From Alteromonadaceae bacterium (lineage in GTDB: Bacteria; Pseudomonadota; Gammaproteobacteria; Enterobacterales; Alteromonadaceae), in the NCBI GenBank assembly GCA_014872785.1, contig WKFJ01000040.1, positions 1-64,000 on the forward strand: a stretch of DNA of 64,000 nt, given 5' to 3'. A program made the translations under genes and the position numbers. This document shows, one piece after another, positions 1 through 64,000 of the stretch. The notes under the pieces are model-generated. The model saw only the letters and a list, made by a program, of their open reading frames with translations, searched no databases and was not told the DNA's origin. How positions within the stretch are numbered: position 1 is the first letter of the stretch; every line of letters begins with the position of its first letter.

Positions 1-1
1 C

Positions 2-454
2 GATATTACTTATCTTCCGACCCATCAAGGTGAGTCCTATGTCAGCCTAGTGACAGATGCGTATTCTAGGAAAATCGTGGGTTACCATGTGGATGACAAT
101 TTGAAAACAGGATTGGTGAAAACCGCATTTGTGAAAGCCTTAAGGAAACGACTTCGCGAACACCCATTAATTCATCATTCTGATAGGGGTATTCAATACT
201 GCTCACATGAATATCAAGCGTTACATCAGAAATATGGCATTCAATGCTCGATGACCGATGGTTATGACTGCTATCAAAATGCGTTAGCCGAAAGAATCAA
301 TGGAATACTCAAAAATGAATATCTACTCACTAAACCTAACAATCTGGACGAGGCTAGGAAAATGGTAAAGGAGTCGGTTGATATCTATAATCAACGAAGG
401 CCGCATACGGCCTTAAAATACAAAACGCCCGATGAAATTCATCGGGCGTTTTAA
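2..454 (+). CDS. IS3-family transposase OrfB, C-terminal part
   Basis: This is the catalytic C-terminal half of an IS3-family OrfB transposase (rve integrase core). It is open to the left edge, so the start is off-window; the GTG at 50 is internal. The frame begins DITYLPT, carrying the first catalytic Asp. HHSDRGIQYCS carries the second Asp, and NALAERINGILKNEYL carries the Glu, so the DDE triad is complete. The tail YNQRRPHTALKYKTPDE is typical of IS3/IS150-like enzymes. OrfB is normally made as an OrfAB fusion by programmed -1 frameshifting, but orfA is not visible. No internal stop or frameshift is seen, so the copy could be active. Confidence 0.9.
   Translation, partial: DITYLPTHQGESYVSLVTDAYSRKIVGYHVDDNLKTGLVKTAFVKALRKRLREHPLIHHSDRGIQYCSHEYQALHQKYGIQCSMTDGYDCYQNALAERINGILKNEYLLTKPNNLDEARKMVKESVDIYNQRRPHTALKYKTPDEIHRAF
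422..452. terminator. Perfect hairpin inside the transposase 3' end, likely bidirectional terminator
   Basis: The 15-nt arms 422-436 and 438-452 are perfectly complementary around one central base. The stem core is CGCCCGATGAA, and A runs on one side and T runs on the other give a U tract in either direction. It encodes the last codons of the transposase (PDEIHRAF). It probably stops transcription leaving the IS, and on the minus strand also stops gyrB transcripts. Confidence 0.7.
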
Positions 455-498
455 TCAAAAAAGTGTCAACCTATACTAGGACGGGTCAGTTATATCTA

Positions 499-2928
<2,430 letters not shown>

Positions 2929-4053
2929 TTATTGGACCTCATTTATTTTCCCTTGTTCCACGTGAAACATAGATAGGGAGTTGAAAAGCGAATCAGTTTG
3001 ACCGGCTAGATCCGCATTATTACATGTAATTATACACTGAGTATTAAGTAAATTAATTAGCTTTATCGCAATTTTGAATGAGTTTGGGTCAAGTTCTGCA
3101 AAGAGATCATCAATTAAAAAAAGCACTTTTTGTTGTCTCACTTCGCTAACGTATTTTAAAACCGCAACCACCAAAGTTAGTGTTAATAGTTTAATCTGCC
3201 CTCTGCTTAGAGAGCTTTTTATTTGTCGTTTTTGATTGCGTACTTTTAAGTCTGATTTATGCGTACCTAAACTGGTACTTCCCAGAATCAAATCACGTTC
3301 AAGACTTTCACTCAATTCACCAAGAAGATCGTTTGATTTCCAACCTTTATAATATTCAAGATGGACATTTTTCGAGAATGCTAGAAACTCGAACTTTAAG
3401 TCATCGAACACTTTATTCAAATTGTTTAAATGATTCCGCCTTAAATCTTCTAAGTTATTTGCTACCGTTACCAATTCAGAAAGCCAAAAGCGATCTTGGT
3501 TGCCATCGTAAGCTGATTTAATTTTTAAGAGCTTATTTCTACTTTTGAGCAGCTTTCTATATTGTGCAATGTATTGGTTATAAATTGGTTGTTCCACGTG
3601 AAACATTAACCAATCAATTAGATTTCTTCTAAGACTTGGGTCTCCTTCAAGTAGATTTAAACTCACTGGAGAAAAATAATAACAAGGAAAAAGTAGTGCC
3701 AATGTAGAAGAATTGGAAACCGGTTTAGCTTCTATTTGAAGCATTTTTTTGTTTGGCTTTTCGAGCTTTAAAGAGACTGACGTTGTATCTTCGACACTAG
3801 TATTATTTTCTTGATTTAACTTGCTCTTAAATCTCGCCTCTAACAATGCAACCCTTTCGCTATTTTGAATGGCCTCGTTAGGAGTGTTAGTTCTAAAACT
3901 CTTTGCATTACATACAAAGAAAAGAGATTCCAAAAAAGAAGTTTTTCCTGAACCATTATCACCCAAAACGATGTTTGACTCTGGATGAAGAAAAACCACT
4001 TGTTGTTCTAAATTACGGAAGGCGCTAATCGAAATAGCCTTAACTAAGCACAT
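2929..4053 (-). CDS. recF: DNA replication and repair protein RecF
   Basis: SMC-like ATPase that helps load RecA at single-strand gaps with RecO and RecR. Walker A is GDNGSGKTS at residues 31-38, the ABC signature is SLSRGQ near 286 and Walker B is VLFLIDDLFAELD near 315. At 374 residues it is slightly longer than E. coli RecF (357). It lies 18 bp after dnaN and abuts gyrB. Two parS-like sites lie inside the gene and force the peptide MFHVEQ to appear twice, once in the middle and once near the C-terminus. The C-terminal copy lies beyond the conserved ATPase core, so the tail may be shaped by the DNA site rather than by protein function (inference). Confidence 0.96.
   Translation of the reverse strand: MCLVKAISISAFRNLEQQVVFLHPESNIVLGDNGSGKTSFLESLFFVCNAKSFRTNTPNEAIQNSERVALLEARFKSKLNQENNTSVEDTTSVSLKLEKPNKKMLQIEAKPVSNSSTLALLFPCYYFSPVSLNLLEGDPSLRRNLIDWLMFHVEQPIYNQYIAQYRKLLKSRNKLLKIKSAYDGNQDRFWLSELVTVANNLEDLRRNHLNNLNKVFDDLKFEFLAFSKNVHLEYYKGWKSNDLLGELSESLERDLILGSTSLGTHKSDLKVRNQKRQIKSSLSRGQIKLLTLTLVVAVLKYVSEVRQQKVLFLIDDLFAELDPNSFKIAIKLINLLNTQCIITCNNADLAGQTDSLFNSLSMFHVEQGKINEVQ
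2954..2969. promoter_or_regulatory. parS-like centromere site 1 (ParB binding)
   Basis: The 16-mer TGTTCCACGTGAAACA matches the widely conserved bacterial parS palindrome (TGTTYCACGTGRAACA type) and equals the Bacillus-type consensus as I recall it. It lies in the 3' end of recF. A matching parAB pair lies about 14 kb away at 16394-18106, and origin-proximal placement is typical of parS. Confidence 0.88.
3590..3605. promoter_or_regulatory. parS-like centromere site 2 (ParB binding)
   Basis: This is an identical copy of the 16-mer TGTTCCACGTGAAACA, 636 bp from site 1 and in the middle of recF. Two exact copies in one gene, both in the same frame, argue strongly against chance. Confidence 0.88.
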
Positions 4054-4071
4054 TAAGAGAACTTTTATTCT

Positions 4072-5175
4072 TTAAAGTCTCATTGGCATAACAACATACA
4101 AACTGTCTTCACTAGAACTTGCTTCTATGAGTGCACTACTATTGGAGTCGGCTAACGTGAGTTTTATTTTCTCATCGGAAATAGAATTCAATACATCAAT
4201 CATATAAGCAACATTAAAACCAATTTCGAGAGAGTCGCCTTCATAATCAACATCTATGATTTCTTCGGCCTCTTCTTGTTCAGGGTTATTTGCTGTAATG
4301 CGCAACTCACCGGAAGACAGGTCTAAGCGTATTCCTTTAAACTTTTCATTAGACAAAATAGACGCTCGACTAAATGCATCTTTTAATACTTCTCTATCCC
4401 CTATAATGATTTTATCACCATCGCGAGGAAGCACCCTTCTGTAATCAGGGAAGCGCCCATCGACAAGTTTACTAGTAAAGATGAACTCACTAGAAAACAG
4501 TCGTAAATGATTGGAACCTATTTGAATCTTGAGTGTTTTGTCTTCATCACTAATCAAACGCAAGATTTCCAAAACACCTTTACGGGGAATAATGACCTGC
4601 TTAGGAGGCAAATTTAAACTATCAGAAACAACCTTCGACAACGCCAATCGATGACCGTCTGTTGCCACCGTTCTGATTAAATTACCGTCGGTTTCAATTG
4701 ATAGACCATTTAGATAATAACGCACGTCTTGTTGTGCCATGGAGAAATGCGTGTTTTCAATCAGACTCTTAACGGTTGCCTGAGCAAGCTCAAATTCAAT
4801 CTCACCTTCCCAATCTTCTAAATTTGGAAAGTCGTCAGCGGATAAGGTTGAAAGAGAGTATTTACTTCTTCCTGATTTAATTACAGCTTTGTTACCTGAT
4901 ACTGAAAACTCGATTACGTTGTCGTCTCTTAAGCTACGTATTATATCGAACAGCTTTTTTGCAGGAACAGTGGTTTCGCCTTCTACAAACTCGCCTTCAA
5001 GTGAAAGACTAGAAATTAACTCCACTTCTAAGTCGGTACCGGTTAACCAAAGAGAACCATCATCTACTTTCAATAGAATATTTGAAAGAATCGGTAAAGT
5101 GTGGCGTCTTTCCACCGCACCAGTTACGAGTTGCAAAGGTTGTATTAATTTTTCTTTTGCGATCTGGAACTTCAT
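4072..5175 (-). CDS. dnaN: DNA polymerase III beta subunit (sliding clamp)
   Basis: Ring-forming processivity clamp that tethers polymerase III and other DNA enzymes to the template. It has 367 residues, as expected (E. coli 366). The N-terminus MKFQIAKEKLIQPLQLVTGA and the C-terminus SSSEDSLYVVMPMRL are characteristic, with three repeated clamp domains of about 120 residues between them. It sits 10 bp after dnaA and 18 bp before recF on the same strand, so the four genes form the classical initiation operon. Confidence 0.98.
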   Translation of the reverse strand: MKFQIAKEKLIQPLQLVTGAVERRHTLPILSNILLKVDDGSLWLTGTDLEVELISSLSLEGEFVEGETTVPAKKLFDIIRSLRDDNVIEFSVSGNKAVIKSGRSKYSLSTLSADDFPNLEDWEGEIEFELAQATVKSLIENTHFSMAQQDVRYYLNGLSIETDGNLIRTVATDGHRLALSKVVSDSLNLPPKQVIIPRKGVLEILRLISDEDKTLKIQIGSNHLRLFSSEFIFTSKLVDGRFPDYRRVLPRDGDKIIIGDREVLKDAFSRASILSNEKFKGIRLDLSSGELRITANNPEQEEAEEIIDVDYEGDSLEIGFNVAYMIDVLNSISDEKIKLTLADSNSSALIEASSSEDSLYVVMPMRL

Positions 5176-5185
5176 TTTATGCTCT

Positions 5186-6691
5186 TTACGATGATAGTGT
5201 TCTTATTAAGTTCTGGTAATCTTCTTTAATACTGTGGCTTTCTTCTTTTAGCTGCTGCACCTTTTTACACGCATGCAAAACAGTCGTGTGGTCTCTCCCA
5301 CTAAAAGCATCACCTATTTCAGGTAGACTGTGATTAGTTAACTCTTTTGCCAACGCCATTGCAATTTGACGAGGCCGAGCGACACTTCGACTGCGTCTCT
5401 TAGACAAAATGTCAGCTACCTTGATTTTGTAATACTCAGCAACAGTTTTTTGTATGTTATCTATGGTAACAAGCTTTTCTTGTAGAGCCAAAAGATCACT
5501 TAATGCTTCACGCACAAAATCGATTGTAATCGACCGTCCGGTAAAATTTGCATTAGCGATGACCCTATTTAGCGCCCCTTCGAGCTCTCGCACATTAGTA
5601 CGCAATCTTTTAGCAATGAAAAACGCGACCTCATTAGGAAGGTGTATGCGGTTCTCCATTGCTTTTTTCATCAAGATAGCAACTCGTGTTTCAAGCTCCG
5701 GTGGTTCTATTGCGATAGTAAGACCCCAACCAAACCTAGATTTTAACCGATCCTCTACCCCATCTATCTCCTTTGGATAAGTATCTGAAGTTAAGATGAT
5801 CTGTTTGTTATCCTCTAATAGGGCATTAAACGTGTGGAAGAACTCTTCTTGAGAGCGTTCTTTCTTGGCGAAAAATTGGATGTCATCAATTAACAGCGCA
5901 TCAACACTTCGATAATAGTTTTTAAACTCTTCAATCGCATTACTTTGTAATGCCTTAACCATATCCTGAACAAATCGCTCTGAATGCATGTAGACAACTT
6001 TAGCGTCTACCTTACCGTCCATTATGCCGTTGCCCACCGCATGCAACAAATGCGTTTTACCTAAACCCGTTCCACCATAGATGAACAATGGATTATATGA
6101 CCCGCCGGGATTGTCAGCTACTTGTTGAGCAGCTGCTCTTGCTAATTGGTTGCTCTTACCCTCAACAAAGTTGTCAAACTTATACGTTTTATTGATATTA
6201 CTTTTCTGAACACCAGGTGTTGGCGCATTCGCTTTTTTAGGCGGTGTTTGAATCGGAGTGGGACTATGTTGCGACATAGTGCTAGTGGCAACATTTGAAA
6301 ATTGTTCAATGGGGTTGTTCGCCGTCCCTGAAACGTTCGTTTTTAAATTTGCAACTGAGTGATTGAACTGCGAAGGCTGAGATATTGATGGACTCGGCTC
6401 GTATGAAACAACTTGTTGTGGTGGTATGACCGGAGTGTTAGGTTTTCGATTAGTTAGCAGGTCGAACTTAAGTACGATCTTTTGATTACTTACATACTCA
6501 CCAAGCAAACCTTCAATTTGAGTAATGTATTGCTCTCTTACCCAATCAAGAATAAAACGATTGGGCGCAAATAAAGTAATCTCACCACTATGAAATTCTG
6601 GGACAAGTGGACGAATCCACATCGAAAATTGCTCAGAAGTTAAGTCCGCCTGAAGTCTATCTAAACATTTGCTCCAAATATCAGCATTCAA
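5186..6691 (-). CDS. dnaA: Chromosomal replication initiator DnaA
   Basis: AAA+ initiator that binds DnaA boxes and melts oriC. Domain I is at residues 1-85 ([19 protein letters not shown]). A Pro/Ser/Thr/Gln-rich linker (about 100-165) is longer than in E. coli and accounts for the 501-residue length (E. coli 467). The AAA+ core has Walker [10 protein letters not shown] near 206 and Walker [10 protein letters not shown] near 268. Domain IV carries the DNA-binding signature [14 protein letters not shown] near 467. It is first in the operon and divergent from rpmH. Three DnaA boxes upstream suggest autoregulation. Confidence 0.98.
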
Positions 6692-7083
6692 GCCAACTAC
6701 CTCTTTTTTCTAATTCTTTTCTTGGGGGGTTGTGAATTATTACGCAACCTTGAACAAATGTATATTAGAAATCTTGATCCTGTTCATAATAATCGACAAA
6801 CCATTGTTTTAGTTTAAATTATTAACCATCTAACACCCAAGATATAAACATTACACCGCTACTCATTTTGGATAAACTGTGAACAAAAAATACACTTATC
6901 CACAACACCCTGTGTATAATTTGTGCATAATAAAAAAAGGAAAATTAGAATATTCGATTAATGCGCTGCAAAGGCCATTAACTATACAATTTTTATTGAC
7001 ATGCATACTTATCTATATATAATTTCGCGCTCCTTAAAAAGGCACTATGCTTTTACCTTTAATCAATTGCGGCAGGTATTAAA
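6692..7083. promoter_or_regulatory. dnaA-rpmH divergent spacer with DnaA box cluster
   Basis: This 392-bp AT-rich spacer has no gene. Three DnaA boxes lie within 35 bp: TTATCCACA at 6896-6904, then TGTGTATAA at 6911-6919 and TGTGCATAA at 6922-6930 on the opposite strand. The same spacer is the replication origin in Pseudomonas. Here the oriC-like region beside mnmG is the stronger origin candidate, so this cluster may instead autoregulate dnaA or act as a second origin. Confidence 0.8.
6996..7023 (+). promoter_or_regulatory. Consensus sigma-70 promoter for rpmH
   Basis: The -35 box TTGACA (6996-7001) and -10 box TATAAT (7018-7023) are both perfect, with a 16-bp spacer. A GC-rich discriminator (CGCGC) follows, as in growth-rate and stringently controlled ribosomal promoters. 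It lies about 60 bp upstream of rpmH. Confidence 0.85.
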
Positions 7084-7218
7084 ATGAAAAGAACTTTTCA
7101 ACCAAGTAATTTAAAGCGTAAACGTAGTCATGGTTTTCGTGCACGCATGGCAACAAAAAATGGCCGCAAAGTAATTGCAGCTCGCCGTGCGAAAGGCCGT
7201 GCTCGTTTATCAGCATAA
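7084..7218 (+). CDS. rpmH: 50S ribosomal protein L34
   Basis: A 44-residue basic ribosomal protein of the large subunit. It begins [19 protein letters not shown] and ends with an Arg/Lys-rich tail [11 protein letters not shown], matching the L34 family throughout. The ATG follows the spacer sequence GGCAGGTATTAAA. It is first in the rpmH-rnpA-yidD-yidC run and is driven by the strong promoter at 6996-7023. Identification rests on the translated sequence. Confidence 0.97.
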
Positions 7219-7231
7219 ATAATGTATCAAA

Positions 7232-7591
7232 GTGGGTTCTGCGTCTTTCACCAAAGAGCAAAGGCTTTTAAAACCTGCCCACTTTGAATACGTTTTTCAA
7301 GATGCTACTCCAGCAGCTTCTCCTCATATTACCGTTCTCGCTAGACTCAATAGCAACAACTCTGCACCTAGACTTGGTATTACTATACCCAAGAAAAAAG
7401 TAAAGTTAGCAGTACAACGCAACAGAATAAAACGTCTTGTTCGCGAAAGCTTCCGTCTTTACGCCGACCAATTGCCAAATGCTGACATCATTGTTATCGG
7501 CAAATCGGGCATTGGTGACATGCAGAACAATCAAATAACGGATCTACTTGAAAAACAGTGGCGTAAGATAGTAAAGCGATGCAAAAGCTAG
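7232..7591 (+). CDS. rnpA: Ribonuclease P protein component
   Basis: Protein cofactor of RNase P, which removes tRNA 5' leaders. It has 119 residues, starts with GTG, and aligns with the E. coli protein from its first residues ([15 protein letters not shown]). The RNA-binding signature [13 protein letters not shown] is present near residue 69. It lies 13 bp after rpmH, and its 3' end overlaps yidD by 13 bp. This is the conserved bacterial order. Confidence 0.96.
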
Positions 7592-7812
7592 TCATTTACT
7601 TCATTAGAGGCTATCAAAAATTTATCTCGCCATTGTTAGGCAATAACTGTCGGTTTCACCCTACTTGTTCGAATTATGCTATCGAAGCAATTAAATGCCA
7701 TGGGGTAATAAAAGGCAGTTGGCTTAGTGCACAACGCATATTAAAATGCCACCCGTTGAATGAAGGTGGCTTTGACCCCATACCTAAACCCAAAACTAAA
7801 GATAAACATTAA
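7579..7812 (+). CDS. yidD: Membrane protein insertion efficiency factor YidD
   Basis: Small protein (77 residues) thought to help YidC-dependent membrane insertion. It contains the family motifs [23 protein letters not shown] and [15 protein letters not shown], with three conserved cysteines. An N-terminal amphipathic segment probably attaches it to the inner face of the membrane. It overlaps the end of rnpA by 13 bp and ends one base before the yidC start, which suggests translational coupling. Confidence 0.95.
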
Positions 7813-7813
7813 T

Positions 7814-9472
7814 ATGGAATCACAACGCAGTTTTTTAGTACTAGGATTACTCCTTGTATCATTTCTTTTGTGGCAAGAATGGCAACGCGATTACGGCCCA
7901 CAGCCAGTGCAACCAGTACAGGAAACTAGCGAAGCTCAAGCTGCTTCAGCTGATGTACCCAACGCAGTCTCATCTGCTGAAGTAAGTGCAGATGTACCTA
8001 ATCCAATTGCAATGCCAAGCGCACCTGTACAGGTTAACGGTACTAGTCAACTGATCCAGGTCACCACCGATACATTGCAATTAGCGATTAATTTAAGAGG
8101 TGGTGATGTTGTAGACGGTAAATTAATGCAGTACCCGATCAGTATTGACAGCGACATCCCGTTTGAAATGTTCAATGAAAATAGTGGTACCTTATACGTT
8201 GCACAAAGTGGTCTTATCGGTACCGACGGGCCAGATGGTTCAGCTAAGGGGCGTCCTGTCTATCAGACCACTTCGACGCAATTCGAAATGTCGGACGATA
8301 GTCTAGAAGTTCCACTTGAGTTGGAAACAGATGAATATCGTATTGTTAAGACGTTTACCTTTACGCGAGGTGAGCACAGTGTTGCCGTTACTTACGACAT
8401 TACCAACAAGACAGATCGTGCGCTTAGTCTGCAACAATATGCTCAACTAAAACAAACTGTCGCTGAAAGAGAAGGCAGCATGTTTATGCCAACTTACCGT
8501 GGCACGGCATATTCCACCAGTGACGAGCGCTATGAAAAATATCACTTCAGCGATATTGAAGACGAAGTGTTGCGCAGAACAACAACGGGTGGTTGGGTTG
8601 CCATGTTGGAACACTACTTCGTGTCGGCTTGGGTTCCACCGCAAACTGAAGTTAATAATATCTACACCCGCTTTATCGGCAATCAGTTCGCAATCATCGG
8701 TTTTACTGGTGAAGCACAGACTATACAGCCGCAATCATCAGGCCAATTGAGCTCTACACTTTATATGGGGCCGAAAAACCAAGACGCACTTGGCTCATTA
8801 GCCAAGAATTTAGAACACACTGTTGATTACGGTTTCCTTTTCTGGGTCGCTATTCCACTGTTCTCATTGCTAAGTTTGATACAAACATTGGTGATTAACT
8901 GGGGTCTAGCCATAGTGATCATCACCATCATCGTAAAAGGTTTGATGTACCCATTAACCAAGGCTCAATACGAGTCAATGGGTAAAATGCGTGCATTACA
9001 GCCAAAAATGCAAGCACTTAAAGACAAATATGGCGATGATCGCCAAAAGATGTCGCAAGGCATGATGGAACTGTACAAAAAAGAAAAAGTTAATCCAGCA
9101 GGCGGCTGCTTTCCATTATTACTGCAAATGCCAATCTTCCTTGCACTTTATTGGGTACTTTTGGAAAGTGTGGAATTAAGACACGCTGATTTTATATTTT
9201 GGATCAATGACCTGTCAGTTGCAGATCCATACTATGTACTGCCAATTTTAACTGGTGCCAGTATGTGGTTACTACAGAAGTTGAATCCTGTAACCGTGCA
9301 AGATCCAATGCAGCAAAAAATAATGCAGTGGATGCCTGTAGCAATGAGTGTGTTTTTCTTCTTCTTCCCTGCAGGTCTAGTTTTATATTGGTTGATCAGT
9401 AACGTGATAACCATCGTTCAAGCTAAGATGATCTACAGCAATATGGAAAAGAAGGGTATGAAAACCCACTAA
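7814..9472 (+). CDS. yidC: Membrane protein insertase YidC
   Basis: Inner-membrane insertase that works alone or with SecYEG. I chose the ATG at 7814 because it follows the yidD stop directly and gives the canonical N-terminus MESQRSFLVLGLLLVSFLLW with the first membrane segment. The upstream in-frame extension lies inside yidD. The product has 552 residues (E. coli 548). A periplasmic domain (about 60-330) is followed by the conserved core with five membrane segments, including NPAGGCFPLLLQMPIFLALY and the closing segment FPAGLVLYWLISN. Confidence 0.97.
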   Translation: MESQRSFLVLGLLLVSFLLWQEWQRDYGPQPVQPVQETSEAQAASADVPNAVSSAEVSADVPNPIAMPSAPVQVNGTSQLIQVTTDTLQLAINLRGGDVVDGKLMQYPISIDSDIPFEMFNENSGTLYVAQSGLIGTDGPDGSAKGRPVYQTTSTQFEMSDDSLEVPLELETDEYRIVKTFTFTRGEHSVAVTYDITNKTDRALSLQQYAQLKQTVAEREGSMFMPTYRGTAYSTSDERYEKYHFSDIEDEVLRRTTTGGWVAMLEHYFVSAWVPPQTEVNNIYTRFIGNQFAIIGFTGEAQTIQPQSSGQLSSTLYMGPKNQDALGSLAKNLEHTVDYGFLFWVAIPLFSLLSLIQTLVINWGLAIVIITIIVKGLMYPLTKAQYESMGKMRALQPKMQALKDKYGDDRQKMSQGMMELYKKEKVNPAGGCFPLLLQMPIFLALYWVLLESVELRHADFIFWINDLSVADPYYVLPILTGASMWLLQKLNPVTVQDPMQQKIMQWMPVAMSVFFFFFPAGLVLYWLISNVITIVQAKMIYSNMEKKGMKTH

Positions 9473-9501
9473 TCAAATAATTCAAAATACAGGAGAAAGA
9501 T

Positions 9502-9984
9502 ATGCCCTCTTTTGACATCGTTACTGAAATTGAAATGCCTGAGTTGCAAAATGCTGTCGATAACGCTAATCGCGAAATCACCACGCGTTTCGACTTCCGT
9601 GGCATAGAGGCATCTTTCTCACGCAATGAAAATGTGGTCACCTTAGAAGCCCAAGGTGACTTTCAGTTGCAACAAATGATGAGCATCCTTCGCGATAAAT
9701 GCGTAAAGCGAAGTATCGACACTAGCGGTATTGAAACTAAAGAAGTTCAAATCAGCGGCAAAACGCACAAACAAGATGCCGTATTTAAGCAAGGTATCGA
9801 CAAAGAAGTCGCGAAAAAGTTAGTAAAGTTAATTAAAGATTCCAAGATGAAAGTGCAAGCATCTATACAAGGGGATCAAGTGCGCGTTACCGGTAAAAAA
9901 CGGGACGATTTGCAACAGGCCATAGCCCAAATCAAACAAGCAGATTTAGGACAACCCTTCCAGTTTAATAACTTCCGCGATTAA
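9502..9984 (+). CDS. yajQ: YajQ-family nucleotide-binding protein
   Basis: A 160-residue YajQ/UPF0234 protein. It starts [20 protein letters not shown] and has the FDFRG motif, and ends [15 protein letters not shown], all hallmarks of the family. Some members bind cyclic di-GMP and act as regulators in other species; the role here is unknown. An AGGAG Shine-Dalgarno sequence precedes the ATG. Its position between yidC and mnmE is unusual, since these two are normally adjacent; the stop lies two bases before the mnmE start. Confidence 0.93.
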
Positions 9985-9986
9985 TC

Positions 9987-11354
9987 GTGTTCAGTTCGCA
10001 AGACACCATCGTTGCCCAAGCAACTCCGCCTGGAAAAGGTGGTGTCGGCATTATTCGTATTTCAGGAAAAAGCGCTGCAGTGGTTGCTACGCAACTACTC
10101 GGTTATTTACCCAAGCCGCGTCAAGCCGACTATTGCAATTTTAAAGACGTGCAAGGTCAAACACTTGATCAAGGCATAGCAATATACTTTAAAGCGCCCC
10201 ACTCTTTCACTGGCGAAGATGTGCTGGAACTACAAGCGCACGGCGGTCCGATAGTACTTAACTTATTACAAAAAGCGATCTTAGATATCAAAGGAACTCG
10301 ACTTGCAAAGCCGGGGGAATTTAGTGAGCGAGCATTTTTAAATGACAAACTCGATTTAGCCCAAGCCGAGGCTATTTCTGATTTGATTGAAGCCAGTTCT
10401 GAGCAAGCGGCAAAAAGCGCACTATTATCGCTTCAAGGTGGGTTTTCAAAACACATCGATGAACTACTTGAAAGCCTTATTCATCTTCGTATGTATGTAG
10501 AAGCTGCGATCGATTTTCCCGAAGAAGAAATAGACTTTTTAGCGGACGAAAAGTTAATAAACGATATCAAAAGCCTGCAATCGAAAGTGAAGCAAACCCT
10601 GGCGCAAACTAAACAAGGCAGCATCTTACGCGACGGTATGAAAGTCGTTATTGCAGGCAGACCTAATGCCGGTAAGTCGAGTCTATTGAATGCATTAGCG
10701 GGTAAAGAGTCCGCTATTGTTACAGACATTCCAGGCACTACTCGAGATGTACTCAAAGAACACATCCATCTTGATGGCATGCCACTTCATATTATTGACA
10801 CTGCGGGCCTAAGAGAGAGCACGGACAAAGTAGAGCAAATTGGAATAGACAGAGCATGGCAGGAAATACGTGACGCTGACCGAATATTAATGTTAGTAGA
10901 CTCAACCGAAACGTCAGAACAATCCCCTGAACAAATTTGGCCCGAGTTCTATCAACAATTACCGGAAAATATTCCCATCACTGTAGTAAGAAACAAATGT
11001 GATTTGTCCAACGAAGAGCCGGGCAAAATGGAACTGGACACATTCACTAAGATCCATCTCTCTGCTAAACAGGGTATTGGTGTGCCACTTTTAAAGCAGC
11101 ACCTGATTGAATCAATGGGCTATCAACAAACCGCAGAATCTCAATTTATCGCCAGAACGCGGCATGTCATTGCGCTAGAACAAACGCTAGCGCATATAGA
11201 TATAGGCTTTGAACAATTGCAAGATTTTGCCGCAGGTGAAATCCTCGCCGAAGAGCTCAGAATAGCGCAACAGTTTTTAAGTGAAATAACCGGTGCGTTT
11301 AGCTCAGACGATTTGTTGGGACGTATTTTTTCATCGTTTTGTATTGGTAAGTAA
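9987..11354 (+). CDS. mnmE: tRNA-5-carboxymethylaminomethyluridine GTPase MnmE
   Basis: GTPase that with MnmG modifies the wobble uridine of several tRNAs. It has 455 residues and a GTG start two bases after yajQ. The N-terminal tetrahydrofolate-binding domain begins [20 protein letters not shown]. The G domain has G1 GRPNAGKSS near 221, G3 DTAGLRE and G4 NKCDL. The C-terminus FCIGK carries the conserved functional cysteine. Its partner mnmG lies on the other side of the mioC-dnaT-dnaC-oriC block. Confidence 0.97.
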
Positions 11355-11371
11355 ACGAGAGCAACTCCTGA

Positions 11372-11800
11372 ATGACTAAAGTTGAAATAATTGTGGGCTC
11401 AATGCTAGGCGCTAGCGAATATGTCGCCGATACTATTGCGGCGCATTTTTCAGAACAGGGATGGCTTACGGAAATCCATTTGGAGCCAAACTTAGCAGAT
11501 ATTCCAGCATCCAATCTCTGGTTTATCTGCAGCTCTACACATGGCGCTGGCGATTTCCCCGACAATATTCAACCATTTGCAGAACAATTAAAAAGCGCAT
11601 CATTGAACAACACAGAGTTTTATCTGATAGGGCTCGGAGACACCAGTTACGATACCTTTTGTGAAGCGGGTAAAAACCTTTCTGAGTTAATGCAAAAAGC
11701 TGGAGCTAAAGCACTTTTAGCCCCTCTATACATAGATGTTCTCGAACATCCCGTTCCAGAAGATTATGCGTTAGAATGGATGCAAGAAAACATTTCCTAG
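11372..11800 (+). CDS. mioC: Flavodoxin-like protein MioC
   Basis: Short-chain flavodoxin (142 residues). The FMN-binding elements GSMLGASEYVAD near residue 10 and SSTHGAGDFPDNI near 52 match E. coli MioC (GSTLGGAEYVAE, SSTHGAGDIPDN), as does the third loop IGLGDTSYDTFC. In E. coli mioC is next to oriC and its transcription enters the origin. Here two helicase-loader genes lie between mioC and oriC. It is 17 bp after mnmE and 7 bp before dnaT. Confidence 0.93.
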   Translation: MTKVEIIVGSMLGASEYVADTIAAHFSEQGWLTEIHLEPNLADIPASNLWFICSSTHGAGDFPDNIQPFAEQLKSASLNNTEFYLIGLGDTSYDTFCEAGKNLSELMQKAGAKALLAPLYIDVLEHPVPEDYALEWMQENIS

Positions 11801-11807
11801 AAATATC

Positions 11808-12467
11808 GTGAATCAACAAGAAATCGACGCCCTCAGCCAAACGCAAGTATCTAACCTTGCCAGAGTGCTCTATTGTCTCGGTTTGCGACCACATATCGAT
11901 GCAATGACAGGTTATACCTGTGCTTTAAACTACAAACACCTTACAACTTTACTTACTGATAAACACCAAGTCGTAGAACTCGGTAGAGATATTAATCTTC
12001 TGCTCGAGGAACTATTTGAAGCAGGACTAATCAGTAGTAAAGATAGTGTCGATTTTTCAGATTCTCTAAGCGGCAAACGATTTGTTTTGCCTCTTGCCAT
12101 AGTGCAAACAGACGTTGAGAGGGATATTCACAGTCAAACCTTCGCTCTTCACCAGGATTGGGTACCAAGAACCGAAACATTCAGCGAAATTTGCCAACTC
12201 GTTGGACTTATCAAAAAAGATTTTGATAAGAATGAGCTAGGCGAATTTATCGCTTATTGGCGAGGACGACCACATAACCAATTTAGCGAGTACCAATGGC
12301 ATCAAAAATTTGTCTCGCATTTGAAAAACAACCGTAAGGTTTTGGGTTATAATGCAACCCAAAGTATTGGCTACCAGCAAATAGATAAGCAGCCAGAAGT
12401 CGTATTAAGTGATAGCGCAAAAGAACTGATAGAAAAATACCATGGAAAGCCTACAGGAAAAGATTAA
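11808..12467 (+). CDS. dnaT: Primosomal protein DnaT-like
   Basis: Primosome component that helps deliver the DnaB helicase with PriA, PriB and DnaC. It has 219 residues and a GTG start. The C-terminal half fits the DnaT DNA-binding domain: HQDWVPRTETFSEICQLVGL, then ELGEFIAYWRGRPHNQFSEYQWHQKFVSHL, against MYPDWQPDADF and ELASFIAYW with VQWQQKLARSL in E. coli. The N-terminal part (1-105) is less conserved and may be a winged-helix or oligomerisation domain. Its end overlaps dnaC by 26 bp, as expected for partners made together. The DnaT call is from motif comparison by eye. Confidence 0.82.
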   Translation: MNQQEIDALSQTQVSNLARVLYCLGLRPHIDAMTGYTCALNYKHLTTLLTDKHQVVELGRDINLLLEELFEAGLISSKDSVDFSDSLSGKRFVLPLAIVQTDVERDIHSQTFALHQDWVPRTETFSEICQLVGLIKKDFDKNELGEFIAYWRGRPHNQFSEYQWHQKFVSHLKNNRKVLGYNATQSIGYQQIDKQPEVVLSDSAKELIEKYHGKPTGKD

Positions 12468-13254
12468 AAAATTAGGTCGGACAATTGGTAAATCGGAAAC
12501 GACAGAGCCCGTTACCGACTATCAAACCATGCGCAAAATATACGAACTACAAGCTAATCAAGACGTAAGGCAGTTACAGCATCTGAGCAAACAGGAGCGG
12601 ATTGCTAAAATTCACGGACGCTCCGACCTCAATCCAAAATGGGTTTTTGATAACATCCAAATGGACAGCCCTGACGTGGTAGAGGCCGTGAGCATTGCTA
12701 AAAGCTTCATTGCTGCGCACCAAGATATCAACTGGCGCAATAGTGGTGCCCATATGATGTTGTTCTACGGTGACTACGGACGCGGTAAATCACATATTGC
12801 AGGTGCAATTGCTCACGAACTTATTAATAAGCTTGAAATATCAGTGCTGTACCGACAACTGTCTACCCTACTTGAAATGCGTTTCTTTTCTTATGATTTT
12901 GGCGCAACAGATAATATTGGTGAAAAGTTCCGAGAGATTAACCAAGAGTTAATGGAAGTCGATTTATTAATATTGGACGAAGTCTGCGTCAACGAAACCC
13001 AGTTAAAGAAAAACGCACAAAGCTGGTTAGGTAATCTGTTACGTCAACGCAAAGTAAACAACAAAAACTGCATACTTATCACCAATCACGAGCTTCCTCA
13101 GCTTTACAATGCGCTTGGTGATTACTGTTTCGAATCTATCAAAGAATATGACACTTACAAGGTTAAATTTTCCGGGAACAGTCGTCGTACTGAGTTACTT
13201 GAAGACTACGAAATAAAAACCTCTTCAGGATACACTCCTAATCAAGTTAAATAA
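12442..13254 (+). CDS. dnaC: DnaC-like helicase loader ATPase
   Basis: AAA+ ATPase of the DnaC/IstB type that loads DnaB onto single-stranded DNA. It has 270 residues (E. coli 245). Walker A is GDYGRGKSH near residue 113 and Walker B is VDLLILDEVCVNE near 176. Sensor I is ITNHE. The N-terminal helicase-binding region includes HGRSDLNPKWVFDNI. The C-terminal YCFESIKEYDTYKVKFSG corresponds to the DnaC arginine-finger/sensor II stretch (VMDRMRLGNSLWVIFNWDSYR). It is translationally overlapped with dnaT and ends right at the origin region. Confidence 0.88.
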   Translation: MESLQEKIKKLGRTIGKSETTEPVTDYQTMRKIYELQANQDVRQLQHLSKQERIAKIHGRSDLNPKWVFDNIQMDSPDVVEAVSIAKSFIAAHQDINWRNSGAHMMLFYGDYGRGKSHIAGAIAHELINKLEISVLYRQLSTLLEMRFFSYDFGATDNIGEKFREINQELMEVDLLILDEVCVNETQLKKNAQSWLGNLLRQRKVNNKNCILITNHELPQLYNALGDYCFESIKEYDTYKVKFSGNSRRTELLEDYEIKTSSGYTPNQVK

Positions 13255-13833
13255 GGCCTCTTTCAGCAATTCGCACAGCTGAAAACACCTTGATAATATT
13301 CACAATATCCTCACTATTTCTTCTCTAAATTGGCTATTCTCAATTACTATTTTTGATTTTGATGCAGCTTTACAACTTTATGTTCCGATCTTATCTACAG
13401 TACTCGATAAACCACTAAATAAGCGCTAGCGTCACTTTGCAACAACTTATACACAGTTAAGTAGCAATTTCCCCACAACTGTTGATAAGTCTTGCTATAA
13501 ACTAGTTAAAAGCCACTTTTACACCTGTTGACAAAAATTTTGCGATCTCAGGGTGTGGATAAATAACTTAGTTATGCAATAGTTTTACAAGGATAAGAAG
13601 TAACTTTTTAACAACTTAGTTTTACTTTAAATTATTGTTTTAATTGAATAAAACCAACTTATTCACAGATTTTTTTTGCTTAATAATAAAAATAATAAAA
13701 GATCTCTATATAAAGACTATATTAATAACGCACATGATTTTCTGATACTGCATAAAAAATAGCCATTTCCTTAAGAACATTTTCACTATAGAATATGCGC
13801 CCTTTTTCAAAAGCTGCGTTGGAAAAATAACTA
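13255..13833. other. oriC: Chromosomal replication origin region (oriC), E. coli-like mioC-mnmG type
   Basis: This 579-bp AT-rich region has no gene and lies between the mioC-dnaT-dnaC run and mnmG. DnaA-box-like sequences are TTATCTACA (13391-13399), TTATACACA (13447-13455), TGTTGATAA (13480-13488), perfect TGTGGATAA (13554-13562) and TTATTCACA (13659-13667). After the last box comes an AT-rich stretch ending AGATCTCTATATAAAG, which resembles the E. coli R1 box followed by its 13-mer unwinding element. Only three GATC sites were found (13387, 13544, 13701), far fewer than the eleven in E. coli oriC. Confidence 0.85.
13668..13720. other. Probable DNA unwinding element of oriC
   Basis: The stretch is almost pure A/T beside the DnaA box at 13659-13667 and contains AGATCTCTATATAAAG. 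E. coli has a GATCT-containing AT-rich 13-mer array at the same place relative to its R1 box. The role is inferred from position and composition. Confidence 0.65.
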
Positions 13834-15723
13834 ATGATTTTCGAACAACAATATGACGTGATAGTAATTGGTGGCGGACATGCTGGTACCGAAGCCGCAT
13901 TAGCTTCTGCTCGTATGGGCTCACAAACACTATTGTTAACCCAAAATGTCGAAACGTTAGGTCAAATGTCCTGTAATCCAGCAATCGGTGGTATTGGAAA
14001 AGGACATCTCGTAAAAGAAATTGATGCGCTTGGTGGTGTCATGGCAACTGCTATCGACCACGCAGGTATCCAATTTAGAACCTTAAATGCAAGTAAAGGC
14101 CCAGCCGTTAGAGCAACACGTGCACAAGCAGACCGTGCGCTATACAGAAGTTTTGTGCGCAATGCTCTTGAACAACAGCCAAATCTGACAATTTTTCAAC
14201 AGACATGTGACGACCTAATCGTTGAACAAAACAGAGTGACCGGGGTTGTTACTCAAATGGGCGTGAAGTTTAAAGCTCACACTGTCGTGCTTACTGTTGG
14301 AACGTTTCTTGGTGGCTTAATACATATTGGTCTTGAAAATTACCAAGGCGGGCGAGCCGGAGATGCACCTTCAAATGCACTGGCTAAACGTCTGCGTGAA
14401 CTCCCCTTCAGAGTGGATAGGTTAAAAACGGGTACACCGGCAAGATTGGATGCCAGAACATTAGATTTCTCGGTAATGCAGGAACAGCCAGGTGACGACC
14501 CAGTTCCAACCTTTTCATTTATGGGGAATCGTTCGCAGCATCCTCGACAAATTCCTTGCTACATTACTCATACCAATGAAAAGACGCATGAGATTATTCG
14601 AGGTGGTTTAGATAGATCGCCCATGTATACGGGTGTTATTGAGGGAATTGGTCCGCGTTATTGTCCTTCAATTGAAGACAAAGTCATGCGCTTTGCCGAT
14701 AAAAATACCCATCAAATTTTTGTAGAACCAGAGGGATTAAACAGCATTGAAGTTTACCCTAATGGTATTTCAACCAGCTTGCCGTTTGATGTGCAGTTAG
14801 AATTGATTCACTCGATAAGAGGATTTGAAAATGCACATGTGGTGCGCCCTGGATATGCAATAGAGTACGACTTTTTTGATCCTAGGGATTTGAAACAAAC
14901 CCTCGAGACAAAATTTATTGAAGGGTTGTTCTTTGCAGGACAAATAAACGGAACCACGGGTTATGAAGAAGCTGGCGCTCAAGGTTTAATCGCGGGAGCC
15001 AACGCTTCGCTACAAGTACAACAAAAAGACCCGCTCATTATTCGACGTGACAATGCCTACATGGGCGTTTTGATTGATGATTTAGCTACGTTGGGCACTA
15101 AAGAGCCATATCGCATGTTTACTAGCCGTGCAGAATATCGATTGTTACTCAGAGAAGACAATGCTGATATTCGTCTAACAGAACTGGGTTGGAAGTTAGG
15201 TTTAGTTGATGAAAATCGTTGGCAAGCGTTTAACCACAAACAAGAATTAGTTGAACAGGAAAAGCAAAGACTCAGTCAAGCTTGGGTGCACCCAAAACAC
15301 GACGCGGTAGAGTCGCTTAATCCCCTACTGAAAAATCCAGTATCTAGAGAGCATTCGTTAGACGAGCTTATTCGTCGACCGGAAATGACCTATCAAAAAT
15401 TAATGGAAATTGAATCGCTGGGCCCTGCGATTAAACACGAACAAGCAGCCGAGCAGGTTGAAATACAAATCAAGTACGCGGGCTATATTGCGCGTCAACA
15501 AGATGAAATTGAACGTACAAAACGCAATGAGAACACCATACTTCCAAGCGATTTTGATTACAGTAAAATTTCTGGGCTGTCTAATGAAGTCGTGGCGAAG
15601 TTAAAAGATGCCAAACCTGAAACCTTGGGTCAGGCGTCACGTATTTCAGGGATAACACCAGCAGCGATATCGTTGCTTCTGGTATATTTGAAAAAACAAG
15701 GCATGTTAAGAAAATCGGCTTAA
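13834..15723 (+). CDS. mnmG: tRNA uridine modification enzyme MnmG (GidA)
   Basis: FAD enzyme that with MnmE adds the carboxymethylaminomethyl group to wobble uridine. It has 629 residues, the family length. The FAD site is [21 protein letters not shown] near residue 10. The family signatures [11 protein letters not shown] and [20 protein letters not shown] are intact, and a C-terminal helical MnmE-binding domain is present. It is the first gene right of oriC and its TAA overlaps the rsmG ATG by one base. Confidence 0.98.
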
Positions 15724-16379
15724 TGAATAATAAAAACAATGTACTTGATCAGGATCTTTTCCTCAGCAAATTAGACAATGCCCTAGCAAAAACAAATTGG
15801 CAGGTAAGTGCGCCCCAAAGAAAACAGCTGATCGCGTTTTTGGCGCTCCTACATAAATGGAACAAAGCGTATAACCTAACCTCGGTTCGTGACCCAGAAG
15901 AAATGCTAAAAGTACACATTCTGGATTCGATTGCGGTTGCGCCTTTTTTAGATAAGCAAAATTACATGGATATTGGCACAGGGCCGGGCTTACCTGGTAT
16001 TCCACTGGCAATAATGCATCCTGGAAAAAACTTTGTTTTGCTTGATAGCTTGGGCAAGCGTGTGCGTTTTATGACGCAAGTTAAGCATGAACTAAAGCTG
16101 CCAAACATCGACCCTGTACAGAGTAGAGTTGAAGATTATCACCCCGCATTGCAAATTGATGGGGTATTGAGCAGAGCGTTCGCTTCTTTAAAAGATATGT
16201 TGCACTGGTGCCAACATCTGGTAGATTCTCAAGGTGCGTTTTTGGCACTCAAAGGCCAATACCCGGAACAAGAAATTGCAGATTTGCCTGAAGGCTTTAA
16301 AATAACAAACTGCGACGAAATTCAGGTTCCTGGTTTGAACGCAGAACGTCACATCATAACATTAACGAAAACTCATTAA
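15723..16379 (+). CDS. rsmG: 16S rRNA (guanine-527-N7)-methyltransferase RsmG
   Basis: SAM-dependent methyltransferase that makes m7G527 in 16S rRNA. It has 218 residues. The SAM-binding motif is [17 protein letters not shown] near residue 80, preceded by the family motif [14 protein letters not shown] near 50 and HILDSIAV. The start ATG shares its A with the mnmG stop. The order mnmG-rsmG-parA-parB is the conserved origin-proximal order. Confidence 0.97.
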
Positions 16380-16393
16380 TTGGAAGGCCTACT

Positions 16394-17161
16394 TTGGGAA
16401 AGGTAATCGCGATCGCCAATCAAAAAGGTGGCGTAGGGAAAACTACGACTGCAGTTAATGTTGCAGCGTCAATGGCGGCAACTAAACGCAAAGTTTTGCT
16501 CATAGATTTGGATCCTCAGGGCAACGCTACCATGGGTAGTGGCGTAGACAAATACGATGTTGAAAACACCGCATACGAGTTGTTAATCGAAGAAAAGCCG
16601 GTGCAAGATGTCATCGTTGAAGCGACGACGGGTAAATATCACTTAGTTGCTTCTAATGGCGATGTAACCGCGGCAGAAATAAAATTAATGGAAGTCTTTG
16701 CGCGAGAGTTGCGTTTGCGCAATGCATTGCAACCGGTTCGAGACGAATACGATTTTATATTCATAGATTGTCCACCGTCATTGAGTCAGCTTACGGTTAA
16801 TGCTATGGCAGCTGCAGATTCAGTGCTGGTGCCTATGCAATGCGAATACTACGCGCTAGAAGGATTGACTGCCCTGCTCGATACTATTCAAAAACTCGCT
16901 TCAGTGGTTAACCCAGACCTGCGTATAGAGGGTGTGCTTAGAACGATGTACGACCCGAGAAATCGTTTGGCCAACGACGTTTCTGAGCAGTTGAAACGTC
17001 ATTTTGGCGACCAAGTATATCGAACAGTTATTCCGCGCAACGTGCGCTTAGCAGAGGCGCCAAGTTTTGGTGCACCTGCAATGTATTATGAAAAATCATC
17101 TACAGGTGCAAAAGCATACCTTGCACTTGCTGGCGAAATCTTACGTCGTGGTAAAAAATAA
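16394..17161 (+). CDS. parA: Chromosome partitioning ATPase ParA (Soj)
   Basis: Deviant Walker-type ATPase that moves ParB-parS complexes. It has 255 residues. ANQKGGVGKTTTAVNV at about 8-23 is the P-loop with the signature lysine, DLDPQGNATMGSG near 40 follows, and FIDCPPSLSQLTVNAM is near 125. It starts with TTG, with GGAAGG 6-11 bp upstream, and no better in-frame ATG precedes the P-loop. It has no N-terminal HTH, so it is a chromosomal (type Ib-like) ParA. Confidence 0.96.
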   Translation: MGKVIAIANQKGGVGKTTTAVNVAASMAATKRKVLLIDLDPQGNATMGSGVDKYDVENTAYELLIEEKPVQDVIVEATTGKYHLVASNGDVTAAEIKLMEVFARELRLRNALQPVRDEYDFIFIDCPPSLSQLTVNAMAAADSVLVPMQCEYYALEGLTALLDTIQKLASVVNPDLRIEGVLRTMYDPRNRLANDVSEQLKRHFGDQVYRTVIPRNVRLAEAPSFGAPAMYYEKSSTGAKAYLALAGEILRRGKK

Positions 17162-17209
17162 GAGACTAGACGTTTATCGCTCATTCAATAAAAAGGTAAC
17201 GGGAATATT

Positions 17210-18106
17210 ATGTCTGCGAAAAAAAGAGGCTTAGGTCGAGGTTTAGATGCACTATTAGCGACCAGTCAGCGTCCTAATGAAGCCAGTGCTGCCGATTTAG
17301 CCGAGTCTGTGGTACCTCACGACAAGAGCGAACTTCAAAAACTGCCAATTGAATTTTTGCAGCCAGGTCGTTACCAACCAAGAAAAGACATGTCTCCTGA
17401 GGCATTGGAAGAGCTAGCTTCATCAATTCGTTCGCAAGGGATTATTCAGCCAATTGTGGTTAGGCAGCTGGCTGAAGAAAAATACGAAATTATCGCTGGT
17501 GAACGTCGCTGGCGTGCTGCTCAATTGGCGGAGCTCGATGTGGTACCTTGTTTGGTTAAGGATGTACCTGATGAAGTGGCTGTAGCGATAGCGCTAATCG
17601 AGAACATTCAACGTGAAGACCTCAACGCCATGGAAGAAGCTCAAGCGTTGGAAAGACTCATTTCGGAATTTGAATTAACCCACCAAGAAGTTGCCGAAGC
17701 CGTTGGTAAATCGCGTACCACTGTGACTAATTTACTGCGCCTTAACAATTTGAATGACGACGTGAAAAAGTTACTGGAATACGGTGACATAGAAATGGGT
17801 CATGCTCGTGCTTTGCTTTCGCTCGAAGGTGAACAACAAAGCGAAGCGGCTCAAACCGTTGCCAATAAAGGTATGACGGTACGCGACGCAGAAAATTTAG
17901 TGCGCAAAATCATGCAACCTGCCCCAGAAGTAAAAGCGGCTGAACCGGATCCAGACGTAAAAAATCTTGAAACACGACTTTCTGAGAACTTAGGCACTGC
18001 CGTTAGTATCAATCACAACGCCAAAGGCAAAGGAAAAGTGGTAATTAACTTTGCATCTTTGGATCAATTAGACGGCATTCTTGCACAAATTGATAAAACG
18101 CAATAA
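17210..18106 (+). CDS. parB: Chromosome partitioning protein ParB (Spo0J)
   Basis: DNA-binding CTPase-type partition protein of 298 residues. The N-terminus KKRGLGRGLDALL is typical. The ParB/sulfiredoxin fold carries QPGRYQPRKDM, the GERRWRAAQLA box near 103 and ENIQREDLNAMEEA. The HTH is near 165 (TNLLRLNNLNDDV region) and a C-terminal dimerisation domain follows. It lies 48 bp after parA. Its targets are probably the two parS-like sites inside recF. Confidence 0.97.
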   Translation: MSAKKRGLGRGLDALLATSQRPNEASAADLAESVVPHDKSELQKLPIEFLQPGRYQPRKDMSPEALEELASSIRSQGIIQPIVVRQLAEEKYEIIAGERRWRAAQLAELDVVPCLVKDVPDEVAVAIALIENIQREDLNAMEEAQALERLISEFELTHQEVAEAVGKSRTTVTNLLRLNNLNDDVKKLLEYGDIEMGHARALLSLEGEQQSEAAQTVANKGMTVRDAENLVRKIMQPAPEVKAAEPDPDVKNLETRLSENLGTAVSINHNAKGKGKVVINFASLDQLDGILAQIDKTQ

Positions 18107-18173
18107 AGCGGTCCTCATAACCCCACGACTTGTAGGGTAAAGTTTACGAAACAGCGCTAAAAGCCCGTTTTAG

Positions 18174-18201
18174 TTGAAAATGAATTGTAAACAAGTATAA
18201 T
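18174..18201 (+). promoter_or_regulatory. Probable sigma-70 promoter of the atp operon
   Basis: TTGAAA (18174-18179) and TATAAT (18196-18201) are separated by 16 bp, about 50 bp upstream of atpI. No other match of this quality was seen in the parB-atpI spacer. Confidence 0.7.
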
Positions 18202-18251
18202 TTTGGCGCTTTTAGTTTCAGTATAGTGACCAAAAGAGGAACAAAACGCTT

Positions 18252-18647
18252 TTGCAACTGGTAAGATCAGGTATAAAACTCGCGGAAAAAATGCTTATTT
18301 CGCAGGTCGTTCTTACAGTTATAGTAGCGTCGCTGTTTTTTCTCGTTTTTGATCTATCCAAAGCCCTCTCCGTAGCTATAGGTGGGACTGTCAGCGTGCT
18401 TACCAATGCTATTTATGCCTTCTTTACTTTTAGGATTTCAGGCGGCAGTAAATACCAGTTGGTATACAGAAATATTAAGAGTGGTAGAAAAGCCAAATTG
18501 TCGCTGACAATTATTTTGATGCTTATTTTTTTCCAGATACCACAAATTGAAAAGTTAGAACTAGTTTTAGGGTTTTGCATCGCCGTGTTAGTGCAGTACC
18601 CAGTATCGTATTTTTGCCATCGTGCACAACAGCGTGCGCGAAGCTAG
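18252..18647 (+). CDS. atpI: ATP synthase protein I
   Basis: Small membrane protein (131 residues) that leads proteobacterial atp operons and assists c-ring assembly or ion supply. Four hydrophobic segments are visible (about 14-33, 37-58, 75-93, 97-115). The start used is TTG with a GAGGA about 11 bp upstream; an ATG at 18291 is an alternative that would shorten the N-terminus by 13 residues. AtpI proteins diverge strongly, so the call leans on position and topology. Confidence 0.85.
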   Translation: MQLVRSGIKLAEKMLISQVVLTVIVASLFFLVFDLSKALSVAIGGTVSVLTNAIYAFFTFRISGGSKYQLVYRNIKSGRKAKLSLTIILMLIFFQIPQIEKLELVLGFCIAVLVQYPVSYFCHRAQQRARS

Positions 18648-18666
18648 ACAGATTTTTAAACTTTAA

Positions 18667-19521
<855 letters not shown>

Positions 19522-19561
19522 TTAGGACACGCTGAGTTTTAGCGTACGTATTGGATTCAAC

Positions 19562-19581
19562 TGTGCTGTGAGAACAGCACA
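19562..19581 (+). other. Intercistronic hairpin between atpB and atpE
   Basis: TGTGCTGT and ACAGCACA form an 8-bp perfect stem with a GAGA loop. It is not followed by a U tract, so it is unlikely to be a terminator. An A/U-rich leader follows directly before atpE, which must be translated more than its neighbours; the pair may shape mRNA stability or translation there. Confidence 0.6.
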
Positions 19582-19620
19582 ACAATTTTAAACATTAACT
19601 TAACTTTAAAAGGTAATTAA

Positions 19621-19869
<249 letters not shown>

Positions 19870-19910
19870 TAGATACGCCAGTAATTTAAACGAACAGAGG
19901 AGATGCGGTT

Positions 19911-20381
19911 GTGGATATCAACGCGACTCTAATAGGGCAATCAGTCGCCTTCGCAGTATTCGTACTTTTTTGTATGAAATACGTATGGCCACCACTAATT
20001 GGTGCCATTGAAGAAAGACAGAAAAAAATTGCTGATGGTCTTGCTGCTTCTGATAGAGCAGAAAAAGATCTTGAGTTGGCTCAAAAAAGAGCATCTGAGC
20101 ATTTAAAAGAAGCAAAGCAACAAGCAGCTGAAATTATCGAGCAAGCTAAGCGTCGCGCGAATCAAATCGTGGATGAGGAAACTCAACGCGGTCATGATGA
20201 GCGTGCGAAGATCTTGCAACAAGGTAAAGCAGAAGTTGAAGCTGAGCGTAACCGCGTAAAAGAAGAATTGCGTAAGCAGGGGGCTACTTTATCTGTTGTT
20301 GGCGCAGAAAAAATTCTTGGTCGCGAAATTGATGCAGCAGCGCACAGCGACATAGTTGAAAAACTTGTCACTGAACTATAA
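19911..20381 (+). CDS. atpF: ATP synthase F0 subunit b
   Basis: Peripheral-stalk subunit with 156 residues: one N-terminal membrane helix (about 7-25) and a long charged coiled coil. It starts with GTG preceded by AGAGGAGATGC, a strong Shine-Dalgarno. The sequence [20 protein letters not shown] matches gammaproteobacterial b subunits. It lies between atpE and atpH in the standard order. Confidence 0.97.
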
Positions 20382-20394
20382 GAGGTAGAGCGAA

Positions 20395-20928
20395 ATGTCT
20401 GAATTGACTACAGTTGCTCGCCCATACGCAAAAGCTGCATTTGATTACGCTGTTGAAAATCAAGCCGTTGATCAATGGCTTGATATGCTGCTGTTCGCCG
20501 CGGAAGTTTCTAAGAACGACGCAGTTGAATCTTTGGTTACAGGCTCTTTGGCCGCCGAAGCTTTGTCTGACGTATTCATCAAAATTTGCGGTGAACAATT
20601 AAATGAACAGGGTCAAAACTTTATTAAAGTTTTGGTCGAAAATAAGCGCTTACAGGCTTTACCTGAAATACTGAATTTATTTAACGATTTGAAAGCAGAG
20701 TACGACAAAGAAGTGGATGTAGATTTAACTTCTGCGACTGATTTGTCTTCGGCTCAGCAAAATGAAATTAGTGTTTCTTTGGAAAAACGCCTGTCACGAA
20801 AAGTTAAGCTGAATTGTAACGTGGATCCTGAACTAGTTGCCGGTTTCGTAGTGAAAGCGGGCGACACTGTTATTGACGGTTCCGTAAGAAGTAAACTCAA
20901 CCGTCTAGCCGACGCGTTACAAGCATAA
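20395..20928 (+). CDS. atpH: ATP synthase F1 subunit delta
   Basis: Delta subunit joining the b stalk to the top of the F1 head. It has 177 residues, starting [19 protein letters not shown]. The C-terminal signature [22 protein letters not shown] is intact. It lies 13 bp after atpF and 14 bp before atpA. Confidence 0.97.
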
Positions 20929-20942
20929 CGGGGAACAAGGGC

Positions 20943-22484
<1,542 letters not shown>

Positions 22485-22488
22485 TGCC

Positions 22489-22508
22489 CAGTGCCCTCAC
22501 GGGCACTG
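22489..22508 (+). other. Intercistronic hairpin between atpA and atpG
   Basis: CAGTGCCC and GGGCACTG form a perfect 8-bp stem with a TCAC loop, 5 bp after the atpA stop. It lacks a U tract. It is more likely an RNA-stability or processing element within the operon than a terminator. Confidence 0.6.
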
Positions 22509-22531
22509 AGTTGTAATCATAGGAGACAAAG

Positions 22532-23398
22532 ATGGCTATCGGTAAAGAGATAAAAGGCAAAATAGGCAGCATCAAAAATACGCAGAAAATCACCAGTGCA
22601 ATGGAGATGGTTGCTGCGTCTAAGATGAAAAAAGCGCAAGACAGAATGTCTGCTAGCCGTCCTTACGCAGCGAGTATTCGTCGCGTAATTGGCCACATTG
22701 CTCGCGGTAGTCTCGATTATAAGCACCCGTTCTTAGAAGAACGCGCTGATGTTAAACGCGTTGGTTATATTGTTATCTCTACAGACCGCGGTCTGTGTGG
22801 TGGCTTAAATACCAATGAATTTAAAGAAGTCAGCAAGTCTGTTAAGCAGTGGCAGGACAAAGGTGTTGAAGTCGACTTTGCAGCATTGGGCTCGAAAGCC
22901 TGTGCTTTTTTTAATCGTTTTGGTGGTAGTGTTTTAGCTGCCGAATCTGGATTGGGCGAAGCGCCTACTTCTAGTGATGTGGTTGGACTGGTTAAGGTTA
23001 TGTTGGACGCCTACAGCAATGGCGAACTCGACCGCGTGTATTTGGTACACAACAAGTTCGAAAATACCATGTCGCAGGTTCCAGTAATTGATCAGTTACT
23101 ACCTTTGCCAAAATCTGAAGAAGATGAAGATTTAGCCCACCTTTGGGATTACATCTACGAGCCGGATCCACAACCTTTGTTGGATACACTATTAACTCGT
23201 TATGTTGAATCTCAGGTATATCAAGGTGTTGTTGAAAACGCTGCGTCTGAACAAGCTGCCCGTATGGTAGCGATGAAGGCAGCAACAGATAACGCCGGTA
23301 ATTTAATCGACGAATTACAATTGATATATAACAAGGCACGTCAAGCAGCGATTACGCAAGAAATCAGCGAAATCGTTGGCGGCGCTGCTGCGGTGTAG
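22532..23398 (+). CDS. atpG: ATP synthase F1 subunit gamma
   Basis: Central rotor shaft, 288 residues. The N-terminal helix ([35 protein letters not shown]) and the C-terminal helix ([21 protein letters not shown]) form the coiled coil inserted in the alpha/beta ring. The GLCGGLN motif is present near residue 88. It has a GGAGAC Shine-Dalgarno. Confidence 0.98.
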
Positions 23399-23420
23399 GC
23401 AAAGGTTTATACAAATTTGA

Positions 23421-24815
<1,395 letters not shown>

Positions 24816-24820
24816 TCTTT

Positions 24821-24847
24821 TTGGGGCTAGCAAATTGTTAGTCCCAA
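24821..24847 (+). other. Intercistronic hairpin between atpD and atpC
   Basis: TTGGGGCTAGC and GTTAGTCCCAA pair, with one G-U and one mismatch, around a short A/T loop, 5 bp after the atpD stop. As in the other two atp hairpins there is no U tract downstream. It may tune atpC expression or protect the message. Confidence 0.55.
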
Positions 24848-24875
24848 TACCGGGTTCCACCTCTAGGAGGGTGAT

Positions 24876-25292
24876 ATGGCAGCAATGACAACACACTTGG
24901 ACGTAGTAAGCGCCGAAGAGAGTTTATTCTCTGGTCGCGTTGAAGCTATCCAGGTTACCGGTAGCGAAGGTGAACTAGGTATTCATCCTGGTCACGCGCC
25001 TTTGATTACCGCATTACAACCCGGCATGGTTCGTTTCGTTAAACAGCACGGCGATGAAGAGTTTATCTACATCAACGGTGGCATGTTGGAAATCCAACCT
25101 GGTATCGTTACTGTGCTAGCTGACACTGCTATCCGTGGTGAAGAGCTGGACGAGCAAGCTGCACAAGACGCAATTCGTCGTGCAGAAGAGAACATTGCTA
25201 ATCCGGGTGCTGACTTTGATTACGCTGAAGCCGCTAGAGAAATGGCTGAAGCAATCGCGCAATTACGAATTGTTCAAAAATTGCGTAAGTAA
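24876..25292 (+). CDS. atpC: ATP synthase F1 subunit epsilon
   Basis: Rotor subunit that couples gamma to the c-ring and inhibits hydrolysis. It has 138 residues: an N-terminal beta-sandwich ([34 protein letters not shown]) and a C-terminal two-helix arm (about 90-138). AGGAGGGTGAT precedes the ATG. It is the last gene of the atp operon, followed by a terminator. Confidence 0.97.
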
Positions 25293-25315
25293 TTTAGGTC
25301 GAATTCAAAGTATAA

Positions 25316-25343
25316 AAAACCCAGCATTGAGCTGGGTTTTTTT
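25316..25343 (+). terminator. Rho-independent terminator of the atp operon
   Basis: AAACCCAGC and GCTGGGTTT form a stem with loop ATTGA, followed by seven T residues, 24 bp after atpC. Confidence 0.92.
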
Positions 25344-25480
25344 ATGCTTAAGATACTCAAATTAAACAGTCCTTTTGTGAAAAAATATGTCCTTCTATTG
25401 CAATTTGATATCTGCCTGACATAGTTGTTCCGATCTAAAAACAAAAATAATTTCATAATAAACAACGATAGGAACGCACA

Positions 25481-27304
25481 GTGAAAAGCTTTTTCAAATG
25501 GTTGGGCATTAGTGTCCTGACAATTATTCTTTTAGCTCTCGCACTCGGCCTACACGAGTGGCATGCTAAAAAGCCGCTATTCTTTAGAGCTTTTTTAGAC
25601 CGAACCTTGATTAAGGTTGCTTTGGATTCCCCAGAAACTTTGACCTCCATTGGTGTTTTGGAAAATATAGGTTTCAAAGGCCATAACGCAGAACTCAACG
25701 ACAGTAGCCTTGAAAAGGGCGATGAAATGTATGCGATGATCGATGAAGTTCGCTCGACCATGCTCGAATACAAAGACGAGGATTTAGACGAAAATCAAAG
25801 GCTCTCAAAAGAAATCGCTATGTATTTGATAGACGCCGGTGTTGAATCTAAGCCGTATCGCTATCACGATTACCCAGTTAACCAACTATTCGGCGTTCAG
25901 AACGGCTATCCTAGCTTTATGGATGCCCAGCACAGAATCACTGAAGGACAGGATGCAGAGCATTACATTTCGCGTTTGAGCGCGGTGAAAGTGAAGTTTG
26001 CACAAATCATGGAAGGACTAAAATTACGAGAAGAAAACGGCATTATTCCGCCGAAATTCGTGATAGACCGAGTACTTGATGAAATGCGGGGATTCGTGGG
26101 AACTGCTCCTGAAGAGAACATTCTTTATACATCTTTCTCCGCAAAACTAGATAAGATCGAGGAGATACCTGAAGCGGACAAGGCACTATTTTTGTCACGA
26201 GTAGCATCTGAAATTTCCGCCTCAGTTTATCCAACGTATCAATCCTACATTGATTACTTTGCTGCTTTGAAAAGTAAAGCGGGAACGGATGATGGTTTCT
26301 GGCGCTTACCAGGTGGTGATATCGCTTATCAGCAACTTCTAAAATTCTTTACTACAACAGGTTACTCAGCAGATAAAATCCATAATATCGGCTTATCTGA
26401 AGTAGATCGAATACAGGAAGAGATCCTCGCGATATTAGAGGGTGAGGGCTACGACATTAGCACTGGTTTCTACGGCGCGATTGAGACCCTAAAAGCCGAT
26501 GAGTCATTTTATTATCCAGACACTGACGAAGGCCGTGAGCAAATTCTCAAAGACTATCAGACGATAATTGATGAAATTGACGAAGGTATTTCAGAAGCTT
26601 TTAACATACGCCCCAACGCTGGCATGGAAGTAAAACGCATTCCGGAGTTTAAAGAGAAAACTGCACCAGGTGCTTATTACCAGCAACCTTCTATGGATGG
26701 ATCCAGACCGGGCGTATTTTTTGCTAATTTATACGATATAAAAGCCACGCCAAAATACGGTATGCGTACTTTAGCTTATCACGAAGGTGTCCCTGGTCAT
26801 CACTTTCAGGTTGCCATTTCTATGGAGCTAGAAGGGTTACCTATCTTTAGGACACTTTCGCCATTTATTGCATATACAGAGGGCTGGGCATTGTACACCG
26901 AACAACTTGCGTGGGAGATGGGCTTTCAAAATGACCCGTTTGACAATATTGGTCGCTTACAAGCAGAGTTGTTTAGAGCGGTTAGGTTAGTGGTTGATAC
27001 AGGTATCCATGCTAAACGCTGGACAAGAGAAGAAGCGATAGAGTATATGCTGGTGAACACAGGTATTGCTGAGTCTGATGTCGTTTCCGAAATTGAGCGC
27101 TATATAGTTATGCCGGGTCAAGCAACGGCGTATAAAGTCGGTATGATGAAGATTTTGGAAGTGCGCGAAAAAGCCAAAACAGCACTAGGAGAAAAATTCA
27201 GCTTACCTGAATTTCATGATGTCGTGCTGAAAAATGGCGCGGTGCCACTGGATATATTAGAGCGGTTAGTTGACCGTTACATCGAAGAAAAACTCGCGGA
27301 ATAA
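25481..27304 (+). CDS. DUF885-family zinc metallopeptidase, membrane-anchored
   Basis: DUF885 proteins are predicted M1/M2-like metallopeptidases with a gluzincin motif. The motif here is LAYHEGVPGHHFQ near residue 432 (HExxH-like HEGVPGH), with the downstream Glu probably in YTEGWALYTEQLAWE. The family signature MDGSRPGVFFANLYD lies upstream. An N-terminal hydrophobic helix (about 8-24) and short basic start point to export or membrane anchoring; no lipobox is seen. It starts with GTG behind AGGAA. At 607 residues it has the usual length. A paralogue lies at 35401-37266, so two DUF885 enzymes bracket the cyanophycin-like genes. Its natural substrate is unknown. Confidence 0.88.
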   Translation: MKSFFKWLGISVLTIILLALALGLHEWHAKKPLFFRAFLDRTLIKVALDSPETLTSIGVLENIGFKGHNAELNDSSLEKGDEMYAMIDEVRSTMLEYKDEDLDENQRLSKEIAMYLIDAGVESKPYRYHDYPVNQLFGVQNGYPSFMDAQHRITEGQDAEHYISRLSAVKVKFAQIMEGLKLREENGIIPPKFVIDRVLDEMRGFVGTAPEENILYTSFSAKLDKIEEIPEADKALFLSRVASEISASVYPTYQSYIDYFAALKSKAGTDDGFWRLPGGDIAYQQLLKFFTTTGYSADKIHNIGLSEVDRIQEEILAILEGEGYDISTGFYGAIETLKADESFYYPDTDEGREQILKDYQTIIDEIDEGISEAFNIRPNAGMEVKRIPEFKEKTAPGAYYQQPSMDGSRPGVFFANLYDIKATPKYGMRTLAYHEGVPGHHFQVAISMELEGLPIFRTLSPFIAYTEGWALYTEQLAWEMGFQNDPFDNIGRLQAELFRAVRLVVDTGIHAKRWTREEAIEYMLVNTGIAESDVVSEIERYIVMPGQATAYKVGMMKILEVREKAKTALGEKFSLPEFHDVVLKNGAVPLDILERLVDRYIEEKLAE

Positions 27305-27609
27305 CCTAATAAGTCAGAATTAACAAAAGGGAGGCTCGTGCTTCCCTTTTAATTTTTTCATAATGTTTCATTAAACTATCATCTTTTTTGTGAGAAAATA
27401 GGTTACCGAAAAGAAACTATAGGGAAATTTAAGAGCACACTTTTGTGCTTTAACTATTGCAATACGGATAATGACATTTCTCAAATAATCTCCGGCTTTA
27501 ATAAGTGAACTTGTACCGCTTGTTAATCTTGTAACTGTAATTTCCTTACTTCAATTCTTAAATTTCAAAATCACTTTTGATTAATAACATTTCAAGGATA
27601 AAAAGAGCA
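27305..27609. other. Intergenic spacer after the DUF885 gene
   Basis: This 305-bp AT-rich spacer holds the terminator at 27325-27358 and presumably the promoter of the following lipoprotein gene. A TTG at 27577 would extend that gene but has no good Shine-Dalgarno. I see no other gene or RNA. Confidence 0.5.
27325..27358 (+). terminator. Rho-independent terminator after the DUF885 gene
   Basis: AAAAGGGAGGC and GCTTCCCTTTT pair, with one G-U, around TCGT, followed by AATTTTTT. It starts 20 bp after the stop codon. Confidence 0.88.
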
Positions 27610-28404
27610 ATGAAGCATCCGGTTTTACGACTGTTTATCGTAGGGATAAGTATTCTGTTTATGTCTGCGTGTGTCTCGACGTATGTACCTCCAACGCCAA
27701 GTTATAAACTTTCAGCTGGCGATAAAGTGGGTATTCTCATTAGTGCTAAGGACAATCCCACACATACGCATGTTGGGACAACTATTTTTCACAACTTTAC
27801 CAGCGAATACGAATTCGATTGGGGAATAAAACAAGCGATTTTTGAAGAGTTCAAAAATCACATTGAAGGCAAGTCGCCTTACCAAGTCGTCAATTTAGAA
27901 GATTATGCGGTACAGCAAACAGACTTGGCTAAGTTCGTTGAAGTCAAAGATAAGAAATGGTCTTTCACTCAAGCAAATAATGAACTTAGAGAGTCGCTGT
28001 TACAAGCGGGGATTAAAGCGGTAATTCTTATTGAAGAAACACCTGCCCTCGCTGTTTTAGAGTGCAGTGCTTACGGCTGTAGCGAGCACTATAGCCAGGG
28101 ATATGGATTGTTCACACGCAGTTTTTTGGGTATGGACAGATATATGGCTTCTACGAGTTTTCGAGTGCAAATTGAGACGCTAGACGAGCCGATTGACATT
28201 ATGCTGCTTGATGAATTTCGCGAAACTCAACATTATATGAGTAAACACCCTATGTTAGAGGGCTTTACGGATCCTCAGGACTTTAAACAATTAACGGAAG
28301 AAGAAATGGAGCCGGTTAAGGTGGGAATAGTCGGGTATTTCTCTAATTTGGCTTCGATGTTGAAAGGCTTCTTGGAAGGCAGTGCAACGCAGACAAATAG
28401 TTAA
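27610..28404 (+). CDS. Putative lipoprotein of unknown function
   Basis: I do not recognise the family. The chosen ATG at 27610 gives MKHPVLRLFIVGISILFMSAC, a lipoprotein signal with the cysteine at residue 21. The mature protein is about 244 residues, and its start is Pro/Thr-rich (VSTYVPPTPSYKLSAGD). It contains an alternating beta/alpha-looking region (DKVGILISAKDNP, IKAVILIEETPAL) and a small Cys pair (ECSAYGCSEH). No transmembrane segment follows. It stands alone between two terminators, so it is probably monocistronic. Confidence 0.75.
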   Translation: MKHPVLRLFIVGISILFMSACVSTYVPPTPSYKLSAGDKVGILISAKDNPTHTHVGTTIFHNFTSEYEFDWGIKQAIFEEFKNHIEGKSPYQVVNLEDYAVQQTDLAKFVEVKDKKWSFTQANNELRESLLQAGIKAVILIEETPALAVLECSAYGCSEHYSQGYGLFTRSFLGMDRYMASTSFRVQIETLDEPIDIMLLDEFRETQHYMSKHPMLEGFTDPQDFKQLTEEEMEPVKVGIVGYFSNLASMLKGFLEGSATQTNS

Positions 28405-28424
28405 GCAGAATTTGTGGTGTTTAT

Positions 28425-28451
28425 AAAAAAGGTGGCATAGCCACCTTTTTT
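28425..28451. terminator. Bidirectional Rho-independent terminator
   Basis: GGTGGC-ATA-GCCACC is flanked by A6 on the left and T6 on the right. It sits between the convergent lipoprotein and DUF2750 genes and would stop both. Confidence 0.92.
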
Positions 28452-28821
28452 ACTCAAGACGTTCGTGTAACTGATAAGGTGCTAAAATCAGACCTTCATT
28501 GTCTTGATTCGGAAAGGCGACAATCGCAATTTCATCTTCTTCTAGTCCAGGAGTCCAGTCTGCTAGCCATTTCTTTACCGTAACTGCAATGGGTTTGCAA
28601 TGTTGCCACTCATCACTACGCCATAGCTCTGCAAATTGTTTCGTTGGCCAGATGGGTACAAGATCTTCTTCATCTTCACTGTTAAACATAACGGCACCCA
28701 CATCGTCTGCAAGTATCCACATTTCCCCTGATTCTTTTATTGAATCCAGTAAATATTCATAGCGATTGTCGGGATTCTTTTTTAGCACGTCTTCGATTTG
28801 CTGGTCAGTAAGCTGGGTCAT
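28450..28821 (-). CDS. DUF2750-like protein
   Basis: A small acidic cytoplasmic protein of 123 residues. The pattern YEYLLDSIKESGEMWILADD followed by VPIWPTKQFAELW, WLADWTPGLEEDEIAIVAFP and a short C-terminal PYQLHERLE fits the DUF2750 family as I remember it. I chose the ATG at 28821 with GGAA upstream; a TTG at 28833 would add four residues. It lies 42 bp downstream of the cyanophycinase gene on the same strand and may share its transcript. No function is known to me. Confidence 0.65.
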   Translation of the reverse strand: MTQLTDQQIEDVLKKNPDNRYEYLLDSIKESGEMWILADDVGAVMFNSEDEEDLVPIWPTKQFAELWRSDEWQHCKPIAVTVKKWLADWTPGLEEDEIAIVAFPNQDNEGLILAPYQLHERLE

Positions 28822-28863
28822 TAGCGATTCCAATAAAATGTTTGTAGCAGGTTACAATAGATT

Positions 28864-29706
28864 CTAATTCTTTGCGACGATACGGCGACGTTTGGTTGGT
28901 TTGATTTGCGTCCATTTGTTCAAGTCAAATTTTGAGCCATCTACGAGGAAACTCAACGAGACATTGTCCATGTCAATAAGTTCGTCTTCTTTGATGTTGT
29001 GAAAATTGGAGTACTTTAATTTGTCACCATTGAAGGTTACTACGGTGCCTTCACCAAAGACTTCCATTTTATCGTCTGAACCAATGAATGCCGCGGTATC
29101 CTCTGATACACCTATGCCTCGTTTACTGTAACCTGAGGCGAGGAAAGCACAAATTCTGGGAATTCGACCGCGCTCCATAAAGTGAGTGTCGACAGTGATT
29201 CCCGAGGTAATGCCAAAACCCGGTTCAAAAAAGACGGCACCTTTTTGGAAGTCTTTGCCATCGCCTTCGTAGATAAGTGGATCGCTCATGACCATCGCGC
29301 CCGCACTGGTGCCGGCTAAGTGCAAACCAGACAGAAAATGTCGGTCTTTGACGATTTTTAATAGTTCTGTGTGCAGAAACACGTGAGCGAGCTTAACTTG
29401 GTCACCACCGGTAAAGAAAAACATATCCGCTTCTCTGGCTACGTCTAAATAGCGGGAGTCTTCCGTATCTCTTCTTTCCTTGATATCGAGAATGTCAATT
29501 TTATCCACACCTAGTCTGCGGAACGTATCTTGGTATTCTTCACCTAATTCGTAACCGTACATTGAAGCGGTAGGAACCACAGCGATGTGCTTGGCTTTGG
29601 TTTTGTCTACTAGTTTGCGCAATACTCCATTATTGCTGTTTCTGTCCTCTGCTCCTCCAATTAGCGTGAGAGTGCCTTTGTTATTGTGCATTACTGGTAA
29701 TACCAA
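28864..29706 (-). CDS. cphB: Cyanophycinase (peptidase S51 family)
   Basis: Serine exopeptidase that releases beta-Asp-Arg dipeptides from cyanophycin in characterised members. It has 280 residues, with family features in order: LIGGAEDR near 15, VVPTAS near 44, LDIKERR near 74, FFTGGDQVKL near 97, nucleophile serine in LAGTSAGAMV near 131, VDTHFMERGR near 172 and GVSEDTAAF near 200. Where Synechocystis CphB has VDQHF and DEDT, this protein has VDTHF and SEDT, so the substrate may differ. There is no signal peptide, suggesting a cytoplasmic enzyme. It starts with TTG, seven bases after AAGGG; an ATG at 29691 lacks such a site. It follows the CphA-like gene on the same strand after a hairpin. 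Confidence 0.88.
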   Translation of the reverse strand: MVLPVMHNNKGTLTLIGGAEDRNSNNGVLRKLVDKTKAKHIAVVPTASMYGYELGEEYQDTFRRLGVDKIDILDIKERRDTEDSRYLDVAREADMFFFTGGDQVKLAHVFLHTELLKIVKDRHFLSGLHLAGTSAGAMVMSDPLIYEGDGKDFQKGAVFFEPGFGITSGITVDTHFMERGRIPRICAFLASGYSKRGIGVSEDTAAFIGSDDKMEVFGEGTVVTFNGDKLKYSNFHNIKEDELIDMDNVSLSFLVDGSKFDLNKWTQIKPTKRRRIVAKN

Positions 29707-29724
29707 CTATATGCCCTTAATACG

Positions 29725-29757
29725 TAATAAAAGGAGCAAGTACTCACACTTGCTCCT
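29725..29757 (-). terminator. Terminator or attenuator between the CphA-like gene and cyanophycinase
   Basis: A perfect 10-bp stem (AGGAGCAAGT with ACTTGCTCCT, 6-nt loop) is followed on the minus strand by TTTTATTA. It lies after the CphA-like stop and about 20 bp before the cyanophycinase start, so part of the transcription should end here and the degradative gene may be expressed less or separately. Confidence 0.8.
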
Positions 29758-29795
29758 GATTTTTGTTGTAGGTGGTTTTACACCTTTGTTTTTAT

Positions 29796-31748
29796 TTAGT
29801 GTTTACCGAAATGAGATTTAATTTCGTGCAGTACTAGCGAGAAAAACTCATCTTCAAATTCAACCTGCGAGCGTTCTACATCCGCTTCGCCTCGGCGAAT
29901 TTCAACGTCATTACCGTTGCGAATCATTATTGTGGCGTGAGGCTCTACGTCTTCCGCCAAAATCATTTCAATGTCTGTCGGATCTTCGAGAACTAACAAA
30001 TCCGAGCTATTGTAATACATCCCTTCGGTTTCGTAGACATCTATCGGCATTTCGGCTAACAACATTTCAACGCGCGGGTTACGCAACACGTTACGCATAT
30101 TGGCGTTGTAGTCGCGATTAACAGGAAACTCGTGTTTTTTCAGGAACATACCCTCAGAGCATACTCCGGCAGGGTATCGACAAATTTCATGGTGCATGAT
30201 GTAGTCGATTATCCGTTTCATTGCAGGTTTGCTTAATCGATTGAACGTTAGTATAGGTATACGTGCATCTTCGCGTTCATCAAAATAGGTTTCGATAATG
30301 CGCGTCGGTACATCAATTGAGCGTCCATAAGCGGGTTTCAAATGCATGTAAATCCCGGGTGCAGCGTTGATTTCGATAATACCGAAATTTGACCGACGAC
30401 TGCCTTTGGCAGGTACCCAACTATTGGCAATATCATCCGTAATCACATCGAGCGCGAATACCGTTAGCTTAAAATGTTGCGCGATAGCTCTGCTCATGGC
30501 AATAACATCTGGGTGCACAATGTCCGTCACATCTTCGCTGACACCGCCCAATGATAGGTTTGCGACTTTGCGCAAATGAACTTTTTGTCCTTTTTCTAGA
30601 ACCGAGTTTCTATCAAGACCGCTTTCTTGCAGTGTATTGTCCATCACATCATCGGTGAGTATTTTGCCTAGTGGTGATGTCGCAGTATCGGCACGGATTT
30701 CTTTGCCGTTTTCAATATCAATCAATTCGATAATGCTAGATTCACCGTCACCGATAACAAAGGCGGGTTCGCGTTTAACTGATGCAACAAATTCGCCGTC
30801 GACACAAAGAATTCGGTGGTCGTTGCCGGAAATGAAAGTTTCAACAATGATGCTCTGAGGTTCGCCTTCGGGGATGGCTTCCTGTGCATCGGCAAACGCG
30901 ATTTTTAGTTGTTCTTCATTTTCTATGTTTGCGGTGACACCAATGCCTTTGTGACCTACAACCGGCTTACAAACAACCGGATAGCCAATGTCTTCGGCCG
31001 CATCGAGCGCTTCTTCTAATTCGTAAACTACTTCACCCTCAGGCACTGGAAAACCGTATTCCATTAGAAAGGCCTTACAATCGTCTTTACGACAAGTGAA
31101 GTCTGAGTCGACGTGACTATCGCTATCGAAGGTTGTAGCGATACCGCGGATCATGCTCTTGCCATAACCATATTGAAATAGACCCTCGTCCCATAGGTAA
31201 GTGACTGGTATGCCTTTTTTGGCGGCTGCTTTTATCAAGCTGTAAGACGTTGGTCCGCCAAAGACTGAGCGACTAAAGGATTCTTGCAGCGCCGCAAACT
31301 GGCCGTCATAGTCAAAATCGTTGTTGTCAGGGTCGCAGATATACTCGAACCAATCCCACACAAAATAGACAACCTTCCAAGACGTTGTTTTGTGAACCAC
31401 CTGAAACGCGATACGCGCAGCAGAGCTTTCTTCTTTTTCTTTGACTTCCCACTTTTCCATATGCAGGTTCAAATCCAAGCGATTTACCATTGATACTGCG
31501 TGACCAAAGAGCTGCGCATAGGAACTGAATTCGAGTGTAGCCAACTCGGGTAGCTTTTCAGAAACGGCACTGTGCATATCTGAAAGTGGAATCGGTTTGG
31601 GAGACCCAGTAAATGCAAAATCAAACGCCAACGCTTCACATGATAAATCGGGGTTTGGGCCCACATAATGTCGTAGGTTAAACACATCAAAGGCGTCAGA
31701 TTCTTTGGCATTGGTACGAGTCGTTTGCGCTGTCACAGAATCGGTCAT
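29796..31748 (-). CDS. Cyanophycin-synthetase-like ATP-grasp ligase without a Mur-ligase P-loop
   Basis: This resembles the N-terminal and ATP-grasp parts of cyanophycin synthetase CphA. After an N domain (about 20-160) comes GGPTSYSLIKAAAKKGIPV, then the ATP-grasp domain: GYPVVCKPVVGHKGIGVT near 260, VETFISGNDHRILCVDGEF, KREPAFVIGDGESS, and the metal-binding EINAAPGIYMHL near 457. CphA1 then has a full Mur-ligase domain with GTNGKT; here only about 165 residues follow, with no P-loop but a remnant-like VLRNPRVEMLLAEMPIDVYE. The layout recalls truncated CphA2-type enzymes that join ready-made dipeptides. The ATG at 31748 has AAGGA 7 bp upstream; the GTG at 31790 has none. It has 650 residues. 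The polymer it makes is not known. Confidence 0.82.
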   Translation of the reverse strand: MTDSVTAQTTRTNAKESDAFDVFNLRHYVGPNPDLSCEALAFDFAFTGSPKPIPLSDMHSAVSEKLPELATLEFSSYAQLFGHAVSMVNRLDLNLHMEKWEVKEKEESSAARIAFQVVHKTTSWKVVYFVWDWFEYICDPDNNDFDYDGQFAALQESFSRSVFGGPTSYSLIKAAAKKGIPVTYLWDEGLFQYGYGKSMIRGIATTFDSDSHVDSDFTCRKDDCKAFLMEYGFPVPEGEVVYELEEALDAAEDIGYPVVCKPVVGHKGIGVTANIENEEQLKIAFADAQEAIPEGEPQSIIVETFISGNDHRILCVDGEFVASVKREPAFVIGDGESSIIELIDIENGKEIRADTATSPLGKILTDDVMDNTLQESGLDRNSVLEKGQKVHLRKVANLSLGGVSEDVTDIVHPDVIAMSRAIAQHFKLTVFALDVITDDIANSWVPAKGSRRSNFGIIEINAAPGIYMHLKPAYGRSIDVPTRIIETYFDEREDARIPILTFNRLSKPAMKRIIDYIMHHEICRYPAGVCSEGMFLKKHEFPVNRDYNANMRNVLRNPRVEMLLAEMPIDVYETEGMYYNSSDLLVLEDPTDIEMILAEDVEPHATIMIRNGNDVEIRRGEADVERSQVEFEDEFFSLVLHEIKSHFGKH

Positions 31749-32172
31749 GGGGGTGTCCTTAACAGAGTTGAATTCAGTAGCTTGATACACATGTGAAGGC
31801 TCAAGCTAACAAATGTATTAAAGCATAGCAATAGACTGTCTAATGCCAAACTTCAGGTATAAAAATAGACATTCATGATTTATGGGCAATTATGCAAAGA
31901 GATTATCTCTAACGAGCTAACAAGACTTCACAAATCATTTTATGGCATACAAATTCATCAGAGACCATTTGCAATTATTTTCCACTCGCTTATGGTTATT
32001 AGCAGAACCTGTTATCACTTAACATAAAAAATAAACAAAAGATAAATAGGCTCTAGTTGCTGCGTCATAAATTGTTGTCCCCAGGATAGACGAAACAGAG
32101 GTAGCAACAGCCAACTATACTGTCACAAATCGAATCAAGTTAGCGCGCCAAACTAACACCAATGAGGTCAGG
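31749..32172. promoter_or_regulatory. Divergent promoter region between the two ATP-grasp genes
   Basis: This AT-rich spacer of about 420 bp separates the minus-strand CphA-like gene from the plus-strand ATP-grasp gene and must carry both promoters. It contains the perfect 13-nt palindrome AGAGATTATCTCT at 31898-31910, a plausible operator. I could not pick a single convincing -35/-10 pair and see no small gene. Confidence 0.55.
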
Positions 32173-33438
32173 ATGAGTATTGAGCAAGACTTTTCTATTT
32201 TTACCGGGCAATCGTTTTCGGAACTCTTTAAAAACGATATTCAAGATGCAAAGTACGGCTATTTTGTATCTTATCCGAGTACAGCTGGGTGGAGTCATTA
32301 TCCCAACACGCAAAAATATCTAATTCAGGACGGTAACTCCGAAGAGCGCAAGGTCGCGTACAACAAAACGGCTCAAATGGAGCCATGGCGCGTCACCTCA
32401 GTGATGGGAGATGATATCCCGACAATTCTGATGGAAAAGCCGTCTGATGCTTTACTGAACTATTGGCGCGAACACTTTGGTCATAAGTACGACAATCTAG
32501 ATATTTATCCGCACCAAAGCGTGTTTGATGAACTCAATCAATCTGACAAGTACGACAAGATCCTCACCCTATTCCCATTTGACCATCTCGCACCAGAAAA
32601 GCACGCGGTGAACCCTGATGAACACTACCGACTATTGAGCAAAGTCACACTTGCCGAAATGGGAGTGCACTACCCTAACTTTACTGCTTACGACTTGCAT
32701 GAAGTCAATATTGAAGATGTAAAAACCCCAGATGAATTTCCATTTTTGGTGAAGGTGTCGCATGGCTTGGCGGGTGAAGGTACTTACATTATTCGCAACA
32801 AAGAAGACTTGGATTTTTGCGCCATTGATATCCGTCAATATTTGAAGATGGGACTCGTGCGCACAGTACTGGTTTCGGAATTTGTATTAAACGAGGTGGG
32901 TAACTATTGCGTTCAGTTTTACGTTGATAAGCAAGGCAAAGCAACCTTGCTTGGCGCTACTAACCAAATGGTAACTGAAGACGGTGAAATGATTGGTGGC
33001 GTGATCCGTTACAGCGACACCATGGATAAGTTTCACCACAAAATCGCTGTGCTCAGTCGATTTTTACACAAGCATGGCTATTTTGGCGTTGTCGGAGTAG
33101 ACGTATTAGAAAATATGGACGGTGAAATGTTTGTCATTGATGCCAATATTCGCGTCAATGGATCTACTCCCTTGTGTGTGCTTAGGCATAACCTGAAACA
33201 AGAAAAGAAGGAATATGCTAAGTTCTCCACGGGGTACACCATCGACTGTACAATCGATGAAGCGATGGTGCGGCTGCACAGAGATCTTGAACACAAAGAC
33301 TTTGTTATTGTGTCTGCAAATGAGTTTATAGAAGACCGAAAAATTAAAACACAGTTTTATGGTATTGTGGCTGGTGAAACGCTAGATCAAATGTTTGCTA
33401 TTGAAAACCGTTTGCGCATGTTAGGCGTACACGGCTAG
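32173..33438 (+). CDS. Uncharacterised ATP-grasp ligase, possible dipeptide ligase
   Basis: A 421-residue protein with an ATP-grasp fold: the phosphate-binding loop KVSHGLAGEGTYII near residue 194, a lid or hinge stretch VSEFVLNEVGNYCVQFYVD, and the metal-binding tail FVIDANIRVNGSTPL near 320 (Asp-x-Asn). The N-terminal 150 residues have no motif I recognise. ATP-grasp enzymes join a carboxylate to an amine via an acyl phosphate. Its place opposite the CphA-like enzyme suggests it could make a dipeptide or capped monomer for polymerisation (inference). GAGGTCAGG precedes the ATG. A terminator follows, so M20 expression may be separate. Confidence 0.8.
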   Translation: MSIEQDFSIFTGQSFSELFKNDIQDAKYGYFVSYPSTAGWSHYPNTQKYLIQDGNSEERKVAYNKTAQMEPWRVTSVMGDDIPTILMEKPSDALLNYWREHFGHKYDNLDIYPHQSVFDELNQSDKYDKILTLFPFDHLAPEKHAVNPDEHYRLLSKVTLAEMGVHYPNFTAYDLHEVNIEDVKTPDEFPFLVKVSHGLAGEGTYIIRNKEDLDFCAIDIRQYLKMGLVRTVLVSEFVLNEVGNYCVQFYVDKQGKATLLGATNQMVTEDGEMIGGVIRYSDTMDKFHHKIAVLSRFLHKHGYFGVVGVDVLENMDGEMFVIDANIRVNGSTPLCVLRHNLKQEKKEYAKFSTGYTIDCTIDEAMVRLHRDLEHKDFVIVSANEFIEDRKIKTQFYGIVAGETLDQMFAIENRLRMLGVHG

Positions 33439-33464
33439 TTACCAAAAAAACGAACGAAGGAAGA

Positions 33465-33490
33465 GGGGGACGTTTTGTCCCCTTTTATTT
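33465..33490 (+). terminator. Rho-independent terminator after the ATP-grasp gene
   Basis: GGGGAC-GTTTT-GTCCCC is followed by TTTTATTT. It lies 26 bp before the M20 hydrolase gene, so it either ends the transcript or attenuates read-through. Confidence 0.85.
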
Positions 33491-33515
33491 ATCGCGAACC
33501 TAAGAGTATATAAAA

Positions 33516-34796
33516 ATGAAAAGAATACTATTGACGGCTCTTGCAACCCTGCCCTTTTGGGCCTGTGCCAGTGTTGATGAAATGGCTGATAAAATTGAGC
33601 CCAAAGTTATCGAATGGCGTCATCATCTACATCAGCATCCTGAGCTCTCCAACCGAGAAGTAGAAACGGCTAAATATGTCGCCGCTTATATGAAAGAATT
33701 GGGTTTTGAAGTGCAAACTGGTGTTGCCCTTACTGGGGTAGTGGCTGTTTTAGACAGCGGCAAACCAGGACCAACAGTGGCGCTACGGGCCGACATGGAC
33801 GGGCTGCCAGTACTTGAAGACAATGATTTACCGTGGAAGTCGACTGCTCGTGGTGTCTTCAATGGACAAGATGTGCCTGTAATGCATGCCTGTGGTCACG
33901 ACACACACGTAGCCATGTTGATGGGGGCGGCAGCTATCTTAGCCGACATGAAAGACCAGCTTCGAGGCCAGGTGAAATTCATCTTTCAGCCTGCTGAAGA
34001 AGGCGCGCCAGAGGGAGAAGTAGGTGGCGCTGAGATTATGGTGATGGAAGATGTACTAAAAGATCCCGATGTCGATGTGATCTTTGGTTTGCACATCTGG
34101 TCCAAATTGGATGTTGGTACTATCGCTTATCGTGAAGGCGGCATTATGGCCGCGGTTGATCCGTTCAAGCTGGTAGTAAAGGGTAAGCAAGCGCACGGCG
34201 CTTATCCTTGGTTAAGTGTTGACCCTATCGTAACTTCTGCCCAAATTATTATGGGCTTACAGACTATTGTCAGTCGCGAAATTGAGTTGGTGGAAGATGG
34301 CGCCGTGGTTACCGTTGGCTCGATTCACGGCGGCGTGCGCTCAAACATCATTCCTGAAGAAGTTGAAATCGTAGGCACCATACGCACGCTCAATGACAAG
34401 GCGCGCGACCATATGTACGAAGCGATTCCACGCAAAGTGAAAGCTATTGCTGAGAGCATGGGAGCCGAGGTAGAGATTACATTGCCACTGGATTACAACT
34501 ATCCAGTGACCTACAACGACCCGGAATTAATGCGTGAAATGCTTGATACCGTTATTCGTACTGCCGGCAAAGATAACGTCGTGAATCGCAAACCTACAAC
34601 GGGTGCTGAAGATTTTTCTTTCTTCCAAAAAGAAGTACCTGGCTTGTATTTTTTCGTTGGCGGTAAGCCGTTAGATGTAAAAGCTGAAGATGCACCTGCG
34701 CATCACACCCCGTCTTTCTTTGTCCACGACGACGGTATGAAAACAGGCGTGAAGTTACTTACCAATCTCACATTGGACTACATGGCGAAAAACTAA
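33516..34796 (+). CDS. Exported M20-family amidohydrolase
   Basis: An M20D-type peptidase or N-acyl-amino-acid amidohydrolase with 426 residues. WRHHLHQHPELSNREVETA near 35 is the family signature. Metal ligands are in MHACGHDTHVAMLMG near 125, PAEEGAPEGE near 160 (catalytic and ligand Glu), FGLHIW near 190 and a C-terminal HHTPSF. The N-terminus MKRILLTALATLPFWACA looks like a cleaved signal peptide, so it probably acts in the periplasm. These enzymes cut amide bonds of acylated amino acids or dipeptides, which fits a role with isopeptide products, but the substrate cannot be read from sequence. Confidence 0.85.
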   Translation: MKRILLTALATLPFWACASVDEMADKIEPKVIEWRHHLHQHPELSNREVETAKYVAAYMKELGFEVQTGVALTGVVAVLDSGKPGPTVALRADMDGLPVLEDNDLPWKSTARGVFNGQDVPVMHACGHDTHVAMLMGAAAILADMKDQLRGQVKFIFQPAEEGAPEGEVGGAEIMVMEDVLKDPDVDVIFGLHIWSKLDVGTIAYREGGIMAAVDPFKLVVKGKQAHGAYPWLSVDPIVTSAQIIMGLQTIVSREIELVEDGAVVTVGSIHGGVRSNIIPEEVEIVGTIRTLNDKARDHMYEAIPRKVKAIAESMGAEVEITLPLDYNYPVTYNDPELMREMLDTVIRTAGKDNVVNRKPTTGAEDFSFFQKEVPGLYFFVGGKPLDVKAEDAPAHHTPSFFVHDDGMKTGVKLLTNLTLDYMAKN

Positions 34797-34800
34797 ACTA

Positions 34801-34833
34801 AAAAGCTGGCGACTAGAAGGTACGCCAGCTTAT
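34801..34833. terminator. Terminator between the M20 hydrolase and VOC genes
   Basis: AAGCTGGCG and CGCCAGCTT pair across an 11-nt loop, followed by ATTTTCTT. It lies between convergent genes and may serve both. Confidence 0.75.
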
Positions 34834-34838
34834 TTTCT

Positions 34839-35273
34839 TCAGTTGGCTGACATTTTGCCGCCGTCATAACTTATCATCCAACTGACCCCAAATTTGTCTG
34901 TAAGCATACCAAATGCCTCTGACCAAAACGTTTCTGCAAGCGGCATCGATATTTCACCATCTAGCGCTAACGCATCAAAATACTGAGTAGCAAGGCTCGC
35001 GCTTTTGACAGAAATTGAAATAGCGAAACCAGTAAAGCTGGTGCTTTGTCCAGATGGGTCGTCACACATCATTAGCTCTGATTCACCCACTTTTAGCGTA
35101 GCGTGCATAATTTTATCTTCTGCGCCAGGCGGGATTTGGCAATTAGGATCGTCACTTTCGGGCATTTCACTAAAATAAGACTTAAACAATACGTCAGCGT
35201 CTAGTTTGTCTTGATAAAACTCAATTGCCTGCTCGCAATTACCGTCATACATGAGGTAGTTAACTAAATTCAT
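34839..35273 (-). CDS. VOC-superfamily protein (PhnB/glyoxalase-like)
   Basis: A 144-residue vicinal-oxygen-chelate fold protein of the PhnB-like type. MNLVNYLMYDGNCEQAIEFY is the usual start, followed by the second repeat beginning near FAISISVKSASLATQYFDAL and the C-terminal DKFGVSWMISY. Such proteins act as small-molecule enzymes or antibiotic binders; the function here is unknown. The start at 35273 has AGGAG seven bases upstream, so the longer frame to 35318 is unlikely. It is convergent with the M20 gene. Confidence 0.82.
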   Translation of the reverse strand: MNLVNYLMYDGNCEQAIEFYQDKLDADVLFKSYFSEMPESDDPNCQIPPGAEDKIMHATLKVGESELMMCDDPSGQSTSFTGFAISISVKSASLATQYFDALALDGEISMPLAETFWSEAFGMLTDKFGVSWMISYDGGKMSAN

Positions 35274-35400
35274 TGCTTGGCTCCTATTTAAACGTGATAA
35301 CTCAGTTTCACCTTTCAAGTGTAAAAATTAATGTCAGTTTCATGACAAGTCGTACTAAATGTCACACAATTAAAACTCTTTCTTTACAGAGTAAAGACTC

Positions 35401-37266
35401 ATGTTGAATAAGTCGTTAGCGTCGATTGCGTTGTCTACCCTATTAATTGCATGTGGCGGAGGTGGTGGCAGTAGTAATAGTAATGTTACGCCTGCGCCAA
35501 CTACACCCTCTACTCCTGCTCCGGCCCCTACAACACCCGTTCTATCAATGGCTGATCAGGATGTAGTATCTGCGTTTGCTGACGATTTATCGACAATGGA
35601 TTTGCAAGACATTATTGATGACGCAGTTATCAAAATTGAATTACGCGATCCTGAAAATTTAGTTGCGTTGACGCTGGATGATGATTACGGGTTGACTACT
35701 GTTGGGCTAACCGATATTTCATATTCGTATGAACTGACAACACTTGCCATGTGGCAAGCTGTATATGACCGATTGCAACAACTTGATACCAGTGAATATA
35801 CACAATCACAGCAGCTCAATTTTGACGTCTTAAGTTGGCTGGCGTTGGAGCAAGCCGAACGGACTGACTTCATTTATTTTGATTATCAGGCGACTTACTT
35901 TCTCACTAGCGTGCCAAGACAAACTCAACGTTTCTTTTCAGATTTACACCCACTTGAAACGGCGCAAGATGCACAAAACTACCTGGCTCGTTTAAATCTA
36001 GTTTCTGCGAAGATAGGGCAACTTATTGCAAACCTGCAGGAAGCGGAAAGCCAAGGGATAATAGAACCGCAGATTACAATGCAGTTTTCGATTGATTTTC
36101 ATCAACGTATCTTGACTGATGGCATTCAAAGCAATCCGTATTTCAGTAGGTTTAATGAACAAATAGATTCGATAAGCGATCTTACTAATGAACAAAAAGC
36201 AGCACATCGACAAACCGCTCAAGACATTGTTGAACAAAAGATAAATCCCGCTTATCAACAGTTGATTAATTTACTAAATGATCAAATCACCAGAGCACCT
36301 GCCCAAATTGGTGTGGGACAGTTCGAGCGAGGTGATGAGTACTACATGCAAAGACTGGGTTTTCATACGACTACAGACATGACACCACAGCAAATACACG
36401 ATTTGGGCTTACAGGAAGTGGCTCGGATCCAAGAAGAGCTCAATGAGAAATTTGCCAGTTTAGGATACCCACAGAACGAAACTTTAGAACAGCACTTCAA
36501 TCGAGTAGCAAGCGACAGTGGGTTTGTCCCTGCCGCAGAAGTTGTTCCTACATATGAAGCGTTAATTGAAGATGCCGAATCACGAATGAGCGATTTATTT
36601 TCTCGCTTCCCTGTCGCTGAAGTCGCTGTCATAGGTGGAGAGTTCGGAGGTTTTTATATTCGAGCGGCTCTGGATGGCAGTCGTCCAGGCGCCTTTTATG
36701 CGTCTAATATTAGTGACGAACCATACTTTACAATGCCTACTTTGGCGTATCACGAGGCGATGCCCGGTCATCATATGCAAATAGCCTTGGCACAAGAAAC
36801 TCAGTTGCCTGACTTTAGGCGTAACTTAAGTGCAACGGGTTACATAGAAGGTTGGGGTCTGTATGCGGAGTATTTGGCTGGTGAATATGGTTGGTATGAA
36901 AATGACATATACGGTGATATCGGTAGGCTAAACTTTGAAATACTGCGCGCAGCAAGACTCGTTGTTGATACCGGTATTCACGCTTTCGGATGGAGTTTTC
37001 AAGAAGCGAGTGAATATTTTCAGCAAAATGTAGGGGTATCGATTGGCTCGGCACAGTCGAATATTGCTCGTTACAGCATTTATACTGGCCAGGCGACGGC
37101 CTACATGATTGGCATGTTGAAGCTGATTGAACTTAGAGAATTGATGCGTGATGCCCAAGGGGCGGAATTTGATATCAAACGGTTCCATGACTTGGTTCTG
37201 GATAATGGTGCGATGCCGTTGTCTTTATTGGAAACAAACGTCCAGCTTGCCATTGGCAGTGACTAA
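35401..37266 (+). CDS. DUF885-family metallopeptidase, lipoprotein
   Basis: Second DUF885 protein in this region, 621 residues. The signal MLNKSLASIALSTLLIACGGGG is a clear lipobox with the cysteine at 18, followed by a Gly/Ser and Pro/Thr-rich linker (about 19-50). The metal motif is LAYHEAMPGHHMQ near residue 449, with the probable third ligand in YIEGWGLYAEYLAGEYG. LDGSRPGAFYAS corresponds to the other copy's signature. It differs widely from the copy at 25481 outside these motifs, so it is not a recent duplication. Its lipid anchor suggests action in the periplasm or at the outer membrane. Confidence 0.88.
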   Translation: MLNKSLASIALSTLLIACGGGGGSSNSNVTPAPTTPSTPAPAPTTPVLSMADQDVVSAFADDLSTMDLQDIIDDAVIKIELRDPENLVALTLDDDYGLTTVGLTDISYSYELTTLAMWQAVYDRLQQLDTSEYTQSQQLNFDVLSWLALEQAERTDFIYFDYQATYFLTSVPRQTQRFFSDLHPLETAQDAQNYLARLNLVSAKIGQLIANLQEAESQGIIEPQITMQFSIDFHQRILTDGIQSNPYFSRFNEQIDSISDLTNEQKAAHRQTAQDIVEQKINPAYQQLINLLNDQITRAPAQIGVGQFERGDEYYMQRLGFHTTTDMTPQQIHDLGLQEVARIQEELNEKFASLGYPQNETLEQHFNRVASDSGFVPAAEVVPTYEALIEDAESRMSDLFSRFPVAEVAVIGGEFGGFYIRAALDGSRPGAFYASNISDEPYFTMPTLAYHEAMPGHHMQIALAQETQLPDFRRNLSATGYIEGWGLYAEYLAGEYGWYENDIYGDIGRLNFEILRAARLVVDTGIHAFGWSFQEASEYFQQNVGVSIGSAQSNIARYSIYTGQATAYMIGMLKLIELRELMRDAQGAEFDIKRFHDLVLDNGAMPLSLLETNVQLAIGSD

Positions 37267-37291
37267 TACTTAATCTTTAGGCGAAAATAGA

Positions 37292-37849
37292 TTATTCAGA
37301 CGGATGGGTATAATTCAGAGCGAGTAAATACTCGCCAAAATAATCAGCTGTTTTATCTTGCAACCCTAAATGCGTTAGTGAAATGCCAAGACTTTTACTA
37401 AGACCGCTGGCAAACAAGCGTCGATAATAAGGTAGGCTGTCTATAAAACTGGGAAATAATTCGCTGAGTGGCCTACCAGACTTCATGTGTTGTTCGAAAC
37501 CCTCGTAAAAAGCCTGTAAGTGATGTCTTGCGGCGTTGCTCAGTGAATTATCGAAATTTATATTCCACGTTAAATCCTCCTTTAGGCGACAGCTACCAAT
37601 AAAGCTAACTGACTTTCTTTGCAATTTCTCCGGTTCAATAAGGCTCATTCTCAACTCTTCATTCCACCAATATAGATAGTAGTGCTTATCTACCACTGGT
37701 TTGAAAGAAAAAGACGCGCTCAGTACCAAGCTTGAGGAAAAGTAATCAATAACGATTTGTTTTGCTGGTTTTTCGGCCAGAATGGGCTGTGGATACCAGT
37801 GGTTTACTAGCAAATCGGTTCCTTTTCCCTGGGGATTGGCAATTTTCAT
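37292..37849 (-). CDS. Conserved hypothetical protein, possibly DUF2452
   Basis: A 185-residue cytoplasmic protein. NPQGKGTDLLVNHW at the start and PYYRRLFASGLSKSLG near the C-terminus recall the DUF2452 family as I remember it, but I cannot confirm this. No signal peptide, membrane segment or catalytic motif is visible. It is convergent with the DUF885 lipoprotein gene (25 bp apart) and divergent from fadE. Confidence 0.6.
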   Translation of the reverse strand: MKIANPQGKGTDLLVNHWYPQPILAEKPAKQIVIDYFSSSLVLSASFSFKPVVDKHYYLYWWNEELRMSLIEPEKLQRKSVSFIGSCRLKEDLTWNINFDNSLSNAARHHLQAFYEGFEQHMKSGRPLSELFPSFIDSLPYYRRLFASGLSKSLGISLTHLGLQDKTADYFGEYLLALNYTHPSE

Positions 37850-38071
37850 ACTCAGAATTTAACTCAAATTTTAGTTTTACTACGTATTTATGACTGCACT
37901 GGATTATCTAGGCACAAAATTCTAATTTGTTAAATTTGCGTTAAAAATACCTTGTAGATCAGCCAACTAGCGAATGCAACTAAATAACGAACTGTTCATT
38001 TTTACAACAATTTCTTAAAAAATTTGTTAAAAACTTTTGATCTAAACAACTGTTTGAATCATAATTATCCC

Positions 38072-38088
38072 AACTGGTCAGATGTCAG
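38072..38088 (+). promoter_or_regulatory. FadR-like operator overlapping the fadE start
   Basis: AACTGGTCAGATGTCAG matches the left and central part of the FadR consensus ARCTGGTCCGAYNTGTT, with mismatches at the 3' end. It directly abuts the ATG of an acyl-CoA dehydrogenase gene, the expected target. Bound FadR here would block the ribosome-site region or early transcription (inference). Confidence 0.6.
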
Positions 38089-40350
38089 ATGAGTAAAGAT
38101 ATGAGTCTACGTACAAGCTTAAAAAAAGTATTACCACCTATTTCTGTGACAGAACAGGAAGCATTGGATGCAGGTGATGTATGGCTGGAAGCTTCAATTT
38201 ACCGTGGTAAGCCGGACATGCAGGCACTTAGAAATGTGCCAAAAGCAAAGTTGTCGGCTGATGAGCAGGCGTTTGTTGACGGCCCGCTGAAACAATTGAT
38301 CGATATGATCGATGACTACTCGTTGCAAAATGAAACCCACATTCCTCAGCACATGATTGATTTCATGGGCAAAAATAAATTCTTCGCTTTAATTATCCCC
38401 AAAGCGTTTGGTGGTCTTGAGTTCAGCCCATATGCAAACTCAACCATCGTATCGATGATAGCAACCAAGAGTTGTGCGATTGCGGTAACCGTAATGGTGC
38501 CAAACTCGTTAGGTCCAGGTGAACTGTTGATGCACTATGGCACTAAAGAGCAACAGGAGCACTGGTTACCTAAGCTTGCTGTAGGTCAAGATATTCCTTG
38601 TTTCGCACTTACTGGCCCAGACGCAGGTTCTGATGCTGGCGCGATCCCTGATGCAGGCATCGTGACCAAAGGCGAATGGGAAGGCCAAGAAGTTATTGGT
38701 TTAACCGTTTCTTGGGATAAGCGATATATAACATTAGCACCAATCGCTACCGTACTTGGTCTTGCTTTTAAAGTGTTTGATCCAGAAGGATTACTCGGCG
38801 GCGAAAAAGAACTAGGTATTACGTGCGCACTAATTCCTAAATCACACCCAGGTGTTGAGTTGGGTAACCGTCATGATCCTATGGGCATGCGCTTCTACAA
38901 CGGTACAACACGCGGTAACAATGTTTTCATTCCAATGGACTTTATCATTGGCGGTCAAAAGAATATTGGTCGTGGCTGGCAGATGCTTGTTAGTTGTCTG
39001 GGTGCAGGTCGTGGTATCTCACTTCCAGCATTAGGTACAGCTACCGCTCAAGCAGCATATAAAGCGGCAACCGAATATTCATTTGTACGTGAACAATTTG
39101 GTGTGCCAATTGGTCGATTCGAAGGTATCCAAGAGAAGCTCGCGGATATGGCTGGCAAAACCTTCCTTCTTGAAGCGTCGCGCGAACTTACGACAGAAGG
39201 TCTTGGCCTTGGGCTTAAGCCTTCAGTGGTTACCGCTATTGCGAAGTACCACATGACTGAATTAGGTCGTGACGTGTTGACCCAAGCTATGGATGTACAA
39301 GCCGGTAAAGCGATACAAGGTGGTCCGCAAAACACGTTGGGCAATGCCTACAAAGCCCAGCCAATTGCAATTACGGTTGAAGGTGCAAACATCTTAACCC
39401 GAAACCTGATGATCTTCGGTCAAGGTGCAATGCGTTGTCACCCGTTCTTGAAAGATTTGGTAGACCTTATTCACAGCAATGACAAAAAAGCAAACTCTGC
39501 TTTCAACAGCATGCTAGCAAGTACTGTTGGCTACAGTGTTAAGAATGCTTTCCGCAGCTTGTTCAAGAGTTACTTACCAATGGTGCGCGGTACAAGCTCC
39601 AAACTTGCGGAAGTAAGACCTTACGAGAAGCGTTTGAATAAATTGTCTTCAAACCTAGCAACATTAGCTGACTTGGCGCTATTGGTACTAGCAGGTGACT
39701 TGAAAAAAGCGGAACTATTGTCAGCTCGTTTGGGTGATATGATCAGCTACAGCTACATGGCAATGGCTGCAATTCGCTACTACGAATTGAAAGTGTCAGA
39801 CGCACAGCGTGCAGAAGCGAAGCCTTACTTCGAATACGCTATTCAGTGGTCTTTGCAACAAGCTGAAGAAGCCTTGTCTGGATTCGTTGCGAACTTCCCG
39901 AACACGCCTGTTCGTGGCTTAATGCGCTTATTAACTAAGACATACAGCAACAGCAACAAAGCCATTTCTGACGACTTACGTCGTGAGCTAGCAGAAGCGA
40001 GTATGAATAATTGTCAGTTCAAGAACCAGATTACTAACCTAGTACAAGTAACACCTGGCGATGGTCATGACATTAACTACCAAGCATTTATTGCAAAACA
40101 CACTGTAATGCCTATTTTGCGTACTATTCAAAAATCATTGCGCAAAAATCCAGTTAACCCAACGTTGAATTTCAACGAATTGGTAGCTGAGCTGCAAAAA
40201 CGTGGTGATTTGAATCAAACAGAAGTAGATGCAGTACTTGATTACAACGAGAAGCGCAGAATTGCAGTGCGCGTTGATGAGTACGACTTCGACCTAAATC
40301 TGATTGAAGATGGTGCAGAAGTGCCTATGGAACACAAACCTGCAGCATAA
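38089..40350 (+). CDS. fadE: Acyl-CoA dehydrogenase FadE
   Basis: FAD-dependent dehydrogenase for the first step of fatty-acid beta-oxidation. It has 753 residues and belongs to the large FadE class with a C-terminal extension (DUF1974-like). The core has FALTGPDAGSDAGA near 172, GRGWQMLVSCLGAGRGISLP near 300 and TVEGANILTRNLMIFGQGA near 430, which carries the probable catalytic glutamate. It lacks the N-terminal hydrophobic segment of E. coli FadE (814 residues). No strong Shine-Dalgarno precedes the ATG at 38089; an ATG at 38101 is possible. It is probably repressed by FadR. Confidence 0.93.
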   Translation: MSKDMSLRTSLKKVLPPISVTEQEALDAGDVWLEASIYRGKPDMQALRNVPKAKLSADEQAFVDGPLKQLIDMIDDYSLQNETHIPQHMIDFMGKNKFFALIIPKAFGGLEFSPYANSTIVSMIATKSCAIAVTVMVPNSLGPGELLMHYGTKEQQEHWLPKLAVGQDIPCFALTGPDAGSDAGAIPDAGIVTKGEWEGQEVIGLTVSWDKRYITLAPIATVLGLAFKVFDPEGLLGGEKELGITCALIPKSHPGVELGNRHDPMGMRFYNGTTRGNNVFIPMDFIIGGQKNIGRGWQMLVSCLGAGRGISLPALGTATAQAAYKAATEYSFVREQFGVPIGRFEGIQEKLADMAGKTFLLEASRELTTEGLGLGLKPSVVTAIAKYHMTELGRDVLTQAMDVQAGKAIQGGPQNTLGNAYKAQPIAITVEGANILTRNLMIFGQGAMRCHPFLKDLVDLIHSNDKKANSAFNSMLASTVGYSVKNAFRSLFKSYLPMVRGTSSKLAEVRPYEKRLNKLSSNLATLADLALLVLAGDLKKAELLSARLGDMISYSYMAMAAIRYYELKVSDAQRAEAKPYFEYAIQWSLQQAEEALSGFVANFPNTPVRGLMRLLTKTYSNSNKAISDDLRRELAEASMNNCQFKNQITNLVQVTPGDGHDINYQAFIAKHTVMPILRTIQKSLRKNPVNPTLNFNELVAELQKRGDLNQTEVDAVLDYNEKRRIAVRVDEYDFDLNLIEDGAEVPMEHKPAA

Positions 40351-40372
40351 ACGCACAAAGTATTGAATGTTG

Positions 40373-40400
40373 AAAAGAGCGGCTATAGCCGCTCTTTTTT
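40373..40400 (+). terminator. Rho-independent terminator of fadE
   Basis: AAAAGAGCGGC and GCCGCTCTTTT form a long stem with the TAT/A tip, followed by a T run. It starts 22 bp after the stop codon. Confidence 0.93.
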
Positions 40401-40482
40401 TGTCTTAAATTAGAGCCCTTATGAGCTAACCGCGTGCTGATCACGTAATATTTTTATTACTGTTATTTTTGATTGCGACCTT

Positions 40483-41247
40483 ATGTTAGACAAAAGTTAT
40501 TTATCCGGCCTCGAACGTCAGTCCAGTGGCAATTATTCTGAGGCAGAAATTGCGCGTTTTGATAGCTTTGCAGAGGCCTGGTGGGATCCAAATGGTGCCT
40601 ACAAGCGCGTATTAGATTTTAATGCTATGCGCTGGTCAGTGATAGAAAAGTGGGTGCTGAATCATTTCAATAGAGAGCGTGATTTGTCGGGGTTGTCTGT
40701 ACTCGATATTGGCTGTGGTGGTGGATTGTTATGTGAACCGTTTGCCCGGTTAGGCGCTGCCGTAACTGGTATTGATGCTAGCGAGATGAGTGTTGAAGTG
40801 GCTAAACGGCATGCGTTGAAGTCGGCTTTGGATATTAACTATCAACATTGCTTATCAGGTGTGTTGGTTGAGCAACAACAGCAGTTTGATATCGTGATCA
40901 ACACTGAAGTGATAGAGCATGTACCAGATCAAGCCGGGCTTGCGCAAGAATGCTGTGAATTACTCAAACCAGGGGGTGCCCTAGTTATGGGTACTTTAAA
41001 TCGCACTATCAAATCTTTTGCGTTTGCTATTGTAGGTGCTGAATATGTACTTAAATTGCTACCCAAAGGCACCCATGAATGGCGTTATTTCGTTAAGCCC
41101 AGTGAGTTGACTCAGTGGCTAAACGAAAGCAAATTAGAGGTGTCAGAGCAAGTAGGTGTTGCATTTAACCCTGTTACCAAACGCTGGCGTGAAACCCAAG
41201 ATATGTCGGTCAATTATTTGTTATTGGCAACAAAGAGAGAGAACTGA
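40483..41247 (+). CDS. ubiG: Ubiquinone biosynthesis O-methyltransferase UbiG
   Basis: SAM-dependent enzyme for both O-methylations of ubiquinone. It has 254 residues. The family start EIARFDSFAEAWWDPNGAYK and LDFNAMRW near 47 is followed by the SAM loop LDIGCGGGLLCEPFARLGA near 73, TEVIEHVP near 143 and PKGTHEWRYFVKPSEL near 192. It stands alone between the fadE terminator and the beta-barrel gene. The Shine-Dalgarno is weak. Confidence 0.95.
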   Translation: MLDKSYLSGLERQSSGNYSEAEIARFDSFAEAWWDPNGAYKRVLDFNAMRWSVIEKWVLNHFNRERDLSGLSVLDIGCGGGLLCEPFARLGAAVTGIDASEMSVEVAKRHALKSALDINYQHCLSGVLVEQQQQFDIVINTEVIEHVPDQAGLAQECCELLKPGGALVMGTLNRTIKSFAFAIVGAEYVLKLLPKGTHEWRYFVKPSELTQWLNESKLEVSEQVGVAFNPVTKRWRETQDMSVNYLLLATKREN

Positions 41248-41404
41248 ACTTTTAGATGAGAAAAAGGACAATTGGGCTTCGTAATTTGTCTTCGTTCATG
41301 TAGTCTTACTTTTTCTAAGGATATTGACTAACAAAAGCGCGACAAACGCGTATGTCACTCAGGACGAACAATAACAAAAATATAATGTTCCTTGGTGTAT
41401 CAGT

Positions 41405-42469
41405 GTGCAGAGCCCAAAAAATAATTCGTTAGTAGTAGGACTGGCCTTTAGCAGTCTAGTCTTCACCACGTGCACAACAGCACAAACCACGCCCTCCGAG
41501 TTCGCAGAGTTAAGTTTGCAAGACTTGTTTCAACTATCCACAGACGAACAAACGGAATCCGCCAACAAATGGAGTTGGACCCTGCAGTTACGGTCTGTTG
41601 AGTACGATGGTTATCTCGATGGCAGCGATAAGTTATCACTGGATGAGGTCTTGTTTGTACCAGGTAGTGAAAATCGCACTAACAAAAACTTTCCTGTGGT
41701 GCCAACCGTTATTACCCAAGATGTCACCTTATTCGGGTTAAATTACCAAATAAATCAGGAATGGCACGCGCAAGTAAGAATACCTTACATTCAACAAGCG
41801 ACAGATCATATTTCCATTGTACCCGGCTACGATGAGTTTTTGATTAAATCCTCAGGTGTCGGCGATATTGTACTAAGCGCCAGATGCCAGTTTTCAACTA
41901 CCACTAATGGCCAATGGTGGCTAACCGCTGGGTTGAGCTTGCCCACCGGCTCCATTGACGAACGAGGCGATACACCGCGCGCACCAGGCGATCAACAGCT
42001 GCCCTATACCATGCAATTAGGCTCCGGTACTTATGATTTGCCTGTAGAGCTTCAGTATCATCATTTGGGAAAACTCGATTATACCATTGCACTGAGTGCC
42101 ACTTTTCGCACTGGACAAAACGACCGCGATTATCGCTTGGGTAATCGTTACGCATTACACGCTAAGTTCAATTGGTCTGTGTCAGATACAGTGGGTACTT
42201 TTTGGGGAACCGATGTCATTTACAGTGACTCTATTAAAGGACGCGATGAGGAACTGCTAGTACCGCAAACATTCCCTTATCCGGCAAGTATTACCAATCC
42301 CGATTTGTATGGCGGTAGCAAAGTAATTGTTAGGGCGGGATTTAACTGGTCTTTTGTAGAGGAGTATCAGTTGGCTTTTGAATATGGCAAACCGCTGTAT
42401 CAGAATTTAAATGGGCCACAGCCCAGAGAACGTTGGCGAACAGGACTTACTTTGAGCAAGTCGCTGTAA
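41405..42469 (+). CDS. Putative outer-membrane beta-barrel protein
   Basis: A 354-residue exported protein. The GTG start gives a hydrophobic signal (SLVVGLAFSSLVFTTCTTA) ending near residue 27. The rest alternates polar and aromatic residues in beta-strand style (WSWTLQLRSVEYDGYL, WHAQVRIPYIQQ, WWLTAGLSLPTGS) and ends with LTLSKSL, consistent with a barrel. It resembles the MetA-pathway/phenol-type barrel class, but I cannot fix the family. It lies 4 bp before the YfiR-like gene, so it is probably the outer-membrane member of that signalling operon. Confidence 0.7.
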   Translation: MQSPKNNSLVVGLAFSSLVFTTCTTAQTTPSEFAELSLQDLFQLSTDEQTESANKWSWTLQLRSVEYDGYLDGSDKLSLDEVLFVPGSENRTNKNFPVVPTVITQDVTLFGLNYQINQEWHAQVRIPYIQQATDHISIVPGYDEFLIKSSGVGDIVLSARCQFSTTTNGQWWLTAGLSLPTGSIDERGDTPRAPGDQQLPYTMQLGSGTYDLPVELQYHHLGKLDYTIALSATFRTGQNDRDYRLGNRYALHAKFNWSVSDTVGTFWGTDVIYSDSIKGRDEELLVPQTFPYPASITNPDLYGGSKVIVRAGFNWSFVEEYQLAFEYGKPLYQNLNGPQPRERWRTGLTLSKSL

Positions 42470-42473
42470 CACT

Positions 42474-42992
42474 ATGAATCCGATGCGCACGTTTATTTCA
42501 CTCGCACTTGTACTGTCTTTGATGACCAGTTTGTCAGTACAGGCTGAGTTGAGTCGAACAGACAAGTTGAAGGCCGCCTACCTGTTTAATTTTACCAAGT
42601 TTTTGCAATGGCCTGATGCTGAGGGGAGATTCGCTAAGGCTGAAATTGCCTTGTGTCTAGACGGCAACCCCGAATTTTTTGACTTTATGCAGGAGTTGGT
42701 AAAAGGCCGAAAAGTGGGCGTTAAATCGTTACCTGTAAAAATTAAGCCCTATCAGGAAAGGGTCACCTGTGATGTCGCTTTTTTGGTAGAGGAATACCCT
42801 TCGCTGAAGCAAAGTGATACACCTGTTTTACTGGTGAGTGATATGAGCAACTCCTCAGTGGAACCCTCCATTGCTTTTTATGTCATAGATCATAAGTTGC
42901 GCTTTGAAATCGATTTTGATGCAGTCTCCGATCTCAATCTGACCATAAGCTCAGAATTGCTCAAGTTATCTCGGAGAAAGTCACGTGAATAA
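42474..42992 (+). CDS. YfiR-like periplasmic regulator (DUF4154)
   Basis: A 172-residue periplasmic protein with signal peptide MNPMRTFISLALVLSLMTSLS-VQA and the family motif KAAYLFNFTKFLQWP directly after it. In Pseudomonas, YfiR inhibits the diguanylate cyclase YfiN (TpbB) from the periplasm. Two cysteines (ALCLDG, VTCDVAF) could form the redox-sensitive bond reported for YfiR. It overlaps the GGDEF/EAL gene by 8 bp, which supports direct partnership. Confidence 0.85.
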   Translation: MNPMRTFISLALVLSLMTSLSVQAELSRTDKLKAAYLFNFTKFLQWPDAEGRFAKAEIALCLDGNPEFFDFMQELVKGRKVGVKSLPVKIKPYQERVTCDVAFLVEEYPSLKQSDTPVLLVSDMSNSSVEPSIAFYVIDHKLRFEIDFDAVSDLNLTISSELLKLSRRKSRE

Positions 42993-45057
42993 ACTTATTA
43001 GCTGGTATAAAAGGATTTCCTTTTTTAAGAAGCAGCTATTAGTGGCGACACTAGTGACCTCAATTACACTCTCCCTTGCCTCATTGATGCTTTACGGCAA
43101 ATTCTATACAGACTATAAAGCGGGCTTAATGTCGGGTTTATCTGCGAAAGAGGCTCTGGTGTCTGAAACCAGTCGTTCTGCATTGCTATTTGGTGATGAG
43201 GAAGCCGCCCAAGCTATTTTAAATTCATTGAGTGCATTTCCTGCGACTCGTTACGCGGTATTGCTCGATAATGCATTTACCCCGGTTGCGCAATTTTCTC
43301 GCACAGATATTCGGGTAGACATCGACTATCAAAGCTTACAGCCAGGCAATCATTTTCTTGAACAAGAGTTATATGTATTTAATCCGGTGATGATGGATGG
43401 CGAACAAATCGGCTACTTGATCATTTCAGCTGACACTCGTTCATTAGCCGAACAGCGAAATCAATACATTTGGATATTATTGCTGGTATTTGTGTTAAGC
43501 CTAGTGGTGTCCTTTTTCCTGCATTGGCGCCTACAGTATTTTATTGCCGCACCTATGAACAAGCTGGTGGAGCTCGTTGGTTATGTGGCAAGAAACCGGC
43601 GTTACAACAAACGTCTCGGTAATACCGGTAGTGATGAACTCGGTACCCTAGTCACTGGGGTAAATAGCATGTTAGATACAATTGAAGAGCACGAAAAGCA
43701 ATTGCATGCTCACAGTGAGCGCTTGGAAAGTCTTGTGGCGCTTCGTACTGAGCAGTTATTTAATCGTGCTAACTACGATGCCCTAACACAATTACCGAAC
43801 CGACATTTATTGGTAGATAGACTCAATCACGGTATCGATAACGCTGTGCGCGAAAACTCACAGATGGCATTGATGTTTTTGGATCTCGACCGGTTTAAGG
43901 TGATAAACGACACCCTCGGACATTCTGTGGGTGATGAATTGTTAGTGCAGGTAGCACAAAAGTTATCAGCGGTTGTGAGAAAAGCTGATAGCGTATGTCG
44001 TTGGGGCGGTGATGAATTTGTTATTTTGCTCGAGCATCTTCACTCGAAAGACGACATTGTGCCACTGGCGGAGCAAATACTGTTTAGCCTTAGTGAGCCT
44101 ATTGAAATTTCCGGCAATCAATTACACGTGAGCACCAGCATTGGGATTGCCCGTTTTCCTGAAGATGGAAAAGATAGCGCGGCCTTACTCGAGCATGCTG
44201 ATATCAGTATGTATCGAGCTAAAGAACAGGGCCCTAGCCAATACTGCTTTTTTGAAGCAAATATGTTGGATGGGTCTGTGCAGCGTTTGTCGCTTGAACA
44301 TAAGCTTCGGCTCGCATTGGAAAACAAGAGTTTTCACCTTGTCTATCAGCCACAAGTGTGTGCCGACACGGGACGTGTTTGCGGCATAGAAGCCCTTATC
44401 CGCTGGCAAGACGAAGAGTTAGGACTCCTTAATCCAGTTCAATTCTTACCCGTAGCGGAAGATGTCGGACTAATGCATTCGCTTAGTTTATGGGTATTGG
44501 AAGAAGCCTGTACGCAGAATGCGTCTTGGCAGGCGCAAGGTGGCCAAAAAGCCAGAGTGGCAGTTAACTTGCCCGCATCATTTATTATGCATCCCAATGC
44601 TGTGAATCAAATCACGGATATTTTGGATAAAACCGGACTAGCACCCAAATACCTGGAAATCGAAATCACCGAAAACACCTTTATAAGCAATACCGACCAT
44701 GCCATTAAAGTGCTTGAGCAATTGCGCGCCATGAAGATCAATATTGCCGTTGATGACTTTGGTACTGGCTACTCTAGTATGAGTTACTTGCCAGATTTAC
44801 CCATAGGTACGTTAAAAATTGACGGTAGCTTCGTGCGTCAGTTGGGAGATGATGAGGCCAATGATGGTATCATTCAGTCAATTATTACGTTAGGAAAGAG
44901 TTTGGGTTTAAGCCTTATTGCAGAATGTGTGGAAAGCAAAGAACAGGCGAGTAAGCTGCGTGATATGGGGTGTGACATGATCCAAGGTTATTACTACAGT
45001 AAACCATTGTCAGCGGAAAAAACCCAGGAATTTTTATCTGAAACAAAAGTGGCGTGA
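42985..45057 (+). CDS. Membrane GGDEF-EAL cyclic di-GMP enzyme, YfiN-like
   Basis: A 690-residue inner-membrane signalling protein. Two membrane helices (about 17-37 and 158-178) flank a periplasmic CHASE8-like domain, followed by HAMP and a short coiled coil (EEHEKQLHAHSERLESL). The GGDEF domain has WGGDEF near 340 and an I-site RKAD five residues before the motif, so it should be active and feedback-inhibited. The EAL domain has GIEALIRW near 467, EITENTF, DDFGTGYSS and KIDGSFV, the residues needed for phosphodiesterase activity. Pseudomonas YfiN has only GGDEF, so this is a bifunctional variant. It starts with GTG behind GGAGA. Confidence 0.92.
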   Translation: MNKLISWYKRISFFKKQLLVATLVTSITLSLASLMLYGKFYTDYKAGLMSGLSAKEALVSETSRSALLFGDEEAAQAILNSLSAFPATRYAVLLDNAFTPVAQFSRTDIRVDIDYQSLQPGNHFLEQELYVFNPVMMDGEQIGYLIISADTRSLAEQRNQYIWILLLVFVLSLVVSFFLHWRLQYFIAAPMNKLVELVGYVARNRRYNKRLGNTGSDELGTLVTGVNSMLDTIEEHEKQLHAHSERLESLVALRTEQLFNRANYDALTQLPNRHLLVDRLNHGIDNAVRENSQMALMFLDLDRFKVINDTLGHSVGDELLVQVAQKLSAVVRKADSVCRWGGDEFVILLEHLHSKDDIVPLAEQILFSLSEPIEISGNQLHVSTSIGIARFPEDGKDSAALLEHADISMYRAKEQGPSQYCFFEANMLDGSVQRLSLEHKLRLALENKSFHLVYQPQVCADTGRVCGIEALIRWQDEELGLLNPVQFLPVAEDVGLMHSLSLWVLEEACTQNASWQAQGGQKARVAVNLPASFIMHPNAVNQITDILDKTGLAPKYLEIEITENTFISNTDHAIKVLEQLRAMKINIAVDDFGTGYSSMSYLPDLPIGTLKIDGSFVRQLGDDEANDGIIQSIITLGKSLGLSLIAECVESKEQASKLRDMGCDMIQGYYYSKPLSAEKTQEFLSETKVA

Positions 45058-45100
45058 ACGACTCGTGACCCCAGAGGGGTTTGGGATCTCGAGCGTTGAT

Positions 45101-47014
45101 TTATGATGTTTTGAGGTAGGTGTAACCCGCTAAACAATCATCATAAAAATCAATCCATCTAACCCCTTCCCTAGGGTTTAACTTCCCGGCCGATATCTGT
45201 TTATCAATGACTTTCTTAACGTCTTTAGCCATGGATTTGGGGTTGTATTGCATGATGTCCAGCACCGATTCGACGGAAGAACCACGAACAATTTCCTCGA
45301 TGTAGAAATCTTCTGGATCGTCGTCGTAACTGAAGATATGCACTTCGTTTAAACGCCCAAATAAATTGTGCATATCCCCCATCACGTCTTGGTAGGCACC
45401 TGTCAGGAATAAGCCAACATAGTACTTTTCATCTTCTTTTAATTCGTGCAAGGCAATGGTTGTGTTAGGGCTACTTTCACCGACGAAGTGGTCAATTTTG
45501 CCGTCGCTATCACAAGTGATATCAACCAAAGAGCAGGTGACGGTTGGCTTCTCATGCATTCTTGTGATGGGCACTACAGGCAATCCTTGGTCGATTGCCC
45601 AGGTATCCGCTGCCGATTGGAATACCGAGAAATTGCCCAAGTACTGGCTTGCGAGCAGTTTTTCCAAATCTTGCAAATCTTCAGGAATAAACTGTGCGGT
45701 TTTAAGGCGTTGGCGCAGAGTGTCCATAATATTCCAATACAAACTTTCTACTGTCGCTAATTGCTCAAGCGATAACACACGCAGTTTAAATGCGTTTTGG
45801 GCTTGCTCTTTCCAATCAGTGGCGTCGTTATAAATTTCTTGAGGATTTGGGTAAGCCTCTAAATTGTCGGCGAGTTCGCGGATATTGGTTAGGATGAAGT
45901 GTTCTTCTCCGTCAATAGGCGCGTTTACATTGCCGCCATTGGGTTTAATTTCACTGACTATTTCCATAACGACACAGCTATGGTGTGCAGTAAGTGCGCG
46001 ACCACTTTCACTGACTAATATTGGGTGTGGAACCTGTTCTTGGTCGCAAATCTCTTGCATACCATAGACTATGTCACCCACGTATTCTTTCATGGAGTAA
46101 TTCTTAGAAGAGTCACTTGTGGACTTGGAACCGTCGTAATCGATACCCAGCCCGCCACCTACATCAACGTATTCCAGTTTTACATCCATGTGATGTAATT
46201 CTGTATAAATACGTGCCGCTTCAGTAATGGCTTCTTTAATAGAACGAATATCGGTTAACTGACTACCAATGTGAAAATGCAGAAGCTTAAGCGTGTCTAG
46301 CATGTCTTCTTTTTTCAAATACGCCACGGCGGCAACGATTTCAGAAATAGACAAACCAAATTTTGCTCTATCGCCGCTGGAGCCTTCCCATTTTCCACGA
46401 CCTTTAACTGACATTTTGGCACGCAGACCAATAGTGGGTCTGATACCAAGTTCACGGCTCAAGCGGGTGATAGCAGCGAGTTCTGAAAATTTCTCCACCA
46501 CAATAATGATGTTGCGTCCCATTAGCATGCCCATAAAGGCAAGTTTCAAAAACTCATCATCTTTATAACCATTGAGAATCGTCAGTGCATTTTCGTTGGT
46601 GTTGTAGGCCAATACGGCAAGTAATTCGGCTTTAGAGCCGGCCTCCAAGCCAAACTGATAAGGCTGGCCAGCATCGACTATTTCTTCAACCACTTCGCGC
46701 ATTTGGTTAACTTTAATTGGGTAAACGCCCATGTAGGGGCTTTCATAACCTGCAGCCTGGATAGTTTTGTTGAATATGTCATTTAGTGCGGCGACCTGTG
46801 CTCGCAAAATATCGTGAAATCTCACCACAACAGGGAATTGAATGTTTTCCCGCTGGATTTCTTCTATTACTGATTTGAAGTCGATACGCAAATGTTCATC
46901 GTCTTCATTGGGCGTGATATGCAGATTGCCATTGTCACCAATTTGGAAATAGCCACCGCCCCAGCGCTTTACGCGATACAGCTCTTCTGCTTGTTCGATA
47001 TTCCAATCACTCAA
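45101..47014 (-). CDS. speA: Biosynthetic arginine decarboxylase SpeA
   Basis: PLP enzyme making agmatine from arginine for putrescine synthesis. It has 637 residues (E. coli 658). The PLP lysine is in GVYPIKVNQMREVVEE near residue 100. HFHIGSQLTD near 255, YVDVGGGLGIDYDG near 280 and SESGRALTAHHS near 348 are family signatures. An ATP-grasp gene lies 75 bp upstream on the same strand and may be co-transcribed. Arginine is also a cyanophycin component, but no direct link to the 29-33 kb cluster is shown. Confidence 0.95.
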   Translation of the reverse strand: MSDWNIEQAEELYRVKRWGGGYFQIGDNGNLHITPNEDDEHLRIDFKSVIEEIQRENIQFPVVVRFHDILRAQVAALNDIFNKTIQAAGYESPYMGVYPIKVNQMREVVEEIVDAGQPYQFGLEAGSKAELLAVLAYNTNENALTILNGYKDDEFLKLAFMGMLMGRNIIIVVEKFSELAAITRLSRELGIRPTIGLRAKMSVKGRGKWEGSSGDRAKFGLSISEIVAAVAYLKKEDMLDTLKLLHFHIGSQLTDIRSIKEAITEAARIYTELHHMDVKLEYVDVGGGLGIDYDGSKSTSDSSKNYSMKEYVGDIVYGMQEICDQEQVPHPILVSESGRALTAHHSCVVMEIVSEIKPNGGNVNAPIDGEEHFILTNIRELADNLEAYPNPQEIYNDATDWKEQAQNAFKLRVLSLEQLATVESLYWNIMDTLRQRLKTAQFIPEDLQDLEKLLASQYLGNFSVFQSAADTWAIDQGLPVVPITRMHEKPTVTCSLVDITCDSDGKIDHFVGESSPNTTIALHELKEDEKYYVGLFLTGAYQDVMGDMHNLFGRLNEVHIFSYDDDPEDFYIEEIVRGSSVESVLDIMQYNPKSMAKDVKKVIDKQISAGKLNPREGVRWIDFYDDCLAGYTYLKTS

Positions 47015-47089
47015 CGGATTTTCTCGCTCTCAAATACCATTAAATGGGATTCAAATTTGCCGCCATTATAGTGCTAAAACACAAATTTA

Positions 47090-48256
47090 CTACGCTAATA
47101 ATTGCTGCCCTAATTCTGCCAGTAATTCATCCCTTTTCTCATGCGAATCTGCCGCGATTACCAAGGTAATAAAACCGTCTTGGTTAAAGCGGAACCTAAT
47201 CTCCTCAGCCTCGAAAGACGAAACATCAGGTGTGGAATGCTGTATTGGCGCGGCAATCAAGCCTGCGTAACGTATTGCTTGTTCAGGCAGTTCATAATGT
47301 TCTTTAGCATAGTCTGCAAGCTCCATTTTGGCAGCTTCTTGCCACACTTTGATATCGGTGGCGCTTTCAATCACTCTTTCGATGTTTCCGCCAGCGACTC
47401 TGGCCGAGGTTTCTAAAAAATACAGTTGGCCATCTTGCCCTTGGATGAATTCACTGTGAGAGGGACCGTATTCTCTGGCAAATGCCGTCAATAATTGTTG
47501 GTTCATATTTAGGAGGCGTTGAGCAATGTCAGATGTTTGTTCTAGGGTTCGAGTGGAAAACAGTTTCTGTCCTTGCAGCATTGTAAGTGGGGGCGCACCA
47601 TATGCACTTGCCAGTGCGAATAGTGGACTGCCTTGCCAATTTAAACTATCAACATGAAATACATTACCAGGGATAAACTCCTCTAATAAAAACTGCGATT
47701 GGGCATCGCCTAACTCTTCCAATTTTTGCCATACTTGCTCTTGCTGGTTAAATTTTTGAATACCTTCAGAACCAGCTAAAGTCCTCGGTTTGAATATCCA
47801 AGGTGGGGGCACCGACAGCATAAATTCATAAACATGGTTGTGGTTTACCAAACCGGTGAAGCGCGGTTGTGCTATACCTGCACTTTGCGCTGCACTGCGC
47901 ATAGCTAACTTGTCTCGAAATAATCTAGCTTGGCTGTGCAACATACCGGGCATCCTAATGTGCTCCCTTAAATCAGCGGCATGCTCAACATCAAAATCAT
48001 CCAGAGCCACAATTCTGTCGATTTCCTCGTGACGCATTAAATAGGTGACAGCATTAGTTAAGTCCGGTTGTATACGTAGGTCTGGCATAGTGTGAAAAGC
48101 ATCAATGCAATCATGTGGCCACGGGTGATCGCGAAATGCTTCTCGTGCCAGAATGATTATCTTGCAGCCTCGCTTCTTGCATTCCTTGATAAACTCAGCG
48201 CCCTTAAATTCACTGGCTAAACCTAAGATTGTTGGATTCTTTTTCATAGTTCTCAC
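47090..48256 (-). CDS. Uncharacterised ATP-grasp protein
   Basis: A 388-residue ATP-grasp enzyme. It has an N-terminal Rossmann-like start (PTILGLASEFKGAEFIKECK) followed by IVALDDFDVEHAADLREH near 85. The ATP-binding stretch is PWIFKPRTLAGSEGIQKF near 155, with LLEEFIPGNVFHVDSL as the hinge and YFLETSARVAGGN near 290 as the metal site. It resembles carboxylate-amine ligases of the BL00235/CarB-like type. The GTG at 48256 has AGG 8-10 bases upstream; an ATG at 48247 is an alternative. It precedes speA on the same strand. The substrate is unknown. Confidence 0.78.
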   Translation of the reverse strand: MRTMKKNPTILGLASEFKGAEFIKECKKRGCKIIILAREAFRDHPWPHDCIDAFHTMPDLRIQPDLTNAVTYLMRHEEIDRIVALDDFDVEHAADLREHIRMPGMLHSQARLFRDKLAMRSAAQSAGIAQPRFTGLVNHNHVYEFMLSVPPPWIFKPRTLAGSEGIQKFNQQEQVWQKLEELGDAQSQFLLEEFIPGNVFHVDSLNWQGSPLFALASAYGAPPLTMLQGQKLFSTRTLEQTSDIAQRLLNMNQQLLTAFAREYGPSHSEFIQGQDGQLYFLETSARVAGGNIERVIESATDIKVWQEAAKMELADYAKEHYELPEQAIRYAGLIAAPIQHSTPDVSSFEAEEIRFRFNQDGFITLVIAADSHEKRDELLAELGQQLLA

Positions 48257-48664
48257 AGGTACCTAAGTTTGAAAATGTGATGCTCATGGGAGTTAATCCC
48301 CCGTAGACGCGGGTGATTTATGTAATACTTTCAATAGAAACTAGCGCAAAGTGGGTTGTCCGGCAAACCTCCCTTGAAGGTATTATTGCCATCTTTATGG
48401 CATCAAACAGCAGGATGAGCTTTTTGACACCGACTCAAGTATTGAATATATATAAGTACTATCCTTGGCATATGACTCTCCCCGTCGGGGATGTTTTAAC
48501 TTTTTCCTGAACAAATTGAGCAGATTAGGTAGCGCAACCCAATTTGTTTTGTTTCTATTGTTAGCTTGATAAGTTGTAATTTAATTACAAAATAAGGTAA
48601 ATTTAAGGCATGTTTGCTAATTCAAACGGCAAATTATGTAAATAAATAACGTTTTGGAGGGCTT
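48257..48664. other. Intergenic region upstream of ppc, possible small RNA
   Basis: This 408-bp spacer lies between divergent genes. A compact hairpin TCCCCGTCGGGGA at 48478-48490 followed by TGTTTTAACTTTTT looks like a plus-strand terminator, although no supported gene precedes it. The stretch about 48290-48500 could therefore hold a small RNA or a leader. The 65-codon frame at 48313-48510 lacks a Shine-Dalgarno and is not supported. Confidence 0.35.
48478..48504 (+). terminator. Orphan terminator-like hairpin upstream of ppc
   Basis: A six-pair stem TCCCCG/CGGGGA with a one-base tip is followed by TGTTTTAACTTTTT. The loop is very tight, so the real fold may differ. No gene ends here. Confidence 0.45.
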
Positions 48665-51289
48665 ATGTCTGGACAGATGGATGATCAACTCAAATCAAGT
48701 GTTCGCTACCTTGGTTCAAAATTGGGTGAAACCATCAAGGCGCAATTGGGTGATGAGTGGTTAGAGCGCATCGAACAAGTGCGCAAAGCAGGAAAGCGCT
48801 CAAATCAGGGTGAGCAAGATGCAACCGAGTTAATGGCGTCTATGTTTGCACAGCTGAGTGATTCGGATTTATTGGTAATGGCCCGTGCCTTTACCCAGTT
48901 TTTGAACCTTGCCAATATTGCCGAGCAGGAATTCAACGCGCATCAGCAAACTGACGATTCTGTAGAGAAGTTGTTTGAACACTTAGATGAGATGGATTTG
49001 GCTGAAGATGATTTTGCCGAGGCATTGAAAAAGCTAGAGATTGATCTCGTACTTACCGCTCATCCAACAGAAGTTTACCGTCGTACCTTTATTCACAAGT
49101 ATTCCGAACTGAATGACTGTGTTAAGCACCTTCGCAACGACAGTCTGAACAGTGTTCAGCGCAATAGTTTAGAGCTGCGTATTGCCGATCTTATCACTCA
49201 GTCATGGCACTCAGAGGAAGTCCGGGCCGTGCGTCCAACACCCGTTGATGAAGCAACTTGGGGTTTCTCTGTTATTGAGAGTTCACTTTGGGAAGCTGTC
49301 CCAGATTTTATTCGAGAACTCAGTACCAAAGTTGAAAACAAGTTCGGTGTGGGATTACCACTAGATGCCAAGCCAGTGCACTTCAGTTCTTGGATGGGCG
49401 GCGACCGTGACGGAAACCCATTTGTTACCGCAAAAGTTACTCAGCGGGTATTGTTGTTAGCGCGTAAACGCGCGGCTCGATTGTTTGCTGATGATATTGA
49501 AAAGCTGGTTGTTGAGTTATCGATGTCGGACTGTGACGATAAAGTCAGAGAAGCTGTTGGTGCCGATTCAAGAGAACCTTATCGCGATTTATTGCGTCCG
49601 CTATGGGAAACCTTGGTGGGTACGCGTGACGGTATTACCGATTACTTAGACGGGTTACCCGTTGATCAGAGCCAGTGGATCCAAGACGATCAAGAGCTAC
49701 TAGTGCCTCTAATGGCTTGTTATGACTCACTCAACCAATGTGGCATGCAGAATGTCGCCAACAGTTTGTTATTGGACGTAATTCGCCGCGCTCACTGTTT
49801 TGGCGTTAATCTATTGCAACTCGACGTGCGTCAGGATTCTGAGCGCCATGCTGAGGTGTTTGGAGAGCTAACCCGTTATCTTGGTCTTGGTGACTACATG
49901 CAATGGTCAGAAACCGATAAACAGGCTTTCTTACAACGTGAATTAAGTTCCAAACGACCGCTATTTCCATCTAATTGGCAGCCGAGTGCTGATGTTCAGG
50001 AAGTCATTGATACCTGTAAAGTTATTGCCCAAAACAACCCTTCTGCTTTTGGCATCTATATCATTTCAATGGCCAGTTTGCCCTCAGACGTAATGGCGGT
50101 TCAATTGCTATTGCAAGAGATGAATGTGTCTTGGCCGATGCCTGTCGCACCATTATTTGAAACGCTGGACGATTTGAATAATGCGCCAGAGGTCATGCAG
50201 AACTTACTGGCAATTGATTGGTATCGCGGTTATATCAAAGGCAAGCAGTATGTCATGATTGGTTACTCTGATTCCGCCAAAGATGCCGGCGCGTTAGCGG
50301 CTGGTTGGGCGCAATACCAGTCGCAAGAAGCACTTGTCGCTATTGCCGAACAACACAAAGTTAAACTTACTCTGTTCCATGGACGCGGCGGTACCATTGG
50401 TCGAGGTGGTTTACCGGCTCATGCAGCCATTCTGTCGCAGCCTCCTGGTTCACTAGATGGCGGCTTTAGGGTCACTGAACAGGGTGAAACTATTCGATAT
50501 AAATTTGGCATGCCGGCGCTGGCAAAACGCAGTCTCAATTTATACGCAAGTGCCATCTTGGAAGCGCTGATTGCGCCGCCACCTGCACCTCAGCAAAACT
50601 GGCGCGAAGCGATAGAAAGCATGGCTGGCGATGCCCGCGACAATTACCGCAATACGGTTCGCCACGATCCTGAATTTGTGCCTTATTTCCGCGTTGCAAC
50701 GCCGGAACAAGAACTAGGCAAGTTGCCGTTAGGTAGTCGACCAGCTAAGCGCAAGCCCTCTGGCGGCATCGAAAGTTTGCGTGCGATACCGTGGATATTC
50801 GCTTGGGCGCAAACCCGCATGGTACTTCCGTCTTGGTTAGGTGTGATGCCAGCAGTACAAAAAGCATTGGATAATGGCTTGGAGCCAGTGCTACAGGATA
50901 TGCTTGAGAACTGGCCGTTCTTCCGCTCGCGTTTGTCGATGTTGGACATGGTGTTTTACAAAGCAGATGCCCGTGTTGGACAGGCTTACGATGAAAAGTT
51001 AGTGCCTGCGGAATTACGTCACTTTGGACAGCAGTTGCGCGACGAGTTAACCCAAAGCATTGCACTGTTACTCAAGTTGTTAGGTCAGAACGAGGTCATG
51101 GAGTCTGATGCGAAAGGCAAAGAGTCTATGAATATCAGAAATGGTTATCTGCAGCCTTTGCATTACCTGCAGATGGAACTACTTGAGCGTATTCGTGCAG
51201 CAGATGAAGATGATATTCCATCGGATCTGCAAAAAGCCATGATGGTAACCATAACGGGTATTGCGGTAGGTATGCGTAATACGGGCTAG
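48665..51289 (+). CDS. ppc: Phosphoenolpyruvate carboxylase
   Basis: Anaplerotic enzyme making oxaloacetate from PEP and bicarbonate. It has 874 residues (E. coli 883). The catalytic histidine is in VLTAHPTEVYRRT near 137. WMGGDRDGNPFVT near 240, the glycine-rich FHGRGGTIGRGG near 577 and the C-terminal TGIAVGMRNTG are intact. A strong GGAGG precedes the ATG. It is monocistronic with a clear terminator. Confidence 0.97.
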   Translation: MSGQMDDQLKSSVRYLGSKLGETIKAQLGDEWLERIEQVRKAGKRSNQGEQDATELMASMFAQLSDSDLLVMARAFTQFLNLANIAEQEFNAHQQTDDSVEKLFEHLDEMDLAEDDFAEALKKLEIDLVLTAHPTEVYRRTFIHKYSELNDCVKHLRNDSLNSVQRNSLELRIADLITQSWHSEEVRAVRPTPVDEATWGFSVIESSLWEAVPDFIRELSTKVENKFGVGLPLDAKPVHFSSWMGGDRDGNPFVTAKVTQRVLLLARKRAARLFADDIEKLVVELSMSDCDDKVREAVGADSREPYRDLLRPLWETLVGTRDGITDYLDGLPVDQSQWIQDDQELLVPLMACYDSLNQCGMQNVANSLLLDVIRRAHCFGVNLLQLDVRQDSERHAEVFGELTRYLGLGDYMQWSETDKQAFLQRELSSKRPLFPSNWQPSADVQEVIDTCKVIAQNNPSAFGIYIISMASLPSDVMAVQLLLQEMNVSWPMPVAPLFETLDDLNNAPEVMQNLLAIDWYRGYIKGKQYVMIGYSDSAKDAGALAAGWAQYQSQEALVAIAEQHKVKLTLFHGRGGTIGRGGLPAHAAILSQPPGSLDGGFRVTEQGETIRYKFGMPALAKRSLNLYASAILEALIAPPPAPQQNWREAIESMAGDARDNYRNTVRHDPEFVPYFRVATPEQELGKLPLGSRPAKRKPSGGIESLRAIPWIFAWAQTRMVLPSWLGVMPAVQKALDNGLEPVLQDMLENWPFFRSRLSMLDMVFYKADARVGQAYDEKLVPAELRHFGQQLRDELTQSIALLLKLLGQNEVMESDAKGKESMNIRNGYLQPLHYLQMELLERIRAADEDDIPSDLQKAMMVTITGIAVGMRNTG

Positions 51290-51310
51290 GAATTCCAGTC
51301 ATAAATAAAG

Positions 51311-51338
51311 AAAAAGAGGGCTTTAGCCCTCTTTTTTA
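51311..51338. terminator. Terminator between ppc and the small-protein gene
   Basis: AAAAAGAGGGCT and AGCCCTCTTTTT pair around a TT tip. It is 21 bp after ppc and also directly follows the stop codon of the minus-strand small gene, so it can serve both. Confidence 0.93.
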
Positions 51339-51506
51339 TTATCTGTTTTTAAGCCGTTCCCACACTTCCTCTGGCAATTGGAACTGTTTCTTAACTTCGT
51401 TTTCAGTTTCTGCCAGGTGTTCCAGTACGCTGGGATCCTTGTACGAATCGAGAATTTCTTCTGCCATCCGCTTTTTCAAAGACGGCTTCTCGTCTTCCAG
51501 CGTCAT
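51339..51506 (-). CDS. Small acidic-basic protein of 55 residues
   Basis: This short frame encodes a highly charged 55-residue protein starting MTLEDEKPSLKKRMAEEILD and ending EEVWERLKNR. It has no signal or membrane segment and looks helical. The ATG is preceded by GAGG at seven bases, and its stop codon directly precedes the shared terminator, which together support a real gene. It lies downstream of maeB on the same strand. I do not recognise a family. Confidence 0.7.
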   Translation of the reverse strand: MTLEDEKPSLKKRMAEEILDSYKDPSVLEHLAETENEVKKQFQLPEEVWERLKNR

Positions 51507-51589
51507 GTTGTTGCCTCATTTTTGTTTTTATTAGCAAAATCAAAGGACAACTATGGTAACTAATTTTTTTACCACACCTTTTCGGTGTG

Positions 51590-52837
51590 TTAATTTGCCA
51601 GATAATTCTCAGGAAGGCAAGGGACACCTGCCACACCCGATTGGATGGCTGCTTGCGCCACTGCGGTCGCTACGCGCTGACATAGACGACTGTCCATTGG
51701 TTTTGGAATGATGTAGTCAGAACCAAAACATAAACTGCCAATTTGTGCTGCTTGCAGTACCTCTGCTGGAACTGGCTCTTTTGCCAATTCTCGAATGGCG
51801 TCTACCGCTGCTATTTTCATCGCGGCATTTATTTCAGTTGCTCTAACATCCAGTGCACCCCTAAAGATAAACGGAAAACACAAGACATTGTTCACTTGAT
51901 TCGGATAATCAGATCGCCCGGTGGCCATAATAAGATCCGCGCGGGTAGCGAGAGCCAGTTCGGGTTTTATTTCGGGATCCGGATTTGAGCAAGCAAAAAT
52001 CACAGGCTTGTCTGCCATTAATTTTAAAGTATCAACTGACAGTAAGTTGGGGCCTGATACACCTACAAATGCATCTGCGCCGGTCATGGCATCTTCTAAG
52101 GTGCGCTTGTCCGTATCAAGCGCATATCTTTGCTTATGTGCTGGCAAATTTTCACGACCGGAATGAATCACACCTTGGCGGTCAATCATGAAAATGTTTT
52201 GTTTTTGTGCGCCACAATTTACCAACATGTCCATGCAGGCAACTGCGGCTGCACCTGCGCCTAAACAGACTATTTTGGCATCAGATAACTGTTTGCCTTG
52301 AATCTCGAGTGCATTGAGCATACCGGCTGCCGTTACTATGGCAGTGCCGTGTTGGTCATCATGAAATACCGGAATATTGCAGCGCTCTATTAAGGCCTGT
52401 TCTATTTCAAAGCACTCTGGTGCTTTAATATCTTCTAAATTGATGCCACCAAAAGATTCCGAAATGTTCGCCACTGTATTGATGAAATCTTCAGTGGTGT
52501 CGTGGTTTACCTCGATATCGATAGAATCAATGTTGGCAAATCTTTTGAAAAGTAATGCTTTACCTTCCATGACGGGCTTTGATGCAAGCGCACCTAAATT
52601 ACCCAGTCCCAAAATGGCGGTACCGTTAGAAATAACCGCGACTAGATTGCCTTTTGCCGTGTATTTATAAGCATTTTCAGGGTCTTTTGCTATTTCTCTT
52701 ACCGGCTCTGCAACGCCGGGGCTGTAGGCGAGAGCAAGGTCGTCGGCACTTTCCGCAGATGTGGTAAGTTCGACACTGATTTTTCCCGGGGTCGGGTGCG
52801 CGTGATAGTCCAGCGCTTTTTGACGCATGTCTGACAT
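51590..52837 (-). CDS. Malic enzyme (oxaloacetate-decarboxylating malate dehydrogenase), short form
   Basis: NAD(P)-dependent malic enzyme converting malate to pyruvate and CO2. It has 415 residues. AYSPGVAEPVREIAKDPE near 38 begins the malic domain. DIKAPECFEIEQAL and the catalytic region IPVFHDDQHGTAIVTAAGM near 160 are intact. The nucleotide site is KIVCLGAGAAAVACMDML near 192. It lacks the C-terminal phosphotransacetylase-like domain of the about 760-residue MaeB type. Malic enzyme and PEP carboxylase side by side link PEP, pyruvate and C4 acids. The cofactor preference cannot be read safely. Confidence 0.93.
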   Translation of the reverse strand: MSDMRQKALDYHAHPTPGKISVELTTSAESADDLALAYSPGVAEPVREIAKDPENAYKYTAKGNLVAVISNGTAILGLGNLGALASKPVMEGKALLFKRFANIDSIDIEVNHDTTEDFINTVANISESFGGINLEDIKAPECFEIEQALIERCNIPVFHDDQHGTAIVTAAGMLNALEIQGKQLSDAKIVCLGAGAAAVACMDMLVNCGAQKQNIFMIDRQGVIHSGRENLPAHKQRYALDTDKRTLEDAMTGADAFVGVSGPNLLSVDTLKLMADKPVIFACSNPDPEIKPELALATRADLIMATGRSDYPNQVNNVLCFPFIFRGALDVRATEINAAMKIAAVDAIRELAKEPVPAEVLQAAQIGSLCFGSDYIIPKPMDSRLCQRVATAVAQAAIQSGVAGVPCLPENYLAN

Positions 52838-53145
52838 ATTGTGTAGGGCCTCAAATGTTGTGCTTTGAAATTATGTCGCTGGTGCCGCTCTTCTTATTGT
52901 TTAATTCTGTCGAGCGTTCTTTTTTTGGTGGCTTCAATGGGACTTTTTTATGAAAAGTCCATTGTTTTGCCGACTCTTTTTAGTTCATGCGCAATGTAAC
53001 ATAAGAACAGCGCATTCGTATAACACACAAAGCCATGAATTTATTAATTTGGCGAATATGATAGAGGCTTATGGTCTTTAGGCAGGCATAAAAAAACCCG
53101 GCAAAACCGGGTTTTTGGAAACGTATAAACGTTGGGAAGTAATGA
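52838..53145. other. Spacer between malic enzyme and rpmE
   Basis: This 308-bp spacer carries the malic enzyme promoter region and the rpmE terminator. An imperfect inverted repeat lies at 52935-52964: CAATGGGACTTTT, a 5-nt loop and AAAAGTCCATTG. I see no coding frame with a supported start. Confidence 0.5.
53090..53117 (-). terminator. Rho-independent terminator of rpmE
   Basis: AAAAACCCGG and CCGGGTTTTT pair around CAAAA, with a U tract on the minus strand. It lies 30 bp beyond the rpmE stop. Confidence 0.92.
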
Positions 53146-53355
53146 CTACTTGCCCAATACGCTGAAGCGTTTCTTGAAGCGGTCAACACGACCACCAGTA
53201 TCAACGATTTTCTGCTTACCAGTGTAGAACGGGTGACAAGCTGAACATACGTCAAGGTTCAAATCTTTCTTAAGAGTAGAATTGATCTTGAAGCTGTTAC
53301 CGCAAGAGCAGTTAGCTGTGATTTCGTTGTATTCGGGATGGATACCGTTTCTCAT
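53146..53355 (-). CDS. rpmE: 50S ribosomal protein L31
   Basis: Large-subunit ribosomal protein, 69 residues. It is the zinc-binding form, with cysteines at 16, 18, 37 and 40 (CSC and CSAC). [20 protein letters not shown] is the family core. It is divergent from priA, the same neighbour as in E. coli. The zinc-free paralogue, if present, is elsewhere. Confidence 0.97.
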
Positions 53356-53598
53356 GGGTTACCTCATATTTCAGGCCGCATCGCTAACCAACCCGAAGTT
53401 GGCCACCATACGTAATTATATTCAACACCGTATTGATGCCTGGTCAATACAGCAAATAGTCTTTTCAATTTGCCCTTGTGGCAAAGAGGCGCGCATATTA
53501 ATGTATCGTCCCTCGGGGATCAAGTGATTATGCGCAAATATTGTTCGATTCGCTTAAGTTGTACTTGATTCATGTTTAAGTTGTGAAAACACGCGTAT

Positions 53599-55824
53599 AT
53601 GTCTGCTGCCCAAGATTTTTGTTTTGTTGAGGTTGCCTTGCCGGTGCCAATGCGTCGATTGTTCGATTATCGATGTCCAAAAAGCACTGCTTTAATCGGT
53701 GCTCGTGTACGAGTGCCCTTTGGCAAACAAGATAAAATTGGTCTCATTACCGGTGTAAAAGACCACTCGCAATGGGAAAGTGACAAGCTCAAGTCTGTTG
53801 TCGAAGTGCTGGATGACACACCTGTTATCGATTCGGCCAGTTACTCCTTGCTTAAGTGGGCGAGCAATTATTATTGTGCGCCAATCGGAGAGGCGCTATT
53901 TGCAGCTTTACCGGCAAACCTGCGCAATGGCAAAGCGCAGACTCTGCAGATGATCAAATATTGGCAATTGGCTGAATCATTGGCCGATGACGATAACTTC
54001 GCAGAAGCATGTGCCTCAATTCGGCGTGCTCCTAAACAACAAAACGTATTATTGCGTTTGAAAGAGCAGCCTTGCCCTCACGACAAACTTAGGAAAGACG
54101 TATCTCTTGCGGTTATTAATGCCCTGACTGACAAAGGCTGGATTGAAGCCATTGAACGCGTGCCAAGTATTAATGATGCGTGGGCTACTCAACTTGATAT
54201 CAGCGGTAGCCATCGACCTAATGTTGAACAGGCGCTTGCGATAAGCGGTTTAAACGCTTGCAAAGGTTTTAGTCCATTTTTGCTGGAAGGGGTGACGGGG
54301 AGCGGTAAGACAGAAGTCTTTCTACAGAGTATTGAAAGACACTTGTTAAACAGTCAACAAGTACTGATATTAGTGCCGGAGATAAGTTTAACGCCACAGA
54401 CCATTAAACGCTTCGAGTCTCGATTTGGTATTGAGGTCGACAGTTGGCATTCGGGGCTCACCGATAATGAACGTCACCTTGTTTGGCAAAAATCCCGGCG
54501 TGGGGAAGCCGCTATTGTTGTGGGTACGCGTTCTGCGGTGTTCTTGCCGTTTAAAAATCTGGGCATGATCATTGTTGATGAAGAGCACGATAGCTCTTTT
54601 AAACAGCAAGATGGTTTTCGCTATCACGCAAGGGACTTGGCAATTATGCGTGCTAAAGAATTGAATATCCCTATTTTGTTGGCATCGGCTACCCCGTCTC
54701 TTGAATCCTTGAATAATGCTCTCACAGGACGCTATCAACATTTGCAGCTTTCCAGCGTGGCTGTTTCAACACCGAATAGCAGTAAAGACATTATTGATAT
54801 GCGCCAAATGTCGGTGGAACAGGGCATAAGCGAACAACTCAAAGCGCGTATACATTGGCATTTACAGCAAAACCAACAGGTGTTGTTGTTTGTCAATCGC
54901 AGAGGCTATGCGCCTGCCATTGAATGCGCTGATTGTGGCCACGTGGAAATGTGCAAGCAGTGTGATAACCCCTTTACTGTGCACAAATCCACACAACAGT
55001 GGCATTGCCACTATTGCGGCGCGGTAAAATTTGCGACACGTTACTGTAGTCATTGTGGTTCAAACAATTTAAAAACGGTTGGTTTTGGCACGGAAAAAAT
55101 CGAAGAGAAGCTCAATCAGATGTTCCCAGAACATAATGTAGCTCGAATTGATAGCGATGCAGTGCGCAGCAAAAGCAAACTGCAAGAAATGTTGGACAAA
55201 ATCCACGCCAATGAATATCACATTCTGGTTGGCACCCAAATACTAGCAAAAGGACATCATTTTCCCAATATCGCAATGGTAGCCATCATTGATGTGGACA
55301 ACGCTTTGTTCAGCGCCGACTTCAGGGGTTTTGAGTATTTGGCTCAACTGATAACCCAGGTATCGGGGCGCACGGGTAGAGCAGGCAGCAAAGGGGAGAT
55401 GTGGTTGCAGTCGAGTCAACCTGAGCACCCGCTGTTGCAAGACCTACTGATGAACGGCTATAGCCATTTCGCCCGAACCGCACTGCCAGAGAGACGCGCC
55501 GCTGGATTACCACCATTTCACTATCAGGTTTTAATACGCACCGAAGCGGTTAAAATTGAAAATGCAGTTGGGGTATTACAAGAGCTCAAACAAATGTTCC
55601 ATATGAAACAATCAGTTGCGCAAGGTAGCGTGCAACTGATTGGTCCTTTCCCTGCCCTTGTTGAAAAAAAACAGGGACGAATGCGCATGCAATTGCTTCT
55701 CAGCAGTGGCTCTCGACAACTTTTGCACCGTGTCACTCATAACTTCGTTGATTCTTTAGAGAACTCTAAATTAGCCAAAAAAGTACGCTGGTCCGTTGAT
55801 GTTGATCCGGTCGACTTTTATTAA
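53599..55824 (+). CDS. priA: Primosomal replication restart helicase PriA
   Basis: Superfamily 2 helicase that reloads the replisome at stalled forks. It has 741 residues (E. coli 732). The N-terminal 3'-end-binding domain starts FVEVALPVPMRRLFDYRCP. Walker A is LEGVTGSGKTEVFLQ near 231 and the DEAH box is VDEEHDSSFKQQDG near 326. Zinc-binding cysteines are in CADCGHVEMCKQCDNP and CHYCG...CSHCGSNN (about 440-490). The dnaT and dnaC partners encoded next to oriC complete a DnaT/DnaC-type primosome. No clear Shine-Dalgarno precedes the ATG. Confidence 0.97.
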   Translation: MSAAQDFCFVEVALPVPMRRLFDYRCPKSTALIGARVRVPFGKQDKIGLITGVKDHSQWESDKLKSVVEVLDDTPVIDSASYSLLKWASNYYCAPIGEALFAALPANLRNGKAQTLQMIKYWQLAESLADDDNFAEACASIRRAPKQQNVLLRLKEQPCPHDKLRKDVSLAVINALTDKGWIEAIERVPSINDAWATQLDISGSHRPNVEQALAISGLNACKGFSPFLLEGVTGSGKTEVFLQSIERHLLNSQQVLILVPEISLTPQTIKRFESRFGIEVDSWHSGLTDNERHLVWQKSRRGEAAIVVGTRSAVFLPFKNLGMIIVDEEHDSSFKQQDGFRYHARDLAIMRAKELNIPILLASATPSLESLNNALTGRYQHLQLSSVAVSTPNSSKDIIDMRQMSVEQGISEQLKARIHWHLQQNQQVLLFVNRRGYAPAIECADCGHVEMCKQCDNPFTVHKSTQQWHCHYCGAVKFATRYCSHCGSNNLKTVGFGTEKIEEKLNQMFPEHNVARIDSDAVRSKSKLQEMLDKIHANEYHILVGTQILAKGHHFPNIAMVAIIDVDNALFSADFRGFEYLAQLITQVSGRTGRAGSKGEMWLQSSQPEHPLLQDLLMNGYSHFARTALPERRAAGLPPFHYQVLIRTEAVKIENAVGVLQELKQMFHMKQSVAQGSVQLIGPFPALVEKKQGRMRMQLLLSSGSRQLLHRVTHNFVDSLENSKLAKKVRWSVDVDPVDFY

Positions 55825-55987
55825 ATATCTCCCGTTTTTGTTTGAATTTTCAGCGATCAAATAAATATTGTGGAAAATTTACAAAACTAGGAACCGAGAT
55901 CAGTATCGAAACCGACAAAAAATTTGTAGAATCATTTCCTCATTTAACCGTTCTATTATCCGACTTCACTAATTTAAGCTGAGGAAT

Positions 55988-56575
55988 ATGGCTCCTAAAG
56001 ATTACGTTGCGCGTGGACAGGCAAAAAAGAAACCCGCCAATGGCAAGAAAAAGCCTGCGCCTGCTGCAGCAAGTCCCGCGAGTGCGCCATCAACACCGTG
56101 GGGACGGATTCTAATTACCTTAGCTCTCGTTGTGGGCTTTGCGTATTTTTTGTGGACGATTAAAGATACGGCGCCTGAGTCTGCTGAGCCTTTACCAAAA
56201 GAAATTGTCGCTGAAAAAGTGAAACCTGAAGAGGTGATTCCAGAGCCACCAAAAGAAGAATGGGGCTACATTCAGGAACTCGAAAATCCCGAACCGGGCA
56301 AGTTTGAAGAAGTAAAACCTTTGGAGTCGAACTCTTCTGGACGTCAGTATCAAATGCAGTGTGGATCGTTTCGCCTTGAGGCGCAGGCTGAGCAAATGAA
56401 AGCGCGTATCGCGTTTCAGGCGCTTGAGTCTATTATTCGCGCGACGGAAGGTAAAAATGGCCTCTGGTATCGCGTTGTTTTGGGTCCCTATAACACCAAG
56501 CGTGCCGCTGAGGCAGATCGTCACAAACTGCAACGCGCAGGGTTCACCACATGTCAAATTTGGGGTTGGAATTAA
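55988..56575 (+). CDS. ftsN: Cell division protein FtsN
   Basis: Bitopic divisome activator. It has a basic cytoplasmic tail MAPKDYVARGQAKKK, a membrane helix at 41-58, then EEWGYIQELENPEPG at 90-104, matching the essential E. coli segment EERWRYIKELESRQPG. The C-terminal SPOR domain (about 118-195) binds septal glycan. At 195 residues it is much shorter than the E. coli protein (319) because the long Gln-rich periplasmic linker is missing. The order priA-ftsN-hslV-hslU agrees with related bacteria. Confidence 0.9.
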   Translation: MAPKDYVARGQAKKKPANGKKKPAPAAASPASAPSTPWGRILITLALVVGFAYFLWTIKDTAPESAEPLPKEIVAEKVKPEEVIPEPPKEEWGYIQELENPEPGKFEEVKPLESNSSGRQYQMQCGSFRLEAQAEQMKARIAFQALESIIRATEGKNGLWYRVVLGPYNTKRAAEADRHKLQRAGFTTCQIWGWN

Positions 56576-56675
56576 GCCTTTCTAACTCCTTGAGTTTCGC
56601 TTTTCACCTAAACGGGTTGAAAAGCACACTCAAGATCCCCACAACTCGCTAATATCCCAATAAGTAGGAAGTAGT

Positions 56676-57200
56676 ATGACTACAATCGTTTCGGTACGCC
56701 GAAATAATCAAGTCGTGATGGCGGGCGATGGGCAAGTTTCCCTGGGCAACACGGTTATGAAAGGCAACGCAAAAAAAGTGCGTCGCTTGTACAATAATAA
56801 AGTATTAGCGGGTTTTGCCGGTGGTACAGCAGATGCGTTCACGTTATTCGAACGCTTTGAATCTAAGCTGGAAATGCACCAAGGCCACCTAACACGCGCC
56901 GCGGTTGAATTAGCAAAAGATTGGCGAACAGACAGAATGCTGAGAAAATTAGAAGCTTTGCTCGCTGTTGCTGACGAGACTGCTTCGTTAATAATTACCG
57001 GAAATGGTGATGTGGTGCAGCCTGAAATGGATCTTATTGCCATTGGTTCAGGTGGTAACTTTGCACAGGCGGCAGCCACCGCTCTTCTCGAAAACACAGA
57101 ACTGAGCGCCAAAGATATTGCAGAAAAGAGTCTGCATATCGCAGGTGATATCTGTGTTTTCACCAATCAGAATCAAACGGTTGAAACGCTAGATTACTAG
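56676..57200 (+). CDS. hslV: ATP-dependent protease proteolytic subunit HslV
   Basis: Threonine peptidase forming the double-hexamer core of HslUV. It has 174 residues. The catalytic Thr2 is exposed after Met removal (MTTIVSVRR). [22 protein letters not shown] and [17 protein letters not shown] are family blocks, and [14 protein letters not shown] is near 128. It lies 26 bp before hslU. Confidence 0.98.
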
Positions 57201-57226
57201 CGTTTGCCGGAATATAGGATTTCATC

Positions 57227-58555
57227 ATGTCTGAAATGACTCCAAGAGAAATCGTCCACGAACTGGATAATCATATCATTGGGCAACAAGGTGCCAAACG
57301 CGCTGTTGCTATCGCATTGCGTAATCGCTGGCGTCGTATGCAGCTCAACGAAGAGTTGCGCCAAGAAGTCACACCTAAAAACATCTTAATGATTGGTCCT
57401 ACAGGTGTGGGTAAAACTGAAATTGCACGTCGTCTTGCTAAGTTGGCTAATGCGCCGTTTATCAAAGTGGAAGCAACTAAGTTCACCGAAGTAGGTTATG
57501 TCGGTAAAGAAGTTGAATCTATCATCCGCGATTTGGCTGACATCGCCGTTAAGATGACCAAAGAGCAAGAGCTTGCCAAAGTGCGTTTTCGCGCCGAAGA
57601 GGCGGCAGAAGAGCGTATTTTAGATGCGTTGTTACCGCCGCCAGAAAATGTCTGGGGCGAAAAAGAAGAAGCCCAAGATAAAGGCACACGTCAGGCGTTT
57701 CGCAAGAAATTGCGCGAGAACAAATTAGACGACAAGGAAATTGAAATCGATGTTGCCTTGCCGCAGGTGGGTGTAGAGATCATGGCACCACCAGGCATGG
57801 AAGAAATGACCAACCAGCTTCAAGGGATGTTTCAGAACCTATCTGGCACCCAGAAGAAAAAGAAGAAGTTAAAGGTGAAAGAAGCCTTTAAACTGTTGGT
57901 TGAAGAAGAAGCCTCTAAGTTGGTGAATCAAGACGAACTGAAAGAGAAGTCGCTGGAAGCGGTGGAACAAAACGGCATCGTATTTATTGACGAGATAGAC
58001 AAGATTTGCAAACGCGAAGGCGCCAGTTCTGCTGATGTATCGCGCGAAGGAGTGCAGCGCGATTTACTGCCACTCGTTGAAGGTTCAACGGTAAGTACCA
58101 AGCACGGCATGGTGAAGACAGATCACATCTTGTTTGTTGCTTCAGGTGCGTTTCAAATGTCGAAACCATCTGACCTTATTCCTGAACTACAGGGTCGTTT
58201 ACCGATCCGTGTTGAATTATCTGCACTCACCACTAATGATTTTAAGCGCATCCTAACCGAACCTAATGCCTCTTTGACCGAGCAGTATTGTGCACTCTTA
58301 AAAACTGAGGGGGTTGATCTAAGCTTTACGGATGACGGTATCGATCGTATTGCACACGCTGCCTGGCAGGTGAACGAAACCACGGAAAACATTGGTGCAA
58401 GACGTTTGCACACAGTGTTAGAAAGATTAATGGAGGATGTGTCTTACGATGCATCTGAAATGGAAGGACAAAAAGTTGTTATCGATGCTGACTATGTTAA
58501 CAAGCATCTAGACTCGCTTGTTGAAGACGAAGACTTGAGCCGCTTCATTCTGTAA
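57227..58555 (+). CDS. hslU: HslU ATPase subunit
   Basis: AAA+ unfoldase that feeds substrates to HslV. It has 442 residues, as usual. Walker A is [15 protein letters not shown] near 57, Walker B is [14 protein letters not shown] near 250 and sensor II is [15 protein letters not shown] near 390. The I-domain (about 110-240) includes a lysine-rich stretch. The C-terminus LSRFIL is the tail that docks in HslV. Confidence 0.98.
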
Positions 58556-58574
58556 AAGTCATTGGCAACTATTG

Positions 58575-58603
58575 AAAAACCCAGCAATACGCTGGGTTTT
58601 TTG
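58575..58603 (+). terminator. Rho-independent terminator of hslVU
   Basis: AAAACCCAGC and GCTGGGTTTT pair around AATAC, followed by a T run, 20 bp after hslU. It also lies just beyond the convergent DUF917 gene stop. Confidence 0.92.
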
Positions 58604-58612
58604 TGTGTTTGA

Positions 58613-59698
58613 TCATAGAGATTCGAGCGGTTTGTATTCTAGGTCAAAACCAAAGCACTTGGGCGCAACCGCTGCCAGTGCTTTTTCGCTCCTAAAATAG
58701 TCTGGGCATCCCACCGCAAATACAGCGACGCGTTGACCATAGCGAAGTCGCTCAGCATTGATTGGTGTGCAGGTTTCATAGTCAGCAATGACAATAAGAT
58801 CGGGCACTGACGCTTTCAATTCACCGTTTTGTGTCGCCACTAGATATTCATTTTTGATATCAATATGGAGCTGTTCGCTTTCATCCTCGAAAGCGACAAT
58901 AGCGGCACTGCCAATATCATATCCGCCGACGATACGAGTCGCTTTATCGGTTACTTTGCCGCTGATTAAGAGTCTGCATTCACCGTAAATGGAATGACTA
59001 AAGACCTCTTGTAAGTGTGGAAGCATGGCTTCGGCTGTCCCTCTGTTTCCTCGCAATACGCGCCCTAGTTCAATTGAAAAGCTGACTGTGCCGGGAATGA
59101 TAGCCGCTTTAAGTTGCGCGCCACTCATAGGGTGTTCAATGGTGGTGATCATGCCACCAGAACTCATGGCTAAACTTCTAATATGACGTTCATAAGTCGC
59201 CGTGTTCCCTGTGGTAAAGGTCGTCAGATTACCTTCATAATCGCAGGCAATCGCGGGAGTTGGTTTTACCCCTTCAATCGCGTAGGTCATCATTTGCGCC
59301 TCAGGCAGAGCTCGCCCCATGCCGTCACCGTCGACAATGGGAATGCCCGTCGCGGCAGCGGCAATAATCGGGACAAGTGAATTGGCTCCGCCGATCTCAA
59401 ATGAGACGAGGGCGTCTAACTTTTTCCCCGTTTGTTGCTCAAATGCTTTTACTGGTGCCACACTCTCAGCGATAGAAGGGAGCAATTCTAAACTTACGGT
59501 GGGAGCCCCGACGCCTCCTATACAGGCTACAAATGCATCATTCGCTAGCTCGTCAGGTTGAATCATTTTCACTGAACCAAAACGCTTTAACGCTTGTGCT
59601 GTCAGCAGTTGCGGTACAAACGGGTCACCGCCACCTCCGGTGGCGAGAAACACAGCGCCAAGCACTAAGTCATCAAGTTGTTCATTTGTTAACTGCAT
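58613..59698 (-). CDS. DUF917 (S-Me-THD-like) family protein
   Basis: A 361-residue protein of the family formerly called DUF917. The N-terminal AVFLATGGGGDPFVPQLLTA and the block VSFEIGGANSLVPIIAAAATGIPIVDGDGMGRA near 95-130 are its signatures. Members are usually encoded beside hydantoinase-like ATPases, and some are named after action on methylthiohydantoin. Its start codon ATG overlaps the stop of the HyuA-like gene (shared base at 59698), so the two are translationally coupled. A role in opening or desulfurising a hydantoin-like ring is inference. Confidence 0.85.
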   Translation of the reverse strand: MQLTNEQLDDLVLGAVFLATGGGGDPFVPQLLTAQALKRFGSVKMIQPDELANDAFVACIGGVGAPTVSLELLPSIAESVAPVKAFEQQTGKKLDALVSFEIGGANSLVPIIAAAATGIPIVDGDGMGRALPEAQMMTYAIEGVKPTPAIACDYEGNLTTFTTGNTATYERHIRSLAMSSGGMITTIEHPMSGAQLKAAIIPGTVSFSIELGRVLRGNRGTAEAMLPHLQEVFSHSIYGECRLLISGKVTDKATRIVGGYDIGSAAIVAFEDESEQLHIDIKNEYLVATQNGELKASVPDLIVIADYETCTPINAERLRYGQRVAVFAVGCPDYFRSEKALAAVAPKCFGFDLEYKPLESL

Positions 59699-61251
59699 TA
59701 GTTGGCCTCCTGTTTGACGAGTTTAGCGACTTCGCCAATTACTTTAACGCGAACCCGGGTATTGCCATCGTCCATATAGGGAATGGCCGTCTCTTCTATA
59801 TCAACCACTGTGAGACTGTTTGCGTCGGCACCTGCCTCTATCGCACTTTGTCTGGCCTTTTGGGTGACCATGCTAATTGCGTCATCGCGACTGACCTCGC
59901 GATATGAAACAAATTGCTCCGCTTCGCCACCTATCTGAGCGATGGCCGCACCAATGGCATTGGCCACCGCTGCGTTTTCTGGACGAATAATCTCGCTAGC
60001 AGTTTTTAGATCTTCTGATATTAAAACCGAGCCACCGCCGACCAATATCACCGGAACTGGCTCAGAGTTGGGTTTCATCATATCTATGTGTCTATCTAGC
60101 AGTTCGTGCATATTGTCAGTAGCGCGTTTAACTAACTCTGATGGCAGTGTCGCGACCTTGGCATGGTCTCCGATATCGAGGTTGGCATGCGCAACCGCAA
60201 TATCGGTTGCTGTAAGCGTCTCGCCTCCGAAAATGAGACCTTTTTGTAGTAATTGGTGGCCTACTGATTGAGGTCCTATTTTGTTTCCATCACTACTTAT
60301 GTGGCTGCCTCCACCCATTGCCACAGCTTGAATATCCGGCATGCGAAAATTGGTTCTCACGCCGCCGACTTCAATGACCATATTCGATTCCCTTGGGAAG
60401 CCTTCTTGTAAAACACCTATGTCGGAAGTGGTACCTCCGATATCGACCACAATCGCGTTTTTCAGTCCGGTTAACTGGCTTGCTCCTCGCAATGAGTTGG
60501 TCGGTCCCGATGCGAATGTGAGCGCTGGATATTGGCGTACGAATTTTGCGTTCATCAAGGTGCCGTCATTTTGGCTAATAAACATTGGACAGGAGAGCCC
60601 TTGATCCTTCAGTGCATTTTGAAATGCTGAAACCACAATATCGGCAAATGGTAATAATGAGGCGTTGAGAATCGCGGCATTTTCACGTTCCAAGATACCA
60701 AGACGTCCCATTTGGTAGGATAAGGTGATTCTGACATTTGGGATTTGTGCTTTAATTGCTTCGGCAACCGCATGTTCTGGTTGGGCATTCATCGGTGAGA
60801 ATGCAGCAGCTATGGCTACATTCGTTATGTTTTTCTCTTTGATGTCATCGATAACACCTTGGATCTGCTGATTGTTTAGTTCAGCAAGCGGCCAGCCATC
60901 ATATAAGAAGCCACCATCAATCATGTAAGTATGGCGTCCAATCGCATCTGCAATATCATCAGGCCATGCTGTCATGGGGGGAATATCGACGCCAGAAGGC
61001 AATCCAATGCGAATCGCAGCAACTTCGGCTAACTGACGGCGCTCAACAACCGCATTAGTAAACTGCGTTGTGCCAATCATTACCGCATCGATTGTGTCTA
61101 CCTGCTGGCCTTGCAAGATGTTTGTAAGTGCGCTGATAACACCCGTCACTACATCTTTGCTGGTGGGTGCCTTCACGCTTGCCAGGATATTGGCATTATC
61201 TAGCAAAACGGCATCGGTATGAGTGCCGCCTACGTCTATACCTATTCGCAT
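59698..61251 (-). CDS. Hydantoinase/oxoprolinase-family protein (HyuA-like)
   Basis: ATP-dependent amidohydrolase-like protein with 517 residues, shorter than classic HyuA (about 690). The acetate/sugar-kinase-type phosphate loop MRIGIDVGGTHTDAVLLD opens the protein. The second domain has FASGPTNSLRGASQL near 237 and VVDIGGTTSDIGVLQ near 256. GGGSHISSDGNKIGPQS near 300 and LVGGGSVLI near 400 complete the fold. It overlaps the DUF917 gene downstream and the permease gene upstream by one base each, a tight three-gene operon. The natural substrate is unknown; hydantoins or 5-oxoproline analogues are likely classes. Confidence 0.88.
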   Translation of the reverse strand: MRIGIDVGGTHTDAVLLDNANILASVKAPTSKDVVTGVISALTNILQGQQVDTIDAVMIGTTQFTNAVVERRQLAEVAAIRIGLPSGVDIPPMTAWPDDIADAIGRHTYMIDGGFLYDGWPLAELNNQQIQGVIDDIKEKNITNVAIAAAFSPMNAQPEHAVAEAIKAQIPNVRITLSYQMGRLGILERENAAILNASLLPFADIVVSAFQNALKDQGLSCPMFISQNDGTLMNAKFVRQYPALTFASGPTNSLRGASQLTGLKNAIVVDIGGTTSDIGVLQEGFPRESNMVIEVGGVRTNFRMPDIQAVAMGGGSHISSDGNKIGPQSVGHQLLQKGLIFGGETLTATDIAVAHANLDIGDHAKVATLPSELVKRATDNMHELLDRHIDMMKPNSEPVPVILVGGGSVLISEDLKTASEIIRPENAAVANAIGAAIAQIGGEAEQFVSYREVSRDDAISMVTQKARQSAIEAGADANSLTVVDIEETAIPYMDDGNTRVRVKVIGEVAKLVKQEAN

Positions 61252-62537
61252 TAGTTATCCTCTTGTTTCGAAGGAGAAGTAAATTGGAAATAAAGTTGGG
61301 TCGCCCAATAGATGAGCGCCGTGAGGCAAAGGGAGTCAATGACCTGGATACCGCTTACACTCGGCAGTAGGAAAAGAATATCCGCGGCTGCATAACTTGC
61401 CCCGATGAACCAGGCGATAATGGCAGCAGGATTGTATAAACCATTGGTCTTAAGGGTATCGCCGCTATAAAGATGGGCGTGATAGAAGTAATCCACCACA
61501 ATAACGCCTGCTACTGGCACAAATATCGCCGTTAAAACACTCAAGAATGTGATGAAATAATCTAAAAGATTTAACGAAGCTGCAATGATACCGAACACAC
61601 CTAGTATTAAGGTGACTAACTTGGGTTGCCATTGACTAAAAGTAGCGGTAACACTTAATACCGCACTGTATAAGTTCAATGAATTCAGCACCCAACTGCC
61701 GGCAATAACGACAATAAAGGCAAGCAAACCAAGACCCACTTTCAGTAGCAACTGTAAAACATCAGTTTCTGTAAAAGCGGCTGCGGCCATGGCAGCGACT
61801 AGCAGTACCAGTAATTGTACGACCTGATAAGACCAAAAAGCGGTTTGTGCACCACCAATGGTTTGTCGGCTAAATCGCGTGATATCTGGCAGTATGATGG
61901 CGCCAATAATAATGGTACCTACTATAGCGGCAATGCCGTCACTCAAACTAAGGTGAATATCCTTTGGTAGTTCTAGGAACTCCTGAAAACTCAGGGTTTG
62001 GCTGGTGGTAAACACCATATAAAAGGTAATAGCCGCGATAATGGGTACCAGAGCTGAAGACAAAATGTTTATCGCTTTGAAACCATAAAGTGTTGTCGTC
62101 ATCATCAAGACACCGGCCACAACTTCGATTGGCCAAATGGAAACGCTTATGTCCAGTGTCGATAGCAATAATTGTTGTACTGCATTGGAAAACAAGTCGA
62201 TGTTAATACCAAACCAGCCCACCAACGATATCGCAAAGGCAATGTTAACCAGCGCTGCACCGCGCTCACCGAAGGCAATGCGAACCAGCAAATAGGAACT
62301 CATGCGTGTTTTAACTCCGATAGTGCCGATAGTGGCGCCTATGCAGGTGAGAATAAAACATCCTATGATTGCGGCAAGTAGGGTATCCATCACTGACAGG
62401 GCAGAATAGAGCTCAATGCCAGTAACAAAGGTAGGGAGTGAAAACGCAACCATCGCCGACACAGCGGCCACCTTTGGCCAAGATACCAGTTGTGAGGACT
62501 GCACAATGTCTGATTGTTCTGAGCTTTCGTTTGCCAT
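61251..62537 (-). CDS. NCS1-family permease (CodB-like)
   Basis: A 428-residue inner-membrane transporter with about twelve hydrophobic segments. NCS1 carriers import cytosine, allantoin, hydantoins and related compounds with protons or sodium. The first segments (VAAVSAMVAFSLPTFVTGIE, AIIGCFILTCIGATIGTIG) and the LPDITRFSRQT block near 223 fit the CodB branch. It is first in the operon with the HyuA-like and DUF917 genes and divergent from an Lrp/AsnC regulator, so it is probably the uptake step for the ring compound. Confidence 0.85.
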   Translation of the reverse strand: MANESSEQSDIVQSSQLVSWPKVAAVSAMVAFSLPTFVTGIELYSALSVMDTLLAAIIGCFILTCIGATIGTIGVKTRMSSYLLVRIAFGERGAALVNIAFAISLVGWFGINIDLFSNAVQQLLLSTLDISVSIWPIEVVAGVLMMTTTLYGFKAINILSSALVPIIAAITFYMVFTTSQTLSFQEFLELPKDIHLSLSDGIAAIVGTIIIGAIILPDITRFSRQTIGGAQTAFWSYQVVQLLVLLVAAMAAAAFTETDVLQLLLKVGLGLLAFIVVIAGSWVLNSLNLYSAVLSVTATFSQWQPKLVTLILGVFGIIAASLNLLDYFITFLSVLTAIFVPVAGVIVVDYFYHAHLYSGDTLKTNGLYNPAAIIAWFIGASYAAADILFLLPSVSGIQVIDSLCLTALIYWATQLYFQFTSPSKQEDN

Positions 62538-62677
62538 CTTATTCGCTATTGGCTTGGTTTCATTTCATACTAGGTCATAAGCATAAAAATATGTTATTGA
62601 AGTAACGCATGTCTGCTAAATCTCCTGTTTAATTGGTTGGACTTAGCAAAATATTCTTTTTCGAGTCGAGGGATTGC

Positions 62678-63181
62678 ATGAAAAATGCTAAAAAACAGAT
62701 TAAGTTGGATGCTCTTAATCGTAAAATTCTTACAACAATCCACAAACAGGCAGATCTATCTAATCAAGAATTAGCGGATGTTGTGGGGCTATCGCCAAGT
62801 GCATGTTTTCAACGAACCAAAGCACTCAGGGAAGCGGGATATTTTTCCAATTTTCACACTGAAATGGATTTAGATAGGATTTGCGAACATGTTCTCGCCT
62901 ATGTGGAAATAAGACTCCTACAGAACAACGGGCAGGCACGAGATGCTTTCATTAAAGCGATTAATGAAATCCCAGAGTTTATGGATTGCTTACGTGTAGA
63001 TGGAGCCTTTGATTATATCTCATTCACCTGTTTCCCAGACATAAAAGCACTGAATGCAACATGTGATGCACTAGCAGATGATCCCAAGGTAGGGATTGAG
63101 AAAATTAAGGTGAGAATGATTTTAGACCGAGCGAAATGGTATTTGGGTTACCCGCTCGAAAAACTGAAATGGCTCGATTAG
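62678..63181 (+). CDS. Lrp/AsnC-family transcriptional regulator
   Basis: A 167-residue regulator. The winged HTH is at the start (KLDALNRKILTTIHKQADLSNQELADVVGLSPSACF is the consensus region, residues 9-45), followed by the RAM ligand-binding domain with ECLRVDGAFDYI-like CLRVDGAFDYISF near 107. The ATG at 62678 has GAGGGAT just upstream; the frame extends to a TTG at 62633 without such a site. It is divergent from the permease-HyuA-DUF917 operon, which it probably controls in response to an amino acid or ring compound. Confidence 0.88.
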   Translation: MKNAKKQIKLDALNRKILTTIHKQADLSNQELADVVGLSPSACFQRTKALREAGYFSNFHTEMDLDRICEHVLAYVEIRLLQNNGQARDAFIKAINEIPEFMDCLRVDGAFDYISFTCFPDIKALNATCDALADDPKVGIEKIKVRMILDRAKWYLGYPLEKLKWLD

Positions 63182-64000
63182 ATTCGATTTTTTAAATAAC
63201 CCTTCCAGAAGTCAGCACCCAGCTGATTCATTAAATTTGCCTCGGCATTCATTAGCATAACGATGCCGACGCCTAAATCTTTTGATACAGCAACTTCCGC
63301 TCGATAGCCTTTAACCCAGCCGCTGTGATAGGCAATTTTGACGCCATCGAGATCATACACACGCCACCCGAGTCCATAATGCGCGTTGTCGAGAAGCGAT
63401 TTCCACGCTCTTCTGCGCAGCTCTCGCGTAGTTTTGGTAAGTGGTTGGGTTATTTCAGACAACAACTCGTCATCCATCACGTCTGGATAATTGCCCAACA
63501 TTGCATTTACCCAAACCGCCATGTCTTCGCTGGTGCTGTTTACTCCTGCCGCAGGTGATACGCGGTAATAGGTTTCTTGTACTTTGGTTTTTTTCCACCT
63601 ATTACTGCGTAACAAAACGTGTGGTTTTGCCCATTCCTGTGCGTTTACCAATGAGGCTTTCCCTACTGTGGTATTGGTCATATTTAAAGGTTGCAGAAGT
63701 TCTTGCTGCAGCTGTTCTGAGTAGCTCGAACCGGTTTTTTGAAAATGGTATTCCAACACGCCAAACAATGCATTTTGATAGGTGTAACATTCGCCCGGCG
63801 GGCACAGTGGATTCAAATCAGCAAGGTTATTGATGATGCGCTTTAGTGAATAATTGGCTTCGATGAGGTTGTCGTAAGAATTAGGCATTAGACCACTGCT
63901 CTGACTGAGCAGATGATGCAAAGTGATTTCGCGGTTATTTTTGCTAAATGGAAATTCAGGTGCCAGGCCTGCGAGCGATTGTTGCCACTCTAGCTGAGAC
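63178..64000 (-). CDS. Beta-lactamase-family serine hydrolase, C-terminal part
   Basis: Partial gene; the frame is open through the right edge, so the start and the SxxK nucleophile motif are outside. EITLHHLLSQSSGLMP (near the right end) is the family block. YQN in YTYQNALFGV is the YxN motif, and YHSGWVKGY supplies the HxG motif of class C/esterase-like members. It overlaps the Lrp/AsnC gene by 4 bp at the 3' end. Whether it is an esterase, peptidase or lactamase cannot be told. Confidence 0.85.
   Translation of the reverse strand, partial: SQLEWQQSLAGLAPEFPFSKNNREITLHHLLSQSSGLMPNSYDNLIEANYSLKRIINNLADLNPLCPPGECYTYQNALFGVLEYHFQKTGSSYSEQLQQELLQPLNMTNTTVGKASLVNAQEWAKPHVLLRSNRWKKTKVQETYYRVSPAAGVNSTSEDMAVWVNAMLGNYPDVMDDELLSEITQPLTKTTRELRRRAWKSLLDNAHYGLGWRVYDLDGVKIAYHSGWVKGYRAEVAVSKDLGVGIVMLMNAEANLMNQLGADFWKGYLKNRI

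Follow-up and report, generated by a model that had tools for sequence, protein, structure and literature searches.

The window analysed here, a stretch of 64,000 nucleotides of DNA from an Alteromonadaceae bacterium, carries a second cyanophycin-type system beside a canonical one, since a cphB–cphA1 cluster sits on another contig of the same genome. In the reading favoured here, to which a probability of about 0.5 is given, an ATP-grasp enzyme makes a β-aspartyl dipeptide, a CphA2-type enzyme polymerizes it and a cyanophycinase releases it again. The ATP-grasp enzyme would join the β-carboxylate of L-aspartate to a second amino acid; CphA2, judging by its family, would activate the α-carboxylate at the chain end with ATP and add whole dipeptides, so that no Mur-ligase domain would be needed. 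The cyanophycinase encoded next to cphA2 would, again by family, cut the backbone back to dipeptides, which the genome's general isoaspartyl dipeptidases could then hydrolyse. Cyanobacterial members of the ligase family would serve CphA2 likewise, often from a position beside an isoaspartyl-dipeptidase-type gene, and CphA2 would thereby be supplied with freshly synthesized dipeptide in addition to that salvaged from old cyanophycin. CphA2 has so far been described as a recycling enzyme relying on CphA1-made cyanophycin, and a de novo dipeptide ligase serving it would, if this reading is true, constitute a new way to cyanophycin or a relative of it. Among the open-licence papers listed by a literature search, no title or opening of an abstract described an ATP-grasp partner ligase of CphA2.

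The four open reading frames predicted at 28864–34796 were all recovered at their positions, and the families proposed for them were upheld by HMM scans (TIGR02069, the CphA models, PF02655 and TIGR01891). On the reverse strand, the gene of the second cyanophycinase (S51; 28864..29706) lies directly behind cphA2 (29796..31748; 650 residues), whereas the genes of the ATP-grasp ligase (32173..33438; 421 residues) and of an exported M20 amidohydrolase (33516..34796) are divergent from this pair, on the forward strand. The likely start of cphA2 is at position 31748, with an upstream in-frame alternative at 31790, which was the start of the frame originally listed (29796–31790). Located 5' of cphA2 on the reverse strand (31821..31833), the 13-base block TATTGCTATGCTT occurs only once in the window and is identical upstream of cphA2 in three of three congeneric genomes; it may be a promoter element of this gene, resembling an extended −10.

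The original prediction spoke of a CphA-like enzyme, and this assignment to the cyanophycin-synthetase family stands, refined to the CphA2 kind. Against two models of cyanophycin synthetase the protein scores 364.5 and 330.5 bits, where the cut-offs are 877 and 850, and its HMM alignment covers the first part only of both; the lower score is that against the CphA1 equivalog TIGR02068 (cut-off 850), which covers both domains and to which the protein does not belong. It matches PDB entries 8fxh (E = 6.4e-210 over residues 21–657) and 7ta5 (E = 6.7e-181 over residues 30–642), which we take to be the CphA2 enzymes of Stanieria and Gloeothece citriformis, and shows 46–52% identity to the top match from each of 30 cyanobacterial genomes. 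The Mur-type P-loop (GTNGKTT) and the CphA1 primer motif HxxEH are both absent from its sequence, a feature of CphA2 according to two papers (PMC9427784; PMC9262961). The CphA1 of the same genome has GTNGKTT and HxxEH, but the spacing before HxxEH departs from the exact Cx19 of the motif as published. Aligned with TeCphA1, the window protein keeps the equivalents of R309, R323, N394, S396, D431, E450 and K261, catalytic residues whose roles are set out in PMC9427784; the equivalent of R458 is lost, as it is in 32 cyanobacterial CphA2 rows. At the equivalents of E215 and K220, where the scripted numbering or alignment was shifted, a by-eye reading gives the CphA2 rows an acidic residue and a lysine, and in the H267 region, read in the same way, a GHKG loop is found in all CphA2 rows but one (GHEG, in the second copy of genome G354). 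On this sequence evidence the protein is a CphA2 and would, by family, polymerize dipeptides. Identities as a GshAB-type enzyme and as an N-acetylglutaminylglutamine synthetase were also considered and rejected, the scores being far below the cut-offs.

With the cyanobacterial CphA2s the window enzyme shares about 50% identity over nearly its full length, the catalytic residues of the G domain and the lack of the Mur P-loop and HxxEH; it differs from them in its non-cyanobacterial host, in its adjoining partner ligase and in three charge-changed sites. The occurrence of a CphA2 outside the cyanobacteria is unusual, and PMC9262961 describes these proteins as specialised cyanobacterial enzymes polymerizing dipeptides recovered from degraded cyanophycin. 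At each of the three sites, 31 or more of 32 cyanobacterial CphA2s, nearly all of them from genomes picked for having the ligase, share one residue, whereas all three congeners carry a changed charge. On the approximate TeCphA1 scale, the changes are Glu to Lys at 322, Arg to Glu at 324 and Ile to Glu at 402 (residues 323, 325 and 403 of the window CphA2 in the script numbering). Two of these sites flank R323 and the third lies in the stretch after S396; all three were chosen for their place and charge among 41 positions that passed the conservation and change filter. Lysine at about site 322 is also present in CphA1, and in the CphA2 of a SAR324 genome the three residues are Glu, Ile and Ile.

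The window cyanophycinase scores 193.5 bits against TIGR02069 (cut-off 126.6). Like CphB and CphE, it has the GTSAG serine site and the pocket residues, Gln101, Asp172, Arg178, Arg180, Arg183 and Ser132 being kept and Gln173 replaced by Thr in a by-eye reading of the alignment; it differs from them in being only 33% identical to the CphB of its own genome, against 47% to the cyanophycinase of the SAR324 genome G198. The roles of the pocket residues are given in PMC3235067, which also places a Thr at the Gln173 site of P. alcaligenes CphE, and the replacement was therefore rejected as a mark of a new substrate. The elements of the canonical CphA1–CphB–isoaspartyl dipeptidase cluster are all present elsewhere in the source genome, on contig C37, where an IadA-like gene (a name read from the sequence and not from a family search) precedes cphB (269.3 bits) and a full cphA1 (1147.8 bits). 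This contig also has a second CphA-type gene, matching model positions 475–855 only, and a single IaaA-family gene (PF01112) is found on contig C60. CphA1 builds its polymer from free Asp and Arg through two ATP-dependent reactions, according to PMC10206079, and this canonical route has no separate dipeptide ligase such as the one proposed for the window locus.

Cyanophycin made by a new route would be at least as likely a product as an unknown polymer, given that CphA2 retains its mapped catalytic sites and the cyanophycinase its pocket. The prior presence of the canonical set, the distance of the window cyanophycinase from its own CphB and the three charge changes all point toward a different polymer. 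The ATP-grasp enzyme might be a dedicated β-aspartyl dipeptide synthetase that, in this genus, feeds a CphA2 whose charges are altered near the substrate site; the product would be a second, non-arginine cyanophycin-like polymer, separated from true cyanophycin by having its own polymerase and cyanophycinase, a more specific proposal that we regard as rather doubtful. If the favoured reading is true, the locus represents a modular two-enzyme route, with a small soluble enzyme selecting the amino acid of the side chain, and it would offer a direct handle for polymers with other side chains. It could also explain the retention of CphA2 beside CphA1 in some cyanobacteria, and would extend the system beyond the cyanobacteria.

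With 26.9 bits the ligase passes the cut-off of the ATP-grasp domain PF02655 (23.2), and its best NCBIfam match is the model of the Asp-Met ligase LdmS (NF047900), at 83.7 bits; with a cut-off of 475 for this equivalog, LdmS membership was rejected. An AlphaFold2 model built from 36 sequences (pLDDT 88) has an LdmS-like fold: it superimposes best on 7r8q (Z 34.3, rmsd 2.9, 367 aligned) and 7r8p (Z 32.3), clearly above other ATP-grasp ligases, the next other protein being 3wvq (Z 25.6, rmsd 3.7, 351 aligned). Foldseek also ranks 7r8q and 7r8p first. Both entries are titled SAOUHSC_02373 (S. aureus), which we take to be LdmS, the L-aspartate–L-methionine ligase making Asp-Met, presumably as an α-dipeptide. 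As LdmS is the nearest match both in fold and in NCBIfam, yet the score is far under the cut-off, the window enzyme is, judging by the model, a relative of an aspartate-using enzyme and not LdmS itself. The motifs NYCVQF and NGST are common to both proteins, whereas their identity is only 18–20%, and the window ligase probably uses another amine and forms a β rather than an α linkage. K157, K194, the SHGLxGEGT loop, N325 and RxNGST are among the invariant columns of its family, which is uncharacterised and which we propose, from its co-occurrence with CphA2 and the adjacency of a dipeptidase gene, to consist of β-aspartyl dipeptide synthetases. Co-occurrence with CphA2 would follow too if the enzyme added an aspartyl or other residue onto the polymer made by CphA2. 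Such a tailoring role seems very improbable: the nearest structural relative is presumably a ligase of free amino acids, and nothing suggestive of polymer binding was noticed in a reading of the ligase sequence alone.

A draw of cyanobacterial genomes (244 in all) links the two enzymes: the ligase (E ≤ 1e-40) was found in 13 and CphA2 (E < 1e-150) in 30, all 13 ligase genomes lying within these 30. With phylogeny ignored, the hypergeometric probability of this nesting is 9.5e-14; leaving out the centre genome G206 gives 7.7e-13, and restricting the count to the 93 genomes that match CphA at all gives 4.6e-8. The co-occurrence of the CphA-like and ATP-grasp genes thus reaches beyond the source strain. 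A chance neighbourhood with no joint function, for which the lack of an ATP-grasp gene at the same place in the congener G033 might speak, is made highly implausible by these values, phylogeny again being ignored. Relatives of the ligase were also sought in one genome per species of GTDB r220; the single protein as scan query found none, and an alignment query later found 96, the best 80 loci of which were kept. By record titles, these best 80 of 96 comprise 79 cyanobacterial loci and one from SAR324, three organisms giving two loci each. Fifty of the 80 loci were followed to their genomes, and CphA2 was present in every one of the 49 genomes searched (49/49; best E ≤ 1e-104), divided between two pieces in G218 and in G241 and at 38% identity in SAR324. 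A CphA1-type match was found in 48 of these 49 genomes, SAR324 being the exception.

A salvage explanation, according to which CphA2 only repolymerizes β-Asp-Arg from CphA1-made cyanophycin while the aspartyl dipeptide made by the ATP-grasp enzyme has no connection with it, is in line with the published account of CphA2 as a polymerase of dipeptides from degraded cyanophycin (PMC9262961), with the intact catalytic sites of the window enzyme and with the presence of CphA1 in both G000 (the source genome) and its congener G075. All 30 CphA2 cyanobacteria of the draw have a CphA1-type match, which would already give β-Asp-Arg on breakdown and make a de novo ligase partly redundant, and 17 of the 30 manage without the ligase; the ligase is therefore an add-on to CphA2 and not a requirement. 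The restriction of the ligase to CphA2 genomes within the draw (13/13) is harder to reconcile with salvage, as are its linkage to cphA2 in three lineages and the existence of two genomes, G033 and the SAR324 metagenome-assembled genome G198, that have CphA2 without a CphA1 match. Salvage alone is considered unlikely, though more probable than the other alternatives to the partner-ligase reading.

The ligase gene adjoins cphA2, in divergent orientation, in G000 and G075; in G354 it follows two cphA2 copies arranged in tandem and has their orientation, and in two sister Nostoc loci (L072 and L085) a cyanophycinase gene occupies part of the roughly 6 kb that separate it from cphA2. In the remaining 78 loci the fetched flank, short in some cases, has no cphA2. 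Close linkage is thus rare in cyanobacteria (2/80 loci and one other genome), and the proposed check for co-occurrence within 10 kb yielded few cases: the two fetched loci, G075 and G354. G198 has the ligase and a cyanophycinase–CphA2 pair, in which the cyanophycinase gene comes before cphA2, with ligase and cphA2 on different contigs and no CphA1 match. The original prediction would have been contradicted by a lack of co-occurrence elsewhere or by membership of the ATP-grasp enzyme in a family with an unrelated known substrate, and neither was encountered.

In 46 of the 80 loci, the ligase gene has an IaaA-type gene on its own strand no more than 1 kb away, upstream or downstream. Two of the 46 are partial matches (L068 and L114), and the sequence available on one flank was shorter than 1.3 kb in eight loci. 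The name IaaA is taken from the annotation of a Gloeothece plasmid (isoaspartyl peptidase/L-asparaginase); clustering of open reading frames in a 5-kb frame recovers this neighbour in 44 of the 80 loci and on the Gloeothece plasmid. On the tree, the adjacency requires 15 changes, six of them imposed by starred branches, where shuffled labels need 27.7; it is recurrent yet clustered by descent, and the loci are therefore not independent. In four Calothrix loci, an aspartoacylase-type gene (a name read from the sequence) takes the place of the IaaA-type gene. As IaaA cleaves β-aspartyl dipeptides, according to PMC10206079, its adjacency points to a β-aspartyl product of the ligase. IaaA-type enzymes are also annotated as asparaginases and may act as such. 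The dipeptide might instead be used in soluble form, as a transport form, stress solute or nitrogen store, with only the dipeptidase shared with cyanophycin metabolism. The neighbour frequencies (46/80 for the dipeptidase-type gene, 2/80 for cphA2 in the fetched flank) and the aspartoacylase-type gene in the Calothrix loci would suit this proposal, which nevertheless leaves unexplained both the co-occurrence with CphA2 and the position of the ligase beside cphA2 in the window genus, and which we judge to be quite improbable.

Outside the cyanobacteria the ligase is sparsely distributed: it was found in two of the three genomes of the window genus, in 2/196 genomes of the wider related family (E ≤ 1e-20), in 1/398 of a Pseudomonadota draw, this one being the source genome itself (E ≤ 1e-25), and in 1/52 of the SAR324 phylum (E ≤ 1e-40). 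Its rarity among relatives suggests that it was acquired by transfer. A quick tree groups the window and G075 ligases with that of SAR324 (SH-aLRT 100); the latter is flagged as a long branch and the grouping is therefore not firm.

The whole four-gene set is conserved in the congener G075. G033 has the M20, CphA2 and cyanophycinase genes, with no match to the ATP-grasp protein or to CphA1 at E ≤ 1e-20. These two congeners are closest to each other (91% for CphA2 and 87% for M20), so that loss of the ligase in G033 is the most likely history. Of the three cyanophycinases, that of G033 has diverged most (76% identity to that of G000, against 84% for G075), which fits a possible relaxation of constraint; either the G033 CphA2 works without the ligase or it is decaying. 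At 83% identity or more, CphA2 is confined to these three genomes among 196 related ones, and the other 29 with a match reach 28–38% identity, mostly in frames of CphA1 length.

The original prediction treated the four genes as one coherent set, with the M20 enzyme as a dedicated hydrolase. The link between the CphA-like and ATP-grasp genes is borne out by their co-occurrence in cyanobacteria (13/13) and in the genomes behind the ligase loci (49/49); the part assigned to M20 is not. The M20 protein has a signal-peptide-like N-terminus and scores 343.9 bits against TIGR01891 (cut-off 153.75). With its mature part as query, homologues at E ≤ 1e-120 were found in 127 of the 196 related genomes, in contrast to 3/196 for CphA2, and specific membership of the pathway was rejected because of this family-wide distribution. 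Homologues of at least 70% identity, irrespective of position, occur in 55 genomes outside the genus. The M20 protein is a common enzyme of the wider family, beside which the other genes lie, and it may have a side role in the pathway.

In G354, two copies of the cphA2 gene, encoding the putative dipeptide polymerase, lie in tandem (L169 7961–11911) upstream of the ATP-grasp ligase gene, with 48% and 43% identity to the window cphA2; a YfcC/DcuC-like transporter gene is divergent from this pair. In the SAR324 genome G198 (contig C61), the cyanophycinase and cphA2 genes are followed, in third place, by a gene for a CphA/Mur-like protein (L170 10417–11949), the P-loop region of which reads TGSVGVAT and is apparently degenerate; the transporter and the CphA/Mur-like protein were both named by sequence reading.

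The ATP-grasp gene on a Kovacikia minuta plasmid (L009 11968–13062) is probably decaying, because it lacks the C-terminal part and the adjoining match to IaaA, the isoaspartyl-dipeptidase-type gene, is only partial. In four Calothrix loci (L116, L118, L121 and L122), the place of IaaA beside the ATP-grasp gene is taken by a gene on the opposite strand, named aspartoacylase-type from its sequence.

The source genome carries a third, sub-threshold cyanophycinase-like stretch (78.7 bits; L022, C60:50649–51206), located within a 596-codon frame. Two DUF885 proteins are encoded in the window, one on each side of the locus (25481–27304 and 35401–37266), and a protein judged by eye to resemble this pair is encoded close to the same island in the congener G075 (L026 6185–8062).
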